Source: Clostridia bacterium (GTDB taxonomy: Bacteria; Bacillota; Clostridia; Christensenellales; Aristaeellaceae). Taken from it: 64,000 nt of DNA. The notes below the pieces were generated by a model. That model saw only the letters and a program-made list of their open reading frames with translations, had not been told where the DNA came from and ran no database searches. Positions 1 through 64,000 of the stretch are shown one piece after another. The position numbers were made by a program, and so were the translations under genes. Every line of letters begins with the position of its first letter. The stretch's first letter is position 1. The stretch lies in NCBI GenBank assembly GCA_017429695.1, contig JAFROK010000031.1, positions 156,284 through 220,283 of the forward strand. Direction: 5' to 3'.

Positions 1-636
1 TTCCTTCAGGGCGTAGCAGCCCAGGAAGGCCATCTCGCCGACGGACTCAAGGGTATCCGGCACCTGGACATAATCCAGCATATAGCATGCCGCAAAGCAC
101 TGATCGCCGAAATAGACAACGCCTTCCGGCACAATCACGGTCTGGAGATTGATGCACATGAAGAACGCCTGTTTTCCAATCGCCACAACGCCTTCGGGCA
201 CTTCAATCGTATTGATGAATCCCTTGTTTTCGAAGGTATGGTCGCCGATGACGCGCACCGGATATCCGCCGAGCGTTGAAGGGACTATCACATCCGTGCT
301 CGTTCCTTTATACAGGCTGGTGATGCAGTATGTTCCATCTTCGGAAACAAAATAGGAATAATCCCCGTCTTCCATGAGATCCGGATTATTGTAGCCGGAC
401 AGGTCGCTCATCTGCTGAACTTTTTGTTTATATTCTTCTTTGTCCTGATCTTCAATGGCCTCGATGAATTCTTCTTCCGTTCCGACATCGTCAAAATCTT
501 CTAAATCGTCGAAATCCTCGAAATCCTCATCATCAAGGAACTCAAAATCGTCGTCCCAGTCTTCTTCCGCCAGGGCAAAGGACCCTGAAACAAGAATAAC
601 CAACGCCATCAGCAGCGCCAGAATACTCTTTTTCAT
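1..636 (-). CDS. Secreted leucine-rich-repeat (BspA-type) protein, 3' end cut by window
   Basis: The first 212 codons of a minus-strand gene are visible; the stop lies beyond the left edge. It opens with a Sec signal peptide (MKKSILALLMALVILVSGS, cleavage probably after ALA), followed by a very acidic D/E-rich stretch at about residues 24-52. From about residue 85 there are repeats built on IVPEGV / IG..AF / C.NL, the BspA-like LRR pattern found in surface and secreted proteins of gut Firmicutes. A GAGGGA ribosome site and a consensus promoter lie upstream. Binding partner unknown; surface adhesion or protein interaction is the usual inference for the family. Confidence 0.8.
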   Translation of the reverse strand, partial: MKKSILALLMALVILVSGSFALAEEDWDDDFEFLDDEDFEDFDDLEDFDDVGTEEEFIEAIEDQDKEEYKQKVQQMSDLSGYNNPDLMEDGDYSYFVSEDGTYCITSLYKGTSTDVIVPSTLGGYPVRVIGDHTFENKGFINTIEVPEGVVAIGKQAFFMCINLQTVIVPEGVVYFGDQCFAACYMLDYVQVPDTLESVGEMAFLGCYALKE

Positions 637-677
637 CCTGTTCCCTCCCTCGGAATAGATAAAATACATCACTTGAC

Positions 678-706
678 ATTATATAAGGAAATCCTTCAAA
701 AATCAA
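678..706 (-). promoter_or_regulatory. Sigma-A promoter of the LRR protein gene
   Basis: Reading the minus strand, TTGATT (706-701) and TATAAT (683-678) are separated by 17 nt, 42 nt before the start codon at 636. Confidence 0.65.
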
Positions 707-764
707 CCGGTTTATTTCATTTTGGGTCCGAATTTATTCCATTTGGAGGGCGAATATTTTATGA

Positions 765-793
765 TTGACTCATCGCATTTTCTGTGATATTTT
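765..793 (+). promoter_or_regulatory. Probable sigma-A promoter of the lacI-malQ-glgP operon
   Basis: TTGACT (765-770) and TATTTT (788-793) are separated by 17 nt, and a TG lies shortly before the -10. The -10 is weak, so the call is moderate. Confidence 0.5.
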
Positions 794-798
794 GGTTA

Positions 799-832
799 TG
801 GAATCGTTTCCGTTATCGTTTCCGGAAATACT
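799..832 (+). promoter_or_regulatory. Candidate LacI-family operator in the leader
   Basis: Between the putative promoter and the regulator gene the element ATCGTTTCC occurs twice (803-811 and 814-822). The second copy runs into the palindrome TTTCCGGAAA (819-828). LacI/GalR proteins bind short CG-centred palindromes of this kind, so autoregulation is a reasonable inference. No binding data exist. Confidence 0.35.
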
Positions 833-850
833 CCGAAAGGAGGGGCCGTC

Positions 851-1891
851 ATGAAAGCATATACGATCCGCGATATTGCCAGGATGGCCGGCGTCTCGGT
901 CACAACCGTCAGCCGGGTGCTGAACCACCGTCCGGACGTCAATCCAGAGACGCGCCGCCAGGTCGAAAAAATCATCCAGGAAAACCATTTTGTCGGCAAT
1001 TCCAATGCCCGTGGCCTGAAACAGAACAGCGAAGTCATTGCGATGGTGGTCCGCGGGCAGGCCAATCCATTCTTAAGCAGTCTGGCGGAATCCATCCTGA
1101 ACCGCGCCGCTTCCCTTCAGGACAGCTTTATTACGGAATATATCGATGAAAAAGATGATGAATTCCTGACCGCGCTTCGGATTACGCGGCAGAACACGGT
1201 CCGGGGGCTGATTTTTGTCGGCAGCCTGATTGACGCGCGTGTGCATGCCATCCGCGATCTGGATATTCCGGTTGTTTTTACCACGGTCAACGCGGAATCC
1301 TCCGCCCTGCGGCATGCTTCCTCCGTGGCGGTGGACGACCGGAATATGGGGCGCCTCGTCGGCGAAGAACTCCTGTCGCTGGGGCACCGGCATATTGCCG
1401 TTTTCGGTTCCAATCCGGTTGCCGGTGATTCCCTGGCCATGCGCTTCCAGGGGTTCTGCGAAGCCTATCGTGAACGCGGCCTTGTGTATGAGCAGGATTA
1501 TTTCCGGGAAACGCGGTTTTCCTATGATGCCGGATACGAAACCGCCCGCGCCTTTTTCTCCGAGCATCCCGAAACGACCGCCCTGTTCGCTATGAGCGAT
1601 ACGGTGGCCGTCGGCGCCATCCGCGCCCTCAACGATCTCGGACGGAAAGTCCCGGAGGAAATCAGCGTCGTCGGTTTTGACGGCATTGATATCAGCCGCT
1701 ATACGGTTCCCCGCCTGACAACGATTGAACAGCCGGTGGATGAAATCGCCAGGCGTAGCGTCAACCTGCTGCTGGATATGATGGAAAATGATGCTTCCCC
1801 GCGGCATATCCTCGTGACGGCTGAATTCAGGAAACGGGAGTCTGTCGCGGCTGTAAAAGCAGATGAAACGAGTAATAAAGGAGTATCGTGA
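851..1891 (+). CDS. LacI/GalR-family transcriptional regulator
   Basis: 346 residues, the usual family length. Residues 4-23 carry the helix-turn-helix (TIRDIARMAGVSVTTVSRVL), followed by the hinge and a periplasmic-binding-protein-like sugar-sensing domain with the typical segments GLIFVGS, VVFTTVN, FAMSDTVAVGAIRALND and SVVGFDGIDISRY. It overlaps or abuts malQ and sits upstream of glgP, so control of alpha-glucan use is the natural inference (a MalR/CcpA-type role); the true effector is not known. An AAGGAGG-like site lies just before the start at 851. Confidence 0.9.
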   Translation: MKAYTIRDIARMAGVSVTTVSRVLNHRPDVNPETRRQVEKIIQENHFVGNSNARGLKQNSEVIAMVVRGQANPFLSSLAESILNRAASLQDSFITEYIDEKDDEFLTALRITRQNTVRGLIFVGSLIDARVHAIRDLDIPVVFTTVNAESSALRHASSVAVDDRNMGRLVGEELLSLGHRHIAVFGSNPVAGDSLAMRFQGFCEAYRERGLVYEQDYFRETRFSYDAGYETARAFFSEHPETTALFAMSDTVAVGAIRALNDLGRKVPEEISVVGFDGIDISRYTVPRLTTIEQPVDEIARRSVNLLLDMMENDASPRHILVTAEFRKRESVAAVKADETSNKGVS

Positions 1892-1893
1892 TC

Positions 1894-3366
1894 ATGCGTT
1901 CAAGCGGTGTATTATTGCATATTTCCTCCCTGCCCTCTCCCGGAGGAATCGGTTCGCTGGGACAGGAAGCATTTCAGTTTGTGGACTTTCTGCATGCCTC
2001 CGGAATGAGCATCTGGCAGGTGCTGCCGATCGGCCCGACCGGATACGGCGAAAGCCCGTACCAATCCTCTTCGGTGTTTGCCGGCAATCCCCTGCTGATT
2101 TCCTGCCGGAAGCTGCGGGAGGAAGGCCTGCTTTCCTATGAAGATCAGGAAGAATACATCCCCGGTTCAGAAGATCGGGTGGATTACGATCTGGTGCGCG
2201 AAAACAAAACCATGCTGCTCCGCCGCTGTTATGACCAGTCCGCGTCCGCTCTCCGGAATGCGGTTTCCGATTTCTGCCGAAATAATCCCTGGGTCGGTGA
2301 TTTTGCCCTGTTTACGGCTGTAAAAGCCCATTTCGGCAACATCATGTTTTCCGCCTGGCCCGACAGGGATATCCTGCTGAGAAAACCCGAAGCCGTCCGG
2401 AAGTATACGGAAATGCTCCGGGATGAAATCGATTTCCATATTTTCTGCCAGTATCTTTTCCGCCGCCAGTGGTTTGCCCTGAAAAAATACGCGGGAGAGC
2501 ATGCTGTCCAGCTGTTCGGGGATATGCCGATCTACGTTGCGGAAGATTCGGCGGACGCCTGGACGCATCCCGAAATTTTCCAGCTGGACAAAAACCGGAT
2601 TCCCAAGCGCGTGGCAGGCGTTCCGCCGGATTATTTCTCCGCGGACGGCCAGCTTTGGGGAAATCCGCTATACCGGTGGAGATACCTTCGCCGGACCGGT
2701 TACGACTGGTGGATCAGCCGGATGAAAGGCATGTCGGAATTGTATGATATTATCCGGATCGACCATTTTATCGGATTTGCCAATTACTATTCCGTCCGCC
2801 ACGGCATGCCGAATGCCCGTAAAGGCAGATGGATTGTGGGCCCCGGGAAAAAGCTGTTCCAGGCGTTGCAGAAAAGCCTCCCGGATATTCACATTGTGGC
2901 GGAAGACCTGGGATGTGTCAACGCGCGGGTTCAGCGGCTGCTGGACTGGTGCGGATATCCCGGTATGAAAGTGATGACCTTCGGTTTTGATTCCGATAAG
3001 ACCAATCCGCACTATATCGGGAATTACCGGTCCAACACCGTTGCCTATACGGGCACCCACGATAACAACACGACCCGTGGGTGGGCTGAAGCCGCTGCTC
3101 CGGAAGTGCTCGCTTTTGCTGGAAAAGAGCTTGGCTTCAACACCCCGGAGGAAGCACCGGAAGCGTTTATCCGTGCGCTGTTTGCCTCGCCATGTGACAC
3201 CGTCATTGTGCCGATGCAGGACATTCTCGGCCTGGGTGAAAGCGCGCGAATGAATTATCCCGGCACAATCGGAGGCAACTGGCTCTGGCGGATGAAGCCG
3301 GGCGACATTACTTCCGATTTGTCCCTGAAGTATTACAAACTGAACCGAAAAACAAACAGGAGGTAA
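1894..3366 (+). CDS. malQ: 4-alpha-glucanotransferase (amylomaltase, GH77)
   Basis: Transfers alpha-1,4-glucan segments between maltodextrins in the cytoplasm, supplying chains for glycogen phosphorylase. The 490-residue protein begins with the family signature RSSGVLLHISSLPSPGGIG. The GH77 catalytic triad is readable as D290 in IRIDHFIG, E337 in VAEDLG and D390 in THDNNT. I start at ATG 1894 (AAAGGAG at 1877-1883) rather than the in-frame GTG at 1888, which lies too close to the ribosome site. The gene follows lacI directly and precedes glgP by 7 nt, forming one operon. Confidence 0.95.
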   Translation: MRSSGVLLHISSLPSPGGIGSLGQEAFQFVDFLHASGMSIWQVLPIGPTGYGESPYQSSSVFAGNPLLISCRKLREEGLLSYEDQEEYIPGSEDRVDYDLVRENKTMLLRRCYDQSASALRNAVSDFCRNNPWVGDFALFTAVKAHFGNIMFSAWPDRDILLRKPEAVRKYTEMLRDEIDFHIFCQYLFRRQWFALKKYAGEHAVQLFGDMPIYVAEDSADAWTHPEIFQLDKNRIPKRVAGVPPDYFSADGQLWGNPLYRWRYLRRTGYDWWISRMKGMSELYDIIRIDHFIGFANYYSVRHGMPNARKGRWIVGPGKKLFQALQKSLPDIHIVAEDLGCVNARVQRLLDWCGYPGMKVMTFGFDSDKTNPHYIGNYRSNTVAYTGTHDNNTTRGWAEAAAPEVLAFAGKELGFNTPEEAPEAFIRALFASPCDTVIVPMQDILGLGESARMNYPGTIGGNWLWRMKPGDITSDLSLKYYKLNRKTNRR

Positions 3367-3373
3367 ACCCAAC

Positions 3374-5716
3374 ATGATGAACGCCAGTCAACTGATCCGT
3401 GATGCCGAACAACGCATGATGACCGAAAGCCATAAATCCCTGAAGGAAGCCACCGCGTCCGAGCTTCACAACGCGGTGTCCGGCGCGGCAATGGATGCCA
3501 TTGCCCCGCTGTGGAAGAAAAAGGAAGAAGAACGTTTTCCGAAAAAGCAGGCATACTACCTGTCCATGGAATATCTCGTCGGCCGCCTGGTTTACAACAA
3601 TCTCTACTGCATGGGCCTGCTGGATGACGTCAGAAAGCTGCTTGCCGAAAAGGGCACGGATATTGCCCTGATGGAAGATGTGGAGGATGACGCTTTCGGC
3701 AATGGCGGCCTGGGACGGCTTGCGGCCTGCTTCCTGGACAGCGCCGTCACATGCAAAGTACCCCTCACCGGCTATGGTCTGCGTTTTCGCTACGGTCTGT
3801 TTAAGCAGCGCTTTGTCGACGGGCGCCAGGTGGAAGAACCCGATGACTGGGCCCGTTTCGGCGACCCGTGGTCCATCCGCCGGGTGGATGAAGCGGTCGT
3901 CGTGTCCATGAAAACCGGCGATGTGCTGGCCGTTCCGTATGATATGCCCGTCATCGGCTACGGCGCAAAGAATATCGGAACGCTCCGGCTGTGGCAGACC
4001 GAAAGCCTCCATGAAATCGATTTTGACCAGTTCAATCAGCAGAATTATGCCAAAGCGGCGGAAAATAAAAACAAGGCAGAGGACATTACGAAATTCCTCT
4101 ACCCGAACGATACCCGCAAGGAAGGAAAACAGCTTCGTGTCAAGCAGCAGTATGTGCTCGTTTCCGCCACCATGCAGGATATCCTGCGCGGGTACCGCAA
4201 ACGCCACGGCCATGACTATTCCTTCTTCGCAAAGGAAACCGCGGCCCAGCTGAACGATACCCATCCCACCATGGCCATTCCGGAGCTGATCCGACTCCTC
4301 GGGGAAGACGGTGTTCCCTTTGAGGAAGCCTTCCTTATTGCCAGGGATGCTTTTGCCTACACCAACCATACCGTCATGCAGGAAGCGCTCGAAAAATGGG
4401 ATCTTTCCCTGCTGAACTCCGTATGCCCGCAGATTGTATCCGTCATCCGCAAAATTGACGCCCGTTTCCGGAAGGAAATGAAAGCCCTGAACAAGGAGAT
4501 TACGCCTTCCCTTTGCATCATCCTGGACGGCCGCGTCCATATGGCGGAACTGGCCCTGTACGCTTCCCATGCGGTCAACGGTGTGGCAGCGCTGCATTCC
4601 GAAATCCTCAAAAACGACGTGTTTGCCGACTGGTACGGAATCTATCCGGAACGCTTCCAGAACAAGACAAACGGCATTACCCAGCGCAGATGGCTCGGCC
4701 TGTGCAATCCGGAGCTGTGCAGCCTGATTGAGAGCAAAATCGGCCCGGATTTCATTACGGACCTGGACCAGCTCAAAAAGCTGATTCCCTCGCTGAATAA
4801 CGCGTACTGCAAAAAATTCATCGCTGTCAAGAACACGAAGAAAAAGCAGCTCTGCGCGGAAATCAAGGCAAAAGAAGGCATCTCCCTGGATCCGTCCATG
4901 GTCTTTGACGTCCAGGTCAAACGGCTCCATGAATACAAGCGCCAGTTTATGAACGCGCTGAGCATTCTCGCTATCTATGACCAGCTGAAGCGCGGCCAGC
5001 TGAAGGATCTGCCGCCGGTGGCCTTTATCTTCGGGGCCAAGGCTGCTCCGGGGTATGAACGGGCCAAAGCCATTATCCACTGGATCAATATGATCGCGGA
5101 TAAAGTCAACAATGATCCGAAAACAAAAGACCGGCTGAAAGTGGTCTTCGTGCAGAATTATAACTGTTCCTGGGCAGAGAAAATCATTCCGGCCGCCGAT
5201 ATTTCCGAACAGATTTCCCCTGCCGGCACCGAAGCTTCCGGAACAGGCAATATGAAGCTGATGCTGAACGGTGCGGTCACCCTCGGCACCTTCGACGGCG
5301 CCAACGTGGAAATTGTGGAAGAAGCCGGCCGGGAAAACAATTATATCTTCGGCGCCACGGTCGACGAACTCGAAAAAATCAAAGATACCTATGACCCGAA
5401 AAAGATCTACCAGAAAAACGCGCTCCTGCGCCGTGCGCTGGATACGCTGGTCGACGGTACCTTCCCCGATGATGACGGCCGCCTGAAGGAGCTCCATGAC
5501 GCGATCCTGGAAGGCGCTTCCTGGCATAAACCGGATCATTACTACGTAATGAAGGATTTCCCGGGATATTACGAAACGAAACTCCAAGCGATCAAAGACG
5601 CAAAAACGGACGAAATCGCTTTCGCCCGTAAGTGCCTGATGAATGTGGCTTCCGCCGGCAAGTTCTCCTCAGACCGGACCATCCGGCAATATGCCAAAGA
5701 AATCTGGCATGTATGA
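3374..5716 (+). CDS. glgP: Glycogen/maltodextrin phosphorylase (GT35)
   Basis: Releases glucose-1-phosphate from alpha-1,4-glucans in the cytoplasm using pyridoxal phosphate. The 780 residues match the bacterial short form (about 750-815). Visible landmarks are AYYLSMEYLVGR near residue 55, GNGGLGRLAACFLDS near 115, QLNDTHPTMAIPEL near 296 and the PLP-lysine segment EASGTGNMKLMLNG with K628. An AGGAGGT site precedes the ATG; a second ATG follows immediately. It is the last gene of the lacI-malQ-glgP operon, and its terminator lies inside the 3' end of the opposing gene. malP would be an equally valid name. Confidence 0.95.
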   Translation: MMNASQLIRDAEQRMMTESHKSLKEATASELHNAVSGAAMDAIAPLWKKKEEERFPKKQAYYLSMEYLVGRLVYNNLYCMGLLDDVRKLLAEKGTDIALMEDVEDDAFGNGGLGRLAACFLDSAVTCKVPLTGYGLRFRYGLFKQRFVDGRQVEEPDDWARFGDPWSIRRVDEAVVVSMKTGDVLAVPYDMPVIGYGAKNIGTLRLWQTESLHEIDFDQFNQQNYAKAAENKNKAEDITKFLYPNDTRKEGKQLRVKQQYVLVSATMQDILRGYRKRHGHDYSFFAKETAAQLNDTHPTMAIPELIRLLGEDGVPFEEAFLIARDAFAYTNHTVMQEALEKWDLSLLNSVCPQIVSVIRKIDARFRKEMKALNKEITPSLCIILDGRVHMAELALYASHAVNGVAALHSEILKNDVFADWYGIYPERFQNKTNGITQRRWLGLCNPELCSLIESKIGPDFITDLDQLKKLIPSLNNAYCKKFIAVKNTKKKQLCAEIKAKEGISLDPSMVFDVQVKRLHEYKRQFMNALSILAIYDQLKRGQLKDLPPVAFIFGAKAAPGYERAKAIIHWINMIADKVNNDPKTKDRLKVVFVQNYNCSWAEKIIPAADISEQISPAGTEASGTGNMKLMLNGAVTLGTFDGANVEIVEEAGRENNYIFGATVDELEKIKDTYDPKKIYQKNALLRRALDTLVDGTFPDDDGRLKELHDAILEGASWHKPDHYYVMKDFPGYYETKLQAIKDAKTDEIAFARKCLMNVASAGKFSSDRTIRQYAKEIWHV

Positions 5717-5717
5717 T

Positions 5718-6785
5718 TTATTTCCAGATATCCGGAGCAGGAACTTCATCCTGCTCCCTTTTTTCTTTCTCCCTTTTCAGGATAATCTTCTCCAGGATCA
5801 CCGTACCGATGCCGACGATCAGGAACAGGTAGTAGGTAAAGAACCGCCATACCAGCAGGGCCAGACCTTTGATTTTCTCCGTGAACACATTGGTGTAGTA
5901 CAGCATGAAGAAGCCTTCATTCGCGCCGCTGGCGCCGGGAAGCGGCGTAGCGCTGGCGCTGACATACAGCAGGCAGCTCAGCGTGAGCACTTCATACCAG
6001 TGCGTCCCCTGCATGCCGAAGGCGTAGTAAACAAATACAATGGAACCCGTGAGTCCGAGCAGGCTCAGGAAGCTGCAGAGAAACTGCAGCAGGATCTGCC
6101 CGGGCATATGCATCAGATCGTGTAGGGCTTTGTCATATGAATCGAGAATGCCGGATACTTTCTCAATCGTAGCGTCCGGCTTCTTGACCAGATGAATCTT
6201 GTTCAGCAGCCGGATGATCCAGTTCAGGATGCCCTGGACCCACTTCCGCTTGAACGCCGCAAAGAGGACCAGCGGAACGGCGCCGAAATTGAGCAGCCAG
6301 CCGAACCGGACCACCCACATCGCGCCCTGCAGCTGCCTGTAGACAAAATCCCGGTTCAGCAGGAACAGCACCAGGCTCATGGCCGAAATCATAAACTGGT
6401 TGGTGATAAAACGGATGGTAACCGCCATCGTCCCGTAGGCCACCGGAATGCCGGCTTTCCGCATGGAGTTGACCTGCATCGGCTGCCCGCCGGCAGCGCT
6501 GGGCGTGATATTGCTGTAATAAAAACCGATCAGGGCCACATTGATGGCGCGGCCGATGCTGATTTTAAAGCCGGCCCTGCGCAGATAGCACCAGTAGTTG
6601 AGCCCGTCAAACACGGTATACGCCAGCCAGCAGAAAAACACGCACGTAAGCCACCAGAGATTCATCTGGGAAAACGCGGTGCCGATATCTGAAAGCTCCT
6701 GATTTCTGAGTGCAAGAAAAATTACAGCTGAAATGGAAAGAACGATAAACAGAATGCTCAGAATTTTCTTGAGATTCGGTTTCAT
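5718..6785 (-). CDS. YbhN/AglD-type flippase-like membrane protein (lysylphosphatidylglycerol-synthase TM family)
   Basis: 355 residues with about eight hydrophobic segments, starting with a helix at residues 9-27. The family hallmark NITPSAAGGQPMQ lies near residue 95, and the second conserved GxxGxNEG-like motif (PLPGASGANEGFF) near 290. These are typical of the membrane half of lysyl-phosphatidylglycerol synthase and of stand-alone YbhN-like proteins. There is no C-terminal aminoacyl-transfer domain, so lipid or polyprenyl-linked substrate flipping is the usual inference. Convergent with glgP, with stops 1 nt apart. Substrate not predictable. Confidence 0.85.
   Translation of the reverse strand: MKPNLKKILSILFIVLSISAVIFLALRNQELSDIGTAFSQMNLWWLTCVFFCWLAYTVFDGLNYWCYLRRAGFKISIGRAINVALIGFYYSNITPSAAGGQPMQVNSMRKAGIPVAYGTMAVTIRFITNQFMISAMSLVLFLLNRDFVYRQLQGAMWVVRFGWLLNFGAVPLVLFAAFKRKWVQGILNWIIRLLNKIHLVKKPDATIEKVSGILDSYDKALHDLMHMPGQILLQFLCSFLSLLGLTGSIVFVYYAFGMQGTHWYEVLTLSCLLYVSASATPLPGASGANEGFFMLYYTNVFTEKIKGLALLVWRFFTYYLFLIVGIGTVILEKIILKREKEKREQDEVPAPDIWK
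5734..5764 (+). terminator. Intrinsic terminator after glgP
   Basis: GGAGCAGG (5734-5741), an 8-nt loop, CCTGCTCC (5750-5757), then a T-run to 5764. It overlaps the last codons of the convergent membrane-protein gene. Confidence 0.75.
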
Positions 6786-6878
6786 TTCTTCCTCCTGATT
6801 TCAGCTGCTGATATAATCATTCATCCTACAAAGGGGCCGTTTGGAAATAATCCAAAGAATATTTTACCGCATTTATGC

Positions 6879-9800
6879 TTAAGTGTCCAGCTTTTTGAAC
6901 CTGAATCCGTCGAAATCGAACTGGCTGCCGGGCAGGAAAACAAACGATACGGAACACATCCCGCCGGGCACCTGAATGTCAAAGGACTGTACGGAACCGC
7001 CGTTGCCGCTGAAATCGGCGATTTCCGTCACGCCGTTTCCTGCCTCACCGGTAATCCGGACGGTAATGGCATTCACGTTCAGCGGCGTTTTTCCTTTGAT
7101 TTCGAGCCTGTTTTTGCGGGTTTTCCCGAAATCCATGCCGTTGAATGTGAGCGTCACGTTGTTGCCGATCTCGCATACCGAGGAACCGTCTTTCCGAAAT
7201 GAATCCCCGTATACCTGATCCGCCTCTCCCGCGGAAAGCGGCAGAAACGCGCGGCTTTGCTTTTCAAACACAAACCCCTTCATATGGACCTTCTGTTTCA
7301 TGCGGAAGCAGACGGTCCGGATGCCTGTCAGCCGTTCCGGCAGCTGATAGGTTTCCTCCTGGTATACGTTCCAGATGCTGGGCTTTTCATAATGCAGGGT
7401 TGTGATCAGGCGTCCCCCTTCAGCCGGATCGCCGTCCAGCAGTTCAATCTCGTAGGGCTTGTCATCCAGTGCGAAAATCGAAACGGTGATCCTGTCCGAT
7501 CCGGCCTTTCCGAAATCCAGCCTGGAAAATCCGGCCATGCTTTCATTTTCCCGGTCAAAGGCGATTCCCTTTTCGTTTCCGGTGCCGATTTCACCCGTAT
7601 GCAGGTCAAACAGGCCGGCCGAAACAAAGCGATACGGATCCAGGGAAGGTTTTCCGACCCCTTCCGCGCTGATTTCGATCTGGCTGATCAGATCCGCGTG
7701 GCTTTCCGTTTCCCCGGTCATTGCGCGCAGATAGAAATAACCGTCGCCTGAGGCTGTCACATAAACCCGGCCCTGATCCTCCCGGACCATCGCATAAGGC
7801 GTTTCGATCCCGGCAGCATTGGTAACCTGCCAGGTGACATCCTGCCTGTCCGCGTTTTCAGGCAGATATTTCCAGTCAAAGGCACATTCAGGGTTGTCCG
7901 GTGTAATCTTATTTCCGTGAACCGCGGCAATTTCAATTTTCCTTATAGGCCTGCGGATGTTCCGGGCGTGGTCCGGAATCCGCATGACGCGTGATTGTCC
8001 CTGCCTGATCTCAGAAGCCTGAACCGGGATTGTCAGTTCACTGCATTTCCCGTCTGCTGAGGTCACGCTGATCTTCACGTCTTCCCGGATCCCGCTGGAG
8101 CCGATGATTGCCAGGAGTTTTCCGCCGAAGAGCCGCCGGTCATTGCTCTTGTATCCGTCCGGATCCGTGGAATCTCCGTTGTCCGTTCCCATCAGGCATC
8201 CGCCGCCGGAAACGCTGATGTGAACCCGGTCCCGCGCGTTGTCCACCGGATTGCCGTTTCGGTCGGCGGCGCAAATCCGGACAAACGACAGATCCCATCC
8301 GTCCGACAGCAGATATTCATCCTCACATTGCAGCACAAAATGATCGGTATCTTCCGGGGTCACCCGGACATCCCGCATAATTTCCTGACCGTCCACATTG
8401 TAGCCGATTGCTTCCAGCGTGCCGGGCTCATACGGGATTTTCCAGACCGGCAGGCACTTTTCAGCATCATCCGCCGAAACGCGCTTCCGGCCGCATGTTT
8501 TTCCGTTCAGCAGCAGTTCGGCTTCCGCACAGTTGGTCATCACCGGGATATCAATCAGCTGTCCGGGGTTCCAGTCCCAGTAGACGCCGATATGAAGCGT
8601 CGGCCGGTCGCTCCACAGGCTCCTGAAAAGATAATACGGGTCTTTCGGAAAGCAGGCCGTATCAGCCTGGCCGAAATAACATGAACGCGTATGATATGGC
8701 GTGGGTTCGCCAATATAGTCAATGCCGCTCCAGATAAACTGCCCCATGCTGTATCCGCACTTCAGATCGTCCACAATCATGGACTTCAGGTCCAGCGCGC
8801 CCCAGCTGGTGTTGCTGTTGCCGAGGGCGGAGCACTGCTGATCCGCTTCGCTCATCACGCTCTGTTCAATCGGAAAATGATAGATATTGCGGCTTGCAAG
8901 CACGCTGGCGGTTTCGCTGCCATAGATCACCCAGTCCGGATGCTGCCGGTGATGGGACTCATATAATTTTTCGCCGTAATTATATCCGGCTGTTTTGACG
9001 ATCTCAGCGCACCGCTGTCCTCCTTCCCACGGCATATAGTTGCAGCCGAAAGTCACAGCCCCGTGATGCCCTGGATCGTGTTTCTCCACCTGTTCCTTCA
9101 GCATGCGGGTGACTTCCGTTCCGCGCATATCCGCATGCATATCGTAAATTTCGTTGCCGATGGACCACATGATGACGGAAGGATGGCACCTGTCCCGCCG
9201 GACCCAGGAAGCAACGTCTTCCGCTTCATTTTCATCAAAGAAGCGGGCGTAATCGTAGGTCGTTTTCGGCCTTTCCCACATGTCAAAGGCTTCATCAACC
9301 ACCAGGATGCCCATTTCATCGCATAAATCCAGCAGCTTTTCAGCCGGCGGATTATGGCTGGTCCGGATCGCGTTGACGCCCATATCCTTCATTAACTTCA
9401 GCTGCCGGCGAGCCGCTTTTTCGTGAAACGCGGAGCCCAGGGCGCCGAGATCATGATGGAGGCATACGCCATGGAGCTTGACCGGCTTCCCGTTCAGGAA
9501 GAATCCGTGATCCGGATCAAACGTGGTTTCCCGCAGGCCGAATTTCAGGACTCCGGTCTGTTTCCCGTAAGTATAGTGCAGCTGATAAAGCTTCGGGTCT
9601 TCAATGGACCACGCCTGCGCAGCCATTTCGAATTCCGTATGGATGGCGTGTTCGATCCCCGAAGCAGATCCTTCCGCCAGCTGTGTGCCTTGTTCATCCG
9701 TAATACGGCACTGAAACAGACCCCGGTCTGTTCCGTGTGTTTCCGCGCTCAGGCTGACTTTCCAGCCATCTCCGGTTTTCTTTTCCGAAATGGCAAAGCT

Positions 9801-10247
9801 GTACGGCACAATATAATCCTGCGGCAGGCATACCAGTTTCACGTCCCGGAAGATCCCGCTGCCGGAATACCACCTGGAATTCGGGCTCTGGTGGCGTATA
9901 TGCACATAAATCCGGTTCGTTCCCGCTTTGATTTTCCCGCTCAGGTCCGCCGTGAACGCGGTATATCCGTAGGCATGGGAACAGATCATATGGCCGTTCA
10001 GCCATACGTCGCAGTCCATATACACCCCGTCAAACTGCAGCAGCATGACCGGCGCATGGTTTTCCGGAATCTCAAGCTCCCGGCAGTACCAGGCGTCGGC
10101 GGATTCATAAAGATCGTTTTCCTGCCAGATCAGCCAGTCATGGGGCAGATCCACCGCCTGCCATCCGGACGGATCCTTCATGGCGTCAAATGTGCTGCCT
10201 GGCTGCATTTTTTTGAACATCCAGCCGTCATTGATCAGAAGATCCAT
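6879..10247 (-). CDS. Large glycoside hydrolase family 2 enzyme (beta-galactosidase-like)
   Basis: 1122 residues without a signal peptide, so probably cytoplasmic. The N-terminal jelly-roll (about 30-140), immunoglobulin-like domain (145-245) and TIM barrel (250-545) are in GH2 order. The acid/base is E366 in MWSIGNEI and the probable nucleophile is E445 in YGSETAS; GVNAIRTSHNPP near 290 is the GH2 signature. Residues beyond about 560 form beta-rich accessory domains like those of DUF4982-containing GH2 proteins. It lies 24 nt downstream of gpsA on the same strand and may be co-transcribed with it. Galactosidase versus another GH2 specificity cannot be decided here. Confidence 0.88.
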   Translation of the reverse strand: MDLLINDGWMFKKMQPGSTFDAMKDPSGWQAVDLPHDWLIWQENDLYESADAWYCRELEIPENHAPVMLLQFDGVYMDCDVWLNGHMICSHAYGYTAFTADLSGKIKAGTNRIYVHIRHQSPNSRWYSGSGIFRDVKLVCLPQDYIVPYSFAISEKKTGDGWKVSLSAETHGTDRGLFQCRITDEQGTQLAEGSASGIEHAIHTEFEMAAQAWSIEDPKLYQLHYTYGKQTGVLKFGLRETTFDPDHGFFLNGKPVKLHGVCLHHDLGALGSAFHEKAARRQLKLMKDMGVNAIRTSHNPPAEKLLDLCDEMGILVVDEAFDMWERPKTTYDYARFFDENEAEDVASWVRRDRCHPSVIMWSIGNEIYDMHADMRGTEVTRMLKEQVEKHDPGHHGAVTFGCNYMPWEGGQRCAEIVKTAGYNYGEKLYESHHRQHPDWVIYGSETASVLASRNIYHFPIEQSVMSEADQQCSALGNSNTSWGALDLKSMIVDDLKCGYSMGQFIWSGIDYIGEPTPYHTRSCYFGQADTACFPKDPYYLFRSLWSDRPTLHIGVYWDWNPGQLIDIPVMTNCAEAELLLNGKTCGRKRVSADDAEKCLPVWKIPYEPGTLEAIGYNVDGQEIMRDVRVTPEDTDHFVLQCEDEYLLSDGWDLSFVRICAADRNGNPVDNARDRVHISVSGGGCLMGTDNGDSTDPDGYKSNDRRLFGGKLLAIIGSSGIREDVKISVTSADGKCSELTIPVQASEIRQGQSRVMRIPDHARNIRRPIRKIEIAAVHGNKITPDNPECAFDWKYLPENADRQDVTWQVTNAAGIETPYAMVREDQGRVYVTASGDGYFYLRAMTGETESHADLISQIEISAEGVGKPSLDPYRFVSAGLFDLHTGEIGTGNEKGIAFDRENESMAGFSRLDFGKAGSDRITVSIFALDDKPYEIELLDGDPAEGGRLITTLHYEKPSIWNVYQEETYQLPERLTGIRTVCFRMKQKVHMKGFVFEKQSRAFLPLSAGEADQVYGDSFRKDGSSVCEIGNNVTLTFNGMDFGKTRKNRLEIKGKTPLNVNAITVRITGEAGNGVTEIADFSGNGGSVQSFDIQVPGGMCSVSFVFLPGSQFDFDGFRFKKLDT

Positions 10248-10271
10248 CCTTTTTTCCTCCGGAAATGATTT

Positions 10272-11273
10272 TTATCTGGTTTCCCGTTTCAGGCTGCGCC
10301 CCATCAGGTCACGGACAATTTTAGCCGGATCGGCCTTTTCATCCACGATCTGGCGGACCGCGTCGATCAGCGGCATATCCATCCGGTATTTGCGGCACAG
10401 GCTGACAGCGGCCGGCAGCGCATTGATGCCTTCGACCACCATGCCGATCTGGCGGACGGCTTCATCCGCCGGAACCCCCTGGCCGATCAGGATGCCGCAG
10501 CGGTTGTTTCTGGAATGGTTGCTGGTCGCGGTCACAATCAGGTCGCCGATACCGGCCAGGCCGAAAAAAGTCCGCTCCTCGCATCCCATGGCCAGGCCGA
10601 GCCTGCGGATTTCTTCCATTCCCCGCGTAATCATGGCCGCCCGGGTATTATCGCCGTATCCCAGGCCCCTGGCAATGCCCACAGCCAGCGCTTCAACATT
10701 TTTCAGGGCGCCGCAGATCTGAACGCCCCGGATATCCGGATTGGTGTAGGGACGGATGCACGTTCCCTCAAACAGCTTCTGAACCCGGACCGCATCCTCT
10801 TCAGGACCCGCAGCGACAATCAGCGTCGGAAGATCCACGGCCACTTCTTCCGCGTGGGTCGGTCCGCTGATCGCCGTGACGCGCGGACTGTGAATTCCCG
10901 CCCGGCCCAGCTCATCCGTGATCACCTCGGTCATCGTCATCAGCGTGTCGCGTTCAATTCCCTTGGACGCATTTACCCAGACGGGATCATGATGAACAAC
11001 CGGCGCGAAGGTGCGGATTGTCTCCCGCATATACACGGAGGGCACAACGGTCAGGATGAATTCCGCTTCCCGGATGGCCTCTTCAGGATCATCCGTGAAA
11101 GCAATCTCTTCGGGAATCATCACATCCGGAAGATTCGGCGCTTTCCGGCTTTCGCGCAGCCGGTCGCATTCTTCGGCGAATTTGCTCCAGACAACCAGGC
11201 TGTGCCCGTTCATGGACAGCACCCGCGACAAAGCGATTCCCCATGTGCCGGCGCCAAGAACTGCAATCCTCAT
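10272..11273 (-). CDS. gpsA: Glycerol-3-phosphate dehydrogenase [NAD(P)+]
   Basis: Makes sn-glycerol-3-phosphate from dihydroxyacetone phosphate for phospholipid synthesis. The 333-residue length is standard. The N-terminal dinucleotide fold has IAVLGAGTWGIALS (GxGxxG), followed by VNASKGIE, the SGPTHAEEV motif and the catalytic lysine in CGALKNVEALAVG. GIGDLIVTATSNHSRN is the C-terminal signature. Its start overlaps the stop of the DUF1934 gene by an ATGA-type junction, so the two are translationally coupled. Confidence 0.96.
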   Translation of the reverse strand: MRIAVLGAGTWGIALSRVLSMNGHSLVVWSKFAEECDRLRESRKAPNLPDVMIPEEIAFTDDPEEAIREAEFILTVVPSVYMRETIRTFAPVVHHDPVWVNASKGIERDTLMTMTEVITDELGRAGIHSPRVTAISGPTHAEEVAVDLPTLIVAAGPEEDAVRVQKLFEGTCIRPYTNPDIRGVQICGALKNVEALAVGIARGLGYGDNTRAAMITRGMEEIRRLGLAMGCEERTFFGLAGIGDLIVTATSNHSRNNRCGILIGQGVPADEAVRQIGMVVEGINALPAAVSLCRKYRMDMPLIDAVRQIVDEKADPAKIVRDLMGRSLKRETR

Positions 11274-11734
11274 TGTGCTTTTCCTTTCCTCTCCGCTGTG
11301 TATTCAAGATGAAGCTCGTTGGTGGAAGCATAGGCGCCCTGGAAATCCAGCTGGTATTTCAGGTGGACCGATCCTTTATCCGGCCCGATCATGCAGCTGA
11401 CATCCCGGGCGAAAACGCCCATGTTCATTTCCCCGTACGGCGTCTGGTAAACGCCTTCATACCGCTGCTGCGGAACAAACACCATGGTGTTGGTCACGTC
11501 GCCGTGCCGCGTCATGGTCACCCGGCTTTTGCCCATTTCCAGGGATACCAGGGCGGTCATGGTTTCGCCGCTTTCCTCATCGTGAAGTGATTCGGTATAT
11601 CGGATAACTGCTTCCCCGTTCGGAAGCATGGAAAGATTGCCCCGCGTCATAAACTGGATGGGATAATCAGGTGCCTGATCATACCGGGCGGTTGCCAGGA
11701 GATTGATCAGTACAGGCTTGTTTTCATCTGCCAT
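11270..11734 (-). CDS. DUF1934 (YwiB-like) calycin-fold protein
   Basis: 154 residues of alternating beta strands with the DUF1934 pattern: ARYDQ..YPIQFMTRGNLS, then VIRYTESLHDE, VTMTRHGDVTNTMVFVPQQR and a C-terminal LDFQGAYASTNELHLEYT. The start at 11734 is preferred over an upstream in-frame ATG at 11752 because GGGAGAG lies 6 nt before it. Small beta-barrel proteins of this family are widespread in Firmicutes, but their ligand is unknown. Coupled to gpsA. Confidence 0.8.
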   Translation of the reverse strand: MADENKPVLINLLATARYDQAPDYPIQFMTRGNLSMLPNGEAVIRYTESLHDEESGETMTALVSLEMGKSRVTMTRHGDVTNTMVFVPQQRYEGVYQTPYGEMNMGVFARDVSCMIGPDKGSVHLKYQLDFQGAYASTNELHLEYTAERKGKAQ

Positions 11735-11767
11735 CTTGCCCTCTCCCTTCATTCGTTTTCCCGTTTC

Positions 11768-11796
11768 AGTTTACATCTCTTCCCCGGGCTTTGCAA
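11768..11796 (-). promoter_or_regulatory. Promoter for DUF1934-gpsA(-GH2)
   Basis: Minus-strand TTGCAA (11796-11791) and TAAACT (11773-11768), 17-nt spacing, 34 nt upstream of the chosen start. Confidence 0.5.
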
Positions 11797-11805
11797 TAGA
11801 ATCTC

Positions 11806-11834
11806 TTGCCTTTTTTCCGGCCCGGCGGTATCAT
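11806..11834 (+). promoter_or_regulatory. Promoter of ispE
   Basis: TTGCCT (11806-11811) and TATCAT (11829-11834) with 17-nt spacing, divergent from the DUF1934 promoter. Confidence 0.55.
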
Positions 11835-11863
11835 GGCCTCGGATCATTCATCCGGAGGTTACT

Positions 11864-12730
11864 ATGCGTCTGGAAGCATTTGCAAAAATCAACTGGTCCC
11901 TTGATATTACGGGAATCCGTGAGGACGGATATCATCTGATGGACATGGTCATGCAGCCTGTTTCCGTTGCGGACGAAATCACACTGCTCCCGTCCCGCGA
12001 AATGAAAATCACAACCAGCGGAACGCCGCGTTCCCGCGCGGATGATACCAACCTGGCCATCCGCGCCGCCCGGGCACTGCAGCAGGCCGCCGGCGTTTCA
12101 TCCTGCGTTTCCGTCCATGTGCACAAGCGCATCCCGATGGGCGCCGGCATGGGCGGAGGCAGCGCCGATGCCGCCGCCGTACTGTACGGCCTGAACCATT
12201 TATGGAACACCGGGTTTTCATCCCAGGAACTCGAAAAAATCGGCCTCACACTTGGCGCGGACGTTCCCTTCTGCCTCCGCGGCGGCCTGACGCGAACCAC
12301 CGGCATCGGCGAAATCATGGAAAATCACTTCTGCAAAAGCAATTACTGGCTCCTTGTTTTCCAGCCCTGCCGCGGCCTGAGCACCCGGGAAATCTTCACG
12401 GATTGGCTGATGTCCGAAACCGTTCATCCGGATACCCCCGGGGTCCTGAAAGCGCTTGAAACCGGCAATCCCGACCTGCTGGGCGAATCCATCGGAAACG
12501 TACTGGAGCCTGTTTCGGCCCGCCGCTGCCCTGAGATTCAGGAGGCAAAGGACTCCCTGATGCTTGCCGGCGCCCGGGCCGCGTCCATGACGGGAAGCGG
12601 CAGCGCCGTTTTCGGCCTTTTCCGTTCCCGCACCGATGCCGAAAAGGCATCCGCCGCGCTTTCCCGCCGCTGGAAAAACATCTTTGTCTGCCATACCCAG
12701 TCGGACAGCATTCGGATCCTGGAGGAATAG
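11864..12730 (+). CDS. ispE: 4-diphosphocytidyl-2-C-methyl-D-erythritol kinase
   Basis: GHMP-family kinase of the non-mevalonate isoprenoid pathway. The 288 residues begin AFAKINWSLDITGIREDGYH, with the conserved active-site lysine and the DGYH motif. The phosphate-binding glycine loop is PMGAGMGGGSADAAA near residue 90, and MTGSGSAVFGLF is the C-terminal GHMP motif. GGAGG precedes the start. Followed after 6 nt by the TtcA-like gene. Confidence 0.96.
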   Translation: MRLEAFAKINWSLDITGIREDGYHLMDMVMQPVSVADEITLLPSREMKITTSGTPRSRADDTNLAIRAARALQQAAGVSSCVSVHVHKRIPMGAGMGGGSADAAAVLYGLNHLWNTGFSSQELEKIGLTLGADVPFCLRGGLTRTTGIGEIMENHFCKSNYWLLVFQPCRGLSTREIFTDWLMSETVHPDTPGVLKALETGNPDLLGESIGNVLEPVSARRCPEIQEAKDSLMLAGARAASMTGSGSAVFGLFRSRTDAEKASAALSRRWKNIFVCHTQSDSIRILEE

Positions 12731-12736
12731 AAACAG

Positions 12737-13492
12737 ATGAAGAAGACCCTCGGTTGTATCCGGAAAGCGGATACTGACTTCGGAATGATTCAAAATGGGG
12801 ACACCATCGCAGTGGGGGTTTCCGGCGGAAAGGATTCCCTGCTGCTGCTCCATGCCCTGTCCCTGTACCGCAAATTCACCCATAAGCAGTTTGACCTCCG
12901 GGCCATCACGGTCACCATGGGGCTTGAGCCGTTTGACCTGAGCGGAATCCGCGCCCTTTGTGATGAACTGGAAATTCCGTATATTGTAAAAGACACGCAG
13001 ATCGGCGAGATTATTTTTGAGTACCGTAAAGAAAAGAATCCCTGTGCCTTGTGTTCCAAAATGCGCCGGGCGGTGCTTGCCAACACTTGTGTGGAAACAG
13101 GATGCAACAAACTGGCCCTCGGGCATCACCGGGAAGACGCCATCGAAACCCTCCTGATGTCCCTTTTTTATGAGGGACGCTTTCATACCTTCCATCCGGT
13201 CACCAAAATGAGCCGGACCGGAATCACCGTCATCCGTCCGCTGGTCTACCTGCCCGAAAGCCATGTACGGCATATGAACCGGATCCTCTCGCTTCCGGTC
13301 GTTCCCTCGCCGTGTCCGGTCAATGGAAAAACCGTCCGGGCGGAAATGGAACAGATGATCCGCGAAATGAAAAAACGCTTCCCGGATGCGCCGGACCGGT
13401 TTCTGCATGCGCTTCAACATGAGCCCTACGACCTCTGGCAGAAAGGCGCTTCAACCGATCCGGATCCGGATCGGCAGGACCCGGATCTGTAA
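12737..13492 (+). CDS. TtcA-like tRNA 2-thiolation / PP-loop ATPase
   Basis: 251 residues. The PP-loop VSGGKDSLLLLHAL (about 29-42) activates a tRNA base by adenylation. CALC (near residue 97) and a later cysteine in SPCPVNG (near 194) fit the iron-sulfur cysteine set of the TtcA group, and LGHHREDAIETLLM is the second family motif. TtcA makes 2-thiocytidine-32 in tRNA; the clostridial relatives are usually annotated by homology only. Probably co-transcribed with ispE. Confidence 0.85.
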   Translation: MKKTLGCIRKADTDFGMIQNGDTIAVGVSGGKDSLLLLHALSLYRKFTHKQFDLRAITVTMGLEPFDLSGIRALCDELEIPYIVKDTQIGEIIFEYRKEKNPCALCSKMRRAVLANTCVETGCNKLALGHHREDAIETLLMSLFYEGRFHTFHPVTKMSRTGITVIRPLVYLPESHVRHMNRILSLPVVPSPCPVNGKTVRAEMEQMIREMKKRFPDAPDRFLHALQHEPYDLWQKGASTDPDPDRQDPDL

Positions 13493-13557
13493 TTTCATCA
13501 GATCTTGCTTTTTCTGTCTTCATTATTTCATTTTTCCTTTATTTTGTACCGTCAGTG

Positions 13558-13566
13558 TGATATAAT
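13558..13566 (+). promoter_or_regulatory. Extended -10 promoter of the xpaC-telA pair
   Basis: TGATATAAT at 13558-13566 is a TGn-extended -10 box in a T-rich stretch, 31 nt before the GTG start. No convincing -35 is present. Confidence 0.5.
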
Positions 13567-13597
13567 GTATTGATTTTTGTTTTGAGGAGACCTGGTT

Positions 13598-14449
13598 GTG
13601 AGCAAGAAGGGTAAGAATTACAACGGAAAGTCCGGCGGCGCCGGCTTTCTCGTAACGCTGGGAATCGCGTTTCTGCTTTTCCGGAGTGTTCCGGCCATTG
13701 TGGTCGGCGTCGTCATCGGCGCCGGTGTGGCCGCCGTCACCGGCATTATGGGCAGCAAGCTCGATACCACAACACATAACAAGCGCGACATGGAACGCGA
13801 AAAGCAGGAAGAAGAAAAGCGCCGCCAGGAAGAAGAGAAAAAGCGCCGCGAAGCCGCTTCCCGCATTCCCCTGACCGGGGATGAAACCGCCGATAATGTC
13901 ATCATCAAGGGACAGGAAATGCTCAACACCATCCGCACGGAGAACGCCCTGATCCCGGATCAGACCCTTTCCGCCCAGATGGATACGCTGGCCGAAAAAT
14001 GCACCCAGATTTTTCAGACGGTTTCCGAATCCCCGTCCAAAGCGCCCCAGGTGCGTAAGTTCATGAACTACTACCTGCCGACGACGCTGAAAATGCTGGC
14101 CAATTACCGCACCATGCAGCAGCGCGGCGTGTCCTACCAGGAAATGAACCAGGCCCGCGAAACCGCCGTCCGGGGAATGAACATGGTGCTGACCGCCTGC
14201 CAGAAGCAGATTGACAACCTGCATAAGGAAAACATGCTGGATATCTCCACCGATATCGATGTCATGGAACAGATGCTCAAGCGCGACGGCTACACCGAAA
14301 ACGAGATCACCGGCAACAAAGGCATGACAACCGCCCGCACGGCGGCGGAAGCCCAGATGCGCACATCATCCGCCCCTGTCATGGACTTCCCTGTGGAAGA
14401 TGGAACGTCCTCGTCTGCTTCCTCTTCCGCGCGGCATGAATATCAATAA
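13598..14449 (+). CDS. xpaC: XpaC-family protein (5-bromo-4-chloroindolyl phosphate hydrolysis family)
   Basis: 283 residues. Two short hydrophobic segments near residues 15-48 form a membrane hairpin. They are followed by a highly charged coil (REKQEEEKRRQEEEKKRRE, about 68-86) and an alpha-helical domain with MNYYLPTTLKMLANY, the characteristic XpaC sequence. It starts with GTG behind GAGGAG (13584-13589). The downstream telA is the usual partner. The family name comes from an indirect phenotype; the protein is probably a membrane or stress factor rather than a true phosphatase. Confidence 0.88.
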   Translation: MSKKGKNYNGKSGGAGFLVTLGIAFLLFRSVPAIVVGVVIGAGVAAVTGIMGSKLDTTTHNKRDMEREKQEEEKRRQEEEKKRREAASRIPLTGDETADNVIIKGQEMLNTIRTENALIPDQTLSAQMDTLAEKCTQIFQTVSESPSKAPQVRKFMNYYLPTTLKMLANYRTMQQRGVSYQEMNQARETAVRGMNMVLTACQKQIDNLHKENMLDISTDIDVMEQMLKRDGYTENEITGNKGMTTARTAAEAQMRTSSAPVMDFPVEDGTSSSASSSARHEYQ

Positions 14450-14472
14450 TCTTATCAAGGAGGATCAATCAA

Positions 14473-15636
14473 ATGTCTGAATCCGGACCGATTCTTCAGC
14501 TTGCAACTGCGCCTGTTGCTCCCGAACCCGAAGCTCCCGCGGCGGAGACTTCCAGCATCCAGCAGGCCCCCGAAGAAGAAAAAGCCGCCGGTGGCCCCAT
14601 GCTCGATGAGAGCCAGCTGACAGAAGCCGAGAAAAAAGCCATTGACGATTTCATTGAAAAAGTGGATGTCACCAATCCTGATCATGTGCTCCTCTTCGGC
14701 GCGGATGCCCAGAAGCGGATTGCGGATTTTTCCCAGACCGCGCTGGACGCCGTTAAAACCCAGGATACCGGCGAAGTCGGCAACATGCTGGTCAGCCTTG
14801 TTTCCGAGCTGAAGGGGTTCCAGCGGGATACTGAGGAGCCGAAGGGCCTGGCCAAGCTCTTTGCGAAGGGCGAAGACAAGATCACCAAAATGAAAGCCCG
14901 TTACAATAAAGTCTCCACCAATGTGGACTCCATTGCCGGCTCCCTCGAATCATACCAGACCCAGCTGCTCAAGGATGTCGCCATGTTTGACCGCCTGTAC
15001 GATCAGAACAACGACTATTTCCACCAGCTGACGCTCTACATTATCGCCGGCGAAAAGAAGCTGGCCCAGGTCCGGAGCACCGAGCTCAAAGCGCTGCAGG
15101 AAAAGGCAGCCCAGAGCGGAGACGCGATGGACGCCCAGAAGGCCAACGACCTTGCCGCCCAGTGTGACCGTTTCGAGAAAAAGCTCTACGACCTGAAGCT
15201 GACCCGCCAGGTCGCCATCCAGATGGCGCCCCAGATCCGGCTGCTCCAGAACAACGACAGCCTCCTGGTGGAACGGATCCAGTCCACGCTGTCCAATACG
15301 CTCCCCCTCTGGAAAAGCCAGATGGTCCTGGCCCTCGGTATGCATCATTCCCAGCAGGCCCTTCAGGCGCAGACCGCTGTCACCAACATGACCAACGAGC
15401 TGCTGAAGAAGAACGCCGAAGCCCTGAAAATCGGCACCATCGCCACCGCCCGCGAAGCGGAGCGCGGCATCATTGATATCGAAACCCTGGTGCAGACCAA
15501 CCAGGACCTGATCGACACCATCAACGAAGTGGTGAATATCCAGTCCCAGGGACGCGCCAAGCGCTTGGAGGCTGAAAAGCAACTGTACAACATGGAAGCG
15601 GAGCTCAAGAAAAAGCTGCTCTCCACCAGTCTCTGA
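14473..15636 (+). CDS. telA: TelA-family toxic anion resistance protein
   Basis: 387 residues, largely alpha-helical with long coiled segments. The acidic, Ala/Pro-rich N-terminus (1-45) is followed by the TelA core: NPDHVLLFGADAQKRIADFS near 73, LYIIAGEKKL near 187 and VQTNQDLIDTINEV near 344. Known TelA/YaaN proteins are associated with tellurite and cell-wall-antibiotic tolerance, but the mechanism is unclear. It sits 23 nt behind xpaC with an AAGGAGG site, so the two form a conserved operon. Confidence 0.92.
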   Translation: MSESGPILQLATAPVAPEPEAPAAETSSIQQAPEEEKAAGGPMLDESQLTEAEKKAIDDFIEKVDVTNPDHVLLFGADAQKRIADFSQTALDAVKTQDTGEVGNMLVSLVSELKGFQRDTEEPKGLAKLFAKGEDKITKMKARYNKVSTNVDSIAGSLESYQTQLLKDVAMFDRLYDQNNDYFHQLTLYIIAGEKKLAQVRSTELKALQEKAAQSGDAMDAQKANDLAAQCDRFEKKLYDLKLTRQVAIQMAPQIRLLQNNDSLLVERIQSTLSNTLPLWKSQMVLALGMHHSQQALQAQTAVTNMTNELLKKNAEALKIGTIATAREAERGIIDIETLVQTNQDLIDTINEVVNIQSQGRAKRLEAEKQLYNMEAELKKKLLSTSL

Positions 15637-15704
15637 TTCTGTTCCTTTTCGCGGCCCGGCAACGGATTCTGCCGGGCCGATACTTTCATTTTTGAGGTGG
15701 TTTC

Positions 15705-17156
15705 ATGCGCGTGATTGGTCTGACCGGCAGCATCGCCTGCGGCAAATCAACCATCAGCACATATCTGGTTTCCTGCGGCTTTCCGGTGGTGGACGGGGAT
15801 CAGCTTTCCCGTGACCTGACCGCCCCCGGCAGTCCCGTGCTGGAAGAAATCCGGAAAAACTTCGGGGACCGCTACATCAATGAAAACGGCAACCTGAACC
15901 GGCGCGCCCTGGGGCAGCTGGTTTTCCGGGATGAGCATGCCCGGAGCCGGCTGGATGCTGTTATGGCGCCGCACCTGAAACGCCTCACAACCGAACTGAT
16001 CGAACATTATCGTTCCGAAGGCGCGGCGCTCTGCTTCCTGGATATGCCGCTGCTGTTCGAAAAAGGCTATGACGCCCTGTGTGATGTGGTCTGGACGGTA
16101 TGGCTTCCCGAAGATTTACAGCTTTCCCGGCTGATGGCCAGGGACAGTTTTTCCGAGGAGGATGCCTTAAGGCGGATCCGGTCTGTCATGTCTTCGGACG
16201 AAAAAGCCCGGCGGGCGGATCACGTCATAGATAATTCCGGTTCTGTCCGCAGCACGCTGGATGCGGTGGACCGCCTGCTGGAAGCGGAACTGAATCCCGC
16301 CATCGCTGTCGAACCCCCGCCCGTACAGCCCGTACAGGCACAGGAACCCCTCCGCCGTTCCGCTCCTGTTCCCGTCCCTGCCCCTCCCCAGCAGCCGGAT
16401 GTTCCCCCTGCCGCGCCTGAGGTCATGGAAAGGCCCGCCGCTGCGCGTCGTCAGCCTTCCTCCCGCAAAGCGGAATGGAAAACCCCGCTGTGGATGAAAA
16501 TCTCCCTGATTGCCGTATCCATGCTGCTTGCCTGCAGTATTGTGGCTTACTGGATGATGTCCGGATACCTGGCCGGCCAGGAAAAAAAGCATGCGGACGA
16601 GCAGGCCGCCGTGAATGCGTATTATCATTTTGCGGATTATGAAACCACCTACCGCCCCATCGTGGAAAAATATGCGGCGGAATTCAATCTCAATCCGGCC
16701 TTTGTCTGCGCGGTCATCCGGGCGGAAAGCTCTTTCAGGCCGGGCGTCAGTTCCGGCGCGTCCGCCCGGGGGCTGATGCAGCTCCGGGAAGGCACCGCGT
16801 CCGACCGGGCCCGGGATCTCGGAATTCAGGATTTCACGTTTGATATGGTGTATGATCCGGAGGTGAACATCCGTCTCGGGTGCTGCCATCTGCGATACCT
16901 GATCCGAAGGTTCGGCGACTACCTTCCGACCGTCATCAGCGCATACAACGCCGGGGAAGGCACGGTAAAAAGCTGGCTGGCCGGCAGCGCGGCCGGCAGC
17001 GACGGCCGGACCATCGTCGCGGACCGTATCCCGTATGACGATACACGAGATTATGTGAGAAAGGTGACAGAATACTATGGCGTATATCAGAAAGAGTTCT
17101 ATTCGGTTGCTTTGCCTGATACTGATGCTGCCTCTGGTGACCGTCCTGCCATGTAG
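15705..17156 (+). CDS. coaE: Fused dephospho-CoA kinase - membrane anchor - SLT lytic transglycosylase
   Basis: 483 uninterrupted codons join two normally separate proteins. Residues 1-198 are a full-length CoaE with P-loop GLTGSIACGKST and the conserved FLDMPLLFE; it phosphorylates dephospho-CoA in the last step of CoA synthesis. Residues 200-255 are a Pro/Ala linker and 265-290 one membrane helix. Residues 312-470 are a Slt/MltE-type transglycosylase with catalytic E341 in RAESSF, GLMQL and AYNAGEGTV. The topology would put CoaE inside and the murein enzyme outside. In many clostridia coaE and slt are neighbours, so a gene fusion is the simplest origin. An internal start giving a separate Slt is possible, but no strong ribosome site is visible. 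Confidence 0.9.
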   Translation: MRVIGLTGSIACGKSTISTYLVSCGFPVVDGDQLSRDLTAPGSPVLEEIRKNFGDRYINENGNLNRRALGQLVFRDEHARSRLDAVMAPHLKRLTTELIEHYRSEGAALCFLDMPLLFEKGYDALCDVVWTVWLPEDLQLSRLMARDSFSEEDALRRIRSVMSSDEKARRADHVIDNSGSVRSTLDAVDRLLEAELNPAIAVEPPPVQPVQAQEPLRRSAPVPVPAPPQQPDVPPAAPEVMERPAAARRQPSSRKAEWKTPLWMKISLIAVSMLLACSIVAYWMMSGYLAGQEKKHADEQAAVNAYYHFADYETTYRPIVEKYAAEFNLNPAFVCAVIRAESSFRPGVSSGASARGLMQLREGTASDRARDLGIQDFTFDMVYDPEVNIRLGCCHLRYLIRRFGDYLPTVISAYNAGEGTVKSWLAGSAAGSDGRTIVADRIPYDDTRDYVRKVTEYYGVYQKEFYSVALPDTDAASGDRPAM

Positions 17157-18663
17157 TCATGTGTTCGCCGCCGACATCCCGGAAAACATGGTTTTCGGCA
17201 TGCAAAGCACGAAAACCGTGTTGATTCGTCCTTTCGAACCGGTGGAACGCGATATACTGCCCATATACAACCTGGTCTATGAAAGTCTGGTTACAATCGA
17301 TGATGACTACAATCCGAGAGGGTGCCTGGCGGAAAGCTGGGAATGCTCCTCCGACGGAAAGCTCTGGACCTTCCACCTCCGCACGGATGTTTTCTTCTCG
17401 GACGGCACGCCGCTGACCGCCCGGGATGTGGTGGCTTCCGCCAACTATATCCTGGATAAAGCCAAGGATGAAAACATCACCGATCATGGTTTTTACAGCA
17501 ACCTGAAATATTTCATTTCTTCCATTTCCGCCAAGGACGACAGTACGGTCACCGTCAAAGCCGCGCGCCGTTATTACGGCCTGCTTTATGCCATGACCTT
17601 CCCGGTGGTTCCCGAATCCATGGTCCAGGCGGACAATCCCCTCGGCACCGGTCCCTATCTCATCGGCGAATTCCATGCCGGGCAGCAGATGTGGCTGACC
17701 GCCAATACCCGATGGTGGAAAGCGCAGCCGAAAGTCCGGGATATCAGCTTCCTTTTCCATACAACAGCCAGGTCCCTCGTTGAAAGCTATGAATACGCCC
17801 AGATCGACGCGGCCTATACGCGTTCCATTGCCGGCGCCCAGTACAAAACCGGCACTTCGTCCATTACCATGAGCTTCCGCACCAACCAGCTGGAATGCCT
17901 CCTGATGAACAATTCCTCCTCCGAGCTGACCCCGGAAGTCCGCAAAGCGATCCGCTTCCTGATTGACCGGAATAAAATCATCACAAACGTCTACTCCGGC
18001 ATGGCGAAGGAAACCAACTTCCCTTTCTATCCCGGCACCTGGATGTACAACAGCGCGCTGGATGACCAGTTCTACCGGGATGTGGATGAAGCGAAGCGCC
18101 TGCTTGCCGAAGCCGGGTGGGAGGATTCGGATGAAAATAACATCCTGGACCGCATCAACAGCAAAGGCGAGCTCCGGAACCTGAGCCTCCGTTTCTATTA
18201 TTACGAAGAGCCGGACAATGACGTCCGGGCCGAAGCGGTCAACCAGATCGTTGAGTCGCTGGCGGAAGTCGGGATCGCCTGCCGGGTGGAGGCGATGACG
18301 ATGGCCAATATGAAATCCAAGCTGGAAGCCGGTTCCTACGACCTTGCGCTGGCATCCTTTGCCATGGATGTCTGCCCGGATCCCGGGTTTATGCTCATGT
18401 CGGACAACGTCCGGGTCGGCAACTATTCCAGGTACCGCAACGACCGGATGGATGAACTGTGCAAATCCCTCCGTACCCAGGTGACCCAGGACGGTTTCCG
18501 CCAGGACCTGATGCGGATTCAGGAGCGCATTTACCAGGACTGCCCCTTCGTCTGCCTCTACTGGCGGATGGGAAATGTTATTACAAGAAATATGTATACC
18601 ACCTGCCGCGATGTCCGCGAATATGAAGTGCTCCGGGGCATTGAATCCTACGCTGTCCAGTAA
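17077..18663 (+). CDS. Extracellular solute-binding protein, family 5 (peptide/nickel type)
   Basis: 528 residues with a Sec signal (hydrophobic core LLCLILMLPLVTVLP, cleavage near VFA/AD). No lipobox fits at the cysteine, so it is not an obvious lipoprotein. The SBP-5 signature YESLVTIDDDYNPRGCLAES is followed by DVFFSDGTPLTARDVVASANY and, near residue 340, LLAEAGWEDSDENNILD. Its start lies inside the previous gene: the two reading frames overlap by 80 nt. No permease or ATPase genes follow, so this is an orphan binding protein or uses a transporter elsewhere. Confidence 0.88.
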   Translation: MAYIRKSSIRLLCLILMLPLVTVLPCSHVFAADIPENMVFGMQSTKTVLIRPFEPVERDILPIYNLVYESLVTIDDDYNPRGCLAESWECSSDGKLWTFHLRTDVFFSDGTPLTARDVVASANYILDKAKDENITDHGFYSNLKYFISSISAKDDSTVTVKAARRYYGLLYAMTFPVVPESMVQADNPLGTGPYLIGEFHAGQQMWLTANTRWWKAQPKVRDISFLFHTTARSLVESYEYAQIDAAYTRSIAGAQYKTGTSSITMSFRTNQLECLLMNNSSSELTPEVRKAIRFLIDRNKIITNVYSGMAKETNFPFYPGTWMYNSALDDQFYRDVDEAKRLLAEAGWEDSDENNILDRINSKGELRNLSLRFYYYEEPDNDVRAEAVNQIVESLAEVGIACRVEAMTMANMKSKLEAGSYDLALASFAMDVCPDPGFMLMSDNVRVGNYSRYRNDRMDELCKSLRTQVTQDGFRQDLMRIQERIYQDCPFVCLYWRMGNVITRNMYTTCRDVREYEVLRGIESYAVQ

Positions 18664-18700
18664 AGAATAGCCCATCAACAAATCGGAAGGAAGAAAGTCC

Positions 18701-19642
18701 ATGAACTATATTGAAGTCATTGTCCATACCACTACCGCCGGATCGGATGAAATCTCGGAAATCCTGATGGAACACGGTGCTTCCGGCACCATGATTGTGG
18801 ACCGTTCGGACATCCCGGATCCGGGGCAGCCCCATGGCTACTGGGAAATCATTGACCCAAAGCTCCTGGAGTCCATGCCGCCGGATGTGGAGGTGCACGC
18901 CTGGCTGGAAGATTCTCCTGCCGGATCATCCGCGCTTTCGGATATCCGTGAGGCACTGGACCGCCTCCTGCCGGAGCGTCCCGGTTTCGGCACGCTGGAA
19001 ATGGACCGGCGCACGGTTTCGGATGACGCGTGGAACGAAGTATGGAAAAAGTACTACAAACCGTTCTATGCTGCTGATCATCTGGTAGTCAAACCCACAT
19101 GGGAATCGTTCACGCCGGCACCGGGAGACCGGATCATTGAAATCGATCCGGGAATGGCCTTCGGCAGCGGCACCCACGAAACCACCGGCATGTGCATTTC
19201 CATGCTGGAAGAGGCCATTCATGGCGGAGAGCATGTGATCGATGTCGGCACCGGAAGCGGGATCCTGGCGATTGCCGCCGGGCTGCTGGGCGCCGGAAAA
19301 GTGCTGGCGATTGATATCGATCCGGATGCCGTCCGCGTCGCCGCTGAAAATGTTTCGCATAATCACCTGGACCAGGTCATCGATGTGCAGCAGGGTAATC
19401 TGCTGGACCATGTGGATCAGGTCTGCGATATCTGTGTGGCCAATATCATTTCCGATGTGATCATTGCTTTTGCCGCCCCCCTGATGAAGCATATCGTTCC
19501 CGGCGGATTGTTCCTCTGCTCCGGCATTGTGAAAGAGCGTTCGGAGGAAGTCCGTTCAGCTCTGGAAAACGCCGGATACGAAATCCTGAAGACCGAATAC
19601 CGGGGAGAATGGACCGCCTTTATGTCCCGGAGGAACAGCTGA
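18701..19642 (+). CDS. prmA: Ribosomal protein L11 methyltransferase
   Basis: 313 residues. The N-terminal substrate-recognition domain begins NYIEVIVHTTTAGSDEISEIL. The SAM-binding motif I is VIDVGTGSGILAIAAGLLGA near residue 180, and IIEIDPGMAFGSGTHETT just before it is the PrmA hallmark. ANIISDVI is the post-motif equivalent of NILA. Trimethylates L11 on the ribosome. GGAAGGA precedes the start; the stop overlaps the rsmE start by one base. Confidence 0.95.
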   Translation: MNYIEVIVHTTTAGSDEISEILMEHGASGTMIVDRSDIPDPGQPHGYWEIIDPKLLESMPPDVEVHAWLEDSPAGSSALSDIREALDRLLPERPGFGTLEMDRRTVSDDAWNEVWKKYYKPFYAADHLVVKPTWESFTPAPGDRIIEIDPGMAFGSGTHETTGMCISMLEEAIHGGEHVIDVGTGSGILAIAAGLLGAGKVLAIDIDPDAVRVAAENVSHNHLDQVIDVQQGNLLDHVDQVCDICVANIISDVIIAFAAPLMKHIVPGGLFLCSGIVKERSEEVRSALENAGYEILKTEYRGEWTAFMSRRNS

Positions 19643-20376
19643 TGCACCGTTTTTATGCCGATCCCGGCCGTTCAACGGATGGGATCGTTTACCTGACCCC
19701 GGAGGATGCTCATCATGCGCTGGACGTCCTGCGCATGCGCGCCGGAGATCCTGCTGAAGTCATCGATCAGGGGCTTCGTTTCCGGGCGTCTGTAGCATCC
19801 ATGGAAAACGGCGAGGTCATTCTCCGGAAAGAGGAATTGCTTCCTTCGACCGAAACCGCCGTTTCATTCACCTTGTTCCAAGGCCTTCCCAAAGGCGACA
19901 AAATGGACCTGATCGTCCAGAAAGCGGTTGAACTGGGGGCTTCCCGGATCGTACCGGTCGTCATGGCCCGCTGCATCGTGAAGCTGAATGAAAAGGATGC
20001 GGCCCGCAAAACGGAACGCTGGCAGAAGATTGCCCGCGAAGCCGGAAAACAAAGCGGCCGCTGTATCATCCCGGAGGTCGCGCTCCCCTGTCCGCTCAGC
20101 CGGATTTCCGGATTGCTCAGTTCCCTGCAGCAGACCGTTGTTCCCTGGGAAATGAGCCGATCATACGGTCCCCGCGCCTTTGCCGGTGAGCATTCGGACC
20201 TTCGTTCCCTCGGCATCGTAATCGGGCCGGAAGGCGGAATCAGCGAAGAAGAAATCGCCTTCCTTTCTTCCCTCGGTGTCACACCCGTCACCCTGGGGAA
20301 ACGGATCCTGCGCACGGAAACCGCCGGCCTTGCGGCTTTAAGCGCCTTTTCAGCACTTTACGGGGAAATGGAGTAA
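19642..20376 (+). CDS. rsmE: 16S rRNA (uracil-1498-N3)-methyltransferase
   Basis: SPOUT-fold enzyme of 244 residues. It begins MHRFYADPG, exactly where the family starts, and GGAGGA (19629-19634) supports this ATG over an upstream in-frame ATG at 19609. The PUA-like N-domain ends near 75; the knot domain carries QGLPKGDKMDLIVQKAVELG, IGPEGGISEEE and LGKRILRTETAGLAAL. Coupled to prmA, as in most Firmicutes. Confidence 0.95.
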   Translation: MHRFYADPGRSTDGIVYLTPEDAHHALDVLRMRAGDPAEVIDQGLRFRASVASMENGEVILRKEELLPSTETAVSFTLFQGLPKGDKMDLIVQKAVELGASRIVPVVMARCIVKLNEKDAARKTERWQKIAREAGKQSGRCIIPEVALPCPLSRISGLLSSLQQTVVPWEMSRSYGPRAFAGEHSDLRSLGIVIGPEGGISEEEIAFLSSLGVTPVTLGKRILRTETAGLAALSAFSALYGEME

Positions 20377-20383
20377 TCATGAT

Positions 20384-21682
20384 ATGCCAACCGCTGCCTA
20401 TCACACCCTCGGATGCAAGGTCAACCAGTATGACACCCAGGCCATGGAAGAGCTGCTCTCGTCGGCCGGCTGGGAAACGGTCCCTTTTCCTTCCGATGCG
20501 GATGTTTACCTGGTGAACACCTGCACCGTCACCGGAACCGGCGATAAAAAATCCCTCCAGACCATCCGCCGCCTGCGGCGTGAACACCCCCAAAGCAAGC
20601 TGATTGTCTGCGGATGCCTGGCCCAGCTGCGGGGCGCGGAACTGCTGGATACCGGCGCGGACCTGATCCTCGGCACCCAGTTCCGGAATGAGGTGGTTCA
20701 GCTTCTTTCCCGTGTGATTGAGGAAGGAAAACCGATCTGCGCGGTCCGTCCGCTTGAAAGCGGCCTGCCCTTTGAACCGCTCCGGATTTCCCGCCAGGAG
20801 GGGCATACCCGCGCCGTACTGAAAATCCAGGAGGGCTGCGCCAACCGCTGTTCCTACTGCGTGATTCCGCTTGTCCGCGGTCCGATCCGTTCCCGTCCCC
20901 TTCCCGATATCCTGGAAGAATCCCGCCGCCTGGCGGATGCCGGATTCCGAGAAATTGTGCTGACCGGTATTCATCTTTCCTCTTACGGCAGGGACCTTGA
21001 TTCCGGCATTTCCCTGGCGGACGTGATTTCCGGCCTTCAGGCGGTGGACGGGATCCTGAGAATCCGCCTCGGTTCCCTGGAGCCGACCATCGTGACGCGT
21101 GATTTTATGGCCGCCGTTCAGGACGCGGGCAAGCTTTGCCCCCAGTTCCACCTGGCACTGCAGTCCGGCAGTAATTCCGTTCTTCGCCGGATGCGCCGCC
21201 GGTACAATACTTCCCAGTACCTGAAGGCCGTGGACCTGATCCGGGAATTTTTACCCGATGCCGCCCTGACAACGGATATCCTGACTGGCTTTCCCGGTGA
21301 AACGGAAGCGGAATTTCTTGAAACAGCGGAAATGATCCGCCGTGTCGGCTTTGCCAGGATTCATGTGTTCCCCTATTCTCCCCGGCCCCATACCGACGCT
21401 GCCGTCATGCCGGGCCAGCTTCCGGATGCCGTCCGCCAGGAACGTGCCCGGAAACTGATTGCGATCGGGGAAGAAACGGCCCGGGCCTACCGGAATACCT
21501 GGCTGAACCAGGAAACCGAACTTCTTCCCGAAGAAATCGTGGACGGCTGCTGGGAAGGCTATACGCCGGAATATATCCGTGTGAAACTGAATCCGGATGT
21601 CCGCTGCTGCGCCGGTATGCCCGTCCGGATCCGCATTTCCTCCGTTGATCATCCGACGGCTGTCGGTGAAATATCAGAATAG
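20384..21682 (+). CDS. mtaB: tRNA t6A37 methylthiotransferase
   Basis: Radical-SAM enzyme making ms2t6A37 in tRNA. 432 residues in the order UPF0004 domain (starting AAYHTLGCKVNQYDTQAME, with cysteines near 10, 46 and 80), the radical-SAM motif CANRCSYC near 153 and a C-terminal TRAM-like domain. TLGCKVNQYD is the MtaB-type variant, rather than MiaB or RimO. The start is 7 nt behind rsmE. Confidence 0.93.
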   Translation: MPTAAYHTLGCKVNQYDTQAMEELLSSAGWETVPFPSDADVYLVNTCTVTGTGDKKSLQTIRRLRREHPQSKLIVCGCLAQLRGAELLDTGADLILGTQFRNEVVQLLSRVIEEGKPICAVRPLESGLPFEPLRISRQEGHTRAVLKIQEGCANRCSYCVIPLVRGPIRSRPLPDILEESRRLADAGFREIVLTGIHLSSYGRDLDSGISLADVISGLQAVDGILRIRLGSLEPTIVTRDFMAAVQDAGKLCPQFHLALQSGSNSVLRRMRRRYNTSQYLKAVDLIREFLPDAALTTDILTGFPGETEAEFLETAEMIRRVGFARIHVFPYSPRPHTDAAVMPGQLPDAVRQERARKLIAIGEETARAYRNTWLNQETELLPEEIVDGCWEGYTPEYIRVKLNPDVRCCAGMPVRIRISSVDHPTAVGEISE

Positions 21683-21733
21683 GATTCGCCTGTTAATCCG
21701 GTGAATCCAGAAAAGAAAGGAAGTTAAAATGCC

Positions 21734-22075
21734 ATGAGTGACTGTCTGTTCTGCAAAATTATCAGCGGTGAGATCCCTTCCACAAAAGTGTATGAGGATG
21801 ATCTTGTTTATGCGTTCCGGGATATCAACCCCCAGACGCCCGTCCATGTACTGGTCATTCCGAAAAAACATTTTGCATCTATTGATGAAATCGACCGGGC
21901 GGAGGACCGGGAAATTGCCGCCTGCCTGCGCGCCGTCCGCCTGATCGCCAGACATGAAAACCTGGAAAAGGGCTACCGGGTCATTTCAAACTGCGGCCCC
22001 GATGCCTGCCAGTCCGTTCCCCATCTTCATTTCCACATCCTCGGCGGCCGCAAAATGTCCGATCAGATGGCCTGA
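21734..22075 (+). CDS. HIT-family nucleotide hydrolase (HinT-like)
   Basis: 113 residues with CLFCKIISGEIPS at the N-terminus, the zinc-associated CxxC form, and the catalytic histidine triad HLHFHIL near residue 98. HinT proteins hydrolyse adenosine phosphoramidates. The gene lies between mtaB and rpsU, a conserved Firmicutes arrangement. An AAGGAAG site precedes the ATG. Confidence 0.94.
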   Translation: MSDCLFCKIISGEIPSTKVYEDDLVYAFRDINPQTPVHVLVIPKKHFASIDEIDRAEDREIAACLRAVRLIARHENLEKGYRVISNCGPDACQSVPHLHFHILGGRKMSDQMA

Positions 22076-22120
22076 TTCCGGATATTCCCGTCAATCTTCC
22101 CCATAAATTTGGAAAAGAAG

Positions 22121-22149
22121 TTGACGCGTGCTGCATTTGGCTGTATAAT
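22121..22149 (+). promoter_or_regulatory. Strong sigma-A promoter of rpsU
   Basis: TTGACG (22121-22126) and TATAAT (22144-22149) with 17-nt spacing, leaving a leader of about 68 nt. The -10 and its flank, TATAATATCAATACG, recur identically at 22500-22514. Confidence 0.75.
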
Positions 22150-22224
22150 ATCAATACGGTTTTGCCGTCCGTCCGTGTGGCCGGCTGCTGGCAAGACGTT
22201 GATTGAGCGAGGGGAGGGATAACA

Positions 22225-22398
22225 GTGTCCGAGGTTCGTATCCGCGAAAATGAGTCCCTGGAAAGTGCGCTCAAACGGTTTAAGCGGCAGTGCGCCCGCA
22301 GCGGCGTTCTCCAGGAAGTTCGCAAGCGTGAGCATTACGAGAAGCCCAGCGTAAAACGCAAGAAGAAGGCTGAAGCCGCCCGCAAGCGCAAATGGTAA
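22225..22398 (+). CDS. rpsU: 30S ribosomal protein S21
   Basis: 57 residues beginning [20 protein letters not shown] and ending in a basic [14 protein letters not shown] tail, the usual S21 sequence and length. The start is GTG at 22225 behind GGGGAGGG (22211-22218). It has its own promoter and terminator and is thus a monocistronic unit. Confidence 0.96.
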
Positions 22399-22409
22399 TC
22401 GATACCATC

Positions 22410-22434
22410 CCCTCCCTTTCCGGGAGGGTTTTTT
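22410..22434 (+). terminator. Intrinsic terminator of rpsU
   Basis: CCCTCCC (22410-22416), loop TTTCC, GGGAGGG (22422-22428), then six T. Confidence 0.85.
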
Positions 22435-22473
22435 CTATATATAAATAAATGTGTATACCATGCCGATAGCATC

Positions 22474-22505
22474 TTGAAAAAGAACGGGCAATCTGATAAT
22501 ATAAT
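22474..22505 (+). promoter_or_regulatory. Promoter of the methyltransferase-rho unit
   Basis: TTGAAA (22474-22479) is followed after 17 nt by TAATAT (22497-22502). An overlapping TATAAT begins at 22500, so the exact -10 is ambiguous. Confidence 0.5.
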
Positions 22506-22535
22506 ATCAATACGATCTAATGAAATGAGGATGCC

Positions 22536-23552
22536 ATGGTATATTCTTTCGCGCTTATCAAGCATGCGAACATACGTTATCGGGAATCTGTCAGCCGGCT
22601 GGCCAGATATGAATTACTTGCTTTACTTCGCTCTCTTTCCATTGACTGTGACGTTCAGTGTGAAGAAGCCGGCGGCGCGGTTTTCCTGTCCTTTGAAAGC
22701 CGTCCCCTTTCCGGCGATGAAATATCTTATCTTTTCCGCCACAGCAGCATTTCCTTCATGGCGGAGAAGGCCGGCGATTCCCTGCTCCGTCCGCTGAATC
22801 CGCTCAGTTCGGCCTATCTTCCGGAGGATCTTCCGGAAGTCCTGAAATATAAAGGAAAAACATCTGTCTCCTTTACCTTCATGATGCTGAACATCGCGCT
22901 GTCCCTGACGCCCTTTGTTCATTCCGATGTTCCGCTGACCGTGCTGGATCCGCTCTGCGGAAAAGGCACCACCTGCTTCTGCGCGCTGCAGCGCGGTTTC
23001 AACGCCATCGGACTGGACCAGGACCATAAGGCGGTCCGCGAAGCCGGCGACTATTTCACCCGGTATCTGAAATTTCACCAGCTCAAGCATTCCGTCGAGC
23101 AACGGTCCGAAACCTTCGAAAAAAATTCCGTTCCCCTCACCTGCTTCACTTTTGCCAATACGCGCGAGCATTATCTTCAGCATGACACCCGTTCCCTGGT
23201 GCTGGCCTGCGGCGATACCGCATCGTCCCCTGCCATTGTGCGGCGGAAACCGGCGCACCTGATCATAGCGGATCTTCCCTACGGGATCCAGCATGCGCCG
23301 CAGTTTGGCCGCAAACCGGAATCCTTCACGGGCCTTCTCTCCCGGGCGCTCCCCGTCTGGCAGAAAGCGCTCGCCCCCGGCGGCGCCCTGGCCCTCAGTT
23401 TCAATACGCTGACCCTTCCCGTTGATACCGCCTCCACCCTGATCCGGAATTCCGGCCTGCAGCTGTGTGAAGGCGAGCTCTTCTCCCATTTCCGCCATGA
23501 AGTGGAACAGGCCGTTGTACGGGATGTTCTCTTTGCAGTAAAAACCCCTTAA
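22536..23552 (+). CDS. TRM11/UPF0020-like SAM-dependent nucleic-acid methyltransferase
   Basis: 338 residues. The C-terminal Rossmann domain has SAM motif I VLDPLCGKGTTCFCALQRG (near 133) and the catalytic motif DLPYG (near 246), the N/DPPY-type signature of base-amine methylases. The N-terminal 100 residues resemble the RNA-recognition part of Trm11/YpsC-like proteins but lack a clear THUMP motif. tRNA or rRNA guanine-N2 methylation is the likeliest role; DNA is less likely because no restriction partner is nearby. 15 nt separate it from rho. Confidence 0.75.
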   Translation: MVYSFALIKHANIRYRESVSRLARYELLALLRSLSIDCDVQCEEAGGAVFLSFESRPLSGDEISYLFRHSSISFMAEKAGDSLLRPLNPLSSAYLPEDLPEVLKYKGKTSVSFTFMMLNIALSLTPFVHSDVPLTVLDPLCGKGTTCFCALQRGFNAIGLDQDHKAVREAGDYFTRYLKFHQLKHSVEQRSETFEKNSVPLTCFTFANTREHYLQHDTRSLVLACGDTASSPAIVRRKPAHLIIADLPYGIQHAPQFGRKPESFTGLLSRALPVWQKALAPGGALALSFNTLTLPVDTASTLIRNSGLQLCEGELFSHFRHEVEQAVVRDVLFAVKTP

Positions 23553-23567
23553 GGAGGAACGATCAAA

Positions 23568-25310
23568 ATGACCGAAAATGAAATGAAAGCCATGACTGTT
23601 GTCCAGCTGAGAAAAACCGCCAAGGATCTTGGCATTACGCTCGGCGCGGGTATAGATAAAGCCGGCATCATTCAGAAAATCCTGGAGCATACCGGTTCCG
23701 GCGAGGTTGCCCCTGCTGCCGAAGAAACCGAATCCACTCCCAAATTCCAGGCCGCCTGGCATAATGTGGACGCGCCCCGCTATGCATCCCGGCCCGCCTA
23801 TCAGGCGCCTGTGACGCCCCAGCGCCCGGCCTGGCAGAATACCACCCCTTCCGGCCAGCAGGTCACCCGGGAGCAGCAGCGTGTGCAGCCGGTCCGTCCG
23901 GGCACGTTTACACCCCGTTTCGGTCCTGCTCCTTCCATGTCGGCGATTTCTCCCGCTGAATCAGCCGCCCCTGCTCCCGCATCGGCACCGGAAGCCCCGG
24001 CTTCGCCCCTGCCCGAGCGCAGGCTCGGTGAATCTTCCGGCTATACGTCCCGTTTTTCGGCTCCGTATACCGGCGTATACACCGCTCCGCCGGTTCATCA
24101 TCCGGAAATGCCTTCGGTTTCCCCTATTCCGGAAACCTCTGTCGGCACACCGACGCTGGAGGAACTCCTTGCTTCCGGCGAATGTGAAGACGGAAGCGGC
24201 GTGCTGGAACTGCACCCGGACGGATACGGTTTCCTCCGTGCCCCTAGTTTCCTTCCTTCCACCAAAGACGTCTATGTTTCCATGGCCCAGATCCGCCGCT
24301 TCGGGCTTCGCACCGGCGACCTGATCGAAGGAAAAATACGTCCCCAGCGGGAAGGCGATAAATATGCCGCGCTGCTTTATATTTCTAAAATCAACGGCGT
24401 TTCCGAAGAAGAAGCCTTTTCCCGTCCCGCCTTTGACGAGCTGACGCCGGTCTATCCGAACAGAAGGCTGTCCCTGGAATGCTTTGATGGTAAATCCCTC
24501 CGGGATATGCGCCTCATTGACCTGATCGCCCCCATCGGCTTCGGCCAGCGGGCTTTGCTGCTGTGCCCACCCGGCACCGGCAAAACCAACCTGATGACCA
24601 ATTTTGCCAAAGTCATCAGCAGCAATTATCCGGATGTCAAAATCCTCATGCTCCTGATTGATGTGAACCCGGAAGATACCACCCTGATGCGTGATGCGGT
24701 TCCCTGTCCGGTGCTTGCTTCCAGCTTCGACCAGCCCCCGGAAGCCCATCTCCGCCTGTCCGAAATCGTGCTGGAGCGCGCCATGCGCCTCGTGGAGCAG
24801 AAGCAGGATGTCGTCCTGCTGGTGGACAGCCTGACCCGCCTGGCCAAGATCTACACCACCGCCGCGGCCCAGCAGGGACGCAGCCTGCCGGGCATGATCA
24901 ACCCCGCCAGCCTGTTCCGCGCCAAGCGCATGTTCGGGGCGGCCCGTTCCTGCAAGGAAGGCGGAAGCCTGACCGTAATCGCCGCGATGGATATCCTCAC
25001 TGGTTCGAAGGTGGATGATTCTGTTGTGGAAGAATTCAAGGGCACGGCCAACATGGAACTGACGCTGGACCAGAATGTAGCCCGTGCCGGCGTTTCCCCG
25101 GCCATCAACCTGGAAAACAGCTACACCAAAAACGCGGACCTGCTGATCAATGACCGGCAGAAGGAAGGCCTGAGCCTCATCCGCACGATGCTGGGCAGCA
25201 CATCCTCCGCCGTCGCCATTCCGCAGCTGCTTTCCATGATGGATAAAACCGATACCAACGAAATGCTTCTTCTGAAGATGAAAGACTGGTTTGCACTCAT
25301 GAACCGTTAA
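23568..25310 (+). CDS. rho: Transcription termination factor Rho (divergent, with Pro/Ala insertion)
   Basis: 580 residues against about 420 in E. coli. Residues 1-42 are the Rho N-terminal helical domain, and about 50-190 are a low-complexity Pro/Ala insertion. About 200-270 are the RNA-binding cold-shock-like domain (GVLELHPDGYGFLR). The ATPase core begins near 310. The Walker A is CPPGTGKT instead of the usual PPKAGKT; VVLLVDSLTRLAKIY is Walker B. The R-loop GSKVDD and EEFKGTANMEL confirm Rho rather than F1-ATPase. Hexameric helicase ending untranslated transcripts. AAGGAGG precedes the start. Confidence 0.93.
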   Translation: MTENEMKAMTVVQLRKTAKDLGITLGAGIDKAGIIQKILEHTGSGEVAPAAEETESTPKFQAAWHNVDAPRYASRPAYQAPVTPQRPAWQNTTPSGQQVTREQQRVQPVRPGTFTPRFGPAPSMSAISPAESAAPAPASAPEAPASPLPERRLGESSGYTSRFSAPYTGVYTAPPVHHPEMPSVSPIPETSVGTPTLEELLASGECEDGSGVLELHPDGYGFLRAPSFLPSTKDVYVSMAQIRRFGLRTGDLIEGKIRPQREGDKYAALLYISKINGVSEEEAFSRPAFDELTPVYPNRRLSLECFDGKSLRDMRLIDLIAPIGFGQRALLLCPPGTGKTNLMTNFAKVISSNYPDVKILMLLIDVNPEDTTLMRDAVPCPVLASSFDQPPEAHLRLSEIVLERAMRLVEQKQDVVLLVDSLTRLAKIYTTAAAQQGRSLPGMINPASLFRAKRMFGAARSCKEGGSLTVIAAMDILTGSKVDDSVVEEFKGTANMELTLDQNVARAGVSPAINLENSYTKNADLLINDRQKEGLSLIRTMLGSTSSAVAIPQLLSMMDKTDTNEMLLLKMKDWFALMNR

Positions 25311-25329
25311 CCTGCGTCTGGAGGTTTTT

Positions 25330-26937
25330 ATGGATTCTGTCTATGTCATCGGACACAAAAATCCGGATACAGATTCTGTCGTTTCCGCCATTGCGTACGC
25401 AGCGCTCAACAATGCGCTGGGTGAAAACCATTATGTGGCGGCGCGGATCGGTCATCTGAACAACGAAACCGCTTTCCTGCTGGAGCGGTTTGGTTTCAAG
25501 CCGCCGCTCTATCTTCGTTCCGTCCGCACCCAGGTGTGCGATATCGATTTTGATACGCCGCCGACGTTGGGAGAAGGCGTTCCCGTATCCCATGCCTGGA
25601 ATATGCTGCATACCCAGGACAACCGGGTTTCAGGCCTTCCGATCACCAATGAGGACGGAACGATTCTCGGCATGATCACCATGGGAAAAATTGCTGAAAG
25701 GGATATGGAATCCCTCAGCATGCCCGTTGTAGAGCAGATTCCGGTCTATAATCTCCTCAGCGCGCTGGAAGGCCTGATTATCAATAACGATCAGGACTTC
25801 TTTGATACGATATCCGGCGAAGTCACCATTCCCCTCTCCGAATCCTCCCCGATCGGATCCGGCAGCATTGTCCTGTGCGGCAACCAGAAGGAGATTGCCG
25901 ACCGGGCCATCGAATCCGGCGCGGCCTGCCTGATCCTGTGCCAGACCGCCCTGAGCGAGCAGTACCGGAATGTTTCATCCCGCACCTGCATCATGACCAC
26001 CCCGTTCGAACCGTACCGGGCAGCCAGAATGATCTTCCAGGCCGTGCCCGTCGGGCGGATCATGAAAAAAGACCTGGTCATGTTCCATCTGAACGATTAC
26101 CTGGACGATGTGCGTGATACCGTGGTCAAGAGCCGCTACCGTTCCTATCCCGTGCTCGATGAAGAAGAAAAGGTCATCGGCACCCTTTCCCGGTATCACC
26201 TGATCAGTCCCCGGAAAAAGAAAATCGTCCTGGTGGACCACAACGAAATCGGCCAGTCCGTGTCCGGCCTGGAGCAGGCTGAGATTATCGGAATCATTGA
26301 CCATCACCGCCTGGCAGATATCCAGACCGGAAACCCGGTATTCGTCCGGAACGAGCCCATCGGCTCAACCACCTCCATCGTTGCTTCCATGTATCAGGAA
26401 CGGGGCCTGATGCCGTCGCCGAACCTGGCCGGACTGATGGCGGCCGCGATTATCTCGGATACGGTCATGTTCAAGAGCCCCACCTGCACCCAGCGGGACA
26501 GAGTGCTGGCCGATCGTCTTGCGCGCCAGGCCGGCGTGGACCCGGAAGAGCTCGGAAAAGCCATGTTCTCCTGCGGCGCTTCTCCGGACAAGCCCGCTGC
26601 CGACCTGATCAAAAACGACCAGAAGGAATTCCATCTTGGCAGCCATTCCCTGGCCGTCTCCCAGATTACAACCGTGGATTCCGATCGTTTTATGGCCCGC
26701 CGGGATGAGATCATTGCCGAACTGGAAAAGGTCCGTTCCGAAAAGAAATATGACCTTGCCATCGTGATGATTACGAACGTCCTCAAGGAAGGCACGGAGC
26801 TCCTCTTTGCCGGGGATCCCGAGGTGATCCACAATGCTTTCGGCGCGGACAGCGTCCATGACCACCATGTATTCCTGCCGCATGTGCTGTCCCGCAAAAA
26901 GCAGATTGTCCCCGCCCTTTCCCAGCTCTGGGGATAA
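25330..26937 (+). CDS. Manganese-dependent inorganic pyrophosphatase with CBS and DRTGG domains
   Basis: 535 residues. The DHH-type N-terminus has VIGHKNPDTDSV, the family II motif. Residues about 70-130 and 240-300 form two CBS domains, with a DRTGG-like region between them. VDHNEIGQS and IGIIDHHRLAD (near 320) complete the metal site, and the DHHA2 domain ends the protein. CBS-PPases are regulated by adenine nucleotides; the DRTGG insert is typical of clostridial forms sensing diadenosine polyphosphates. Hydrolyses pyrophosphate in the cytoplasm. Confidence 0.93.
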   Translation: MDSVYVIGHKNPDTDSVVSAIAYAALNNALGENHYVAARIGHLNNETAFLLERFGFKPPLYLRSVRTQVCDIDFDTPPTLGEGVPVSHAWNMLHTQDNRVSGLPITNEDGTILGMITMGKIAERDMESLSMPVVEQIPVYNLLSALEGLIINNDQDFFDTISGEVTIPLSESSPIGSGSIVLCGNQKEIADRAIESGAACLILCQTALSEQYRNVSSRTCIMTTPFEPYRAARMIFQAVPVGRIMKKDLVMFHLNDYLDDVRDTVVKSRYRSYPVLDEEEKVIGTLSRYHLISPRKKKIVLVDHNEIGQSVSGLEQAEIIGIIDHHRLADIQTGNPVFVRNEPIGSTTSIVASMYQERGLMPSPNLAGLMAAAIISDTVMFKSPTCTQRDRVLADRLARQAGVDPEELGKAMFSCGASPDKPAADLIKNDQKEFHLGSHSLAVSQITTVDSDRFMARRDEIIAELEKVRSEKKYDLAIVMITNVLKEGTELLFAGDPEVIHNAFGADSVHDHHVFLPHVLSRKKQIVPALSQLWG

Positions 26938-26950
26938 ATATCCGCAACAA

Positions 26951-26988
26951 AAAACAGTCTCCGTTCCGCAATGAACGGAGGCTGTTTT
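26951..26988. terminator. Bidirectional terminator between two convergent genes
   Basis: The stem AAAACAGTCTCCGTTC (26951-26966) pairs with GAACGGAGGCTGTTTT (26973-26988), one wobble, 6-nt loop. The A-run on the left and T-run on the right suit both directions. Confidence 0.85.
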
Positions 26989-26999
26989 CTGTTGCCTCT

Positions 27000-27944
27000 T
27001 TATGGTTCGATTTCTTTGATTTCCGCTACCTCGCCCATGCTGTCAAAGGTCACGAGATAATAGAAATTTTCCGGATCATCGCCGTATTTGACTTCAATGC
27101 CGTCCCGCTTCAGCGTCATTTCAAAAGGATGGGTGATTTCGGGATCATCAATTTCGGATTTCCACAGGACCCGTCCCTCCTGGGTGATGGCCACCGGGTG
27201 CGGCCCGTCTGTTCCGGCAATGTACATCGTCCCGTCATCGTCATTGACCGCGGTCAGGGCACCGTCTCCCAGGTCACAGTTGCCCTTCATGATCGTCCAT
27301 TTTTCGTTTCCGCTGAGGAGATCGAACATGGTCAGCCCGTATCCCCCGTCGTAAAGGACGACCATGGGATCATCCTCCGTTCCGCCGATAAACGCTTTCA
27401 GCAGGAACTGGTCGTTATAGGTTTCCAGCGTTTCAATATGTCCCCACAGCGGTTCGCCGTCAATAAAGCAGCCCAGCCGGAGGATTTCCCGGTTGATCGT
27501 TTTGCCCTTTTCATATTCATGGGCTGCCACCACGGAAATATTGAAATCTTTCCAGTCCAGCACCACTTCGCCGTCGCCGATCACTTCATCCATCGTCATT
27601 TTCTGCGTGATGGCGCTGGTAACAGCCGGCTCAAACTCCGGCGCCTTGTCCAGGAACTGTACCAGGATATACCCCTGCAGCCCTTCGTATTCGGCGTAAA
27701 CAAAGCTCTTTTTTTCCTTGATGGTGCGGCAGTTGTAAACAATCGCGCCCAGCGGAACCTTGGCCAGTGCTTTGCCCGTTTTGTACGGAACATTCCGCAG
27801 CGTCACATATTCCTTGCACCGGACGACTTTCATCGCACCGATATAGCGGAAATTATGCTCTTCCGGAATCCGGTCGGCCAAAACGCTCAGGCAGAAGGAA
27901 CAAGTCAGGAGCAGCGCAAATAAAACAGCCATTATCTTTTTCAC
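27000..27944 (-). CDS. Secreted protein of unknown function with SH3-like N-terminal domain
   Basis: 314 residues, starting at GTG behind GAGGAGGG. Signal peptide to about residue 23 (ALLLTCSFCLSVLA). Residues 40-100 look like a bacterial SH3 domain (VTLRNVPYKTGKALAKVPLG then GLQGYILVQFL). The remainder is beta-rich, with blade-like stretches such as DPMVVLYDGGYGLTMFDL and GTMYIAGTDGPHPVAITQEG that recall PQQ/WD-type propellers. No catalytic motif seen. An exported wall-binding or sensing role is possible. Confidence 0.7.
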   Translation of the reverse strand: MKKIMAVLFALLLTCSFCLSVLADRIPEEHNFRYIGAMKVVRCKEYVTLRNVPYKTGKALAKVPLGAIVYNCRTIKEKKSFVYAEYEGLQGYILVQFLDKAPEFEPAVTSAITQKMTMDEVIGDGEVVLDWKDFNISVVAAHEYEKGKTINREILRLGCFIDGEPLWGHIETLETYNDQFLLKAFIGGTEDDPMVVLYDGGYGLTMFDLLSGNEKWTIMKGNCDLGDGALTAVNDDDGTMYIAGTDGPHPVAITQEGRVLWKSEIDDPEITHPFEMTLKRDGIEVKYGDDPENFYYLVTFDSMGEVAEIKEIEP

Positions 27945-27978
27945 GCTGCTTCCCTCCTCATATTTTTCATGTCATATT

Positions 27979-28007
27979 ATTTTATCGCAAATTGCCCGTT
28001 TTCACAA
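27979..28007 (-). promoter_or_regulatory. Promoter of the secreted SH3-like protein gene
   Basis: Minus-strand TTGTGA (28007-28002) and TAAAAT (27984-27979), 17-nt spacing, 34 nt before the GTG start. Confidence 0.5.
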
Positions 28008-28022
28008 GGGATATATACAGAA

Positions 28023-28048
28023 AAAGAGCGCATTTTCATGCGCTCTTT
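28023..28048 (-). terminator. Intrinsic terminator of rpmE
   Basis: Minus-strand AAAGAGCGCAT, loop GAAA, ATGCGCTCTTT and a short T-run directly after the rpmE stop. Confidence 0.85.
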
Positions 28049-28052
28049 CACT

Positions 28053-28253
28053 TCATTCAATATTGAACCGCTTCTTGAAGCGATCAACACGTCCGCCAGT
28101 GTCTACCAGCTTCTGTTTGCCGGTATAGAAAGGATGGCACTTGGAGCAGATATCCACTTTCATCTCTTTCTTCGTGGAGCCGGTTTCAAATGTTTCACCG
28201 CATACGCAGCGAACGATACATTTGCCGTACTGGGGATGAATGTTTTCCTTCAT
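28053..28253 (-). CDS. rpmE: 50S ribosomal protein L31 (zinc type)
   Basis: 66 residues. The four-cysteine zinc form is visible as C16 and C18 in VRCVCGETF and C36/C39 in [15 protein letters not shown]. The start at 28253 is set by AAGAGGTG and by the family N-terminus [10 protein letters not shown]. Monocistronic, with its own promoter and terminator. Confidence 0.97.
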
Positions 28254-28302
28254 TGCTGTTTCACCTCTTTCGCGTATGCAATGGCGGTAAACCGCAAAAG
28301 GT

Positions 28303-28331
28303 ATAATATCATAATCGCGCGCCTTTTGCAA
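28303..28331 (-). promoter_or_regulatory. Promoter of rpmE
   Basis: Minus-strand TTGCAA (28331-28326) and TATTAT (28308-28303), 17-nt spacing. Confidence 0.6.
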
Positions 28332-28461
28332 TCATTTTTTTAAGACTTTCCGGATTCCCTGCCGGTTTTGTGAAAATTATGTGAATCAAAGGGTTTCAGC
28401 AGGTTTTCGTCGAAATTTAATACGTTTTAATGAAGATGATTTTCAGGAGGTTGTACCTGAT

Positions 28462-29532
28462 ATGGCTCAGAAACCCGCAGAACAAAAAACCTTTGATGTC
28501 GGCGGCCAGGCTGTCATGGAAGGCGTCATGATGCGCTCTCCGAATGCCACCGCCGTCACTGTCCGCCGGCCGGACGGCACCATGGTCACCAAACTCACGC
28601 CTTTTGTTCCGCTGAAGGAAAAACATCCCTGGATGGGAAAGCCCTTCATCCGCGGCATCATCAATATGGGCACCATGATGTATTACGGCATGAACACCCT
28701 GGAAGACTCCACTAAAATGCTCGGTATTCTCGATGAAGAACCCAGCAAGTTCGAAAAATGGCTCGCCAAAAAGCTGGGCAAGGGCGTGGATAAAATTGTC
28801 ATGGGCCTGGCTATTGTCCTGGCAATTGTCCTTTCCCTCGGCCTGTTTATGGCGATTCCCGCCGCCGTTGAAAACTGGATGAAAGCGGCCGGCGCCTCTC
28901 CCATCGCCTATACGCTGGTCGGCGGCCTGGTCAAAATCCTGATCCTGGTCGGCTATATGTGCTTCTGCGGACTGGTGCCGGATGTCCGCCGCACTTTCCA
29001 GTACCATGGCGCCGAGCACAAATCCGTTCACTGCCATGAATCCGGAAAACCGCTGACGCCCGAAAACGCGCAGACCTTTTCCCGGCTGCATCCGCGCTGT
29101 GGCACCGCGTTCCTGCTGATCGTTTTCCTTGTCAGTATTTTCCTCTTCCTGGTCCTGAATGTGATTCTTCCGATCAACAATTTCATTCTCCGCTTCCTTT
29201 TCCATCTGGCGATGCTCCCCATTGTCGCCGGCATCAGCTATGAAGTGCTGATGGGCCTGGCCCATTCCAAAAGCAAGGCAGCCTGCCGGCTCCGCTGGCC
29301 CGGTATGCAGATGCAGCGCCTGACCACCCGGGAGCCGGATGAAAAAATGCTGGAATGTGCCATCATTTCCGTGAATGTGGTGCTCAACGGCTTCCCGGAA
29401 GGCTGTGAAAAGACGCCCGAAGGCTGGGGCGTTTTCCGGAACTACTATGAATCGGAACCCGGATATGTTCCCCCGGAAAAGCCCGCTGATGACGTCCCGG
29501 CCGATGAACCCGCCGGGGATGAAGAAAAATGA
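28462..29532 (+). CDS. DUF1385 membrane protein (YqhQ-like)
   Basis: 356 residues from ATG 28462 (AGGAGG at 28445-28450); an in-frame GTG exists upstream at 28381 but has no good ribosome site. The family opening VGGQAVMEGVMMRSP is followed by three or four membrane helices, and YHGAEHKSVHCHE near residue 188 is the diagnostic histidine-rich motif. It precedes prmC-prfA in many Firmicutes. Function unknown; one conserved suggestion is a metal-dependent membrane enzyme. Confidence 0.88.
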   Translation: MAQKPAEQKTFDVGGQAVMEGVMMRSPNATAVTVRRPDGTMVTKLTPFVPLKEKHPWMGKPFIRGIINMGTMMYYGMNTLEDSTKMLGILDEEPSKFEKWLAKKLGKGVDKIVMGLAIVLAIVLSLGLFMAIPAAVENWMKAAGASPIAYTLVGGLVKILILVGYMCFCGLVPDVRRTFQYHGAEHKSVHCHESGKPLTPENAQTFSRLHPRCGTAFLLIVFLVSIFLFLVLNVILPINNFILRFLFHLAMLPIVAGISYEVLMGLAHSKSKAACRLRWPGMQMQRLTTREPDEKMLECAIISVNVVLNGFPEGCEKTPEGWGVFRNYYESEPGYVPPEKPADDVPADEPAGDEEK

Positions 29533-30365
29533 CGCCCCGCGACCTGATCCGCAGCGCGGCAGAACAATTCCGTACGGCCGGTGTGCCTGATCCGGAATAC
29601 GACAGTTCGCTGCTCCTTGCCCATCTTTGCGACCGTCCGCCGCTCATGCTCCGCCTGGATACGGATACGCAGCTCAATGAAGAAACCATTTCCCGTTTCA
29701 AATCGCTGTGCGACCGCAGGCTGAAAAGGGAGCCGCTGCAATACATCCTCGGCGAAGCCTCATTCTACGGCTTCCGGTTTGATGTGGATTCCCGGGTGCT
29801 GATTCCGAGGCCTGAAACAGAACTCCTCTGCGAATGGGCGCTGGAGCTCATCCCTGCAGGCCGGAAAACGGATATTCTGGACCTCTGCTGCGGAAGCGGC
29901 TGTATCGGCATTTCCCTGAAGCTATCGCGTCCCGCAGCATCGGTCTGCCTTTCCGATATTTCAAAGGACGCCCTGGATGTGGCCGCGCTCAACGCGGCCC
30001 GCCTGAATGCTGATGTTTTCCTCTGCCGCAGCGATCTTTTCAATGATCTGCCCGCTGACCGGTTTGATGTCATTGTATCCAATCCCCCGTATATTCCCTC
30101 GCCGGATTGTGCGTCCCTCCAAGCAGAAGTGATGCAGGAGCCGCTTTCCGCGCTGGACGGCGGAGATGACGGGCTTTGTTTTTACCGCCGTATCTGTCAA
30201 GAGGCGCCGCGTCACCTGAAACCCGGCGGTTTCCTGCTGATGGAACTCGGCGACAATCAGGCAGACCGGGTCCGGTCGCTGATGGAAGCATCCGGCTTTG
30301 TTTCCGTCACGGTCCGGAAGGATTACCAGTCGCTTGAGCGCATGATCTGCGGTAAGATTCCGTGA
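29529..30365 (+). CDS. prmC: Peptide chain release factor N5-glutamine methyltransferase
   Basis: 278 residues. The N-terminal helical domain recognises RF1/RF2. Motif I is LDLCCGSGCIGISL, and VSNPPYIPSPD near residue 183 is the NPPY active site that methylates the GGQ glutamine. Its start overlaps the preceding stop (ATGA), and its target gene prfA follows. Confidence 0.95.
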   Translation: MTPRDLIRSAAEQFRTAGVPDPEYDSSLLLAHLCDRPPLMLRLDTDTQLNEETISRFKSLCDRRLKREPLQYILGEASFYGFRFDVDSRVLIPRPETELLCEWALELIPAGRKTDILDLCCGSGCIGISLKLSRPAASVCLSDISKDALDVAALNAARLNADVFLCRSDLFNDLPADRFDVIVSNPPYIPSPDCASLQAEVMQEPLSALDGGDDGLCFYRRICQEAPRHLKPGGFLLMELGDNQADRVRSLMEASGFVSVTVRKDYQSLERMICGKIP

Positions 30366-30376
30366 ACGGAGGCTTT

Positions 30377-31435
30377 ATGTTCGATAAGCTCGCATCCATA
30401 TATGATGAATACCAGGAGCTTTCCGAATCGATTTCCCATGAGGAAATCATCCGGGATTATCCCCGTTATCAGTCGATCCTGAAGAAAATGACCGAGCTGA
30501 AGCCCGTTGTGGATCAGTATGAGCAATATTTGTCCCTGGAGCAGAAAATCCATGATACAGAAGAATTGCTTCATGATCCGGACCTGGCGGATGAAGCGGA
30601 AGCCGAGCTGACGCTTTTTCACGCCCGGCAAGAGGAACTTCTTTCCGCTCTGAAAATGCTCCTTGTGCCTTCGGATCCGATGGACAGCCGGAATGTGATC
30701 CTGGAAATCCGTGCCGGTGTTGGCGGTGAGGAAGCCGCCCTCTTTGCCGGCGACCTGCTCCGGATGTACCAGAAATACGCGGATAAATCCGGCCTTCGTC
30801 TGGAACTGCTTTCCCTCAGCAAAACAGACCTGGGCGGCGTCAACGAAGCGCTGATGATGATTTCCGGCCATGAAGCCTATGCCCGCCTGAAATTCGAAAG
30901 CGGCATCCACTGCGTCAAAAGGGTCCCTGTGACCGAAAGCAGCGGCAGGATCCATACTTCCACCGCAACCGTCGCCGTTCTGCCCGAAGCGGAAGACATG
31001 GAGCTGACAATCAATCCGGCGGATCTCAGAATCGATGTTTTCCACGCCTCCGGCCATGGCGGTCAGGGCGTCAACACCACGGACAGCGCGGTCCGTATCA
31101 CCCACCTGCCGACCGGAACGGTCGTCACCTGCCAGGATGAAAGAAGCCAGCTGGAAAACAAAGCCAAAGCGATTAAAGTCCTGCGTTCCCGCCTGCTCGA
31201 AGAAGCCCGGGCCGCCCGGGAAGCCGAAACAGCGTCCAGCCGCAGTTCCCAGATCAAGCAGAGTGAACGCAGCGAACGGATCCGCACCTATTATTTCAAT
31301 CATGATTATGTGGTGGACCATCGGGTCAATATGACGCTGAATCGGACCGTCAATTTCCTGAACGGCGAACTGGCCCCGCTGATCGACGCCCTTCGCCTGG
31401 CTGAAAAAACCAGCCTGCTCAATCAGTCTTCATAA
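30377..31435 (+). CDS. prfA: Peptide chain release factor 1
   Basis: 352 residues. The RF1 codon-recognition tripeptide is readable as PVT in RVPVTESSGRIHTS, and the catalytic G228-G229-Q230 in ASGHGGQGVNTTDSAVR. The start at ATG 30377 follows GGAGG (30368-30372); the in-frame GTG at 30362 overlaps prmC and lacks a ribosome site. Terminates translation at UAA/UAG and is methylated by the PrmC encoded just upstream. Confidence 0.95.
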   Translation: MFDKLASIYDEYQELSESISHEEIIRDYPRYQSILKKMTELKPVVDQYEQYLSLEQKIHDTEELLHDPDLADEAEAELTLFHARQEELLSALKMLLVPSDPMDSRNVILEIRAGVGGEEAALFAGDLLRMYQKYADKSGLRLELLSLSKTDLGGVNEALMMISGHEAYARLKFESGIHCVKRVPVTESSGRIHTSTATVAVLPEAEDMELTINPADLRIDVFHASGHGGQGVNTTDSAVRITHLPTGTVVTCQDERSQLENKAKAIKVLRSRLLEEARAAREAETASSRSSQIKQSERSERIRTYYFNHDYVVDHRVNMTLNRTVNFLNGELAPLIDALRLAEKTSLLNQSS

Positions 31436-31461
31436 TTCATCTTCATTAATTCATCTTCATT
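31434..31461. repeat. Perfect 14-bp tandem duplication
   Basis: AATTCATCTTCATT occurs twice in a row between prfA and the sua5-like gene, beginning in the prfA stop codon. Confidence 0.85.
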
Positions 31462-31476
31462 AGGAAGTGATTTTCC

Positions 31477-32514
31477 TTGACCACCCGGCTCATGACTGCG
31501 GATCCCGAATCCCTGGCCCTGGCTGCCGATCTCCTGAAAAGCGGAAACCTGGTCGGTTTCCCCACTGAAACCGTCTACGGCCTCGGGGCGAATGCGCTGG
31601 ACGCGGAAGCTGTCCTGTCCATTTTCGCCGCCAAAGGCCGCCCGGCCGACAACCCGCTGATTGTCCATATTTATGACCAGGCCCAGCTGTCTCCCCTATG
31701 TGATATTCCGGACCGGGCGCCGGTACTGATGAACGCCTTCTGGCCGGGACCGCTGACGCTGCTTTTCCCGCGGAAGCCCGCCATTCCCGATCAGGTGACG
31801 GCCGGCCTGCCAACGGTGGCCATCCGGATGCCTTCCCATCCCGTTGCCGCCGCCATGCTGAAAGCCTGTGACCTGCCCGTTGCCGCGCCTTCCGCCAACC
31901 GTTCCGGAAGGCCGAGCCCTACCACTGCGCAGCACGTGCTTCAGGATATGAACGGAAGGATTCCGCTCATCCTGGACGGCGGTCCCTGTGAAGTGGGCCT
32001 GGAGTCCACCGTTGTCGATCTCTGCCACGGCAGGCCCGTCATTCTCAGACCCGGCGGCATTACAAAAGAAATGCTGGAAAAAGCGCTCGGCGAAGAAGTC
32101 TCCGTCGCCGGCAGCGTTCTCCGGCCCCTTGAACCCGGAGAAAAAGCGCTCTCTCCCGGCATGCGCTATAAGCATTATGCGCCGGCCGGAACGGTAACCC
32201 TGGTGGAGGGCGAAGAAGAAAAGGTCGTGGCCCTCCTGAAGGAGCTCTGCCTGAAAGACATTGCCGAGGGCCGTAAATCCTGCGTCCTCTGCTTTTCGGA
32301 GCACGTGCCTTTCCTGTCGGATTGCTGCCCCCATGATATGGGTTTTTCAAAGGATTATTCGGAAATCGCCCACCGCCTCTTCGATATCCTGCGCAGGCTC
32401 GACCAGGAAGGCATGGAAACGATCTATTCCGAAGTCATCCCGCCGGAAGGCGTCGGCCTGGCGGTCATGAACCGACTGGGCCGGGCGTCCGCCTTCCGCA
32501 CCATCCGGGTATAA
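31477..32514 (+). CDS. Threonylcarbamoyl-AMP synthase (Sua5/YwlC)
   Basis: 345 residues: a YrdC/TsaC domain plus the C-terminal Sua5 extension. GFPTETVYGLGANA is the YrdC signature, followed by KGRPADNPLIVHI and VAAPSANRSGRPSPTTAQHV. Provides the activated threonylcarbamoyl group for t6A37, which MtaB then thiomethylates. The start is TTG 31477, spaced 6-8 nt from AGGAAGTGA; the next ATG at 31492 would cut a conserved strand. Confidence 0.94.
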   Translation: MTTRLMTADPESLALAADLLKSGNLVGFPTETVYGLGANALDAEAVLSIFAAKGRPADNPLIVHIYDQAQLSPLCDIPDRAPVLMNAFWPGPLTLLFPRKPAIPDQVTAGLPTVAIRMPSHPVAAAMLKACDLPVAAPSANRSGRPSPTTAQHVLQDMNGRIPLILDGGPCEVGLESTVVDLCHGRPVILRPGGITKEMLEKALGEEVSVAGSVLRPLEPGEKALSPGMRYKHYAPAGTVTLVEGEEEKVVALLKELCLKDIAEGRKSCVLCFSEHVPFLSDCCPHDMGFSKDYSEIAHRLFDILRRLDQEGMETIYSEVIPPEGVGLAVMNRLGRASAFRTIRV

Positions 32515-32522
32515 CAGGCATC

Positions 32523-32565
32523 AAAAAACCGGCACCGCCTCAAGCAGATCGGCGGCGCCGGTTTT
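32523..32565. terminator. Bidirectional terminator between sua5-like gene and pgi
   Basis: AAAACCGGCACCGCC pairs with GGCGGCGCCGGTTTT with one A/C mismatch and a 10-nt loop; A- and T-runs flank both sides. Confidence 0.85.
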
Positions 32566-32579
32566 CGTTATTGGGGATT

Positions 32580-34160
32580 TCAGATGCCGAGCAGGTCGCT
32601 GAACGCTTTCAGCGCGCCGTCCGTGTCATGGGCCAGCACCCGCTTCGCAAGCACCTTGCCCAGCTGTACGCCTTCCTGGTCAAAGCTGTTCAGGTTCCAG
32701 ATGAATCCCTGGAACATCACCTTGTTTTCAAAATGGGCCAGCAGGGCGCCCAGCGCTTCCGGTGTCAGCTGCTCGCCGATGATGATGCTGGAGGGGCGGT
32801 TTCCCGCAAAATACTTGTTGCGGTTGTCATCCTGCTTGCCGCATGCAAACGCCATAATCTGGGCTGCCACATTGGCGCCCAGCTTCTGCTGGCTGGTGGA
32901 ATTCTGGATATCCACATCCATATCAGCCTGGTTTTTCCGGAAGCCGATAAACTGCAGCGGAATGATATCGGTTCCCTGGTGCAGCAGCTGATAGAAGGAA
33001 TGCTGTCCGTTGGTGCCGGGTTCGCCGAAAATCACAGGTCCCGTCACATAGTTCACGGGCTCGCCGAAGCGGTTGACGGATTTGCCGTTCGATTCCATAT
33101 CCAGCTGCTGCAGGTGTGCCGGGAAGCGGCTCAGCGCCTGGGAATACGGCAGTACGGCGGTGCAGGGATAGCCCAGGATATTCCGTTCATACACGCCGAT
33201 CAGCGCGTCCAGCATGGCCGGGTTTTTCATCGGATCCGCATATGTGCTCAGCCGGTCTTCTTCCGCGGCGCCGTCCAGGAACCGGGCAAAAATTTCCGGT
33301 CCGAAAGCCAGCGAAAGAATCGCGCCGCCGACGGCTGAAGTGGATGAATACCGCCCGCCGATATAATCGTCCATAAAGAACGCGGCCAGGTATTCGCTGC
33401 TCTTGGCCAGCGGGGATGTTTCGCTCGTCACGGCGATCATATGCCGGCTCGGATCCAGTCCGGCATCCTTCAGCGCTTCCTTGACGAATGTTTCATTGGT
33501 CAGTGTTTCCAGAGTGGTTCCCGATTTTGAAACAAGAATAAAGATGCTGTGCGCCGGATCAATGGTCTGCAGCACCGAAGCCGCATCGTCCGGGTCCACG
33601 TTGCTGATAAACCGGGCGTCCATTTTGAAGAAGCCATTCTTCCGCGCCCAGTTTTCCAGCGCCAGGTACATGGCCCGCGGTCCCAGGTCACTTCCGCCAA
33701 TGCCGATCTGCACCGCCGTGGTAAAGCGCTCCCCGTTTTCGTTGACGATTTCCCCGTTGTGCACTTTCCGGGCAAAATCGGCAATCTTCTTCTGCTGGTC
33801 GGTATAGAATGTCCGCTTGTTCACGCCGTCGGAAATCACGTCGTTTCCCAGCTGGCCGCGGGTCAGCTGATGGAGAACGCGCCGCTTTTCACCGGTATTG
33901 ATCACTTCACCGTTACACAGCGCGGCAAATTTTTCCGCCAGTCCGGCTTCAGCTGCCACTTCGCACAGCGATTTCAGGATCCCGTCATCCACCTGCTTGG
34001 CCGCATAGTAGTATGTCATTCCACCGCCCATGGAAACCGCATATTTCCCGACCCGCGCCGCGCCTTCTTCGCCGCTCATGGCCTCTGTCAGGTCAACGCG
34101 GTGTCCGTCCTTTTCCAGTTTCTGCCACGCGGCAAGTGTATCCAGGTTTTTCCATTCCAT
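32580..34160 (-). CDS. pgi: Glucose-6-phosphate isomerase
   Basis: 526 residues of the long (E. coli-like) class. Signature 1 reads IGIGGSDLGPRAM, LVSKSGTTLETLTNE is the phosphate site, and GGRYSSTSAVGG near residue 266 is signature-like. QLDMESNGKSV and the catalytic lysine segment near FDQEGVQLGKVL are present. It interconverts glucose-6-P and fructose-6-P and would receive glucose from glycogen breakdown. 46 nt downstream of pap on the same strand; GGAGG precedes the start. Confidence 0.95.
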   Translation of the reverse strand: MEWKNLDTLAAWQKLEKDGHRVDLTEAMSGEEGAARVGKYAVSMGGGMTYYYAAKQVDDGILKSLCEVAAEAGLAEKFAALCNGEVINTGEKRRVLHQLTRGQLGNDVISDGVNKRTFYTDQQKKIADFARKVHNGEIVNENGERFTTAVQIGIGGSDLGPRAMYLALENWARKNGFFKMDARFISNVDPDDAASVLQTIDPAHSIFILVSKSGTTLETLTNETFVKEALKDAGLDPSRHMIAVTSETSPLAKSSEYLAAFFMDDYIGGRYSSTSAVGGAILSLAFGPEIFARFLDGAAEEDRLSTYADPMKNPAMLDALIGVYERNILGYPCTAVLPYSQALSRFPAHLQQLDMESNGKSVNRFGEPVNYVTGPVIFGEPGTNGQHSFYQLLHQGTDIIPLQFIGFRKNQADMDVDIQNSTSQQKLGANVAAQIMAFACGKQDDNRNKYFAGNRPSSIIIGEQLTPEALGALLAHFENKVMFQGFIWNLNSFDQEGVQLGKVLAKRVLAHDTDGALKAFSDLLGI

Positions 34161-34206
34161 TTTGTTTTCCTCCGTTATTTATCTGACTGTTGAAAACAGC
34201 AGTTTT

Positions 34207-35697
34207 TCAGCTCATCATTTCTTTAAAATGATCCTTGCAGGCCTTTTCCAGCGCCTCGATCACAATTTTCAGCGTCCGGATCCGGGCATATTTCTTGTCG
34301 TTGGATTCAATAATATACCAGGGTGCGTTTTTCGTGCTGGTCTTTTTCAGCATTTCGTCCACGGCTTCTTCATACTGCGGCCATTTTTCCCGGTTCCGCC
34401 AGTCTTCATCCGTAATTTTCCATTGCTTTTCCGGTGTGTTCTGCCGTTCGGTAAACCGGGCCAGCTGGGTATCGGGGTCAATGTGGATCCAGAACTTGAG
34501 CACCACCGCGCCCCAGTCCGTCAGCTGCCTTTCAAATTCGTTGATTTCGTTGTATGCCCGTTTCCAGTCCTTCTCGCTGCAGAATCCCTCCAGCCGTTCT
34601 ACCATCACCCGGCCGTACCATGTCCGGTCGAAAATGGCAATGTGCCCGGTCCGCGGCAGCCGCGTCCAGAAACGCCACAGGTACTGGCGGTTCAGTTCAT
34701 GGGGCAGCGGCGACGCAATCGGATGGACGTCGAATCCCCGCGGGTCCAGCGGATACGCAACGCGGCGGATGTTTCCGCCCTTCCCGGCCGCGTCCCATCC
34801 TTCATAGCACAGGATCACCGGTATTTTCCGCTCATAGATCTTGTTGTGCAGTTCGCTCAGCCGGGCCTGCAGCTTTTTCAGTTCCTTCTTGTATTCTTCC
34901 TCTTCAATCACCGGCGTCAGGTCCACGTCCCGAAGAAGCGGCATTTCAACCAGCGGGAATTTTTCTTCGAAAGGTTCCCCGACGTATCTCCCCTTGTCCA
35001 GCGCTTTTTCAATCTTTTTTGTCAGCAGCTTCAGCGCGTCCCGAACGGCTGTTTTTCTCTTCTTGGCGTCCAGGATATGCCACTTGACCGGTTCGTTGGT
35101 TTTTTCCATGACCTCGTCGTATGTTTTCAGGAACTGGTGATATTCCCGGTTCTGCCACAGGTCGTCATCCGTCACGCGCCACCTGGTTTCCATGCTGCCG
35201 TACAGCGTTTCCAGCCGTTCAAGCTGCTCCTCCTGGCTGATATGCAGGAAAAGCTTCAGTACAATATATCCGCCGTCCCGCAGCTGGCGTTCAAATTCGT
35301 TGATGGAGCGGATCCTGCGCTTGGCTTCATCCCGGGTAATTTCACTCCGGATATACTTGCGCACCACATTCTCCATCCAGCCCGAATCCAGAAACATAAT
35401 CTTCCCGTTTTCCGGTATGGCGCATGCATACGGATACAGGAAAGGATAACGGCTTTCATTCTCCGGCACCACCGCGGGAGATACCACATTATAGAAGCGC
35501 GGATCGATGGAGGTGATCAGTTCCTTGATCAGGCTTCCCTTGCCGGCGGCCGCCCAACCTTCCAGCAGCACAAGCACCGGCAGTTTTCTTTCCCGCATCG
35601 CCTGAAGTTTTCCGATCAGTTCCTCCCGCAGGGCCTTGATCTCAATATTCAGGGACTCCTTATCTTCCGGTTTGTTCCGTTCAAATTCTCTCAGCAT
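34207..35697 (-). CDS. pap: Polyphosphate:AMP phosphotransferase (tandem PPK2, Pap)
   Basis: 496 residues comprising two PPK2 domains. The first P-loop is LLEGWAAAGKGSLIKEL near residue 45, the second CYEGWDAAGKGGNIRR near 293; lid-type motifs DSGWM and FDRTWYGR follow each. Two-domain PPK2 enzymes phosphorylate AMP to ADP from polyphosphate. The start at 35697 is fixed by AAAGGAG 8 nt upstream. A consensus promoter precedes it. Confidence 0.92.
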   Translation of the reverse strand: MLREFERNKPEDKESLNIEIKALREELIGKLQAMRERKLPVLVLLEGWAAAGKGSLIKELITSIDPRFYNVVSPAVVPENESRYPFLYPYACAIPENGKIMFLDSGWMENVVRKYIRSEITRDEAKRRIRSINEFERQLRDGGYIVLKLFLHISQEEQLERLETLYGSMETRWRVTDDDLWQNREYHQFLKTYDEVMEKTNEPVKWHILDAKKRKTAVRDALKLLTKKIEKALDKGRYVGEPFEEKFPLVEMPLLRDVDLTPVIEEEEYKKELKKLQARLSELHNKIYERKIPVILCYEGWDAAGKGGNIRRVAYPLDPRGFDVHPIASPLPHELNRQYLWRFWTRLPRTGHIAIFDRTWYGRVMVERLEGFCSEKDWKRAYNEINEFERQLTDWGAVVLKFWIHIDPDTQLARFTERQNTPEKQWKITDEDWRNREKWPQYEEAVDEMLKKTSTKNAPWYIIESNDKKYARIRTLKIVIEALEKACKDHFKEMMS

Positions 35698-35741
35698 GCA
35701 TCTGTCTCCTTTGTGTTCGGTTGTAGCGTCCTGATGCATCT

Positions 35742-35770
35742 ATTATACCGGATCAGCCATTCCGAATCAA
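35742..35770 (-). promoter_or_regulatory. Promoter of pap(-pgi)
   Basis: Minus-strand TTGATT (35770-35765) and TATAAT (35747-35742), 17-nt spacing. It lies just beyond the preceding operon's terminator. Confidence 0.7.
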
Positions 35771-35775
35771 GCGTC

Positions 35776-35814
35776 AAAAATGATCAGGGACCGGGCCATT
35801 CCGCCCGGTCCCTG
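35776..35814 (-). terminator. Strong terminator of the PadR-DUF4097 operon
   Basis: A perfect 12-bp stem (CAGGGACCGGGC with GCCCGGTCCCTG, plus coordinates 35785-35796 and 35803-35814). On the minus strand it is followed by ATCATTTTT. Confidence 0.8.
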
Positions 35815-35835
35815 AAAAGGATCCCGTATATCTGT

Positions 35836-37005
35836 TTATGAAATCCGTACGCTTCCGCTCACTGTGGATGCCTGGATCTTCAGCATGGCGCCGGCGCCGG
35901 CATCGGGGAAAGTGCATTTCGTGCTGCCCGAAACGCTCTTCATTTCGGCGTGCACGGAAGGCGTTCCCTGCGGAAGCTCAATTTCCACGCTGCCGCTGGT
36001 GGAGGCCGCTTCAATGCGGTATGCGTCGGTATTCTCCAACACCACGGTATTCCGCCCGCTCACCGTATGGGCGTTCACTTCCTTGGCGCATCCGGTCAGC
36101 TCGGCATGTCCGCTCGTGCTTTTGATTTTGACGGTCCTGAAATTTCCCTTCAGTTCAGCGTCGCCGCTGATACTGCTGGCTTCCGCCTGGTCCGCATTGC
36201 AGCTGATTTCAATATCCCCGCTGGCGGAAGAAGCGGAAATCCGGTCGATGTCCGCATTCCCGGGCGCCGTAAATTCAATATCGCCGCTGGTGGAATGCAG
36301 GTTCATCCGGGGCGCCCAGCATCCACTGATTTCAACGTCGCCGCTCATGGAATTCAGGTCCAGTTCATCCTGGATCCGTTCCGGTATGTCAATGAATACC
36401 TGGGCGCCTGCTGTCGAGATATCTGTCGCGACCCTGTTCAGCACTTTTCCCACAAAGCTCAGGATGCCTTTCATCGACATATCCTGTGCTTTCATATCCT
36501 TATCCTGGGTGATCTTTTTCCATTCGGAATCCACCCGGATCGTCAGCCGGGAGCCTTCTGCCGTGCAGATCAGCTGTTTCGGTTCTTCGCACCGTACATG
36601 GATCATACCGTCAGCCGAGCGGCCGACCGTAATATCGTTGCTCCGCAGGTTGGTCCGGATGGAGCGGATTTCATCCGCGCTGTAAACCCGGTCCGTAGGT
36701 TCTTCCTCTTCCGGAACCTTCTGCTGGTCAAAGAAGGATTTGAATTCCTCCCCGTTATCCACAACCGGTTCTTCTTTCTTTTCGGTGCCCGGTTTTTTGG
36801 GGTATTCGTCAATGACTTCCTTCATGCCGTTCAGGCTTTCAACCACCGCGTCAATCGCTTCCGTTTCGCTCAGGCCGCGGCTGATCAGGTCGTTATAGTG
36901 TTCCAGGCAATTGTTGAGTAGTTCCTCGCGCATGGTTCTGGTTTCAATGGTGTCGACTGTGTCCTTGAAGAGCAGGTCGATCATTCCGCAGATGGTCGCA
37001 TTCAT
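35836..37005 (-). CDS. DUF4097 beta-helix protein with HAAS-like N-terminal helices
   Basis: 389 residues without a signal peptide. Residues 1-70 are helical (MREELLNNCLEHYNDLISRG, the DUF1700/HAAS-like pattern seen with PadR regulators). From about 185 onwards short strands repeat as S(M/T)SGDVEI, TSGDIEF, ASGDIEI, SISGDAEL, STSGHAEL, VSGRNTV and TSGSVEI. This is the DUF4097 (adhesin-like) right-handed beta structure. It overlaps the padR stop by 4 nt. Envelope-stress or quality-control roles are proposed for such pairs; the exact function is unknown. Confidence 0.82.
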   Translation of the reverse strand: MNATICGMIDLLFKDTVDTIETRTMREELLNNCLEHYNDLISRGLSETEAIDAVVESLNGMKEVIDEYPKKPGTEKKEEPVVDNGEEFKSFFDQQKVPEEEEPTDRVYSADEIRSIRTNLRSNDITVGRSADGMIHVRCEEPKQLICTAEGSRLTIRVDSEWKKITQDKDMKAQDMSMKGILSFVGKVLNRVATDISTAGAQVFIDIPERIQDELDLNSMSGDVEISGCWAPRMNLHSTSGDIEFTAPGNADIDRISASSASGDIEISCNADQAEASSISGDAELKGNFRTVKIKSTSGHAELTGCAKEVNAHTVSGRNTVVLENTDAYRIEAASTSGSVEIELPQGTPSVHAEMKSVSGSTKCTFPDAGAGAMLKIQASTVSGSVRIS

Positions 37006-37340
37006 TTTTCCGTATCTCCTTCCAGCAGTTTGTTCATCACGTTTCTTGTTTCCGCCCAGGCTTTTGTTTCTTCCTCCAGTTTGTTCCGGCCTTCATCCGT
37101 CAGGCTGTAATACCGCCGCCTGGCGCCGATATTCTCGTCTCCCCAGTAGGACCGGATGTATCCGGATGATTCCATCCGCCGGAAAGCGGTATACAGGGTG
37201 GCCTCTTTCAGCTCCAGCCTTCCGTCGCTTAACGCGGATACTTCTTTGCTGATCTGATACCCATAGCCGTCTCCGTTCCGGAGGCACCGGAGAATAATCG
37301 CGTCGGTATATCCCCTCAGCAGGTCCGATGAAATGACCAT
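37002..37340 (-). CDS. PadR-family transcriptional regulator
   Basis: 112 residues of the short PadR type. The winged helix reads LLRGYTDAIILRCLRNGDGY, GYQISKEVSALSDG and KEATLYTAFRRMESSGYIRS, followed by the wing RRRYYSLTDEGRNKL. Such proteins usually repress their own operon. It is the first gene of a two-gene unit with the DUF4097 protein. GGGAGGTGAGG precedes the start. Confidence 0.93.
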   Translation of the reverse strand: MVISSDLLRGYTDAIILRCLRNGDGYGYQISKEVSALSDGRLELKEATLYTAFRRMESSGYIRSYWGDENIGARRRYYSLTDEGRNKLEEETKAWAETRNVMNKLLEGDTEK

Positions 37341-37360
37341 ATCCTCACCTCCCGGAACAT

Positions 37361-37389
37361 GTTATATCACAATATACCTCGCCTGTCAA
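37361..37389 (-). promoter_or_regulatory. Promoter and candidate operator of the padR operon
   Basis: Minus-strand TTGACA (37389-37384) and TATAAC (37366-37361), 17-nt spacing. The spacer and -10 contain the inverted repeat TATATTGTGATATA, a plausible autoregulatory site. Confidence 0.65.
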
Positions 37390-37434
37390 TGTATCTCGCG
37401 TATTTTTTTATCTTTTTTTCAAAAACCCTGGGAA

Positions 37435-37463
37435 TTGTCTTTCTTTCTTCCTTATGATAGAAT
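37435..37463 (+). promoter_or_regulatory. Promoter of the GH67 gene
   Basis: TTGTCT (37435-37440) and TAGAAT (37458-37463), 17-nt spacing, with a TG two bases before the -10. Confidence 0.5.
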
Positions 37464-37506
37464 ATGAAAGGTTTTGAAATCATCCTTCTGATTGAGGTGG
37501 AAAACG

Positions 37507-39330
37507 ATGAACGCTTGGCTTCGTCAACTCACATGGCGTATACCGGAAGATCTTTCTTCCCCGGCGGATGTGGCCCGTTATGAACTGAACCGAGCCCTTC
37601 CCGGTGTTTCCATTTCCCTGAATCAGGATGATAATCTCGGCGATGGTTACAGCGTCCAGCGCGTTTCTTCCGGCTGGCAGATCTCGGGCGGAAAAAACGG
37701 CCTGCTTTACGGCGCCTATGCGCTGATCCTGAAAGCCCTCTCCGGAGAAGCCGTTCCCGACGATTTCGCTTCCGCTCCGTATTATCCGCTCCGCATGATC
37801 AACTGCTGGGATAATATGGACGGAACCATCGAGCGCGGTTATTCCGGCCGCAGCCTTTTCTTTGAAAACGGCTGTTTCGATTACGACCCGGCCCGCATGC
37901 GGGAACTGGCCCGGCTCCTGGCCTCCTGCGGCCTGAATGTGCTCTGCATCAACAATGTCAATGTGCACGAGCCGGCCCAGCGCCTTCTGGAAGACCTGCT
38001 GCCCGAAGCCGCCGCCTTGGCCGCTATCTTCCGTCCGTTCGGCATCCGGCTCATGTTTTCTGTCGATTTCTCCCGTCCGCTGAAACACGGCGTCCCCACG
38101 GCCGATCCCTTTGACCCCGCCGTCCGCGCCTGGTGGCGGGATACAGCTGCCCGGGTATACAGTGCCATCCCGGACCTGGCCGGTTTCCTGGTCAAGGCGG
38201 ACAGCGAAGGCCGTCCCGGCCCTTTCTCTTACGGGCGGAACCACGCCGACGGCGCGAATATGCTGGCGGAAGCTGTCAAACCCTTCGGCGGCTGGATCGT
38301 CTGGCGCTGCTTTGTATATAACTGCCGGCAGGACTGGCGCGATACCAAAACCGACCGGCCGAAAGCCGCCTGGGAGCATTATGCCTTCCTGGACGGGCAG
38401 TTCAGTGACAATGTCATTCTCCAGGTCAAATACGGCCCTTTCGATTTCCAGGTCCGGGAACCCCTTTCCCCCCTGCTCCTCGGCATGAACCATACCAACC
38501 TGGCCATGGAACTGCAGCTGGCCCAGGAATACACCGGCCACCAGATCGACCTGTTTACCATGATCCCGATGTGGCGCGAGCTGTTCAGCGACCTGCCCGC
38601 AAACCGGATCATGTCCCTCGCCGCCGTTTCCAATCTCGGCCGCGATGATAACTACACCGGGCATCCCCTGGCTGCTGTCAATCTCTATACCTACGGCCTC
38701 CTGGCATGGGATCCCTCCGTGGATGCTGAAAAGGCCGTCACCGAATGGGCCCGGCTGACCTATGGTTTCGCCGCCGCGGACGAAAAGAAACTGACCGGCC
38801 TGCTTCTTTCCTCCCGCCGGATCTATGAAAAATACACCGCCCCGCTGGGCCTGTGCTGGATGGTCAACCCCCACGACCATTACGGCCCGAATCCTTCCGG
38901 CTATGAATACGACCTTTGGGGTACCTATCATAAAGCGGACCGCAACGCGGTCGGCATCGACCGCACCTCGGCCGGCACCGGCTACCTGGACCAGTATCCG
39001 CCGGAATTCCGCCAAAAATACGAAGATCCGGAAACTTGTCCGGATCTGTACCTGCTCTTCTTCCATCGCCTGCCCTATTCCTTCCGTATGAAGGACGGCC
39101 GCACGATGATCCAGCGAATATATGATGACCACTTTGAAGGCTATGCGGAAACGCAGTCCCTGGCGGAAACCCTGTCCGCCCTGCCTTTCCCGGAACCCGA
39201 CCGGGCGGTGATCCTCCGCCGGGCGGAAATGCAGCTTCACGATGCGAAGGAATGGTGCGATATTGTCAACACCTTCTTCCACCGGCTTTCCGGCGTGGAA
39301 GACGCCCACGGAAGAACCATTTATCCCTGA
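37507..39330 (+). CDS. aguA: Alpha-glucuronidase, GH67
   Basis: 607 residues, shorter than the usual 680 or so, and without a signal peptide, so intracellular. The catalytic barrel has FLVKADSEGRPGPFSYGRN (general acid E), followed by LDGQFSDNVILQVKYGPFDF and QVREP, which hold the conserved D and E of the family's base site. GKNGLLYGAYAL belongs to the N-terminal domain. Removes methyl-glucuronosyl groups from the non-reducing ends of xylo-oligomers. The start is ATG 37507, 6 nt after GAGGTGG. Complements GH8 and GH120 at 54-57 kb. Confidence 0.9.
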   Translation: MNAWLRQLTWRIPEDLSSPADVARYELNRALPGVSISLNQDDNLGDGYSVQRVSSGWQISGGKNGLLYGAYALILKALSGEAVPDDFASAPYYPLRMINCWDNMDGTIERGYSGRSLFFENGCFDYDPARMRELARLLASCGLNVLCINNVNVHEPAQRLLEDLLPEAAALAAIFRPFGIRLMFSVDFSRPLKHGVPTADPFDPAVRAWWRDTAARVYSAIPDLAGFLVKADSEGRPGPFSYGRNHADGANMLAEAVKPFGGWIVWRCFVYNCRQDWRDTKTDRPKAAWEHYAFLDGQFSDNVILQVKYGPFDFQVREPLSPLLLGMNHTNLAMELQLAQEYTGHQIDLFTMIPMWRELFSDLPANRIMSLAAVSNLGRDDNYTGHPLAAVNLYTYGLLAWDPSVDAEKAVTEWARLTYGFAAADEKKLTGLLLSSRRIYEKYTAPLGLCWMVNPHDHYGPNPSGYEYDLWGTYHKADRNAVGIDRTSAGTGYLDQYPPEFRQKYEDPETCPDLYLLFFHRLPYSFRMKDGRTMIQRIYDDHFEGYAETQSLAETLSALPFPEPDRAVILRRAEMQLHDAKEWCDIVNTFFHRLSGVEDAHGRTIYP

Positions 39331-39950
39331 TGGCCAGCCGACGGGCATAAATCCCGCAGTGCGCATTCACTGCACAGCGGCCTTTGCGCCTTGCACAGCC
39401 GCCTCCCGTGCCAGATCAGCCAGTGATGCGCCTGTCCCCATTTTTCCTTTGGAATCAGCCGCGTCATCTGCCGCTCCGTCTCTTCCACCGTATCGGCTTT
39501 GCACAACCCGAGCCGGTTGCTGACGCGGAAAACATGGGTATCCACCGCGAACGCGGGAATGCCGAACGCGTTAAACAGCACCACGTTGGCCGTTTTTCGC
39601 CCGACGCCCGGCAGCCTCGTCAATGCTTCCATGGTGTCAGGAACCTGCCTGTCATATTCATCCCGGATCAGCCTGCATGCCGCGATAATGTTCGCGGCTT
39701 TTGTTCTGAATCCGCAGCTTTTCACCATCGGATACAGGTCCTCTTCCCGGGCTTCCGCCATGCTGGCGGCGTCCGGATACCGGGCAAAAACCGCTGGCGT
39801 CACCTTGTTCACCTGCTTGTCCGTACACTGGGCGCTCAGGATCGTCGCCACCATCATCTCATACGGATTGGAGAAAACCAGCTCCGCCTTCGCTTCGGGA
39901 TACATCTCCTCCAGCCTGGCGAGAATCTGCATCTTCTGTTCACGCTTCAT
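39321..39950 (-). CDS. nth: Endonuclease III (DNA glycosylase/AP lyase)
   Basis: 209 residues. The helix-hairpin-helix LPGVGRKTANVV holds the catalytic lysine, the aspartate is in VDTHVFRVSNRLG, and the 4Fe-4S cysteines form C-x6-C-x2-C-x5-C near the C-terminus (CKAQRPLCSECALRDLC). Removes oxidised pyrimidines. Convergent with the GH67 gene, sharing 10 nt of coding sequence; no terminator separates them. Follows folT closely. Confidence 0.95.
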   Translation of the reverse strand: MKREQKMQILARLEEMYPEAKAELVFSNPYEMMVATILSAQCTDKQVNKVTPAVFARYPDAASMAEAREEDLYPMVKSCGFRTKAANIIAACRLIRDEYDRQVPDTMEALTRLPGVGRKTANVVLFNAFGIPAFAVDTHVFRVSNRLGLCKADTVEETERQMTRLIPKEKWGQAHHWLIWHGRRLCKAQRPLCSECALRDLCPSAGHQG

Positions 39951-39965
39951 GAAAACCGGCTCCCT

Positions 39966-40688
39966 TTAAAACAGCTTGATATTGTGGGCGGATACATAGT
40001 CCTTCAAGTAGAAGATATAGAACAGCACAAGTCCTACCGACACCACCGCGGTCACGACCAGGAGGATGATATGCTTTTTCCTGAAAACCAGGTCCTCCTG
40101 CCCGGCTGCAATCAGTTTCATGCTCTTCAGCGCGGGAATAAACGCCCCGAGAATCAGCACGATCAGCACGGATTCCACCGGAAACATCACCAGGTTCTTG
40201 ACGATCCGGACCAGGTTGATAATATTGTAGGTCGCTGCTTTGGGGTCGGAGAAGTAAGTATACATCCACTTGGTGAAAAGCGATGTCAGGATAATGTTGC
40301 ATACCAGGTTCACGGTAAACTTTGCCGCAAGTACCCTGGATACGGTAATCTGCCTTTTCCAGAAGAACAGCCCGAAAATAAACGAGCTCAGCATTTCCAC
40401 AAAAATGAACGGGAAAAAGTATATGCCGCTTGGGAAAATCAGATACCCCAGCGTATCGCTTACCGCGCCGACGCATAAACCGACCACCGGCCCGTAGATC
40501 ATGGAGCCGAGGGAATTGATATAGCAGTCGAACGTAATGCTCAGTCCCGCCGCCAGCGGGATTTTGAATGCTTTCACCACAATCCGCAGCACCACGATAA
40601 AGCTGGCAAATACAAGGCTCCTCGTGTTCTTCAGTTCGTTTGCGGCTGCGCGCCAGTAGTTCCTGCTCAATGAGTTCTGAAACGGCAT
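39966..40688 (-). CDS. folT: ECF transporter S component, folate type (FolT)
   Basis: 240 residues with about six membrane helices. The family-like motifs ITFDCYINSLGSMIYGPVVG and VGAVSDTLGYLIFPSG (loops near helix 3) resemble FolT/ECF S components. The upstream tetrahydrofolate riboswitch makes folate the substrate with good confidence. The S component needs a shared EcfAAT module encoded elsewhere. The start at 40688 is set by AAAGGAGG, 9 nt upstream. Confidence 0.88.
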   Translation of the reverse strand: MPFQNSLSRNYWRAAANELKNTRSLVFASFIVVLRIVVKAFKIPLAAGLSITFDCYINSLGSMIYGPVVGLCVGAVSDTLGYLIFPSGIYFFPFIFVEMLSSFIFGLFFWKRQITVSRVLAAKFTVNLVCNIILTSLFTKWMYTYFSDPKAATYNIINLVRIVKNLVMFPVESVLIVLILGAFIPALKSMKLIAAGQEDLVFRKKHIILLVVTAVVSVGLVLFYIFYLKDYVSAHNIKLF

Positions 40689-40689
40689 C

Positions 40690-40748
40690 AAAAAAAGCCT
40701 CCTTTCAAATCACCGGGCATCGCCCGTTCCATGATCCGCAGAGGCTTT
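40690..40748 (-). promoter_or_regulatory. Expression-platform hairpin covering the folT ribosome site
   Basis: Minus-strand AAAGCCTC (40748-40741) pairs with GAGGCTTT (40701-40694), followed by more T. The right arm contains part of AAAGGAGG, so the same hairpin could act as a terminator or hide the ribosome site. It follows the riboswitch by eight bases. Confidence 0.65.
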
Positions 40749-40756
40749 CCTGCCGG

Positions 40757-40862
40757 AAAAGCAGCGGGATGCGCATTTTCCACCGCACGGCTGCCCGCCG
40801 TTTCGTTCCATGACAACTCCCCGTTCATGGACACTTAACGCGAAAAACGCTACTCTGCCTTT
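40757..40862 (-). promoter_or_regulatory. Tetrahydrofolate (THF) riboswitch
   Basis: On the minus strand the conserved THF-aptamer blocks appear in order: GAGTAG, TTCGCGTTAAGTGT, a GGG/GTTGTC segment, AACGAA, then GCGGTGGAAAATGC and CATCCCGCT. An 8-bp closing stem pairs AAAGGCAG (40862-40855) with CTGCTTTT (40764-40757). It lies directly upstream of folT, the standard regulon of this class. Confidence 0.88.
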
Positions 40863-40904
40863 ACGAATCGTCTCTAAAAAACCTGTTACCGTCTGAATTC
40901 CTGC

Positions 40905-41999
40905 TTATTTCGCAACAATGTATCCTTTCCTGCACAGCAGTTCGGCAGTCAGCACCGCGCCGCCGGCAGCGCCCCGGATCGTATTGTGGCTCAGGCATAC
41001 AAACTTCCAGTCGAAAATCTTGTCCTCCCGCAACCGGCCGATGCTCACGCCGAATCCGTTCTGGAAATCGCGGTCCAGCCGGGTCTGCGGCCGGCTCGGA
41101 TCTTCAAAGTATTGCAGGAAGGGCTTCGGCGCGCTCGGCAGCTCCAGCCGCTGCGCTTCGGTTTCATAATTGGCCCAGCGCTCCAGGATTTCTTCCTTCG
41201 TAATCTTCTTTCCGAAGGAAACGGAAACAGCCGCCATATGCCCGTCGCTTGCAGCCACGCGGATGCACTGGGCGCTGATCACCGGCAGTTCGGCGTTCAC
41301 AATTACCTTGCCGTTTTCCTTCTCTTCCAGGTGTCCCCACAGTTTCAGCGGCTCATTCTCGCTCTTTTCATCTTCCCCGCCGATATACGGAATCACGTTG
41401 TCGATCATTTCCGGCCAGGTTTTGAATGTCTTCCCGGCGCCGCTGATCGCCTGGTAGGTGCATACGCTCACCTTCTCCGGCTGAAAATCCAGCAGTGGCG
41501 TCAGCGCGGGCACATAGCTCTGGATGGAGCAGTTCGGCTTCACGGCAATAAACCCGTATTTGCTGCCCAGCCGTTTCCGCTGCGTATCGATCACTTCCAG
41601 GTGGGAAGCGTTGATCTCCGGCACCACCATGGGTACATCTTCCAGTCCGCGGCATGCGCTGTTGTTGCTCACAACGGGAATCTCATGCCGGGCATAGTTT
41701 TCCTCCATCGCGCGCACTTCGTCCTTTTTCATGTCCACCGCGCAGAAAACAAAGTCCACCAGCGGAGCAATGGCATCGATATCCGCGGCGTCAGTCACTG
41801 TCATTTCGGCGGCTTCCTCGGGAATCGGCCAGTCAAAAGCCCAGCGGGCGCCGACGGCTTCTTTATATTTTTTTCCCGCGCTCCGCGCAGATGCGGCCAG
41901 GCACGTCACATGGAACCACGGATGGTCCTTCAGAATGGAAATGAAGCGCTGTCCGACCATTCCGGTTGCGCCGATGATACCAACCCGATACTGATTCAT
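40905..41999 (-). CDS. asd: Aspartate-semialdehyde dehydrogenase (archaeal/fungal type)
   Basis: 364 residues. The NADP fold begins VGIIGATGMVGQRFISIL, the active-site cysteine is in KPNCSIQ, and the conserved histidine is in AASDGHMAAV. The family variant is the longer archaeal/fungal type rather than the E. coli one. Makes aspartate semialdehyde for lysine, diaminopimelate, threonine and methionine. GGGAGG precedes the start; a promoter and a leader hairpin lie upstream. folT and nth follow on the same strand. Confidence 0.95.
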   Translation of the reverse strand: MNQYRVGIIGATGMVGQRFISILKDHPWFHVTCLAASARSAGKKYKEAVGARWAFDWPIPEEAAEMTVTDAADIDAIAPLVDFVFCAVDMKKDEVRAMEENYARHEIPVVSNNSACRGLEDVPMVVPEINASHLEVIDTQRKRLGSKYGFIAVKPNCSIQSYVPALTPLLDFQPEKVSVCTYQAISGAGKTFKTWPEMIDNVIPYIGGEDEKSENEPLKLWGHLEEKENGKVIVNAELPVISAQCIRVAASDGHMAAVSVSFGKKITKEEILERWANYETEAQRLELPSAPKPFLQYFEDPSRPQTRLDRDFQNGFGVSIGRLREDKIFDWKFVCLSHNTIRGAAGGAVLTAELLCRKGYIVAK

Positions 42000-42022
42000 A
42001 AAACAATCCCTCCCATGTAAGC

Positions 42023-42042
42023 AAAAAGCCGCCCCAGGCGAC
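42023..42042 (-). terminator. Terminator-like hairpin in the asd leader
   Basis: Minus-strand GTCGCC, loop TGG, GGCGGC, then TTTTT, between the promoter and the asd ribosome site. It is preceded by a second hairpin (CCGGAA with TTCCGG). Candidate attenuator. Confidence 0.55.
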
Positions 42043-42071
42043 GCCCGGAAACAGTCTCTTCCGGTGGCTGC

Positions 42072-42100
42072 ATGATACCATGAAGGGTATCCCGTGTCAA
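42072..42100 (-). promoter_or_regulatory. Consensus promoter of asd
   Basis: Minus-strand TTGACA (42100-42095) and TATCAT (42077-42072), 17-nt spacing; the leader is about 65 nt. Confidence 0.75.
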
Positions 42101-42227
42101 CCGATATATCAATTGGAAACTTGTAAAAAACAGTCCCCGGCAGGAATGGAAGCCCTCCATGTAGAAAATTTAAAATGATGTATGCAAAGGATCATCCCTC
42201 ATTTCCCGCCATGAAAGGAGTTTTTTT

Positions 42228-43001
42228 ATGCCCCGTTTTTCCTGGTTCCATCCTGAAAAAACCGATCCGGAAGAATCCAATGCCAATTCCATCATGCTCT
42301 CCATCATCTTTTATTTCATTTTCGGTCTCCTTCTCATGTTCCTCAAGGACCAGGCCATCCAGATCTGTGCCTACGCCCTGGCCGCCCTGCTGATCCTCTT
42401 CGGCGGATATCAGGTTTTTGCCTTTATCAGCGCCCCGGTCACGCGGAAACTGACGGAGCCACGCCTGGCTATCGGCCTGGTCTCCCTCCTGGCAGGTATC
42501 CTCCTTGCCTTCCGCCCCACCGCGCTGGACCAGCTGTTCCCGGTCATCTGGGGCCTGTCGCTGCTTTTCGGCGGCTTCATCAAAATACAATATGCTTCCG
42601 TCCAGTACACCCTGAAAATGGAGAAATGGTGGATCATGCTGATCTTCGCCCTGGTCTCGCTGCTGATCGGCATCGCCGCTTTAACCCGTCCCGGTTTCCT
42701 GGGCGATAACCAGGACCTGATCATCGGCATCATGCTCATTCTGGAAGCCGTGCTCGATGTCATTGTCTTCTTCCTGATGAATCGCGCCAAAAAGAAAATG
42801 GCGGTCTATAACGGCGGCATGGCCATTCCGGTCCAGGAAAATCCCGTCCCGGCTGCAGCTGCTGCGGCGCCTGCTGCTCCTGCCGCGGCTCCGGCGCCCG
42901 CTCCTGCTCCCGAACCCGCACCGGCTCCGGCACCTGTTCCTGTTCCTGAACCCGCACCGGCGCCCGTGCCTGATCCCGCTCCGGTTTCTCCCGAAGAGTA
43001 A
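42228..43001 (+). CDS. DUF308 (HdeD-like) membrane protein with Pro/Ala tail
   Basis: 257 residues. Six hydrophobic segments between about 22 and 185, arranged as pairs in the HdeD/DUF308 manner (for example LLILFGGYQVFAFI and GIMLILEAVLDVIVFFLM). The C-terminal 55 residues are almost only Ala, Pro, Val and Glu (PAPAPAPEPAPAPAPVPVPE), a flexible arm probably on the cytoplasmic side. AAGGAG precedes the start. The sirtuin gene follows after 28 nt. Function unknown; acid stress is described only for HdeD itself. Confidence 0.8.
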   Translation: MPRFSWFHPEKTDPEESNANSIMLSIIFYFIFGLLLMFLKDQAIQICAYALAALLILFGGYQVFAFISAPVTRKLTEPRLAIGLVSLLAGILLAFRPTALDQLFPVIWGLSLLFGGFIKIQYASVQYTLKMEKWWIMLIFALVSLLIGIAALTRPGFLGDNQDLIIGIMLILEAVLDVIVFFLMNRAKKKMAVYNGGMAIPVQENPVPAAAAAAPAAPAAAPAPAPAPEPAPAPAPVPVPEPAPAPVPDPAPVSPEE

Positions 43002-43028
43002 ATGCAACCATTGTGGAGGTAAATCGCC

Positions 43029-43745
43029 ATGGCATACGAGAAATTGCAGCAATATGTGGATGAAAGCAGCCGCATTGTCTTCTTCGGCGGGGCCGGCGTC
43101 TCAACGGAAAGCGGAATCCCTGATTTCCGAAGCGTCGACGGCCTGTATCACCAGAAATATGACTATCCCCCGGAAGAAATCCTTTCCCATTCATTCTATG
43201 TCTCCAAACCGGCCGAGTTTTTCCGTTTTTACCGGGATAAACTGCTCGTGCCGGATGTAAAGCCTAACGCAGCCCACCTGAAGCTCGCCGAATGGGAAAA
43301 GCAGGGAAAGCTCATCGGCATCGTCACCCAGAATATCGACGGACTCCATCAGGCCGCCGGAAGCAAGCTCGTCTACGAGCTCCATGGCAGCGTCCACCGG
43401 AATTACTGCCAGAAGTGCCGCAAATTCTTCCCGCCGGAATATATCCGCGACAGCCAGGATCCCGTTCCCATGTGTCCCTGCGGCGGCCGGATCAAGCCGG
43501 ATGTGGTGCTCTATGAGGAAGGCCTGGATAACGATGTCGTTTCCGGCGCCATCGACGCCATCTCCCATGCCGATCTCCTCATCGTCGCCGGCACAAGCCT
43601 CACCGTTTATCCGGCAGCCGGCCTCATCCGGTATTTCCGCGGCAAGCATATCGTCCTCATCAACCGGGACGCCACCCCCATGGACCGTGAATGCGACCTG
43701 GTCATTCATGATAAAGTCGGCCAGGTGCTGTCCTCCTTGCATTAA
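43029..43745 (+). CDS. cobB: NAD-dependent protein deacylase (sirtuin, CobB-like)
   Basis: 238 residues. The NAD-binding motif GGAGVSTESGIPDFRS and TQNIDGLHQAAG are followed by the catalytic histidine in ELHGSVHRN. The zinc cysteines are C-x2-C in YCQKCRKF and C-x-C in MCPCGG. GTSLTVYPAAGL closes the fold. Removes acyl groups from lysines. The domain is complete and stand-alone, so I read it as metabolic rather than a defence effector. A good terminator follows. Confidence 0.94.
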   Translation: MAYEKLQQYVDESSRIVFFGGAGVSTESGIPDFRSVDGLYHQKYDYPPEEILSHSFYVSKPAEFFRFYRDKLLVPDVKPNAAHLKLAEWEKQGKLIGIVTQNIDGLHQAAGSKLVYELHGSVHRNYCQKCRKFFPPEYIRDSQDPVPMCPCGGRIKPDVVLYEEGLDNDVVSGAIDAISHADLLIVAGTSLTVYPAAGLIRYFRGKHIVLINRDATPMDRECDLVIHDKVGQVLSSLH

Positions 43746-43779
43746 ACCTTTCCCCTTACGAGGCTTTGTTTTTCCATGC

Positions 43780-43806
43780 GATGCTTCTCCCGAAGCATCT
43801 TTTTTT
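43780..43806 (+). terminator. Terminator after the sirtuin gene
   Basis: GATGCTTC (43780-43787), loop TCCC, GAAGCATC (43792-43799), seven T. Confidence 0.9.
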
Positions 43807-43840
43807 ACAATTCTGATGAATATATGTACAATCTGTTTCA

Positions 43841-43869
43841 TTTACATTTCAAAAATAAAATGATATAAT
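43841..43869 (+). promoter_or_regulatory. Promoter of the MotAB/ZorAB-like operon
   Basis: TTTACA (43841-43846) and TATAAT (43864-43869) with 17-nt spacing, plus a TGn extension directly before the -10. Confidence 0.75.
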
Positions 43870-43901
43870 TTTTTATCCTTTGTTTTTCAGGAGGATCTGT
43901 T

Positions 43902-45164
43902 ATGCCTGATTTGTCTCTGGCTGATATATTGGTCTACGCGGCGATTGCCGTTGTCACGCTCATCGGTGTTTTCAAATGCCTGGTTCCTCTGTATACAACT
44001 TCATCCGCCCTGCGCCGGGCCATCAGCCGCCTCCAGCAGGAAGCCGGCCAGATTACGGACCATCCCGTCTGGCAGGAATCCCGTTTTGTCGGCAACCGCC
44101 TCCGGGGCAGCTGGCTGCGCTTCCTGCAGAATGCGGAACAGCTGGACCGCCGGGGCCTCCCGACGAATGTGGAAGATTATATCAACGATGATACCGTCAC
44201 CCATGGGCCGGGAAACGCCACCCTCGCGGAGCTGATCCCGAATCTGCTCACCTCCCTCGGTATTCTCGGCACCTTCATGGGCCTTTATAGGGGCCTGTCC
44301 ACCCTGGATTTTGCAGATTCCGCCCGCCTGATCGAAGGCATCCCGAACCTGTTGTCCGGCATGCAGTTCGCCTTTGGAACCTCGGTTGCGGGTATCAGCT
44401 GCAGCCTGGTTTTCAATATGCTCAACCGCATCCTGCAAGGCGCCAGCTACCGGGCGATCGATGATTTCGTCACCTCCTTCACCCAGCTGGCCATGTCCCG
44501 TCCCCTGGATAATGATGTCCAGCTGATCTGTCAGAACCAGGACCGGAACTTTATGCTCCAGGGCATCAACGACAACCTGGTGGACCGCCTGGCCGATTCC
44601 GTCGGCCGCTCCATGACTCATGCCATGACCCCGGTCACCGAAACCATGGACCGCTTCATCGTCGGCGCAACCCGGAACCAGATTGAAGGCGTCAACCATA
44701 TTGTCGCCCGCTTCCTGGAGGAAATGGACCGGCGCCTTGGCAACAATTTCTCCGCCATGGCCGGCGCAATGAACCAGGTCACCCAGAGCCAGATCACCGC
44801 CGCTCAGAAGACCGGCGAAACCCTTTCTGCGGCGGACGGCATTGTTAAAAACGCACGTTCCCTGCAGGAAGTGACGGGCAGCATCCTGGATAAATTCGAT
44901 GCCTATCTTTCTGCCATCAATATGGTTCGCGAGCGGGATGAAAACTATGAAAAGCGCACTGCCGACTTGCTGGCCAAAATGCAGCAGGATAACAAAGAGC
45001 TTTCCGTCCTCATGGCGGACCTCAGCAAAACCGTCCAGAGCCTGAATGATATTTCCGTCCCGGCTGAAACCACGCTTTCGGAAATCAGCAAGGTCATGGC
45101 TTCCCTGAATGACCGTGTTCAGGTCATTTCCGATACTGTTTCTTCCCTTTCCAAGGAGGTTTGA
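43902..45164 (+). CDS. MotA/TolQ/ExbB-family channel subunit with long tail (ZorA-like)
   Basis: 420 residues. One N-terminal helix (about 8-30), then a cytoplasmic segment and two conserved channel helices. The first contains NLLTSLGILGTFMGLYRGL (114-132), the second GMQFAFGTSVAGISCSLVF (153-171). These are the signature sequences shared by ZorA, ExbB, TolQ and MotA. A helical cytoplasmic tail of roughly 240 residues follows, unlike ExbB/TolQ and like a short ZorA tail. It would form the pentameric stator around the next gene's product. AGGAGGA precedes the start. No flagellar genes are nearby. Confidence 0.85.
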   Translation: MPDLSLADILVYAAIAVVTLIGVFKCLVPLYTTSSALRRAISRLQQEAGQITDHPVWQESRFVGNRLRGSWLRFLQNAEQLDRRGLPTNVEDYINDDTVTHGPGNATLAELIPNLLTSLGILGTFMGLYRGLSTLDFADSARLIEGIPNLLSGMQFAFGTSVAGISCSLVFNMLNRILQGASYRAIDDFVTSFTQLAMSRPLDNDVQLICQNQDRNFMLQGINDNLVDRLADSVGRSMTHAMTPVTETMDRFIVGATRNQIEGVNHIVARFLEEMDRRLGNNFSAMAGAMNQVTQSQITAAQKTGETLSAADGIVKNARSLQEVTGSILDKFDAYLSAINMVRERDENYEKRTADLLAKMQQDNKELSVLMADLSKTVQSLNDISVPAETTLSEISKVMASLNDRVQVISDTVSSLSKEV

Positions 45165-45168
45165 TCCC

Positions 45169-46197
45169 ATGGCGCGTCAGCGAATCCATAATCGGCGCGC
45201 TGCCCGCGGTTCTGTCGGCGGAGGCGCAAGCTGGATCAGCTATTCGGACATGATGGCTGCTCTGGTATTGATTTTTGTCCTCATCCTGACCTACAGCCTT
45301 TCCCATTATTTTTCCATGCTGGAGGAAAAAAACCATCTCCTCAGCATGAGTCTTGAAGAATTGGAAGCGAAGGACCTGCAGCTCCGCCAGAGCATGCACG
45401 AGCTGGGCCATGCCACCCAGGAACTGGATCTCAAAACCAGGGACCTGAACCTGAAAACCAAAGAGCTGGATCAGGCTAAAACAGACCTGGAAGAAAAGGA
45501 ACTGCTTCTCCTGGAACAGCAGGACCAGCTGATTGTCATGCGGGATGTCCTGAATGCAAAGGAAAGCGAGCTCGCGTCCTCCCGTTCCGAACTGGAAGCG
45601 GCCCAGCTCCGCCTGGCGGAACAGCAGCAGGCCATGCAGCTCCAGGCAGCCCGGATCGATTCCCTCGCCGGCCTTCGCCGCACGATGATCTCGGATCTTT
45701 CCGCCACCTTTGCCCAGGCCGGCATCGATGCCAATGTGGATGATAAAGGCAATATCGTCCTCAACAGCTCCGTCTTCTTTGAGGTCAACCAGTCCACCAT
45801 CCGCGCGGAAGGCCAGGCGCTCCTGAATCGTTTTATTCCTGTGTATCTCAGCGTGCTGCTTCGCGATGAATATGCCGATTATCTCGGCGAAATCATCATT
45901 GAGGGACATACGGATTCAACCGGCACCTATGAAAAGAACCTGAAGCTCAGCCAGGAACGCGCCCTGCAGGTTGCGCTCTACTGTCTGAATATGGATTCGC
46001 TTTCCGTCCAGCAGAAGGATATGCTCAAGCAGATCCTGACCGCCAAGGGCCGCAGCAATTCCGATCCGATCCTGGTGAACGGTGTGGAGGATAAGGATGC
46101 CTCTCGCCGCGTGGAATTCAAGTTCAGCCTGAAGGATGACCAGCTGATTGATGAAATGAATCAGATTCTGAAACAGCAGAATTTGGGGAATGAATAA
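45169..46197 (+). CDS. MotB/ZorB-like protein: one membrane helix, coiled coil, OmpA-type peptidoglycan domain
   Basis: 342 residues. A basic N-tail is followed by SWISYSDMMAALVLIFVLIL, with D27 as the predicted proton-carrying aspartate. Residues 48-168 form a regular coiled coil, including the near-heptad run LDLKT/RDLNLKT/KELDQAK. The OmpA/MotB-type domain (about 195-325) contains IIIEGHTDSTGTYEKN and LSQERALQVALY, the peptidoglycan-binding signature. The ATG at 45169, 8 nt after AAGGAGGT, is preferred to in-frame upstream codons. The coil is much longer than in MotB, giving a reach of perhaps 15 nm (inference). Confidence 0.88.
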   Translation: MARQRIHNRRAARGSVGGGASWISYSDMMAALVLIFVLILTYSLSHYFSMLEEKNHLLSMSLEELEAKDLQLRQSMHELGHATQELDLKTRDLNLKTKELDQAKTDLEEKELLLLEQQDQLIVMRDVLNAKESELASSRSELEAAQLRLAEQQQAMQLQAARIDSLAGLRRTMISDLSATFAQAGIDANVDDKGNIVLNSSVFFEVNQSTIRAEGQALLNRFIPVYLSVLLRDEYADYLGEIIIEGHTDSTGTYEKNLKLSQERALQVALYCLNMDSLSVQQKDMLKQILTAKGRSNSDPILVNGVEDKDASRRVEFKFSLKDDQLIDEMNQILKQQNLGNE

Positions 46198-46749
46198 ATG
46201 AAAGCTTTCGCGATTTTTCTGATAGTCCTCTGCCTCCTGGCCCTGGGTGGCAGCGTGTACCTGCTCACCGCCTCCAACCTGGGCGCCTCTTCCGTCCGGT
46301 GCGATGTCTTCTGGCTGGATCATGATATTGAACTGCGCAATCACCTGCTCTCCCAGCTGGAATCCGGCACTTTCACCGGCATCTGCTTCCAGCCGGAGGA
46401 TGATCTCCTGTCTTCCTCCGAAAAATACCAGGTCTGCCTCTGGACCGTGCGCGTGGACAACCATACAATGCTGCCGGCCCGGGCAGTGGAATTCCAGGTG
46501 GTTCCCTTCAATCAGTTTGACATCCTGCAGTTCGACCTGGATTCCGTCCTCTCCGATACGCCGGTCGAACATATCATCCCCGCCGGCACCTCAGCAGAAA
46601 TCAGAATCGGCATGATCGTTCTCGCCAGGGATCAGCAAACCGCCCTCGGCCGGACAGACAACCGGAATGCCACCATCACCTGGTATCTGGACGGCTTTCC
46701 CTTCCCCGGCTCCAACGGCAAAAACGGAAAGCTGGTCCTCACGCCGTAA
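46198..46749 (+). CDS. Small membrane-anchored extracytoplasmic protein, third gene of the ZorAB-like operon
   Basis: 183 residues, starting immediately at the end of the previous stop codon, so translationally coupled. An N-terminal hydrophobic helix (AIFLIVLCLLALGGSVYLL) anchors a beta-rich domain of about 155 residues with VCLWTVRVDNHTMLPARAVE and IIPAGTSAEIRIGMIVLA, which reads like an immunoglobulin-type sandwich. It does not resemble ZorC, ZorD or ZorE. I recognise no family. An accessory that regulates or caps the motor outside the membrane is a guess from position. Confidence 0.75.
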   Translation: MKAFAIFLIVLCLLALGGSVYLLTASNLGASSVRCDVFWLDHDIELRNHLLSQLESGTFTGICFQPEDDLLSSSEKYQVCLWTVRVDNHTMLPARAVEFQVVPFNQFDILQFDLDSVLSDTPVEHIIPAGTSAEIRIGMIVLARDQQTALGRTDNRNATITWYLDGFPFPGSNGKNGKLVLTP

Positions 46750-46764
46750 GCCCCGGTGCCATGA

Positions 46765-46797
46765 AAAAAACGCCCGTGCGATGCATGAGCGTTTTTT
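46765..46797. terminator. Bidirectional terminator shared by the ZorAB-like operon and the opposing RNA
   Basis: AAAAAACGC (46765-46773) pairs with GCGTTTTTT (46789-46797); inner stem CGTGC/GCATG with loop GAT. T-runs lie on both strands. Confidence 0.9.
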
Positions 46798-46985
46798 GAT
46801 ACCCCAGGGAACCGATGCTCCCGTTTTTTCACCCGCTATGTAAAGCAGGCTGGTGCCCTGCCGGCTGACTCTGCCGTCCCCTGGCGTATAAATACGGGGG
46901 CGTGGCATATCAGCCATTGGACCCGGGCTCCATTTTTTGAAATGTGGGGAAAACCGGAAAGCTGTCGCGAACCCCAGGAGAACTG
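46765..46985 (-). ncRNA. Structured non-coding RNA of about 220 nt, family not identified
   Basis: It has a consensus promoter upstream and a strong terminator at its end, with no plausible coding frame. The core is a multi-part hairpin at 46863-46915: GGCTGA/TCAGCC, TGCC/GGCA, CCCC/GGGG and CGTA/TACG, with internal loops between them. GCAGG/CCTGC (near 46845), CATTT/AAATG (near 46935) and TGGGG/CCCCA form further helices. I do not see the hallmarks of RNase P, tmRNA or SRP RNA. The size and hosts would suit 6S or the raiA-motif RNA, but I cannot confirm either by eye. Confidence 0.75.
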
Positions 46986-46990
46986 TCATA

Positions 46991-47019
46991 ATTATATCGA
47001 TTTCCGACCAGATCGTCAA
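46991..47019 (-). promoter_or_regulatory. Consensus promoter of the structured RNA
   Basis: Minus-strand TTGACG (47019-47014) and a perfect TATAAT (46996-46991), 17-nt spacing. It lies just beyond the icd stop codon, so the RNA is transcribed independently. Confidence 0.8.
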
Positions 47020-47051
47020 TACCCGTCTTTCGACTTCCGGATATTTGTGCT

Positions 47052-48251
47052 TCAGGCCTGGATTCTCGCGGCAATTTCTTTCATAAACGCCGTGGAATTC
47101 ACCGCTTTCGCCTCTCCGTCATACATGTTCGCCAGGTCTTTGGTCATAATGCCAGCGTTAATGGTGTCCATCGTGGCTTTCTCCAGCGTGTCGGCGAATT
47201 TCGTGAGGTCGTCCAGCCCGTCCAGTTCCCCGCGCTTCCGCAGTGCGCCGCTCCAGGCGAAAATCGTGGCCACCGGGTTTGTGCTGGTTTCCTCTCCCTT
47301 CAGATACCGGTAATAGTGCCTGGTCACAGTGCCGTGCGCCGCTTCATATTCAAACTGCCCGTTCGGGCTCACCAGCACGGAGGTCATCATCGCCAGCGAC
47401 CCAAAAGCCGTGGCGATCATGTCGCTCATCACGTCCCCGTCATAGTTTTTACATGCCCAGATAAACCCGCCTTCCGACCGGACCACCCGGGCCACCGCGT
47501 CGTCAATCAGCGTATAGAAGTAGGTGATGCCGGCTTCTTCAAACTGCTTTTTGTATTCTGCTTCGTAGATTTCCGCAAAGATATCCTTGAACCGGTGGTC
47601 ATATGTCTTGCTGATGGTATCCTTCGTTGAAAACCACAGGTCCTGTTTCACGCTCAGCGCGTACTGGAAACAGCTGTGTGCAAAGGATTCAATGGACTTG
47701 TCCAGGTTATGGATGCCCTGGATAATCCCCGGCCCTTTGAAATCAAATATCGTCTGCCGGATGCTTTCCCCGTCTTCCCCGGTATAAACCAGTTCCGCTT
47801 TTCCCGCGCCCGGAATCCTGATTTCGGAATTTTTATAAACGTCGCCGTAGGCGTGGCGCGCAATGGTAATCGGCTTTTTCCAGGAGCGGACCGCCGGATG
47901 GACACCGTTCACCAGAATCGGCGCGCGGAATACCGTGCCGTCCAGGATCGCCCGGATTGTTCCGTTGGGGCTCTTCCACATTTCCTTCAGGTTGTATTCC
48001 TCAACCCGCTGGGCGTTCGGCGTAATCGTGGCGCATTTCACGGCCACGCCGTATTTTTTCGCCGCGTTGGCGCTGTCAATCGTCACCTGGTCGTTCGTTT
48101 CGTCCCGGTGTTTCAACCCCAGGTCATAGTATTCCGTTTTCAGGTCTACAAAGGGGCAAATCAGTATTTCCTTAATCTGTCCCCAGAGAATCCGGGTCAT
48201 TTCGTCCCCGTCCATTTCAACAAGCGGTGTTTTCATCTGGATCTTAGCCAT
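47052..48251 (-). CDS. icd: Isocitrate dehydrogenase, NADP-dependent (eukaryotic-like type)
   Basis: 399 residues. The subfamily II opening [11 protein letters not shown] is followed by the substrate loop [20 protein letters not shown], the [18 protein letters not shown] metal site near residue 265 and [18 protein letters not shown] for the cofactor. This is the homodimeric form found in eukaryotes and some clostridia, not the E. coli type. Produces 2-oxoglutarate and NADPH. The structured-RNA gene follows downstream on the same strand. Confidence 0.95.
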
Positions 48252-48301
48252 TTTTGTCTTCTGCCTCCGTCACTGGAAATCAAAAAGAAAATGATCCGTA
48301 A

Positions 48302-48334
48302 TAAAGAAACCTCACAGATTTTACCCTGTGAGGT
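48302..48334 (-). terminator. Terminator after the secreted-protein gene
   Basis: Minus-strand ACCTCACAG, 8-nt loop, CTGTGAGGT, then TTTCTTTAT; about 50 nt after the stop at 48386. Confidence 0.75.
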
Positions 48335-48385
48335 GCCTTCCTATCAATATGTTCCCATGAAAAACAACACAGAAACAACGGTGTT

Positions 48386-49123
48386 TTACCTGAAATCATA
48401 TTCTGCAGCCGCGGAATCCGGTTCCGGGGTCGCCGTGGCAAACACTTCAAAATGGGTGAATTCGTCGTCGGAATAATACCCTTCGTAGTCTTCGCTCACG
48501 CCGCTTTCCGGATCAATTCCCCTTACGTAGGTATTGCCGATGATCATGTCGCTTCCCTTCCATTCGGGATCCATCGGAAAAACCATCGTCATCTGCAGCC
48601 AGTTTTTTCCGTCGTGATACTGGTCCGGATAATAGGCGTAGTAGAATCTCGGAATGTTCCCGCTCAGTTCCTCATATTCTTCCACAAAAGAGTTCTTCGG
48701 TTCCTTCTTCGCCTGTTCCGCCCGGTCCGCCGGAACGGCGATGGCCGTTTCCTCCGTTATGTTTTCCCGGTACAGCGCCATAATCATCGATGCCGCTATC
48801 GCGGGAAACCGGTCACAGTCACAAACCCGCAGCTGCAGGATGTTCATCCGGTCGTTCAGCAGTGAAACCGTTATTTCAACGTCTTCCGGGGCCTCCGCTT
48901 TGCTGTCCCGGACAATGCCGAGCGTCGCAATTCCCGGATACAGCTCAAAAATCCGGTTCACCGGCATCTCGCCCTGCTTTTCCAGGTATTCATTGGCTGT
49001 TTCAATGTAGGTTTTCAGCCGCTGCTGTCCCGGCGTGTCGGTGACCCATGCAAGCTCCCCGAAAGCCGCTTGCAGCAGCATCACGCATATCACTGCCGCC
49101 GTCAGGAAACCGCGTTTCACCAT
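48386..49123 (-). CDS. Secreted protein of unknown function
   Basis: 245 residues with a signal peptide (AAVICVMLLQAAFGELA). A mixed alpha/beta domain follows, with VEITVSLLNDRMNILQLRVC, FPAIAASMIMALY and a C-terminal WLQMTMVFPMDPEWKGSDM. I recognise no family; no catalytic motif is visible. The start overlaps the end of the kinase-like gene by 7 nt, so the two are translated together. Its own terminator follows. Confidence 0.7.
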   Translation of the reverse strand: MVKRGFLTAAVICVMLLQAAFGELAWVTDTPGQQRLKTYIETANEYLEKQGEMPVNRIFELYPGIATLGIVRDSKAEAPEDVEITVSLLNDRMNILQLRVCDCDRFPAIAASMIMALYRENITEETAIAVPADRAEQAKKEPKNSFVEEYEELSGNIPRFYYAYYPDQYHDGKNWLQMTMVFPMDPEWKGSDMIIGNTYVRGIDPESGVSEDYEGYYSDDEFTHFEVFATATPEPDSAAAEYDFR

Positions 49124-49764
49124 TCAATGCCTTCTTCTTCCAGTTTCTTTCCCCGGATTTCAATACATTTGCATATCAGCTCCACCGTACCTTCAATCCC
49201 CAGAGCGGCTGTATCCACACACAGGTGATAATTATCCACGTTGCCCCATGTGCCGGTCGCGTAGTAATTGTAGTAGTTGGCCCGCTGCTTGTCCGCTTTC
49301 CGGATATGTTCCTCCGCGTGAATCGGGTCCACGCCGTACAGTTCCACAATGCGTTTGATCCTGTCTTCCACCGGCGCCTTGATAAATACGTTCACCAGGT
49401 TCCGGTGGTCGCGCAGCACATAATCGGCGCACCGGCCGACAATGACGCAGGGCCCCGCGTCGGCAATCCGGCGGATCGTGTCAAACTGGGCCAGGAATAT
49501 CCGGTGGTTCAGTGGCATATCAATGTACATGCCGGCGTCTCCCCGTCCCTGCACGTTGCCGAACATTGAAAAGATGCTCTTCTTTTCCTGTTTCTCGTCA
49601 AAGTTTTCCATCACTTCCTGGCAGATGCCGCTGTCTTTGGATGCTTCAACCAGCAGTTCCTTGTCGTAGAAAGGAATCTCCAGTTTTTCAGCCAGCAGTT
49701 TTGCAACATAACGTCCGCCGGAACCGTATTGCCGTCCGACAGTGATAATAGGCTTGAATCCCAT
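49117..49764 (-). CDS. Cytidylate-kinase-like family protein
   Basis: 215 residues. It begins KPIITVGRQYGSGGRYVAKL, the P-loop variant GRxxGSGG of the cytidylate-kinase-like family (PF13189), followed by LEIPFYDKELL and CVIVGRCADYVLRDH. Lid residues RIKRIVELYGVD come next. Family members are common in clostridia, but their substrate is unproven, and true Cmk is usually a different gene. ATG 49764 is chosen because AAAGGA is 10 nt upstream; the in-frame GTG at 49773 is too close to it. Confidence 0.85.
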   Translation of the reverse strand: MGFKPIITVGRQYGSGGRYVAKLLAEKLEIPFYDKELLVEASKDSGICQEVMENFDEKQEKKSIFSMFGNVQGRGDAGMYIDMPLNHRIFLAQFDTIRRIADAGPCVIVGRCADYVLRDHRNLVNVFIKAPVEDRIKRIVELYGVDPIHAEEHIRKADKQRANYYNYYATGTWGNVDNYHLCVDTAALGIEGTVELICKCIEIRGKKLEEEGIEW

Positions 49765-49937
49765 GCAATTCACGTCCTTTCTGCCAGATATCCCGTCCTG
49801 TTTGTCTTCTGTATTATATTATATTCGCATTTCATTCCCTTCTTTCCTGCTCCGTCCGGTTAAATCCTTGTTTTTCCGTTCATTTCGTGTTATGCTTCGT
49901 TAGGTTTGACCCATGCTGAAAAATCCCGGAGGAACTT

Positions 49938-50558
49938 ATGAAATCAGTCCTGAATGCCGATAAGCTGAAGAATCATTTTATATACAGCTGGTGGAAATAT
50001 CTCATCGTGCTCATCGCCGGCACCCTCGGCATCAATTTCCTTTATGTCGTTTCCGAGCCCCGCGTTCCGGATAATCAAAAGCTCGAAGTCATCGTCTGCG
50101 GCTCCTCCCTCGACCTGGATTTCAATGTATACATGGAGCAGGTCTGCGCCAATGAAATGCCCGATATTCTGGAAACCGACGTCACCGTGATCCCGGATGA
50201 TGAAACCGCCCTGCAGTATCTCACCGTCCGCATCGGTACCCAGGGCGGCGACCTCTATATCCTCCCGAAAAAACTTTTCGATACGCTCTCTTCCAACGGT
50301 GCCCTTCTCCCGCTGGAAAATGACAAGGAACTTCTTTCCATTCTTTCCGCTTTCAATCCGGAAGATTTTGCCTGGGGCACGGAGGCCAATTCCCGCGATA
50401 TACACCTCTACGGCATCTCGCTCAAATACCTCTCCGGCCTCAATTCGTTCTTCTGGCTGAACGACGGTTACCTTGCCGTCCTCCGTTACGGCAAAAATCT
50501 CGACAACGCCGTCGAATTCCTCCATATCCTCGCCCGGGATATGAAAACCACCCCCTGA
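49938..50558 (+). CDS. Membrane-anchored protein of unknown function
   Basis: 206 residues. A short basic N-terminus leads into one membrane helix (YLIVLIAGTLGINFLYVV). The extracytoplasmic part contains LEVIVCGSSLDLDFNVYMEQ and DLYILPKKLFDTLSSNGALLPL. That order of strands and helices recalls a trimmed solute-binding-protein lobe, which I offer only as a possibility. GGAGG precedes the start. Monocistronic, ending at a terminator. Confidence 0.7.
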   Translation: MKSVLNADKLKNHFIYSWWKYLIVLIAGTLGINFLYVVSEPRVPDNQKLEVIVCGSSLDLDFNVYMEQVCANEMPDILETDVTVIPDDETALQYLTVRIGTQGGDLYILPKKLFDTLSSNGALLPLENDKELLSILSAFNPEDFAWGTEANSRDIHLYGISLKYLSGLNSFFWLNDGYLAVLRYGKNLDNAVEFLHILARDMKTTP

Positions 50559-50582
50559 TCAGACTACCTGCAGGCATCATAA

Positions 50583-50619
50583 AACCGGAGCAGCTTCATC
50601 AGCCGCCCCGGTTGTTTTT
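50583..50619. terminator. Terminator after the 49938 gene, usable from both sides
   Basis: AACCGG (50583-50588) pairs with CCGGTT (50608-50613), extended by GC/GC and GC/GC inside; T-run at 50615-50619. The opposing gene ends at 50618. Confidence 0.75.
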
Positions 50620-51286
50620 ATGCTCCTCCCCGGATTCCCTTTGCGAGCTTTTCCCCCAGCTCTTTTTCCTGCTCAGTGAACCGCCTGGCCGGATCATACC
50701 ATACCGGCGCCGATACCCTGAACAGGTGCTTTTTCGTGTCAATATGGACCGGATAAAGCTTCAGGGCTCTTCCGCTGCTCCTGTACCAGATTTCTCCCAG
50801 CCGGAGCCACGCGGTATTGATCTGGTTATGATGGCTCAGCCATCCGCTCGGCTGTTCCGGAAAAACAATCAGGTAATCATCCTTCTGCAGCGTCCGTACG
50901 CTCTGTCTCAGCGTCAGCATAATCCGTTGGTCATGGTACACCGGAATGTTCGGAACGCTCTTCAGGATCGGCGGCAGAATTGCCGCCGCGATGTAGGGCA
51001 CCGTCCGGGTCAGGACAGGTTCAAAGAAGCATCCTGGTTTCCACCAGTAGTCCTGCCGCACGTAGACCGGCACTTCCTTGGGCTCCATCATCCCGTTGTT
51101 GATCCATGGATGGCACTTGTCCCGCAGGGGAAATTTGGCCATCATATCCACCGGCCCGATGGCCCCGACGTGGTTCACCACAAAAACGCAGGGCCCGTCC
51201 TCAAAAGGCACTTCCCATTCCGTCTTCATCCGGTGGGAAAAAAACCGGATCAAACCCGCCGCGCATTTATAAAACCGTCTGCCCAT
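50618..51286 (-). CDS. PlsC-like 1-acyl-glycerophosphate acyltransferase family protein
   Basis: 222 residues. FVVNHVGAIGPVDMMA takes the place of the usual NHxxxxD block, but histidine and aspartate are separated by seven residues instead of four. YLIVFPEQPSGW resembles the FPEGTRS block, and LKLYPVHIDTKK the later VPV strand. Acyl transfer to a phospholipid or related acceptor at the membrane is the likely role, but the altered spacing leaves activity uncertain. It begins just after guaB and is probably co-transcribed with it. Confidence 0.65.
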   Translation of the reverse strand: MGRRFYKCAAGLIRFFSHRMKTEWEVPFEDGPCVFVVNHVGAIGPVDMMAKFPLRDKCHPWINNGMMEPKEVPVYVRQDYWWKPGCFFEPVLTRTVPYIAAAILPPILKSVPNIPVYHDQRIMLTLRQSVRTLQKDDYLIVFPEQPSGWLSHHNQINTAWLRLGEIWYRSSGRALKLYPVHIDTKKHLFRVSAPVWYDPARRFTEQEKELGEKLAKGIRGGA

Positions 51287-51290
51287 TCAA

Positions 51291-52809
<1,519 letters not shown>

Positions 52810-52814
52810 CGTTT

Positions 52815-53228
52815 TCAAAGCTTAAAACCCGTCATCACCGCCTGCGCGATCTCCCGTCCCAATTCATCCCGTACCATGACGTTAAATACGCATGTAGTCC
52901 GTCCGTTTTTCAGGCATTCGGCGGTGGCAATAAGCTTCTTTCCCTTGTTGGCCGAATTCAGGTAATTCATGCTCACCTGCATGGCCACATTTGGCCGGTG
53001 CAGCGTCGCAGCCGCCGAAGCAAATGCAAAATCGGCCAGGGTAAATATCGCCCCGCCCATCAGCCCGCCTTCGGCATTCATGTGATGCTCGTTGATTTCA
53101 AAGCTACAGACCGACCTGCCTTCTTCCAGTTTATCAATCACCATGCCGCTTTCCGTCGCGTACCGGTCTCCCCGGAAAAACTCCCGCGCTGCCTCCAGGG
53201 ATTCAAACCCGCCGATTTTCTTTTCCAT
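52815..53228 (-). CDS. Hotdog-fold thioesterase (PaaI-like)
   Basis: 137 residues. The single hotdog domain has the family motif HMNAEGGLMGGAIFTLADFA (about 48-67), with the asparagine and aspartate used by PaaI-type acyl-CoA thioesterases. VSMNYLNSANKGKKLIATAE forms the next strands. The acyl substrate is not predictable. It follows the histidine-phosphatase gene by 25 nt. Confidence 0.88.
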   Translation of the reverse strand: MEKKIGGFESLEAAREFFRGDRYATESGMVIDKLEEGRSVCSFEINEHHMNAEGGLMGGAIFTLADFAFASAAATLHRPNVAMQVSMNYLNSANKGKKLIATAECLKNGRTTCVFNVMVRDELGREIAQAVMTGFKL

Positions 53229-53253
53229 TTTATTGCGTTCTCCTTTTTTTCCT

Positions 53254-54015
53254 TTATGGATTCCGTTTTCCGTTCAGTCCATCGTTTTCGGCTTCCGTCG
53301 TGTCAATGCCGGTATAGCATTCCGGAAAAAGCCCGGCCGTGGACCGTTCGATTCCGTTTCCCTCCAGGTGGGTAATGTCCCCCATCCGGGTCATCCGGAA
53401 AGCAACCTCTCCGCGGATCCGTTCCTCCGTAACCACCTCTGTTACGGAGGAAGGAAGGCTCAGCATCGTATGCCACAGTACAAACGGCGATATGTCTGTC
53501 AGCCGGCTCACAATGGCCATGCTGATCCCGAAATGGCAGAACAGCGCAATCGTATCGTCCGTGTTGTGGTCACATTTCCATACCGGCCCATCCTTGATAT
53601 ATCCGTAATATGCCATCAACTCATCCACGCCGTCCACGGTTTCCTGCCAAACCTGCCTGAAATCCCCCTCGTCAAACAGCGCGTTCTCCAGAAAAGTATG
53701 GATGTTCCATACGCCCGGATATTCCGGCCATATCCTGGGTTTAATGTCCCATGCCAGCCGAAGTTCCCCGGTTTCCGGATCGGGATACCGTCCGCTGAAT
53801 TCCTTCAGCCATGGAAGTACCGTCGCCTCCCGGCCCATTTTCTCCAGCGTGTAGGCCGCGGTATCCCGGGCCCGTCCCAGCGGACTGACATAGAAGTCGC
53901 GGATATCATACCGGATCATCCGCCGGCTCAAAAGTTCCGCTTCCACCTTTCCCTTTTCCGTAATGGAATCAATGGAATAATCCGGCTCCGCATGCCGTAT
54001 CAGCAATATTCGCAT
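53254..54015 (-). CDS. Histidine phosphatase family protein
   Basis: 253 residues. The phosphohistidine motif is LLIRHAEPDY at the N-terminus. YVSPLGRARDTAAYTLEKMG is the second block (with arginine), and ALFCHFGISMAI holds the second catalytic histidine. Two ATG codons lie in tandem; the second (54015) is better spaced from AGGAGG. Substrate (sugar phosphate, nucleotide or other) unknown. Confidence 0.9.
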   Translation of the reverse strand: MRILLIRHAEPDYSIDSITEKGKVEAELLSRRMIRYDIRDFYVSPLGRARDTAAYTLEKMGREATVLPWLKEFSGRYPDPETGELRLAWDIKPRIWPEYPGVWNIHTFLENALFDEGDFRQVWQETVDGVDELMAYYGYIKDGPVWKCDHNTDDTIALFCHFGISMAIVSRLTDISPFVLWHTMLSLPSSVTEVVTEERIRGEVAFRMTRMGDITHLEGNGIERSTAGLFPECYTGIDTTEAENDGLNGKRNP

Positions 54016-54029
54016 CATTTACCTCCTGC

Positions 54030-54050
54030 CACTAAGCACTAACCACTAAA
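54030..54050. repeat. Heptamer tandem repeat CACTAAN x3
   Basis: CACTAAG-CACTAAC-CACTAAA, upstream of the GH8 gene. The same heptamer recurs five times at 55380-55414. Confidence 0.85.
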
Positions 54051-54080
54051 ATATACCGTTTCTCTTCCAATAATTCAAGC

Positions 54081-54108
54081 TTGACAGTCTGATGTTCCCA
54101 AGTATAAT
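54081..54108 (+). promoter_or_regulatory. Promoter of the GH8-GH120 genes
   Basis: Consensus TTGACA (54081-54086) and TATAAT (54103-54108), 16-nt spacing. Confidence 0.75.
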
Positions 54109-54171
54109 AAATCTAAAGGTACGTACAATTACCCCCTCCCCCGTTCCATTTTCGCTTTGCCAGGAGGAAAA

Positions 54172-55302
54172 ATGAACACGAATCACGCTTTCCAGCCCAC
54201 ATACCCGAACTACCTCGCCGAAATCGGAATCACAGATGCCAAAGCCGCCGAGCTGGTCCAGAATGCCTTCAACACCATCTTTTTCGAACCGGAAGAAAAC
54301 TTCTGCCACCGCACGGATGAGGACGCCTGGTGTATGGTCGATACCGGTAATATCGACGCCCGCACCGAAGGCATGAGCTACGGCATGATGATGTGCGTCC
54401 AGATGGACCGGCAGGATATCTTTGATAGGCTATGGACCTTCTCCGACCGCTATATGCGCCTCACTTCCGGTCCGAACGCCGGCTATTTTGCCTGGTCCGT
54501 GAACCTGGAAGGCCGCCATAATGCCGAAGGCCCTGCGCCCGACGGCGAGGAATATTTCGCCATGGCGCTTTTCATGGCTTCCGCCCGCTGGGGCGACCGG
54601 GACGGTCTTTTTGCTTACAGCGCCCAGGCCCGGGAAATCCTGCGCCATGTGGTCCATCAGCATGAACTCGTCCCCGGCGGCCAGCCGATGTGGGATCCCG
54701 AAAACTACCTGATCCGTTTTGTTCCCGGCATGCTGATTTCAGATCCCAGCTATCATCTGCCGCATTTTTATGAGCTTTTTGCTGAAAAGGCGGATGAAGC
54801 GGACCGTCCCTTCTGGAAAAAAGCCGCTGAAGAAAGCCGGAAGTATATCGTCAAATCGGCTCATCCCGTCACCGGCCTCAGCCCGGAATATGCCGAATAC
54901 AGCGGGGAAATCAAGCTTCTTTTCCGTAAGCCCTGGGAATACTATTCCGATGCATACCGCGTTGCTGAAAATATCGCGCTGGACCATATCTGGTTCGGTC
55001 CCCATCCGGAACAGGACGATGTCTGTACCCGCCTGCAGGATTTCTTTGCCACCCAGGATATGGACAACCTGCAGGCCTATAAGCTGGACGGAACGCCCCA
55101 GGATGAACCTGCCATGCATCCGACCGCCATCAAAGCCATTCTCGGCGCCGCGTCCGTCTGCAGCAAAAGCACCCATCGGCTTGATTTCCTGCGTCTTTTT
55201 GCAGATACGCCCCTCCGCAAAGGCAACCGCCGCTACTATGATAACTGCCTGTATTTCTTCTGTCTCCTGATGCTCACCGGCCATTACCGTGTCTATATTT
55301 AG
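54172..55302 (+). CDS. Reducing-end xylose-releasing exo-oligoxylanase (Rex), GH8
   Basis: 376 residues, matching the Rex group (about 385), and no signal peptide. The (alpha/alpha)6 barrel carries RTEGMSYGMMMCVQMDRQD, where the glutamate is the GH8 acid, and EYYSDAYRVAENIALDH with the probable base aspartate. GYFAWSVNLEG and DGEEYFAMALFMAS are further GH8 landmarks. Removes xylose from the reducing end of xylo-oligomers in the cytoplasm. The start is fixed by AGGAGG 4 nt before ATG 54172. It precedes GH120. Confidence 0.85.
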   Translation: MNTNHAFQPTYPNYLAEIGITDAKAAELVQNAFNTIFFEPEENFCHRTDEDAWCMVDTGNIDARTEGMSYGMMMCVQMDRQDIFDRLWTFSDRYMRLTSGPNAGYFAWSVNLEGRHNAEGPAPDGEEYFAMALFMASARWGDRDGLFAYSAQAREILRHVVHQHELVPGGQPMWDPENYLIRFVPGMLISDPSYHLPHFYELFAEKADEADRPFWKKAAEESRKYIVKSAHPVTGLSPEYAEYSGEIKLLFRKPWEYYSDAYRVAENIALDHIWFGPHPEQDDVCTRLQDFFATQDMDNLQAYKLDGTPQDEPAMHPTAIKAILGAASVCSKSTHRLDFLRLFADTPLRKGNRRYYDNCLYFFCLLMLTGHYRVYI

Positions 55303-55345
55303 TCGATAAAAGCCCTGTTATTCCGAAGCACCAGCCCCCCAGATA

Positions 55346-55373
55346 TGTCATCCTGAGCGCCAGCGAAGGATCT
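55346..55373. repeat. Dispersed repeat TGTCATYCTGAGCG-type, copy 1
   Basis: TGTCATCCTGAGCGCC followed by AGCGAAGGATCT; nearly the same string occurs at 57464-57490. Short imperfect palindromes of this type are known from many bacterial genomes. Confidence 0.75.
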
Positions 55374-55379
55374 CCTGAC

Positions 55380-55414
55380 CACTAACCACTAACCACTAAT
55401 CACTAACCACTAAT
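55380..55414. repeat. Heptamer tandem repeat CACTAAY x5
   Basis: Five contiguous units (AAC, AAC, AAT, AAC, AAT endings) immediately before the ribosome site of the GH120 gene. Confidence 0.9.
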
Positions 55415-55427
55415 AAGGAGGTTCACT

Positions 55428-57419
55428 ATGCAATACTACGTCAACATCAACGCCGGCCGTGAAGGCAACGGCCTGAAAGCAACCCCTTTCCGCCATATCA
55501 ACGACGCCGCTAAACTTGCAAAGCCCGGCGATGAAATCATCGTCGCCCCCGGCATCTACCGCGAATACGTCAATCCCGTCAACGCCGGTACGCCGGAAAA
55601 CCGTATTGTTTACCGCAGCGAAACCCCGCTCGGTGCGGTCATCACCGGCGCTGAACTGCTCACCGGCTGGAAAAAAGTTTCCGGAACGACCTGGACCACC
55701 CGGGTTGATAACGGCATTTTCGCTTCCTATAATCCCTATACCACCCTGGTCTGCGGCGACTGGTACTTTTCTCCGAAAATCCGCCATACCGGTACCGTTT
55801 ATCTCAACGACCGCGCCATGTATGAAACGGATTCCCTCAAGGAATGCAAAGCCGGCAAGCCCGATCCCTGCGCCTGGAACCAGGAGGACGCCAAGTACCT
55901 CTGGTATACGGAGCAGGAAGGTAACGAAACCGTTCTTTATGCCAATTTTCACGGCAAAGACCCGAATGCTGAAAAAGTGGAAATCAGCGTCCGCCGCAAT
56001 GTCTTCATGCCGGACAAAACCGGCATCGGCTATATCACCGTCTCCGGTTTCAATCTCACCAAGGCCGCTACCACCTGGGCGCCTCCCGCAGCTTACCAGG
56101 ACGGCCTCATCGGCCCCCACTGGTCCAAGGGCTGGATCATTGAAGACTGCGAAATCAGCAACAGCCGCTGCTGCGGCATCTCCCTCGGCAAATACCTGGA
56201 TCCGGAAAATGATATGTATTTCTTCTATAAAAAAGTAAAGAGCCCCACCCAGATGGAACGCGACGCGGTCTGCCGCGGCCAGTACCATGGCTGGCTGAAG
56301 GAAAATGTGGGCAGCCATATTGTCCGCCGCTGCGAAGTGCACCATTGCGAACAGACCGGTATCGTCGGCCGCATGGGCGCAGTTTTCTCCGTCATTGAGG
56401 ACTGCCATATCCATGATATCTGCACCTCCCAGCAGCTGGGCGGCGCAGAAACCGCCGGTATCAAGCTCCACGCCGGTATTGATGTCACCATCCGCCGGAA
56501 TCATATCCACAACTGCATCATGGGCGTCTGGCTGGACTGGGAAGCTCAGGGCGCCCGCATTTCCCAGAACCTCATGCATGACAACTGGCGGCCAGAAGGC
56601 ATGGATCAGGCCCGCGGCGCCATGTTCTCAACGGACGTCTTTATCGAAGTCGGCCATGGCCCGACCCTGATTGATAACAATGTGCTCATGAGCCCCGTCT
56701 CCGTCACTATACCCAGCGAGGGCATCGCCTGCGTCCATAATCTGATGCTCGGCGCTTTCAGCCTCATCAACAGCGGTGTGGACAGCATCGTCAACGGCCA
56801 GCGGGAACCTCGCTATACGCCCTACCATATCCGCCACCGCACGGAAGTCGCTGGCTTCATGACCATCCTCCACGGCGACGACCGGATTTACAATAACATC
56901 TTCGTCCAGGCCCATCCGGTCACCAATCCCGAAAAGAAGCCCACCGACGCGGACTATCAGGAAGTCGGCACCGCCTGCTTTGATATTTTCCCGACCTATG
57001 AGGAATGGTTCAAGCCCTTCAGCCCCGAAGGTTTCCCGAATATGGGCGGCCTCGCGGAAGCGCATTTCGGCCATCTCCCGGTCTGGGTCAACGGCAATGC
57101 CTATTTCAACGGCGCCAATATCTACGCCAAGGAATCCCATTTCCTCCAGGATCAGAAAGCCAAAATCAAAGTGGAGCTTACCGAAAAGAACGGCAGCTGT
57201 TTCCTGAAGACCAATGTCTACACCTATCTGAAGCAATTTGCCGATGGCATCATCACCACCGAAATCCTCGGCAAAGCCTTCGAACCGGAACAGTATTTCG
57301 AAAATCCGGATGGAACACCAATCATCTTCAACCGGGATTATTTCGGCGCACCCCGCGGCACAGATACCCTCCCCGGCCCCTTTGCCAATCCGGAAGACCT
57401 GAAAAAACCGCTCTGGTAA
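55428..57419 (+). CDS. Beta-xylosidase, GH120 (right-handed beta-helix)
   Basis: 663 residues. The beta-helix fold is visible as repeating short strands (SHIVRRCEVHHCEQTGIVGR, SVIEDCHIHDIC, DVTIRRNHIHNC). The GH120 blocks read FNLTKAATTWAPP, GLIGPHWSKGWIIED, AGIKLHAGIDVTI and MGVWLDWEAQGARISQNL; the last two hold the conserved acidic residues. No signal peptide. It would cleave xylobiose and longer oligomers released by the neighbouring GH8 enzyme. AAGGAGG precedes the ATG. A generic parallel-beta-helix protein is the alternative. Confidence 0.8.
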   Translation: MQYYVNINAGREGNGLKATPFRHINDAAKLAKPGDEIIVAPGIYREYVNPVNAGTPENRIVYRSETPLGAVITGAELLTGWKKVSGTTWTTRVDNGIFASYNPYTTLVCGDWYFSPKIRHTGTVYLNDRAMYETDSLKECKAGKPDPCAWNQEDAKYLWYTEQEGNETVLYANFHGKDPNAEKVEISVRRNVFMPDKTGIGYITVSGFNLTKAATTWAPPAAYQDGLIGPHWSKGWIIEDCEISNSRCCGISLGKYLDPENDMYFFYKKVKSPTQMERDAVCRGQYHGWLKENVGSHIVRRCEVHHCEQTGIVGRMGAVFSVIEDCHIHDICTSQQLGGAETAGIKLHAGIDVTIRRNHIHNCIMGVWLDWEAQGARISQNLMHDNWRPEGMDQARGAMFSTDVFIEVGHGPTLIDNNVLMSPVSVTIPSEGIACVHNLMLGAFSLINSGVDSIVNGQREPRYTPYHIRHRTEVAGFMTILHGDDRIYNNIFVQAHPVTNPEKKPTDADYQEVGTACFDIFPTYEEWFKPFSPEGFPNMGGLAEAHFGHLPVWVNGNAYFNGANIYAKESHFLQDQKAKIKVELTEKNGSCFLKTNVYTYLKQFADGIITTEILGKAFEPEQYFENPDGTPIIFNRDYFGAPRGTDTLPGPFANPEDLKKPLW

Positions 57420-57463
57420 TCGTTATTTCGAGTATTTATTGACAATCCGTCGCTCCTTTTGAG

Positions 57464-57490
57464 TGTCATTCTGAGCGCAGCGAAGAATCT
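57464..57490. repeat. Dispersed repeat TGTCATTCTGAGCG-type, copy 2
   Basis: TGTCATTCTGAGCGC then AGCGAAGAATCT, between GH120 and the tRNA. Confidence 0.75.
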
Positions 57491-57503
57491 CCGTAATCTA
57501 TAT

Positions 57504-57532
57504 TTGACTTTCACCGTCCGGTGTGATATCAT
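57504..57532 (+). promoter_or_regulatory. Promoter of the tRNA-Arg gene
   Basis: TTGACT (57504-57509) and TATCAT (57527-57532), 17-nt spacing, 12 nt before the mature 5' end. Confidence 0.65.
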
Positions 57533-57544
57533 ACCATCCGTTGA

Positions 57545-57618
57545 GTGCCCGTAGCTCAGCTGGATAGAGTGTCAGACTCCGACTCTGAAGGTCACAGGTT
57601 CGAATCCTGCCGGGCATA
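57545..57618 (+). tRNA. tRNA-Arg (anticodon CCG)
   Basis: The cloverleaf can be drawn. Acceptor GTGCCCG/CGGGCAT (first pair G-U), D-arm GCTCAGCTGGATAGAG, anticodon stem TCAGA/TCTGA with loop CTCCGAC (CCG at 34-36), variable AGGTC, and T-loop TTCGAAT. CCA is not encoded. It reads the rare CGG arginine codon. It stands at the border between conserved genes and accessory DNA. Confidence 0.9.
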
Positions 57619-57621
57619 CAC

Positions 57622-57659
57622 CCCGCAAGCGTTGAAAGTAAAGCGTTTGCGGGTTTTTT
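57622..57659 (+). terminator. Terminator of the tRNA-Arg gene
   Basis: CCCGCAAGCG (57622-57631) pairs with CGTTTGCGGG (57644-57653), followed by six T. Confidence 0.9.
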
Positions 57660-57765
57660 AGTGCCAATTTAAGGCAGCTGCACAATGTTTTCATTTTTTC
57701 CAAAAATTGGCTTGATATTGACTTTCGTCACCGTTCCGGACCAGCCAATCGCATTCCAATAAAAC

Positions 57766-57791
57766 AGAGCCGCTGCATATTGCGGCAGCTC
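57766..57791 (-). terminator. Possible relic terminator, minus strand
   Basis: AGAGCCGCTGC/GCGGCAGCTCT hairpin with one mismatch; TTTTATT follows it on the minus strand. No intact gene ends here. The rest of 57660-57852 shows nothing I can name. Confidence 0.4.
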
Positions 57792-57852
57792 TGAAACATG
57801 CAATTACGAAGCCTGCAGCCTGACCATTCGGGCATACGCTCCCTGCCTGTTC

Positions 57853-58146
57853 ATGATGGCCCGGCTGGAAGAAAGTGAAATCGGAGATCCGACAGTCTGT
57901 TTTGATTTTTCGGAATTGCTCCGGGAACAATGGCAAGCCTATGCCACGAGGTTCGAACAGAAGCACGCAGCTGCCGACATTCAGATACCCGACAGTATTA
58001 CAATGCGCGGCAGGAAAGAGTATATTCAGCAGCTGACTGATCTTCTGCTGGACAACGCCGCGCAGTATATGGATGATCACAGCCGTTTTCTTGAGCGCAA
58101 AGCATGGACAGGCTTGAATACAGCCATAAGAATAGTTATAATATGA
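57853..58146 (+). pseudogene. Histidine-kinase fragment (start of HATPase domain)
   Basis: The frame reads FDFSELLREQWQAYATRFEQ and then LLLDNAAQYM, which is the N-box of a sensor-kinase ATPase domain preceded by the usual linker. The G-boxes that should follow are missing: after about position 58080 the sequence no longer fits, and a stop comes at 58146. No dimerisation domain or sensor precedes it. I read it as a remnant of a deleted two-component kinase. Confidence 0.6.
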
Positions 58147-58183
58147 TGACAACGCAGAAGCGCATTTAATGAGGAGGAAGGCT

Positions 58184-58723
58184 ATGAAATCAGAGGTTAT
58201 CATGATCGACAATCATGGGAATGGTTTCTCAGAAGCCGTTGAACAGACACGGCATTTTTGCGAATCGTGCGACGGAATGAGCGACAAGGAAATTCTGCGG
58301 CTGCAACTTATCTCCGAAGAGATGCTGAGCCTGGTTCGAAGCATCACAGGTGAAATGCGGGCATCCTTCTGGATAGAGGGCAACGGAACAGAAATCGAGT
58401 TCCATATGACGACGCAGACGGTCATGGACAAGGAAAAGCGCGGTCTGCTGATCATGTCCGCCACATCCAGGAGAAATGAAGCAGCGAAGGGATTTCTGGG
58501 AAAGCTCAGGGATGTTTTCGAACAGGCAATGGCATCCGAGCCCAACCGCGCCGGCGAAGCAGTTCCCTATGAGCTTCGAGGCGACGTAGCATACACCCTC
58601 TACGAGACAGAAGAATGGGACGGCTATGAACGCTCGATCCTTAGAAGACTGGCGGACAACGTGAAAATCAGCATCCGCGGAAGAACCGTTGAAATGACGG
58701 TTTGCAAACGACTGGCTGAATGA
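58184..58723 (+). CDS. Orphan ATPase-fold (RsbW/anti-sigma-like) protein
   Basis: 179 residues. LRLQLISEEMLSLVRSITG occupies the position of the N-box in SpoIIAB/RsbW-like proteins, followed by a beta-strand run ASFWIEGNGTEIEFHMTT and a C-terminal strand NVKISIRGRTVEMTVCKRL. No clear nucleotide-binding glycines are present, so ATP binding is doubtful. The start at 58184 is set by GAGGAGG. No sigma factor or anti-anti-sigma partner is adjacent. Serine-kinase-like regulation is an inference from fold only. Confidence 0.6.
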   Translation: MKSEVIMIDNHGNGFSEAVEQTRHFCESCDGMSDKEILRLQLISEEMLSLVRSITGEMRASFWIEGNGTEIEFHMTTQTVMDKEKRGLLIMSATSRRNEAAKGFLGKLRDVFEQAMASEPNRAGEAVPYELRGDVAYTLYETEEWDGYERSILRRLADNVKISIRGRTVEMTVCKRLAE

Positions 58724-58746
58724 TCTGATACTGATTTCGTTTTAAA

Positions 58747-58771
58747 ACATATCCACCACAGGTGGATATGT
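58747..58771 (-). terminator. Perfect 11-bp inverted repeat at the end of a transposase relic
   Basis: ACATATCCACC, 3-nt loop, GGTGGATATGT; TTTTAAAA follows on the minus strand. It starts at the transposase stop codon and probably ended that gene. Confidence 0.6.
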
Positions 58772-58983
58772 CAGATCGTAGACAAAGTGGTTTCAGCAAG
58801 CATTGCTGGAGCCATTTTGCTTTGAGATGCAAACAAACTCCTCACCAACTGCAGAACCTGCAGAAAATGCCAAAGATAGCCAGAAAGAGAGGGGTTTCCT
58901 CCCTTTATCTTTGCCAGTTTTTTGAGATTTATGCACATAAATGTTAGCGCGGCTTTCATTGTCATCCGTGCTTTCCCAATCAT
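58771..58983 (-). pseudogene. 3' remnant of an IS1182-like transposase
   Basis: About 70 codons reading GKARMTMKAALTFMCINLKK followed by LAKIKG, the C-terminal helix typical of IS1182-group DDE transposases. The frame has no upstream continuation past about 58985, where the sequence changes to the IS21-like relic in the opposite orientation. Only the tail of the element survives. Confidence 0.65.
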
Positions 58984-58992
58984 GTTCGTGTA

Positions 58993-59240
58993 CTCCTGCC
59001 CGTATCAGTATGCGGAAAAGAAAACTGTTGACCTGCGAATTACCGAATCGACGATGGAGATTTACTACAAGGGTGAGCGTCTGACAACGCATAATCTCTT
59101 CCCGGAATACGTGAACAACCGTTATTCCACTCATGAAGAGGATATGCCGCCGGAATTCAGGAAGATTAAACCATGGGATGACGAGAGAATCAGGAATTGG
59201 GCTGCAAGAATCGGTCCGAACACGCTCAAAGTAAGGCAAA
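58993..59240 (+). pseudogene. 3' remnant of an IS21-family transposase (IstA)
   Basis: The plus frame reads CPYQYAEKKTVDLRITESTM, then EIYYKGERLTTH and YSTHEEDMPPEFRK..W, the C-terminal domain of IstA. It then runs into WDDERIRNWAARIG. The catalytic DDE region and istB are absent. The relic is inserted between the IS1182 remnant and the truncated DNA polymerase. Confidence 0.7.
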
Positions 59241-59299
59241 GAACTGATCCGGTATTTCTGCTGTCCCTGCAAACCGACGAAGGCAAACGGCGGACGATG

Positions 59300-60819
59300 C
59301 TGGAACCTGCCGGAACATGCCCCGGATAAATGGGAGCTCTTTAAGGAATATAACAAACGGGACGTGGAAGTGGAACTGCAGATCCAAAAACCGGCTCAGC
59401 AAATATCCGGTTCCGGACAGCATATGGGACGAATACCGCCTGGACCAGGAAATCAACGACCGGGGGATCCGGATTGACCGGCAGCTGGTAGAAGAAGCGA
59501 TGCGGATCGACGAACTGGCAAAAACAGGCATTACCGCCCGGTTGAAGCAGCTGACCGGGCTGAAAAACCCCAATTCCGTGATCCAGATGAAGGAATACCT
59601 GAATGGCAACGGCCTGGAAACCGAAACCCTCGGTAAAAAGGACGTCAAGGAAATGCTGGCAGCCGCCCCGGATCACCTGAAGGAAATCCTCTCCCTCCGC
59701 CTCCAGCTGGCGAAAAGCAGTGTGAAAAAATACCGGGCAATGGTCAACTGCGTATGCGCCGACGGAAGGTGCCGGGGCATGTTCCAGTTCCTCGGCGCGG
59801 GCCGCACCGGCCGCTGGGCCGGGAGGCTCATCCAGCTGCAGAACCTGCCGCAAAACCACATGAAGGACCTCTACCAGGCAAGGAGCCTGGTAAAACAGGG
59901 CGATTACGAAATGCTGCACATGCTGTATGACAATATCCCGAACCTGCTGAGCGAACTGATCCGCACCGCCTTCATCCCGGAAGACGGAAAGAAATTCATT
60001 GTCGCCGACTTCTCCGCCATTGAGGCACGTGTCCTTTCCTACCTTGCCGGGGAAACCTGGCGCACCGAAGTATTCAAAAACGGCGGCGATATCTACTGCG
60101 CCAGCGCGGAGAAGATGTTCAAAGTCCCAGTACAGAAAGAAGGCATCAACGCCCACCTCCGCCAGAAGGGCAAGATCGCTGAGCTCGCCCTCGGCTACGG
60201 CGGAAGCAAAGGCGCCCTCAAAAGCATGGACATCGACAAAAAGCTGAAGGAGGAAGAACTCCAGCCCCTGGTGAACATGTGGCGGGAAGCCAACCAGAAC
60301 ATCGTGCAATACTGGTGGAAAATCGACACCGCGGTAAAAGACGCCATCCGCCTCCGCAAATCAACCACAGTAGACACCCTCCGCTTCGAATACAAAAGCA
60401 AAATCCTCTGGATCCACCTTCCCTCCGGCCGCCGCCTTGCCTACGCCAAACCCCAGATCGGCGAAAACCAGTACGGCGGCGAATCCGTAACCTACCTCGG
60501 CACGGACGCCAATAAAAAATGGAGCCGCATTGAAAGCTACGGCCCCAAGTTCGTCGAAAACATCGTCCAGGCTATCAGCAGGGACATCCTTGCAGAAGCC
60601 ATGAGAAGGCTCAGAGACTACCACATCGTCGGCCACGTCCATGACGAAGTGATCATCGAAGCCGACCAAAGCACCCCGCTACAGGAAATCTGCAACACCA
60701 TGGGCAGATCTCCCGACTGGCTGCCGGGAATCTGTCTGCGGGTGGATGGGTATGAATGTGGATACAAGAACTTTTTACTTGACGGCAATCCGGTGCGCTT
60801 CTCCCACTGTTACATATAA
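59300..60819 (+). pseudogene. Phage-type family A DNA polymerase, 5' truncated and frameshifted
   Basis: About 480 codons of the polymerase domain are intact: YPVPDSIWDEYRLDQEINDR, FQFLGAGRTGRWAGRLIQLQ, VADFSAIEARVLSYLAGE (motif A), GYGGSKGALKSM (motif B region) and VGHVHDEVIIEA (motif C). Upstream, PEHAPDKWELFKEYNKRDVE is found in another frame. One extra base in the A-run near 59388 separates them. The exonuclease half is gone, replaced by the IS21 relic. The C-terminal tail also departs from the usual end. Probably inactive. Confidence 0.8.
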
Positions 60820-60842
60820 ATCATGAACTTCCTGTACAAATT

Positions 60843-60864
60843 ACTCCCGCAAGGGAGTTTTTTT
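60843..60864 (+). terminator. Terminator after the polymerase relic
   Basis: ACTCCC, tetraloop GCAA, GGGAGT and seven T. It overlaps the stop codon of the opposing DUF2325 gene. Confidence 0.8.
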
Positions 60865-63172
60865 ATTTATCCGACGCCATCAACTGCGCAGCCCCTCTTG
60901 CCGCACTCGCACAACTGAAATACCTGACTGGTTTCCTGTACTGCCTGGCAGCATCCACAATCCGGTAATACTGCGAATGGGAGATTGCATTAGGTTGGAT
61001 CCAGATGATGTCTGCATTGCGAACCACATGAATATCAAAAACAAGATCACGATCTATGAATCGAATGTTCCCTGTCAACATTTGGCGGATTGCCTTCAGC
61101 CAGGAATCATGGCCGCCAAAGACAACCGTTTCCCTCCTGACCTCATACGGGAAGCAGGATTCATCAATCTCTCCCGTTTCTTCTGTTTCTTTTTCATTGT
61201 CCAGATTGAAAACCAGTTCCCGCAGGTCTGCGAGTTCCCTATGGTCCATCTCCGCATTCTCGCGAACAGAAGCCAAATCTTTTCTGGCTTCCCGGGAAGC
61301 CCGCTCCGCTTCATGCAGCGAAATCCGGAGTCTCTTGTTCTCCTCCTGCAGGATCTTCAGCCGTTCCGTCAGTTCCTGATTGGTCGGCGGACGATCAGCC
61401 GGTTTCGTCTTCCCGGTCTTTTCTCCACCGGCGGCATTTTCCTGATCCATTTCATCCCAGAACTGCAGGATATCTTCTTCAAAATTGAGTGCCCGGTCGC
61501 CTCGTCTCGCATGCGCCAATGCGGTAAAAAGCAGCAGTAAGGAATTCGTATCCTTTGCCGGAACGCCGTATTTCCGGATCATCTTCTGCCGGCCATCATA
61601 CTTATGAATGTCCCTCGGCATCAGGCATCCGGTTTCTTCATACAGAATCTGCCCCATACTCCGGTTAAAGGAAAACAATTCTCCTTTTTTCGGAGCATAG
61701 CTTCTTTCATACCATTCGGGAATGGTAGACGGCTTTTCAGCAGTAAGCCTGAGGTTTTCCTCATATCCCTCATCTTCCGGATCCCACACCGGGTCCTGCC
61801 ACTCCTTATAGCCAAACACACCCCATGGCAGGCTTTCCGCCACTTCGCTCATCAGGCCGCAGCAGCTGCCGTACAGCCAGGGCAGATCGCTGTCATTTTC
61901 AATCAGCCACAAAAGACCGAAGCATGCTTCAAAGGGCTGAACGATCCGAATTGGTTTCATCCGTTCTGCGACATCTTCCCCATAGTCCCTCAGGCATTCC
62001 TCATGCTGAATATAGCCGAGCCGCTGGATATCCATCCCGAATGATCTTTTCCGTGTTTCGTTTTCATGAAGGCACTCCATTTCATCATCCACCTGACGAG
62101 CAAGCGCATCCAGGCGATCTGCCATATTCAGAACTTGCTGAAACGCGTCATCCGGATCCGGATCCGGAAAAGGCATGCCCGGAATACCTGCCCTCAGTGG
62201 AGATGCGCCGGTCGCGAACATTTCAAATGGGTTCCCGGTTGCCGAAACCGGGTTCATAAGCAAGGGATTATATATCGGGCTTTTCGGTTTCTGGTTCTTC
62301 CGTTTCCGATTTTCCGTCAGATCCACAAGCGCATCCCGCATTTCAGAGCGAACGCTGTTATATTGATCCGCGATTCCGTTCACCCGGTCCCGGGAAGCGC
62401 GAAAAGCTTCATCTATCGGGATCATGCAGTCAAAATAGCGATCTGTCCACAGCCAGAACAGCTCTTCAAAATACGCAGCTGCACGCCGGACCGACTCTTC
62501 CGGAATCAGCGCCATCAGCTCATCAAAAGCACGCCGGCTCGGTGTATCCGCATGCTGCTCCCCTTTCGCGTGCAGGGAACTCATCATTACCCGGTCGATA
62601 TCGGCATCATCCGTCTCCATTTCAGCAATATCCCTGTTCCGGTAATACAGAACATGCATCACACTCAAGATCAGTTCATATTCATAACAGGGATGCCAGC
62701 AATCCGGCATATTGAACAGATCATCGATTTCGCGTTCATCCTTCGGCAGGATCCTGAAAAGCTTTTTCCGTTTATCCAGATCACCCGGAAGAAGAATCTC
62801 ATCCAGGATCCAGATAGAAGCGGCAAACAGCAGATACATATGCTTCTCAATGATATTGCATGTAGTGGATGGAATAAAATTCAGATAGATCCAGGATTCT
62901 CCGGTCTCATCCTTTCGTTCCGGCTCATATCCCGGAACAGCCTGATACCGCTCAATGATCCTGTCAGTATAATCTGTCACCGCCCGGATTCTGCGTTTTA
63001 TCATGGCATCCGACAGATCAAACTCATTATCCGATCCGGATTCTCTCAGAATGCGTTTGATCCTTTGTGCATACTCCCTGGCAACCGCTGTCCAATTGCA
63101 ACGCCGGGCAAACGTACCATCCTTTTCAACATGCGGCATTTTTGCGGGTATCGGATATTCCGACTGTTTCAT
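60863..63172 (-). CDS. Large protein with C-terminal DUF2325 domain
   Basis: 769 residues. Residues 1-590 are a mostly helical, acidic, Trp-rich region that I cannot assign. It includes a Pro-rich break near 300 (PDPDPDD) and a coil with ERLKILQEENKRLRISLHEA (about 605-680). The last 95 residues begin TVVFGGHDSWLKAIRQML and contain NADIIWIQPNAISHSQYYRI, then VRYFSCASAARGAAQLM, the DUF2325 pattern. The start at 63172 is set by AGGTGAG. No partner gene is obvious. Position among phage and IS debris suggests an accessory element. Confidence 0.75.
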   Translation of the reverse strand: MKQSEYPIPAKMPHVEKDGTFARRCNWTAVAREYAQRIKRILRESGSDNEFDLSDAMIKRRIRAVTDYTDRIIERYQAVPGYEPERKDETGESWIYLNFIPSTTCNIIEKHMYLLFAASIWILDEILLPGDLDKRKKLFRILPKDEREIDDLFNMPDCWHPCYEYELILSVMHVLYYRNRDIAEMETDDADIDRVMMSSLHAKGEQHADTPSRRAFDELMALIPEESVRRAAAYFEELFWLWTDRYFDCMIPIDEAFRASRDRVNGIADQYNSVRSEMRDALVDLTENRKRKNQKPKSPIYNPLLMNPVSATGNPFEMFATGASPLRAGIPGMPFPDPDPDDAFQQVLNMADRLDALARQVDDEMECLHENETRKRSFGMDIQRLGYIQHEECLRDYGEDVAERMKPIRIVQPFEACFGLLWLIENDSDLPWLYGSCCGLMSEVAESLPWGVFGYKEWQDPVWDPEDEGYEENLRLTAEKPSTIPEWYERSYAPKKGELFSFNRSMGQILYEETGCLMPRDIHKYDGRQKMIRKYGVPAKDTNSLLLLFTALAHARRGDRALNFEEDILQFWDEMDQENAAGGEKTGKTKPADRPPTNQELTERLKILQEENKRLRISLHEAERASREARKDLASVRENAEMDHRELADLRELVFNLDNEKETEETGEIDESCFPYEVRRETVVFGGHDSWLKAIRQMLTGNIRFIDRDLVFDIHVVRNADIIWIQPNAISHSQYYRIVDAARQYRKPVRYFSCASAARGAAQLMASDK

Positions 63173-63278
63173 TTCTCTCACCTGTATTCATCGTATCGGA
63201 TTAAACATACTCCAGTAGTATGGCTGAGTGTGCAAGGGAAACAACCATATTTACCAGGATACAGCATGCTTCACTTTT

Positions 63279-63854
63279 TCACCGTTCCATCAGGAACGTC
63301 GCCGCTTCATCCGCCATGTGCACAAGCCAGGCCAGATGGTATTGATGATATGCGTTCCCCACATCCCGCACCGCGTTCGGATTGCCATCTGAGAATCCCA
63401 TATGGCAGTTAATGGCCGCCGCTTCTTCCGTGGTCAGCTTCATGAACTGCTGAATCAGGAACACAGACTTTGACCCATGCCCGCCGAAATGGAATTTCTC
63501 ATCGATCACATAATACGGAACCTCTTTCCATTCCCCGTTGATCTTCTGGTTCCGTTTGTCCACCTTATACAGATTCACCTTGCACACATCATGGAAAAGC
63601 GTGGCAATCGCCAGGGATTCCTCAGACGGCTCCTTGTCCAGGATAAAAGACATCTTCTTCGCATACTGATACACATCAATAGAATGCTGGCACAGCCCGC
63701 CGGCATATGCCCCATGGTAATGAGTGCTGGCCGGCGCCGTAAAGAAGTCCGCCTTCCCCATCCACTCCAGCATGTCCTCCAGGCCTTCCCGCTGAATGGA
63801 AGCCCTGCAGATGGTCAGAAATTCCTGTTTCTGGCTTTCAATGTTCAGTTCCAT
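63279..63854 (-). CDS. HD-domain phosphohydrolase
   Basis: 191 residues. Metal ligands can be traced in THYHGAYAGGLCQHSIDVYQ, the HD pair TLFHDVCKVNLYK, a later H in INCHMGF and D in LVHMADEAATF. Stand-alone HD proteins of this length are frequent in phages and conjugative elements of gut Firmicutes and may hydrolyse nucleotides. The start at 63854 follows GGGGAGA. A longer in-frame extension to 63887 lacks a ribosome site. Confidence 0.85.
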   Translation of the reverse strand: MELNIESQKQEFLTICRASIQREGLEDMLEWMGKADFFTAPASTHYHGAYAGGLCQHSIDVYQYAKKMSFILDKEPSEESLAIATLFHDVCKVNLYKVDKRNQKINGEWKEVPYYVIDEKFHFGGHGSKSVFLIQQFMKLTTEEAAAINCHMGFSDGNPNAVRDVGNAYHQYHLAWLVHMADEAATFLMER

Positions 63855-63920
63855 AAAACACCATTCTCCCCGATCAACCCTGGGCATTCATTTACCATAT
63901 TGGTTCAAAACAGCTTCCAC

Positions 63921-64000
63921 TTACTCTGCATATTCTTCTGCGGTTCTCATGTAATAAAGGATGGTCTCTTCCCCGCCATAGACAATCGTCACTTTAAGCA
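63921..64000 (-). CDS. C-terminal end of an unidentified small protein, cut by window
   Basis: The last 25 codons of a minus-strand frame read LKVTIVYGGEETILYYMRTA and end EEYAE, with the stop at 63921. Codon use and spacing to the HD gene (67 nt) are consistent with a real gene of the same accessory block. Nothing more can be said without the DNA to the right. Confidence 0.45.
   Translation of the reverse strand, partial: LKVTIVYGGEETILYYMRTAEEYAE

Follow-up and report, generated by a model that had tools for sequence, protein, structure and literature searches.

Zorya defense systems of types I–III consist of the ZorAB pair together with ZorCD, ZorE or ZorFG. The ZorAB complex belongs to a superfamily of ion-driven motors, and Zorya has been described as a bacterial motor adapted to phage defense (PMC11890865). 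Its ZorB, which has a shorter leash than the protein reported below, has been proposed in print not to contact the cell wall until an attacking phage damages the wall or pushes on it. The locus studied here shares with Zorya a ZorA that combines a MotA/ExbB channel core with a C-terminal tail, and a related ZorB with a membrane aspartate and an OmpA-type wall domain. Unlike Zorya, it has no linked ZorC, D, E, F or G, is core in a whole family, has a longer stretch between the ZorB aspartate and the wall domain than two type I ZorBs, and includes a third protein predicted to face outward.

Other members of the superfamily resemble the locus in part. Flagellar MotAB and PomAB are likewise tandem ion-motor genes with an OmpA-type wall domain in B, but the present genus lacks FlhA, and its B subunit matches flagellar models much less well than ZorB models. 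Tol-Pal (TolQR) and Ton (ExbBD) are envelope motors without a motility role, and their TolR/ExbD subunits have a short domain rather than an OmpA-type domain on a long rod. GldLM, of type IX secretion and gliding and reported only in Bacteroidetes, also carries a long extracytoplasmic shaft (18 nm) on a dimer (PMC9389320); the GldM shaft, however, consists of four folded domains, whereas here a helical rod leads to a domain that binds peptidoglycan. Generic ion transporters (GIT) are defined by a B subunit without OmpA homology (PMC12505986), unlike the ZorB-like protein, which has an OmpA domain (48.3 bits). Finally, other clostridial ZorAB-like pairs have the same A-B gene order, with a third gene that is TPR-like, a lipoprotein or missing.

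Locus organization and genomic neighborhood

The window, a stretch of 64,000 nucleotides from an Aristaeellaceae (Clostridia) contig, contains three tightly spaced open reading frames on the + strand, which ORF calling recovered as the sequence-only reading had described them:

43841..43869, +, sigma-70-like promoter TTTACA-N17-TATAAT (consensus match alone)
43902..45164, +, ZorA-like subunit, 420 aa
45169..46197, +, ZorB-like subunit, 342 aa
45241..45717, +, ZorB residues 25-183, single predicted helix (structure model)
45775..46101, +, OmpA-type peptidoglycan-binding domain, ZorB residues 203-311 (PF00691, E 1.3e-12)
46198..46749, +, third protein, 183 aa, with predicted TM anchor and Ig-like beta sandwich
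46775..46797, +, weak intrinsic-terminator-like hairpin (5-pair stem) and T run

Gaps of 4 nt (zorA to zorB) and 0 nt (zorB to the third gene) separate the genes, and zorB starts with the ATG at 45169, preceded by AAGGAGG at 45153-45159, so that the membrane aspartate is residue 27. The proposed coupling extended to relatives, with 63 zorA-zorB-third triplets among 74 named loci and median gaps of 2 and 3 nt; the operon status rests on these conserved triplets rather than on promoter or terminator matches. The single promoter and terminator named earlier do have matching sites, the former with 11 of 12 consensus positions and a TG ahead of the second hexamer. However, promoter-like sites numbered 4 against 2.3 expected by chance and terminator-like sites 4 against 3.4, the one at 46775 not exceeding chance alone, so that the transcript ends are no more than plausible.

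PADLOC identified no Zorya effector (ZorC, D, E, F or G) in the third protein or in ten neighbors, and no defense gene among these neighbors. Profile searches placed ZorC over the cut-off in 0/61 genomes and ZorE in 0/61, in agreement with the earlier statement that such effectors were absent. These searches also matched 0/14 control genomes, although hmmscan with the same libraries did recognize ZorC and ZorE in L191 and L190, two loci from Clostridia. Two ZorC matches below the cut-off (E 0.004 and 0.007) came from other genomes of the genus, and the searches for ZorD, ZorF and ZorG covered the operon surroundings. A defense island was ruled out, the neighbors being housekeeping genes (Sir2, isocitrate dehydrogenase, DUF308), along with one that we take, from its sequence, to be aspartate-semialdehyde dehydrogenase (Asd). 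A PADLOC nicking-endonuclease match in one neighbor was rejected as a defense gene, the protein being an HhH-GPD endonuclease III. Also as previously read, no flagellar, Tol or TonB gene was present among the six neighbors scanned with Pfam, nor was a TolA, TonB or Pal gene; the Pro-rich tail of the DUF308 neighbor matched TonB_N at E 0.13, well below the cut-off.

In one lineage, delimited by ZorA identity, the operon includes a wall-type peptidase gene. Here, a gene for an M15 D-Ala-D-Ala dipeptidase, probably exported, comes next after the third gene, at -41 to +15 nt in nine loci and +379 in the tenth, and overlaps it in 7/10 loci by 17 nt or more.

The ZorA-like and ZorB-like subunits

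The ZorA-like protein, for which a ZorA/ExbB-type channel and long tail had been proposed, contains a MotA_ExbB domain (Pfam, 24.1 bits; cut-off 22.9), the single such match in the source genome. Its closest solved structures were those of Zorya ZorA (PDB 8vvn_C, E 1.2e-12; 8qyk_A, E 8e-9), while its NCBIfam ZorA_2 score (84.6 bits) lay under the curated cut-off of 100 and no flagellar MotA profile was among its NCBIfam matches. The channel helices carry polar residues T124 and T160/S161, conserved among relatives together with the aspartate of the ZorB-like protein, and are followed by a putative cytoplasmic C-terminal tail of about 200 residues. The protein is shorter than Zorya ZorA from an E. 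coli plasmid type I system (420 versus 729 aa).

The ZorB-like protein likewise matched its description as a subunit with D27, a coiled coil and an OmpA-type domain. Asp27, in the TM helix, was invariant in 21/21 aligned rows, and the OmpA domain (48.3 bits; cut-off 27.2) retained the GHTD and ASRRVEF motifs, with MotB_plug sub-threshold (17.7 bits; cut-off 24). The closest structure was again from Zorya (ZorB 8qyd_F, 8QYD; E 1e-14). The PADLOC ZorB1 model PDLC00609 gave 213 bits (E 7.6e-64), compared with 260 and 209 for genuine clostridial ZorBs and 128 (L066) and 110 (L193) for looser relatives. NCBIfam scores were 61.9 bits for ZorB1, which is far under the equivalog cut-off of 400, 59.4 for ZorB2, 24.4 for MotB and 27 for MotS. 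With the MotB models this far below those for ZorB and no flagellar MotA profile among the NCBIfam matches, the pair does not belong to flagellar MotAB.

Residues 25-183 were modeled as one unbroken helix of 159 residues, membrane part included, with pLDDT of 83-95 in 10-residue blocks from residue 31 to 190, predicting a rod of about 20 nm with about 135 residues outside the membrane. This length is comparable to the 16-22 nm reported for the Gram-positive periplasm (PMC8141598), a numerical agreement and no more, as these bacteria are uncultured and a Gram-positive type of envelope would be an assumption. The family median for the distance from the aspartate to the LSxxRA pattern was 227. 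Two ZorBs from genuine type I Zorya gave 129 and 140, so the stretch is 87-98 residues longer in the present protein, a comparison with type I alone because the pattern missed two Zorya II rows. The low end of the family range (80) was an early chance match in L073, for which the next match was at 213. Other clostridial pairs mostly also had a long rod (201-217 residues), and two pairs were at 118.

The third protein

The third protein had been read as a membrane-anchored, beta-rich protein of no known family, and this was upheld. The structure model shows an N-terminal TM helix and a beta sandwich (mean pLDDT 84.9), with the Ig-like domain predicted to face outward; we predict an extracytoplasmic accessory to the motor. 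Searches of Pfam, NCBIfam and PADLOC with an E limit of 1 returned no match. The further suggestion that it takes the place of the effectors was not borne out: ZorD and ZorE act on DNA, whereas this protein is predicted to lie outward, so it does not replace them in any demonstrated sense.

The third protein is also the fastest evolving of the three, with a mean identity of 0.51 versus 0.75 and 0.74 for the other two. Envelope proteins on which phages or the host exert pressure evolve fast as well.

In family members L104 and L106-L108 no third gene adjoins zorB, and the protein is therefore not indispensable for the ZorAB pair. A broadened model recovered none in the loci without a third gene (L066, L104, L106-L109, L206, paralogs and L188-L205; best E 0.86 apart from the known match). 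Genome-wide, matches did occur somewhere in G406, the genome of L104 (E 6.9e-29), in G235, the genome of L206 (5.1e-12), and in G609 (7.5e-12). Homology to a 140-aa lipoprotein at the same place in L066 was not supported (hhalign probability 0.4%).

Ancestry and distribution

In the ZorB tree, from which L213, L192, L201 and MotB were left out, sequences of the family grouped with Zorya I and II in one supported clade (100/100), and the TPR-type, dnaG-linked and G045/G170 ZorBs fell outside it (100/100). The reading of the pair as a ZorAB-type motor is supported. The family sequences as a single clade had support of only 74/52. A tree of the ZorA channel was set aside owing to long branches, with EPS/EAL rows and clostridial Zorya I mixed among the family rows; it had lost 8 rows without the anchor motif.

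The operon is core, not patchy, in these gut bacteria. Each of the three genes was present in 32/37 genomes of the genus, and all three in 10/10 of those at least 90% complete, while the third protein was found in 227/308 family genomes (39/50 genera) and in 95/120 of good quality. The third gene is thus conserved with the pair, and the patchy distribution typical of defense systems was not seen in the genus or family genomes. Across the class, 4/391 genomes had third-protein matches, of which two, both from this family, were convincing; the remaining two were short and lay in the anchor, at E 0.001 and 0.004. Pairwise identities over up to 20 loci correlated between zorA and the third gene (r 0.82), zorB and the third gene (0.85), and zorA and Sir2 (0.77), with values of 0.20-0.38 for all three genes against the neighbor Asd. 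These correlations fit vertical inheritance but are no proof of it, the locus pairs not being independent.

Discussion

A core, effectorless motor accompanied by an outward-predicted protein suggests a routine function in the cell wall. We consider the locus to encode, with a probability of about 0.5, a housekeeping, wall-anchored Zorya-type ion motor with an extracytoplasmic accessory, engaged in wall or envelope work rather than phage defense, a reading that the M15 dipeptidase gene of the one lineage also favors. By homology, five ZorA subunits would surround two ZorB helices, and ions binding at ZorB Asp27 and the ZorA Thr-Ser ring may turn the ZorA ring. The predicted ZorB rod, rigid, helical and about 20 nm long, would span to the wall, where the OmpA-type domain may grip peptidoglycan, and its greater length than in Zorya would make standing wall anchorage possible. 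The third protein would be anchored beside the complex, its Ig-like domain in the gap between membrane and wall, perhaps as a clutch or adaptor that engages the rod or a polymer of the wall. In these non-flagellated bacteria the motor may sense membrane-wall spacing, drive wall and envelope remodeling, or do both, a role that could be likened to that of Tol-Pal, although the envelope would be of another kind.

The grouping of the pair with defense motors in the ZorB tree (100/100) makes conceivable a new Zorya-type phage defense system, in which ZorAB would sense wall damage and the effector would be the third protein or depolarization through channel opening. The PDLC00609 score, near those of genuine clostridial ZorBs and above L066 and L193, and the fast evolution of the third protein also favor it. 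Still, we regard this as unlikely, given that the core and often syntenic distribution argues against a defense role, that the ten neighbors hold no defense gene and no nuclease or helicase partner is linked, and that the third protein is predicted outward and matches no enzyme family; moreover, ZorAB alone is stated to be insufficient for defense in Zorya (PMC8565338). Equally improbable, in our estimation, is a passive sensor of wall spacing or turgor, that is, a wall-tethered ion channel reporting tension via the ZorA tail with no productive rotation. The long predicted rod up to the peptidoglycan-binding domain would suit such a sensor, and Zorya itself has been proposed to sense the wall (PMC11890865), but the full ion-motor signature is retained and no signaling partner gene is linked.

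A motility stator, whether a flagellar spare part or a gliding or pilus drive, shares the general MotA/MotB architecture, yet we find it very unlikely. FlhA (PF00771) was missing from 25/25 genomes of the genus in a search that matched 4/14 controls, and on this result, with the MotB and MotS scores set against those of ZorB1 and ZorB2, a flagellar stator was rejected. Both Aristaeellaceae species are reported to be non-motile (PMC12694931).

The housekeeping wall motor that we prefer qualifies the claim of an undescribed system: the operon is undescribed, core and effectorless, but it is a variant of the known Zorya motor. Since the PADLOC ZorB1 model gives its ZorB-like protein 213 bits, ZorA and ZorB profile matches in Clostridia are by themselves no evidence of defense. 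Placed in one ZorB clade with Zorya, a motor that is core and has no linked effectors would be a non-defense relative of that system, its source or its descendant. More tentatively, and with less than even confidence, ZorAB-type motors may have had a housekeeping role in the clostridial wall since early times, with a family-wide effectorless ZorAB and its dedicated outward partner powering or reporting wall remodeling, as Tol-Pal does in Gram-negatives. Zorya defense would then have arisen by shortening of the rod and addition of DNA-attacking effectors, and the target of each motor would depend on what fills the third slot, be it an Ig-like or TPR-like protein, a lipoprotein or an exported dipeptidase. 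The locus would also suggest that bacteria lacking flagella can have an ion-driven motor at their wall.

Gene order and family assignment

The three open reading frames proposed by the sequence-only reading were confirmed, in the order claimed, and the operon has the following layout.

43841-43869, + strand, promoter-like site match (TTTACA-N17-TATAAT)
43902-45164, + strand, ZorA-like gene, ORF of 420 aa
45169-46197, + strand, ZorB-like gene, 342 aa, counted from the ATG after AAGGAGG
46198-46749, + strand, third gene, ORF of 183 aa
46775, + strand, terminator-like weak hairpin with a T run

The single promoter and terminator that had been claimed are present as sites, but neither class of site occurs much above chance in the window.

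The profile search that had been proposed for the first protein placed it among ZorA families. Top models were ZorA subfamilies in NCBIfam (ZorA_2, 84.6 bits against a cut-off of 100) and ZorA1/2 in PADLOC (best E 3.4e-23); Pfam MotA_ExbB gave 24.1 bits, barely above cut-off. All six PDB matches better than E 1e-4 were ZorA chains, including those of 8VVN (type I Zorya) and 8VVI (type II). In an alignment that took in E. coli ZorA1, ZorA2, TolQ and MotA, the ZorA rows retained the channel motifs GILGTF (T124) and AFGTS (T160, S161) or close matches to them. The second protein matched Pfam OmpA (48.3 bits) and PADLOC ZorB1 (E 7.6e-64), and its Asp27, noted earlier as a residue of proton-carrying type, was invariant in 21/21 aligned rows. 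The third protein, described as belonging to no known family, indeed had no match in Pfam, NCBIfam or PADLOC.

A flagellar identity was not borne out. FlhA was found in none of 25 same-genus genomes, while four controls matched, E. coli and B. subtilis among them; the only MotA_ExbB match in the window's own genome was the operon's ZorA; and the NCBIfam flagellar models MotB and MotS reached 24.4 and 27 bits, respectively, on ZorB. The claim that Zorya effectors are lacking likewise held, the ten neighbouring genes being clear of them. ZorC (EH_Signature) had no match above cut-off in 61 genomes, with two below, and ZorE none in 61, none of 14 control genomes matching either model; hmmscan did pick up ZorC in clostridial locus L191 and ZorE in L190. 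ZorD, ZorF and ZorG were absent beside the operon, and a PADLOC scan of the ten neighbours for defence genes returned a single match, an endonuclease III. The two clostridial loci are genuine Zorya systems, of type I in L191 (90-7511; ZorC, ZorD) and type II in L190 (5876-8958; ZorE E 4e-70).

Full-text literature searches, outside whose scope lie most subscription journals and preprints, returned no description of a core effectorless ZorAB or of the third protein. The papers drawn on concern Zorya (Mariano 2025, PMC11890865; Manson 2024, PMC11500496), MotAB evolution (PMC12505986), 5:2 motors (PMC9389320), force transducers (PMC12204202), teichoic acids and periplasm (PMC8141598), PADLOC (PMC8565338) and a taxonomic description (PMC12694931).

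Distribution and linkage of the three genes

Counting the window's own genome, 32 of 37 same-genus genomes had the third protein, 32 had ZorB and 32 had ZorA at E < 1e-160; by our own sum of completeness, about 30 would be expected were the operon universal. All three genes were present in 10/10 genomes at least 90% complete, and in two more genomes the sole ZorA-like protein was a different one (E 4e-24 and 1e-23). Family-wide, the third protein was detected in 227/308 genomes, 95/120 good genomes and 39/50 genera, with 40/45 same-genus genomes in that scan. Class-wide it was found in 4/391, comprising two of the own family and two anchor-only matches.

The proposed check of whether the genes stay together recovered 63 triplets by script in 74 named loci from Clostridia MAGs (ruminant gut site named for 29), with four pairs lacking an adjacent third gene and seven loci cut or unreadable. 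Three of the pairs were paralogous second ZorABs (L168, L179, L181) and the fourth, L117, apparently the contig of L065, had an insertion. The script missed L116 solely through an upstream extension of its ZorA frame; the triplet is present in L076, a contig of equal length. ZorA and ZorB were found in all 20 further loci (one same-genus, one outside the family), 15 of which had the adjacent third gene. Those without it were L104, L106, L107, L108 and the extra-familial L109; in L106-L108 another membrane-anchored protein was encoded downstream of ZorB, at gaps of 18, 314 and 170 nt, respectively. Genes flanking the triplet were often conserved, and where they were not, the triplet was mostly still intact.

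In L065 (5451-9517, genome G023; also L117), ZorB is parted from the third gene by two opposite-strand sugar-metabolism genes; no other same-genus locus that was mapped shows an interruption of this sort.

Looser relatives

The third slot of ZorAB-type loci is modular. Beyond the own family, the class scan picked up ZorA-like proteins in a further 18 of 381 genomes. The pair was joined by a TPR-like protein in ten loci (sub-threshold match, E 0.02-0.04, in the one locus scanned), adjoined genes read as dnaG and rpoD in two, and stood alone in two; one locus each was genuine Zorya I and Zorya II, and in two a ZorA-like protein lay in polysaccharide clusters. The third slot in genome G045 holds a putative lipoprotein, for which no homology to the window's third protein was found.

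The TPR-like sets (L193-L200, L203, L204), spread over four other families of the Clostridia, had no recognised effector gene alongside and are a candidate for another effectorless motor. In L202 (5313-7086) and L205 (5013-6744), the pair is directly upstream of the genes reading as dnaG and rpoD. A second ZorAB paralog, with no third gene beside it, was present in L061 (8674-12260, G005), L062 (2351-5841, G033) and L092 (15305-18765, G288). Its ZorB has 647-699 aa, apparently two tandem OmpA-type domains, and a rod exceeding the own-family median by 162-209 residues; ~1.7 kb upstream of the L061 copy is a Card1-like nuclease gene. MotA/ExbB-like channels also occurred in apparent exopolysaccharide clusters of L063 (8684-11850, G028), L064 (8369-9979, G021), L188 and L189. 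The L063 channel (MotA_ExbB E 3e-6) is part of a fusion with EAL, a c-di-GMP phosphodiesterase domain (Pfam E 8.7e-39), as those of L064 and L188 appear to be; that of L189 stands by itself. In the L063 partner, a MotB-like helix with an Asp leads into SpaA prealbumin-like domains (E 7e-22) in place of OmpA. Channels of the L063 type are possibly second-messenger-controlled motors for polysaccharide export.

Ancestry of ZorB and possible links to the wall

In a maximum-likelihood tree built on 49 rows of ZorB membrane and wall segments, a branch supported at 100/100 separated own-family sequences and the four Zorya ZorBs (types I and II from E. coli, types I and II from Clostridia) from the TPR-type, dnaG-linked and G045/G170 types. 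This places the own ZorB with those of Zorya, be it as ancestor, sister or domesticated descendant. Own-family ZorB alone formed one side with just 74/52 support, and several Zorya rows had long branches.

An M15 D-Ala-D-Ala dipeptidase followed the third gene in ten loci (L093, L094, L158-L161, L163-L165, L182), and its position next to the operon is a candidate link to the wall. Its offset was -41 to +15 nt in nine loci, seven of which overlapped the third gene by at least 17 nt, and +379 in one. Two scanned enzymes matched Peptidase_M15 (135.7 and 141.5 bits) and scored under the NCBIfam VanX equivalog cut-off; the closest solved structure to that of L094 was 1r44 (E 5.6e-45). L093 and L094 belong to genus g30, and the ZorAs of the other eight loci were closest to theirs (62-72% identity, against at most 47% to seven other ZorAs compared), so that the dipeptidase loci, judged by these identities, form one lineage. 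A strongly hydrophobic N-terminal stretch in 9/10 dipeptidases (not L093 as called) is probably a signal peptide, and the enzyme would then be exported. In same-genus L081, a dipeptidase relative lies elsewhere in its stretch, away from the operon.

The predicted structure of ZorB has a single helix at residues 25-183 (10-residue blocks 31-190 at pLDDT 83-95, whole-chain pTM just 0.45), of which ~135 residues outside the membrane, at 0.15 nm each, would span ~20 nm. The distance between the membrane Asp and the wall domain's LSxxRA motif was 233 residues in the window's ZorB and had a median of 227 in the own family (23 rows); two genuine Zorya I ZorBs had 129 and 140. Medians were 201-217 in looser clostridial relatives, and two pair-only loci from another family had 118. 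PMC8141598 gives Gram-positive periplasms of 22 nm for B. subtilis and 16 nm for S. aureus, and one of 11 nm for E. coli, and also mentions contrary tomography. In the Zorya model, as set out in PMC11890865, resting ZorB is unbound and contacts the wall once attacking phages press it down or do damage to the wall. A rod longer than that of Zorya would permit standing wall contact, which we infer to be a better fit to constitutive work at the wall than to an alarm.
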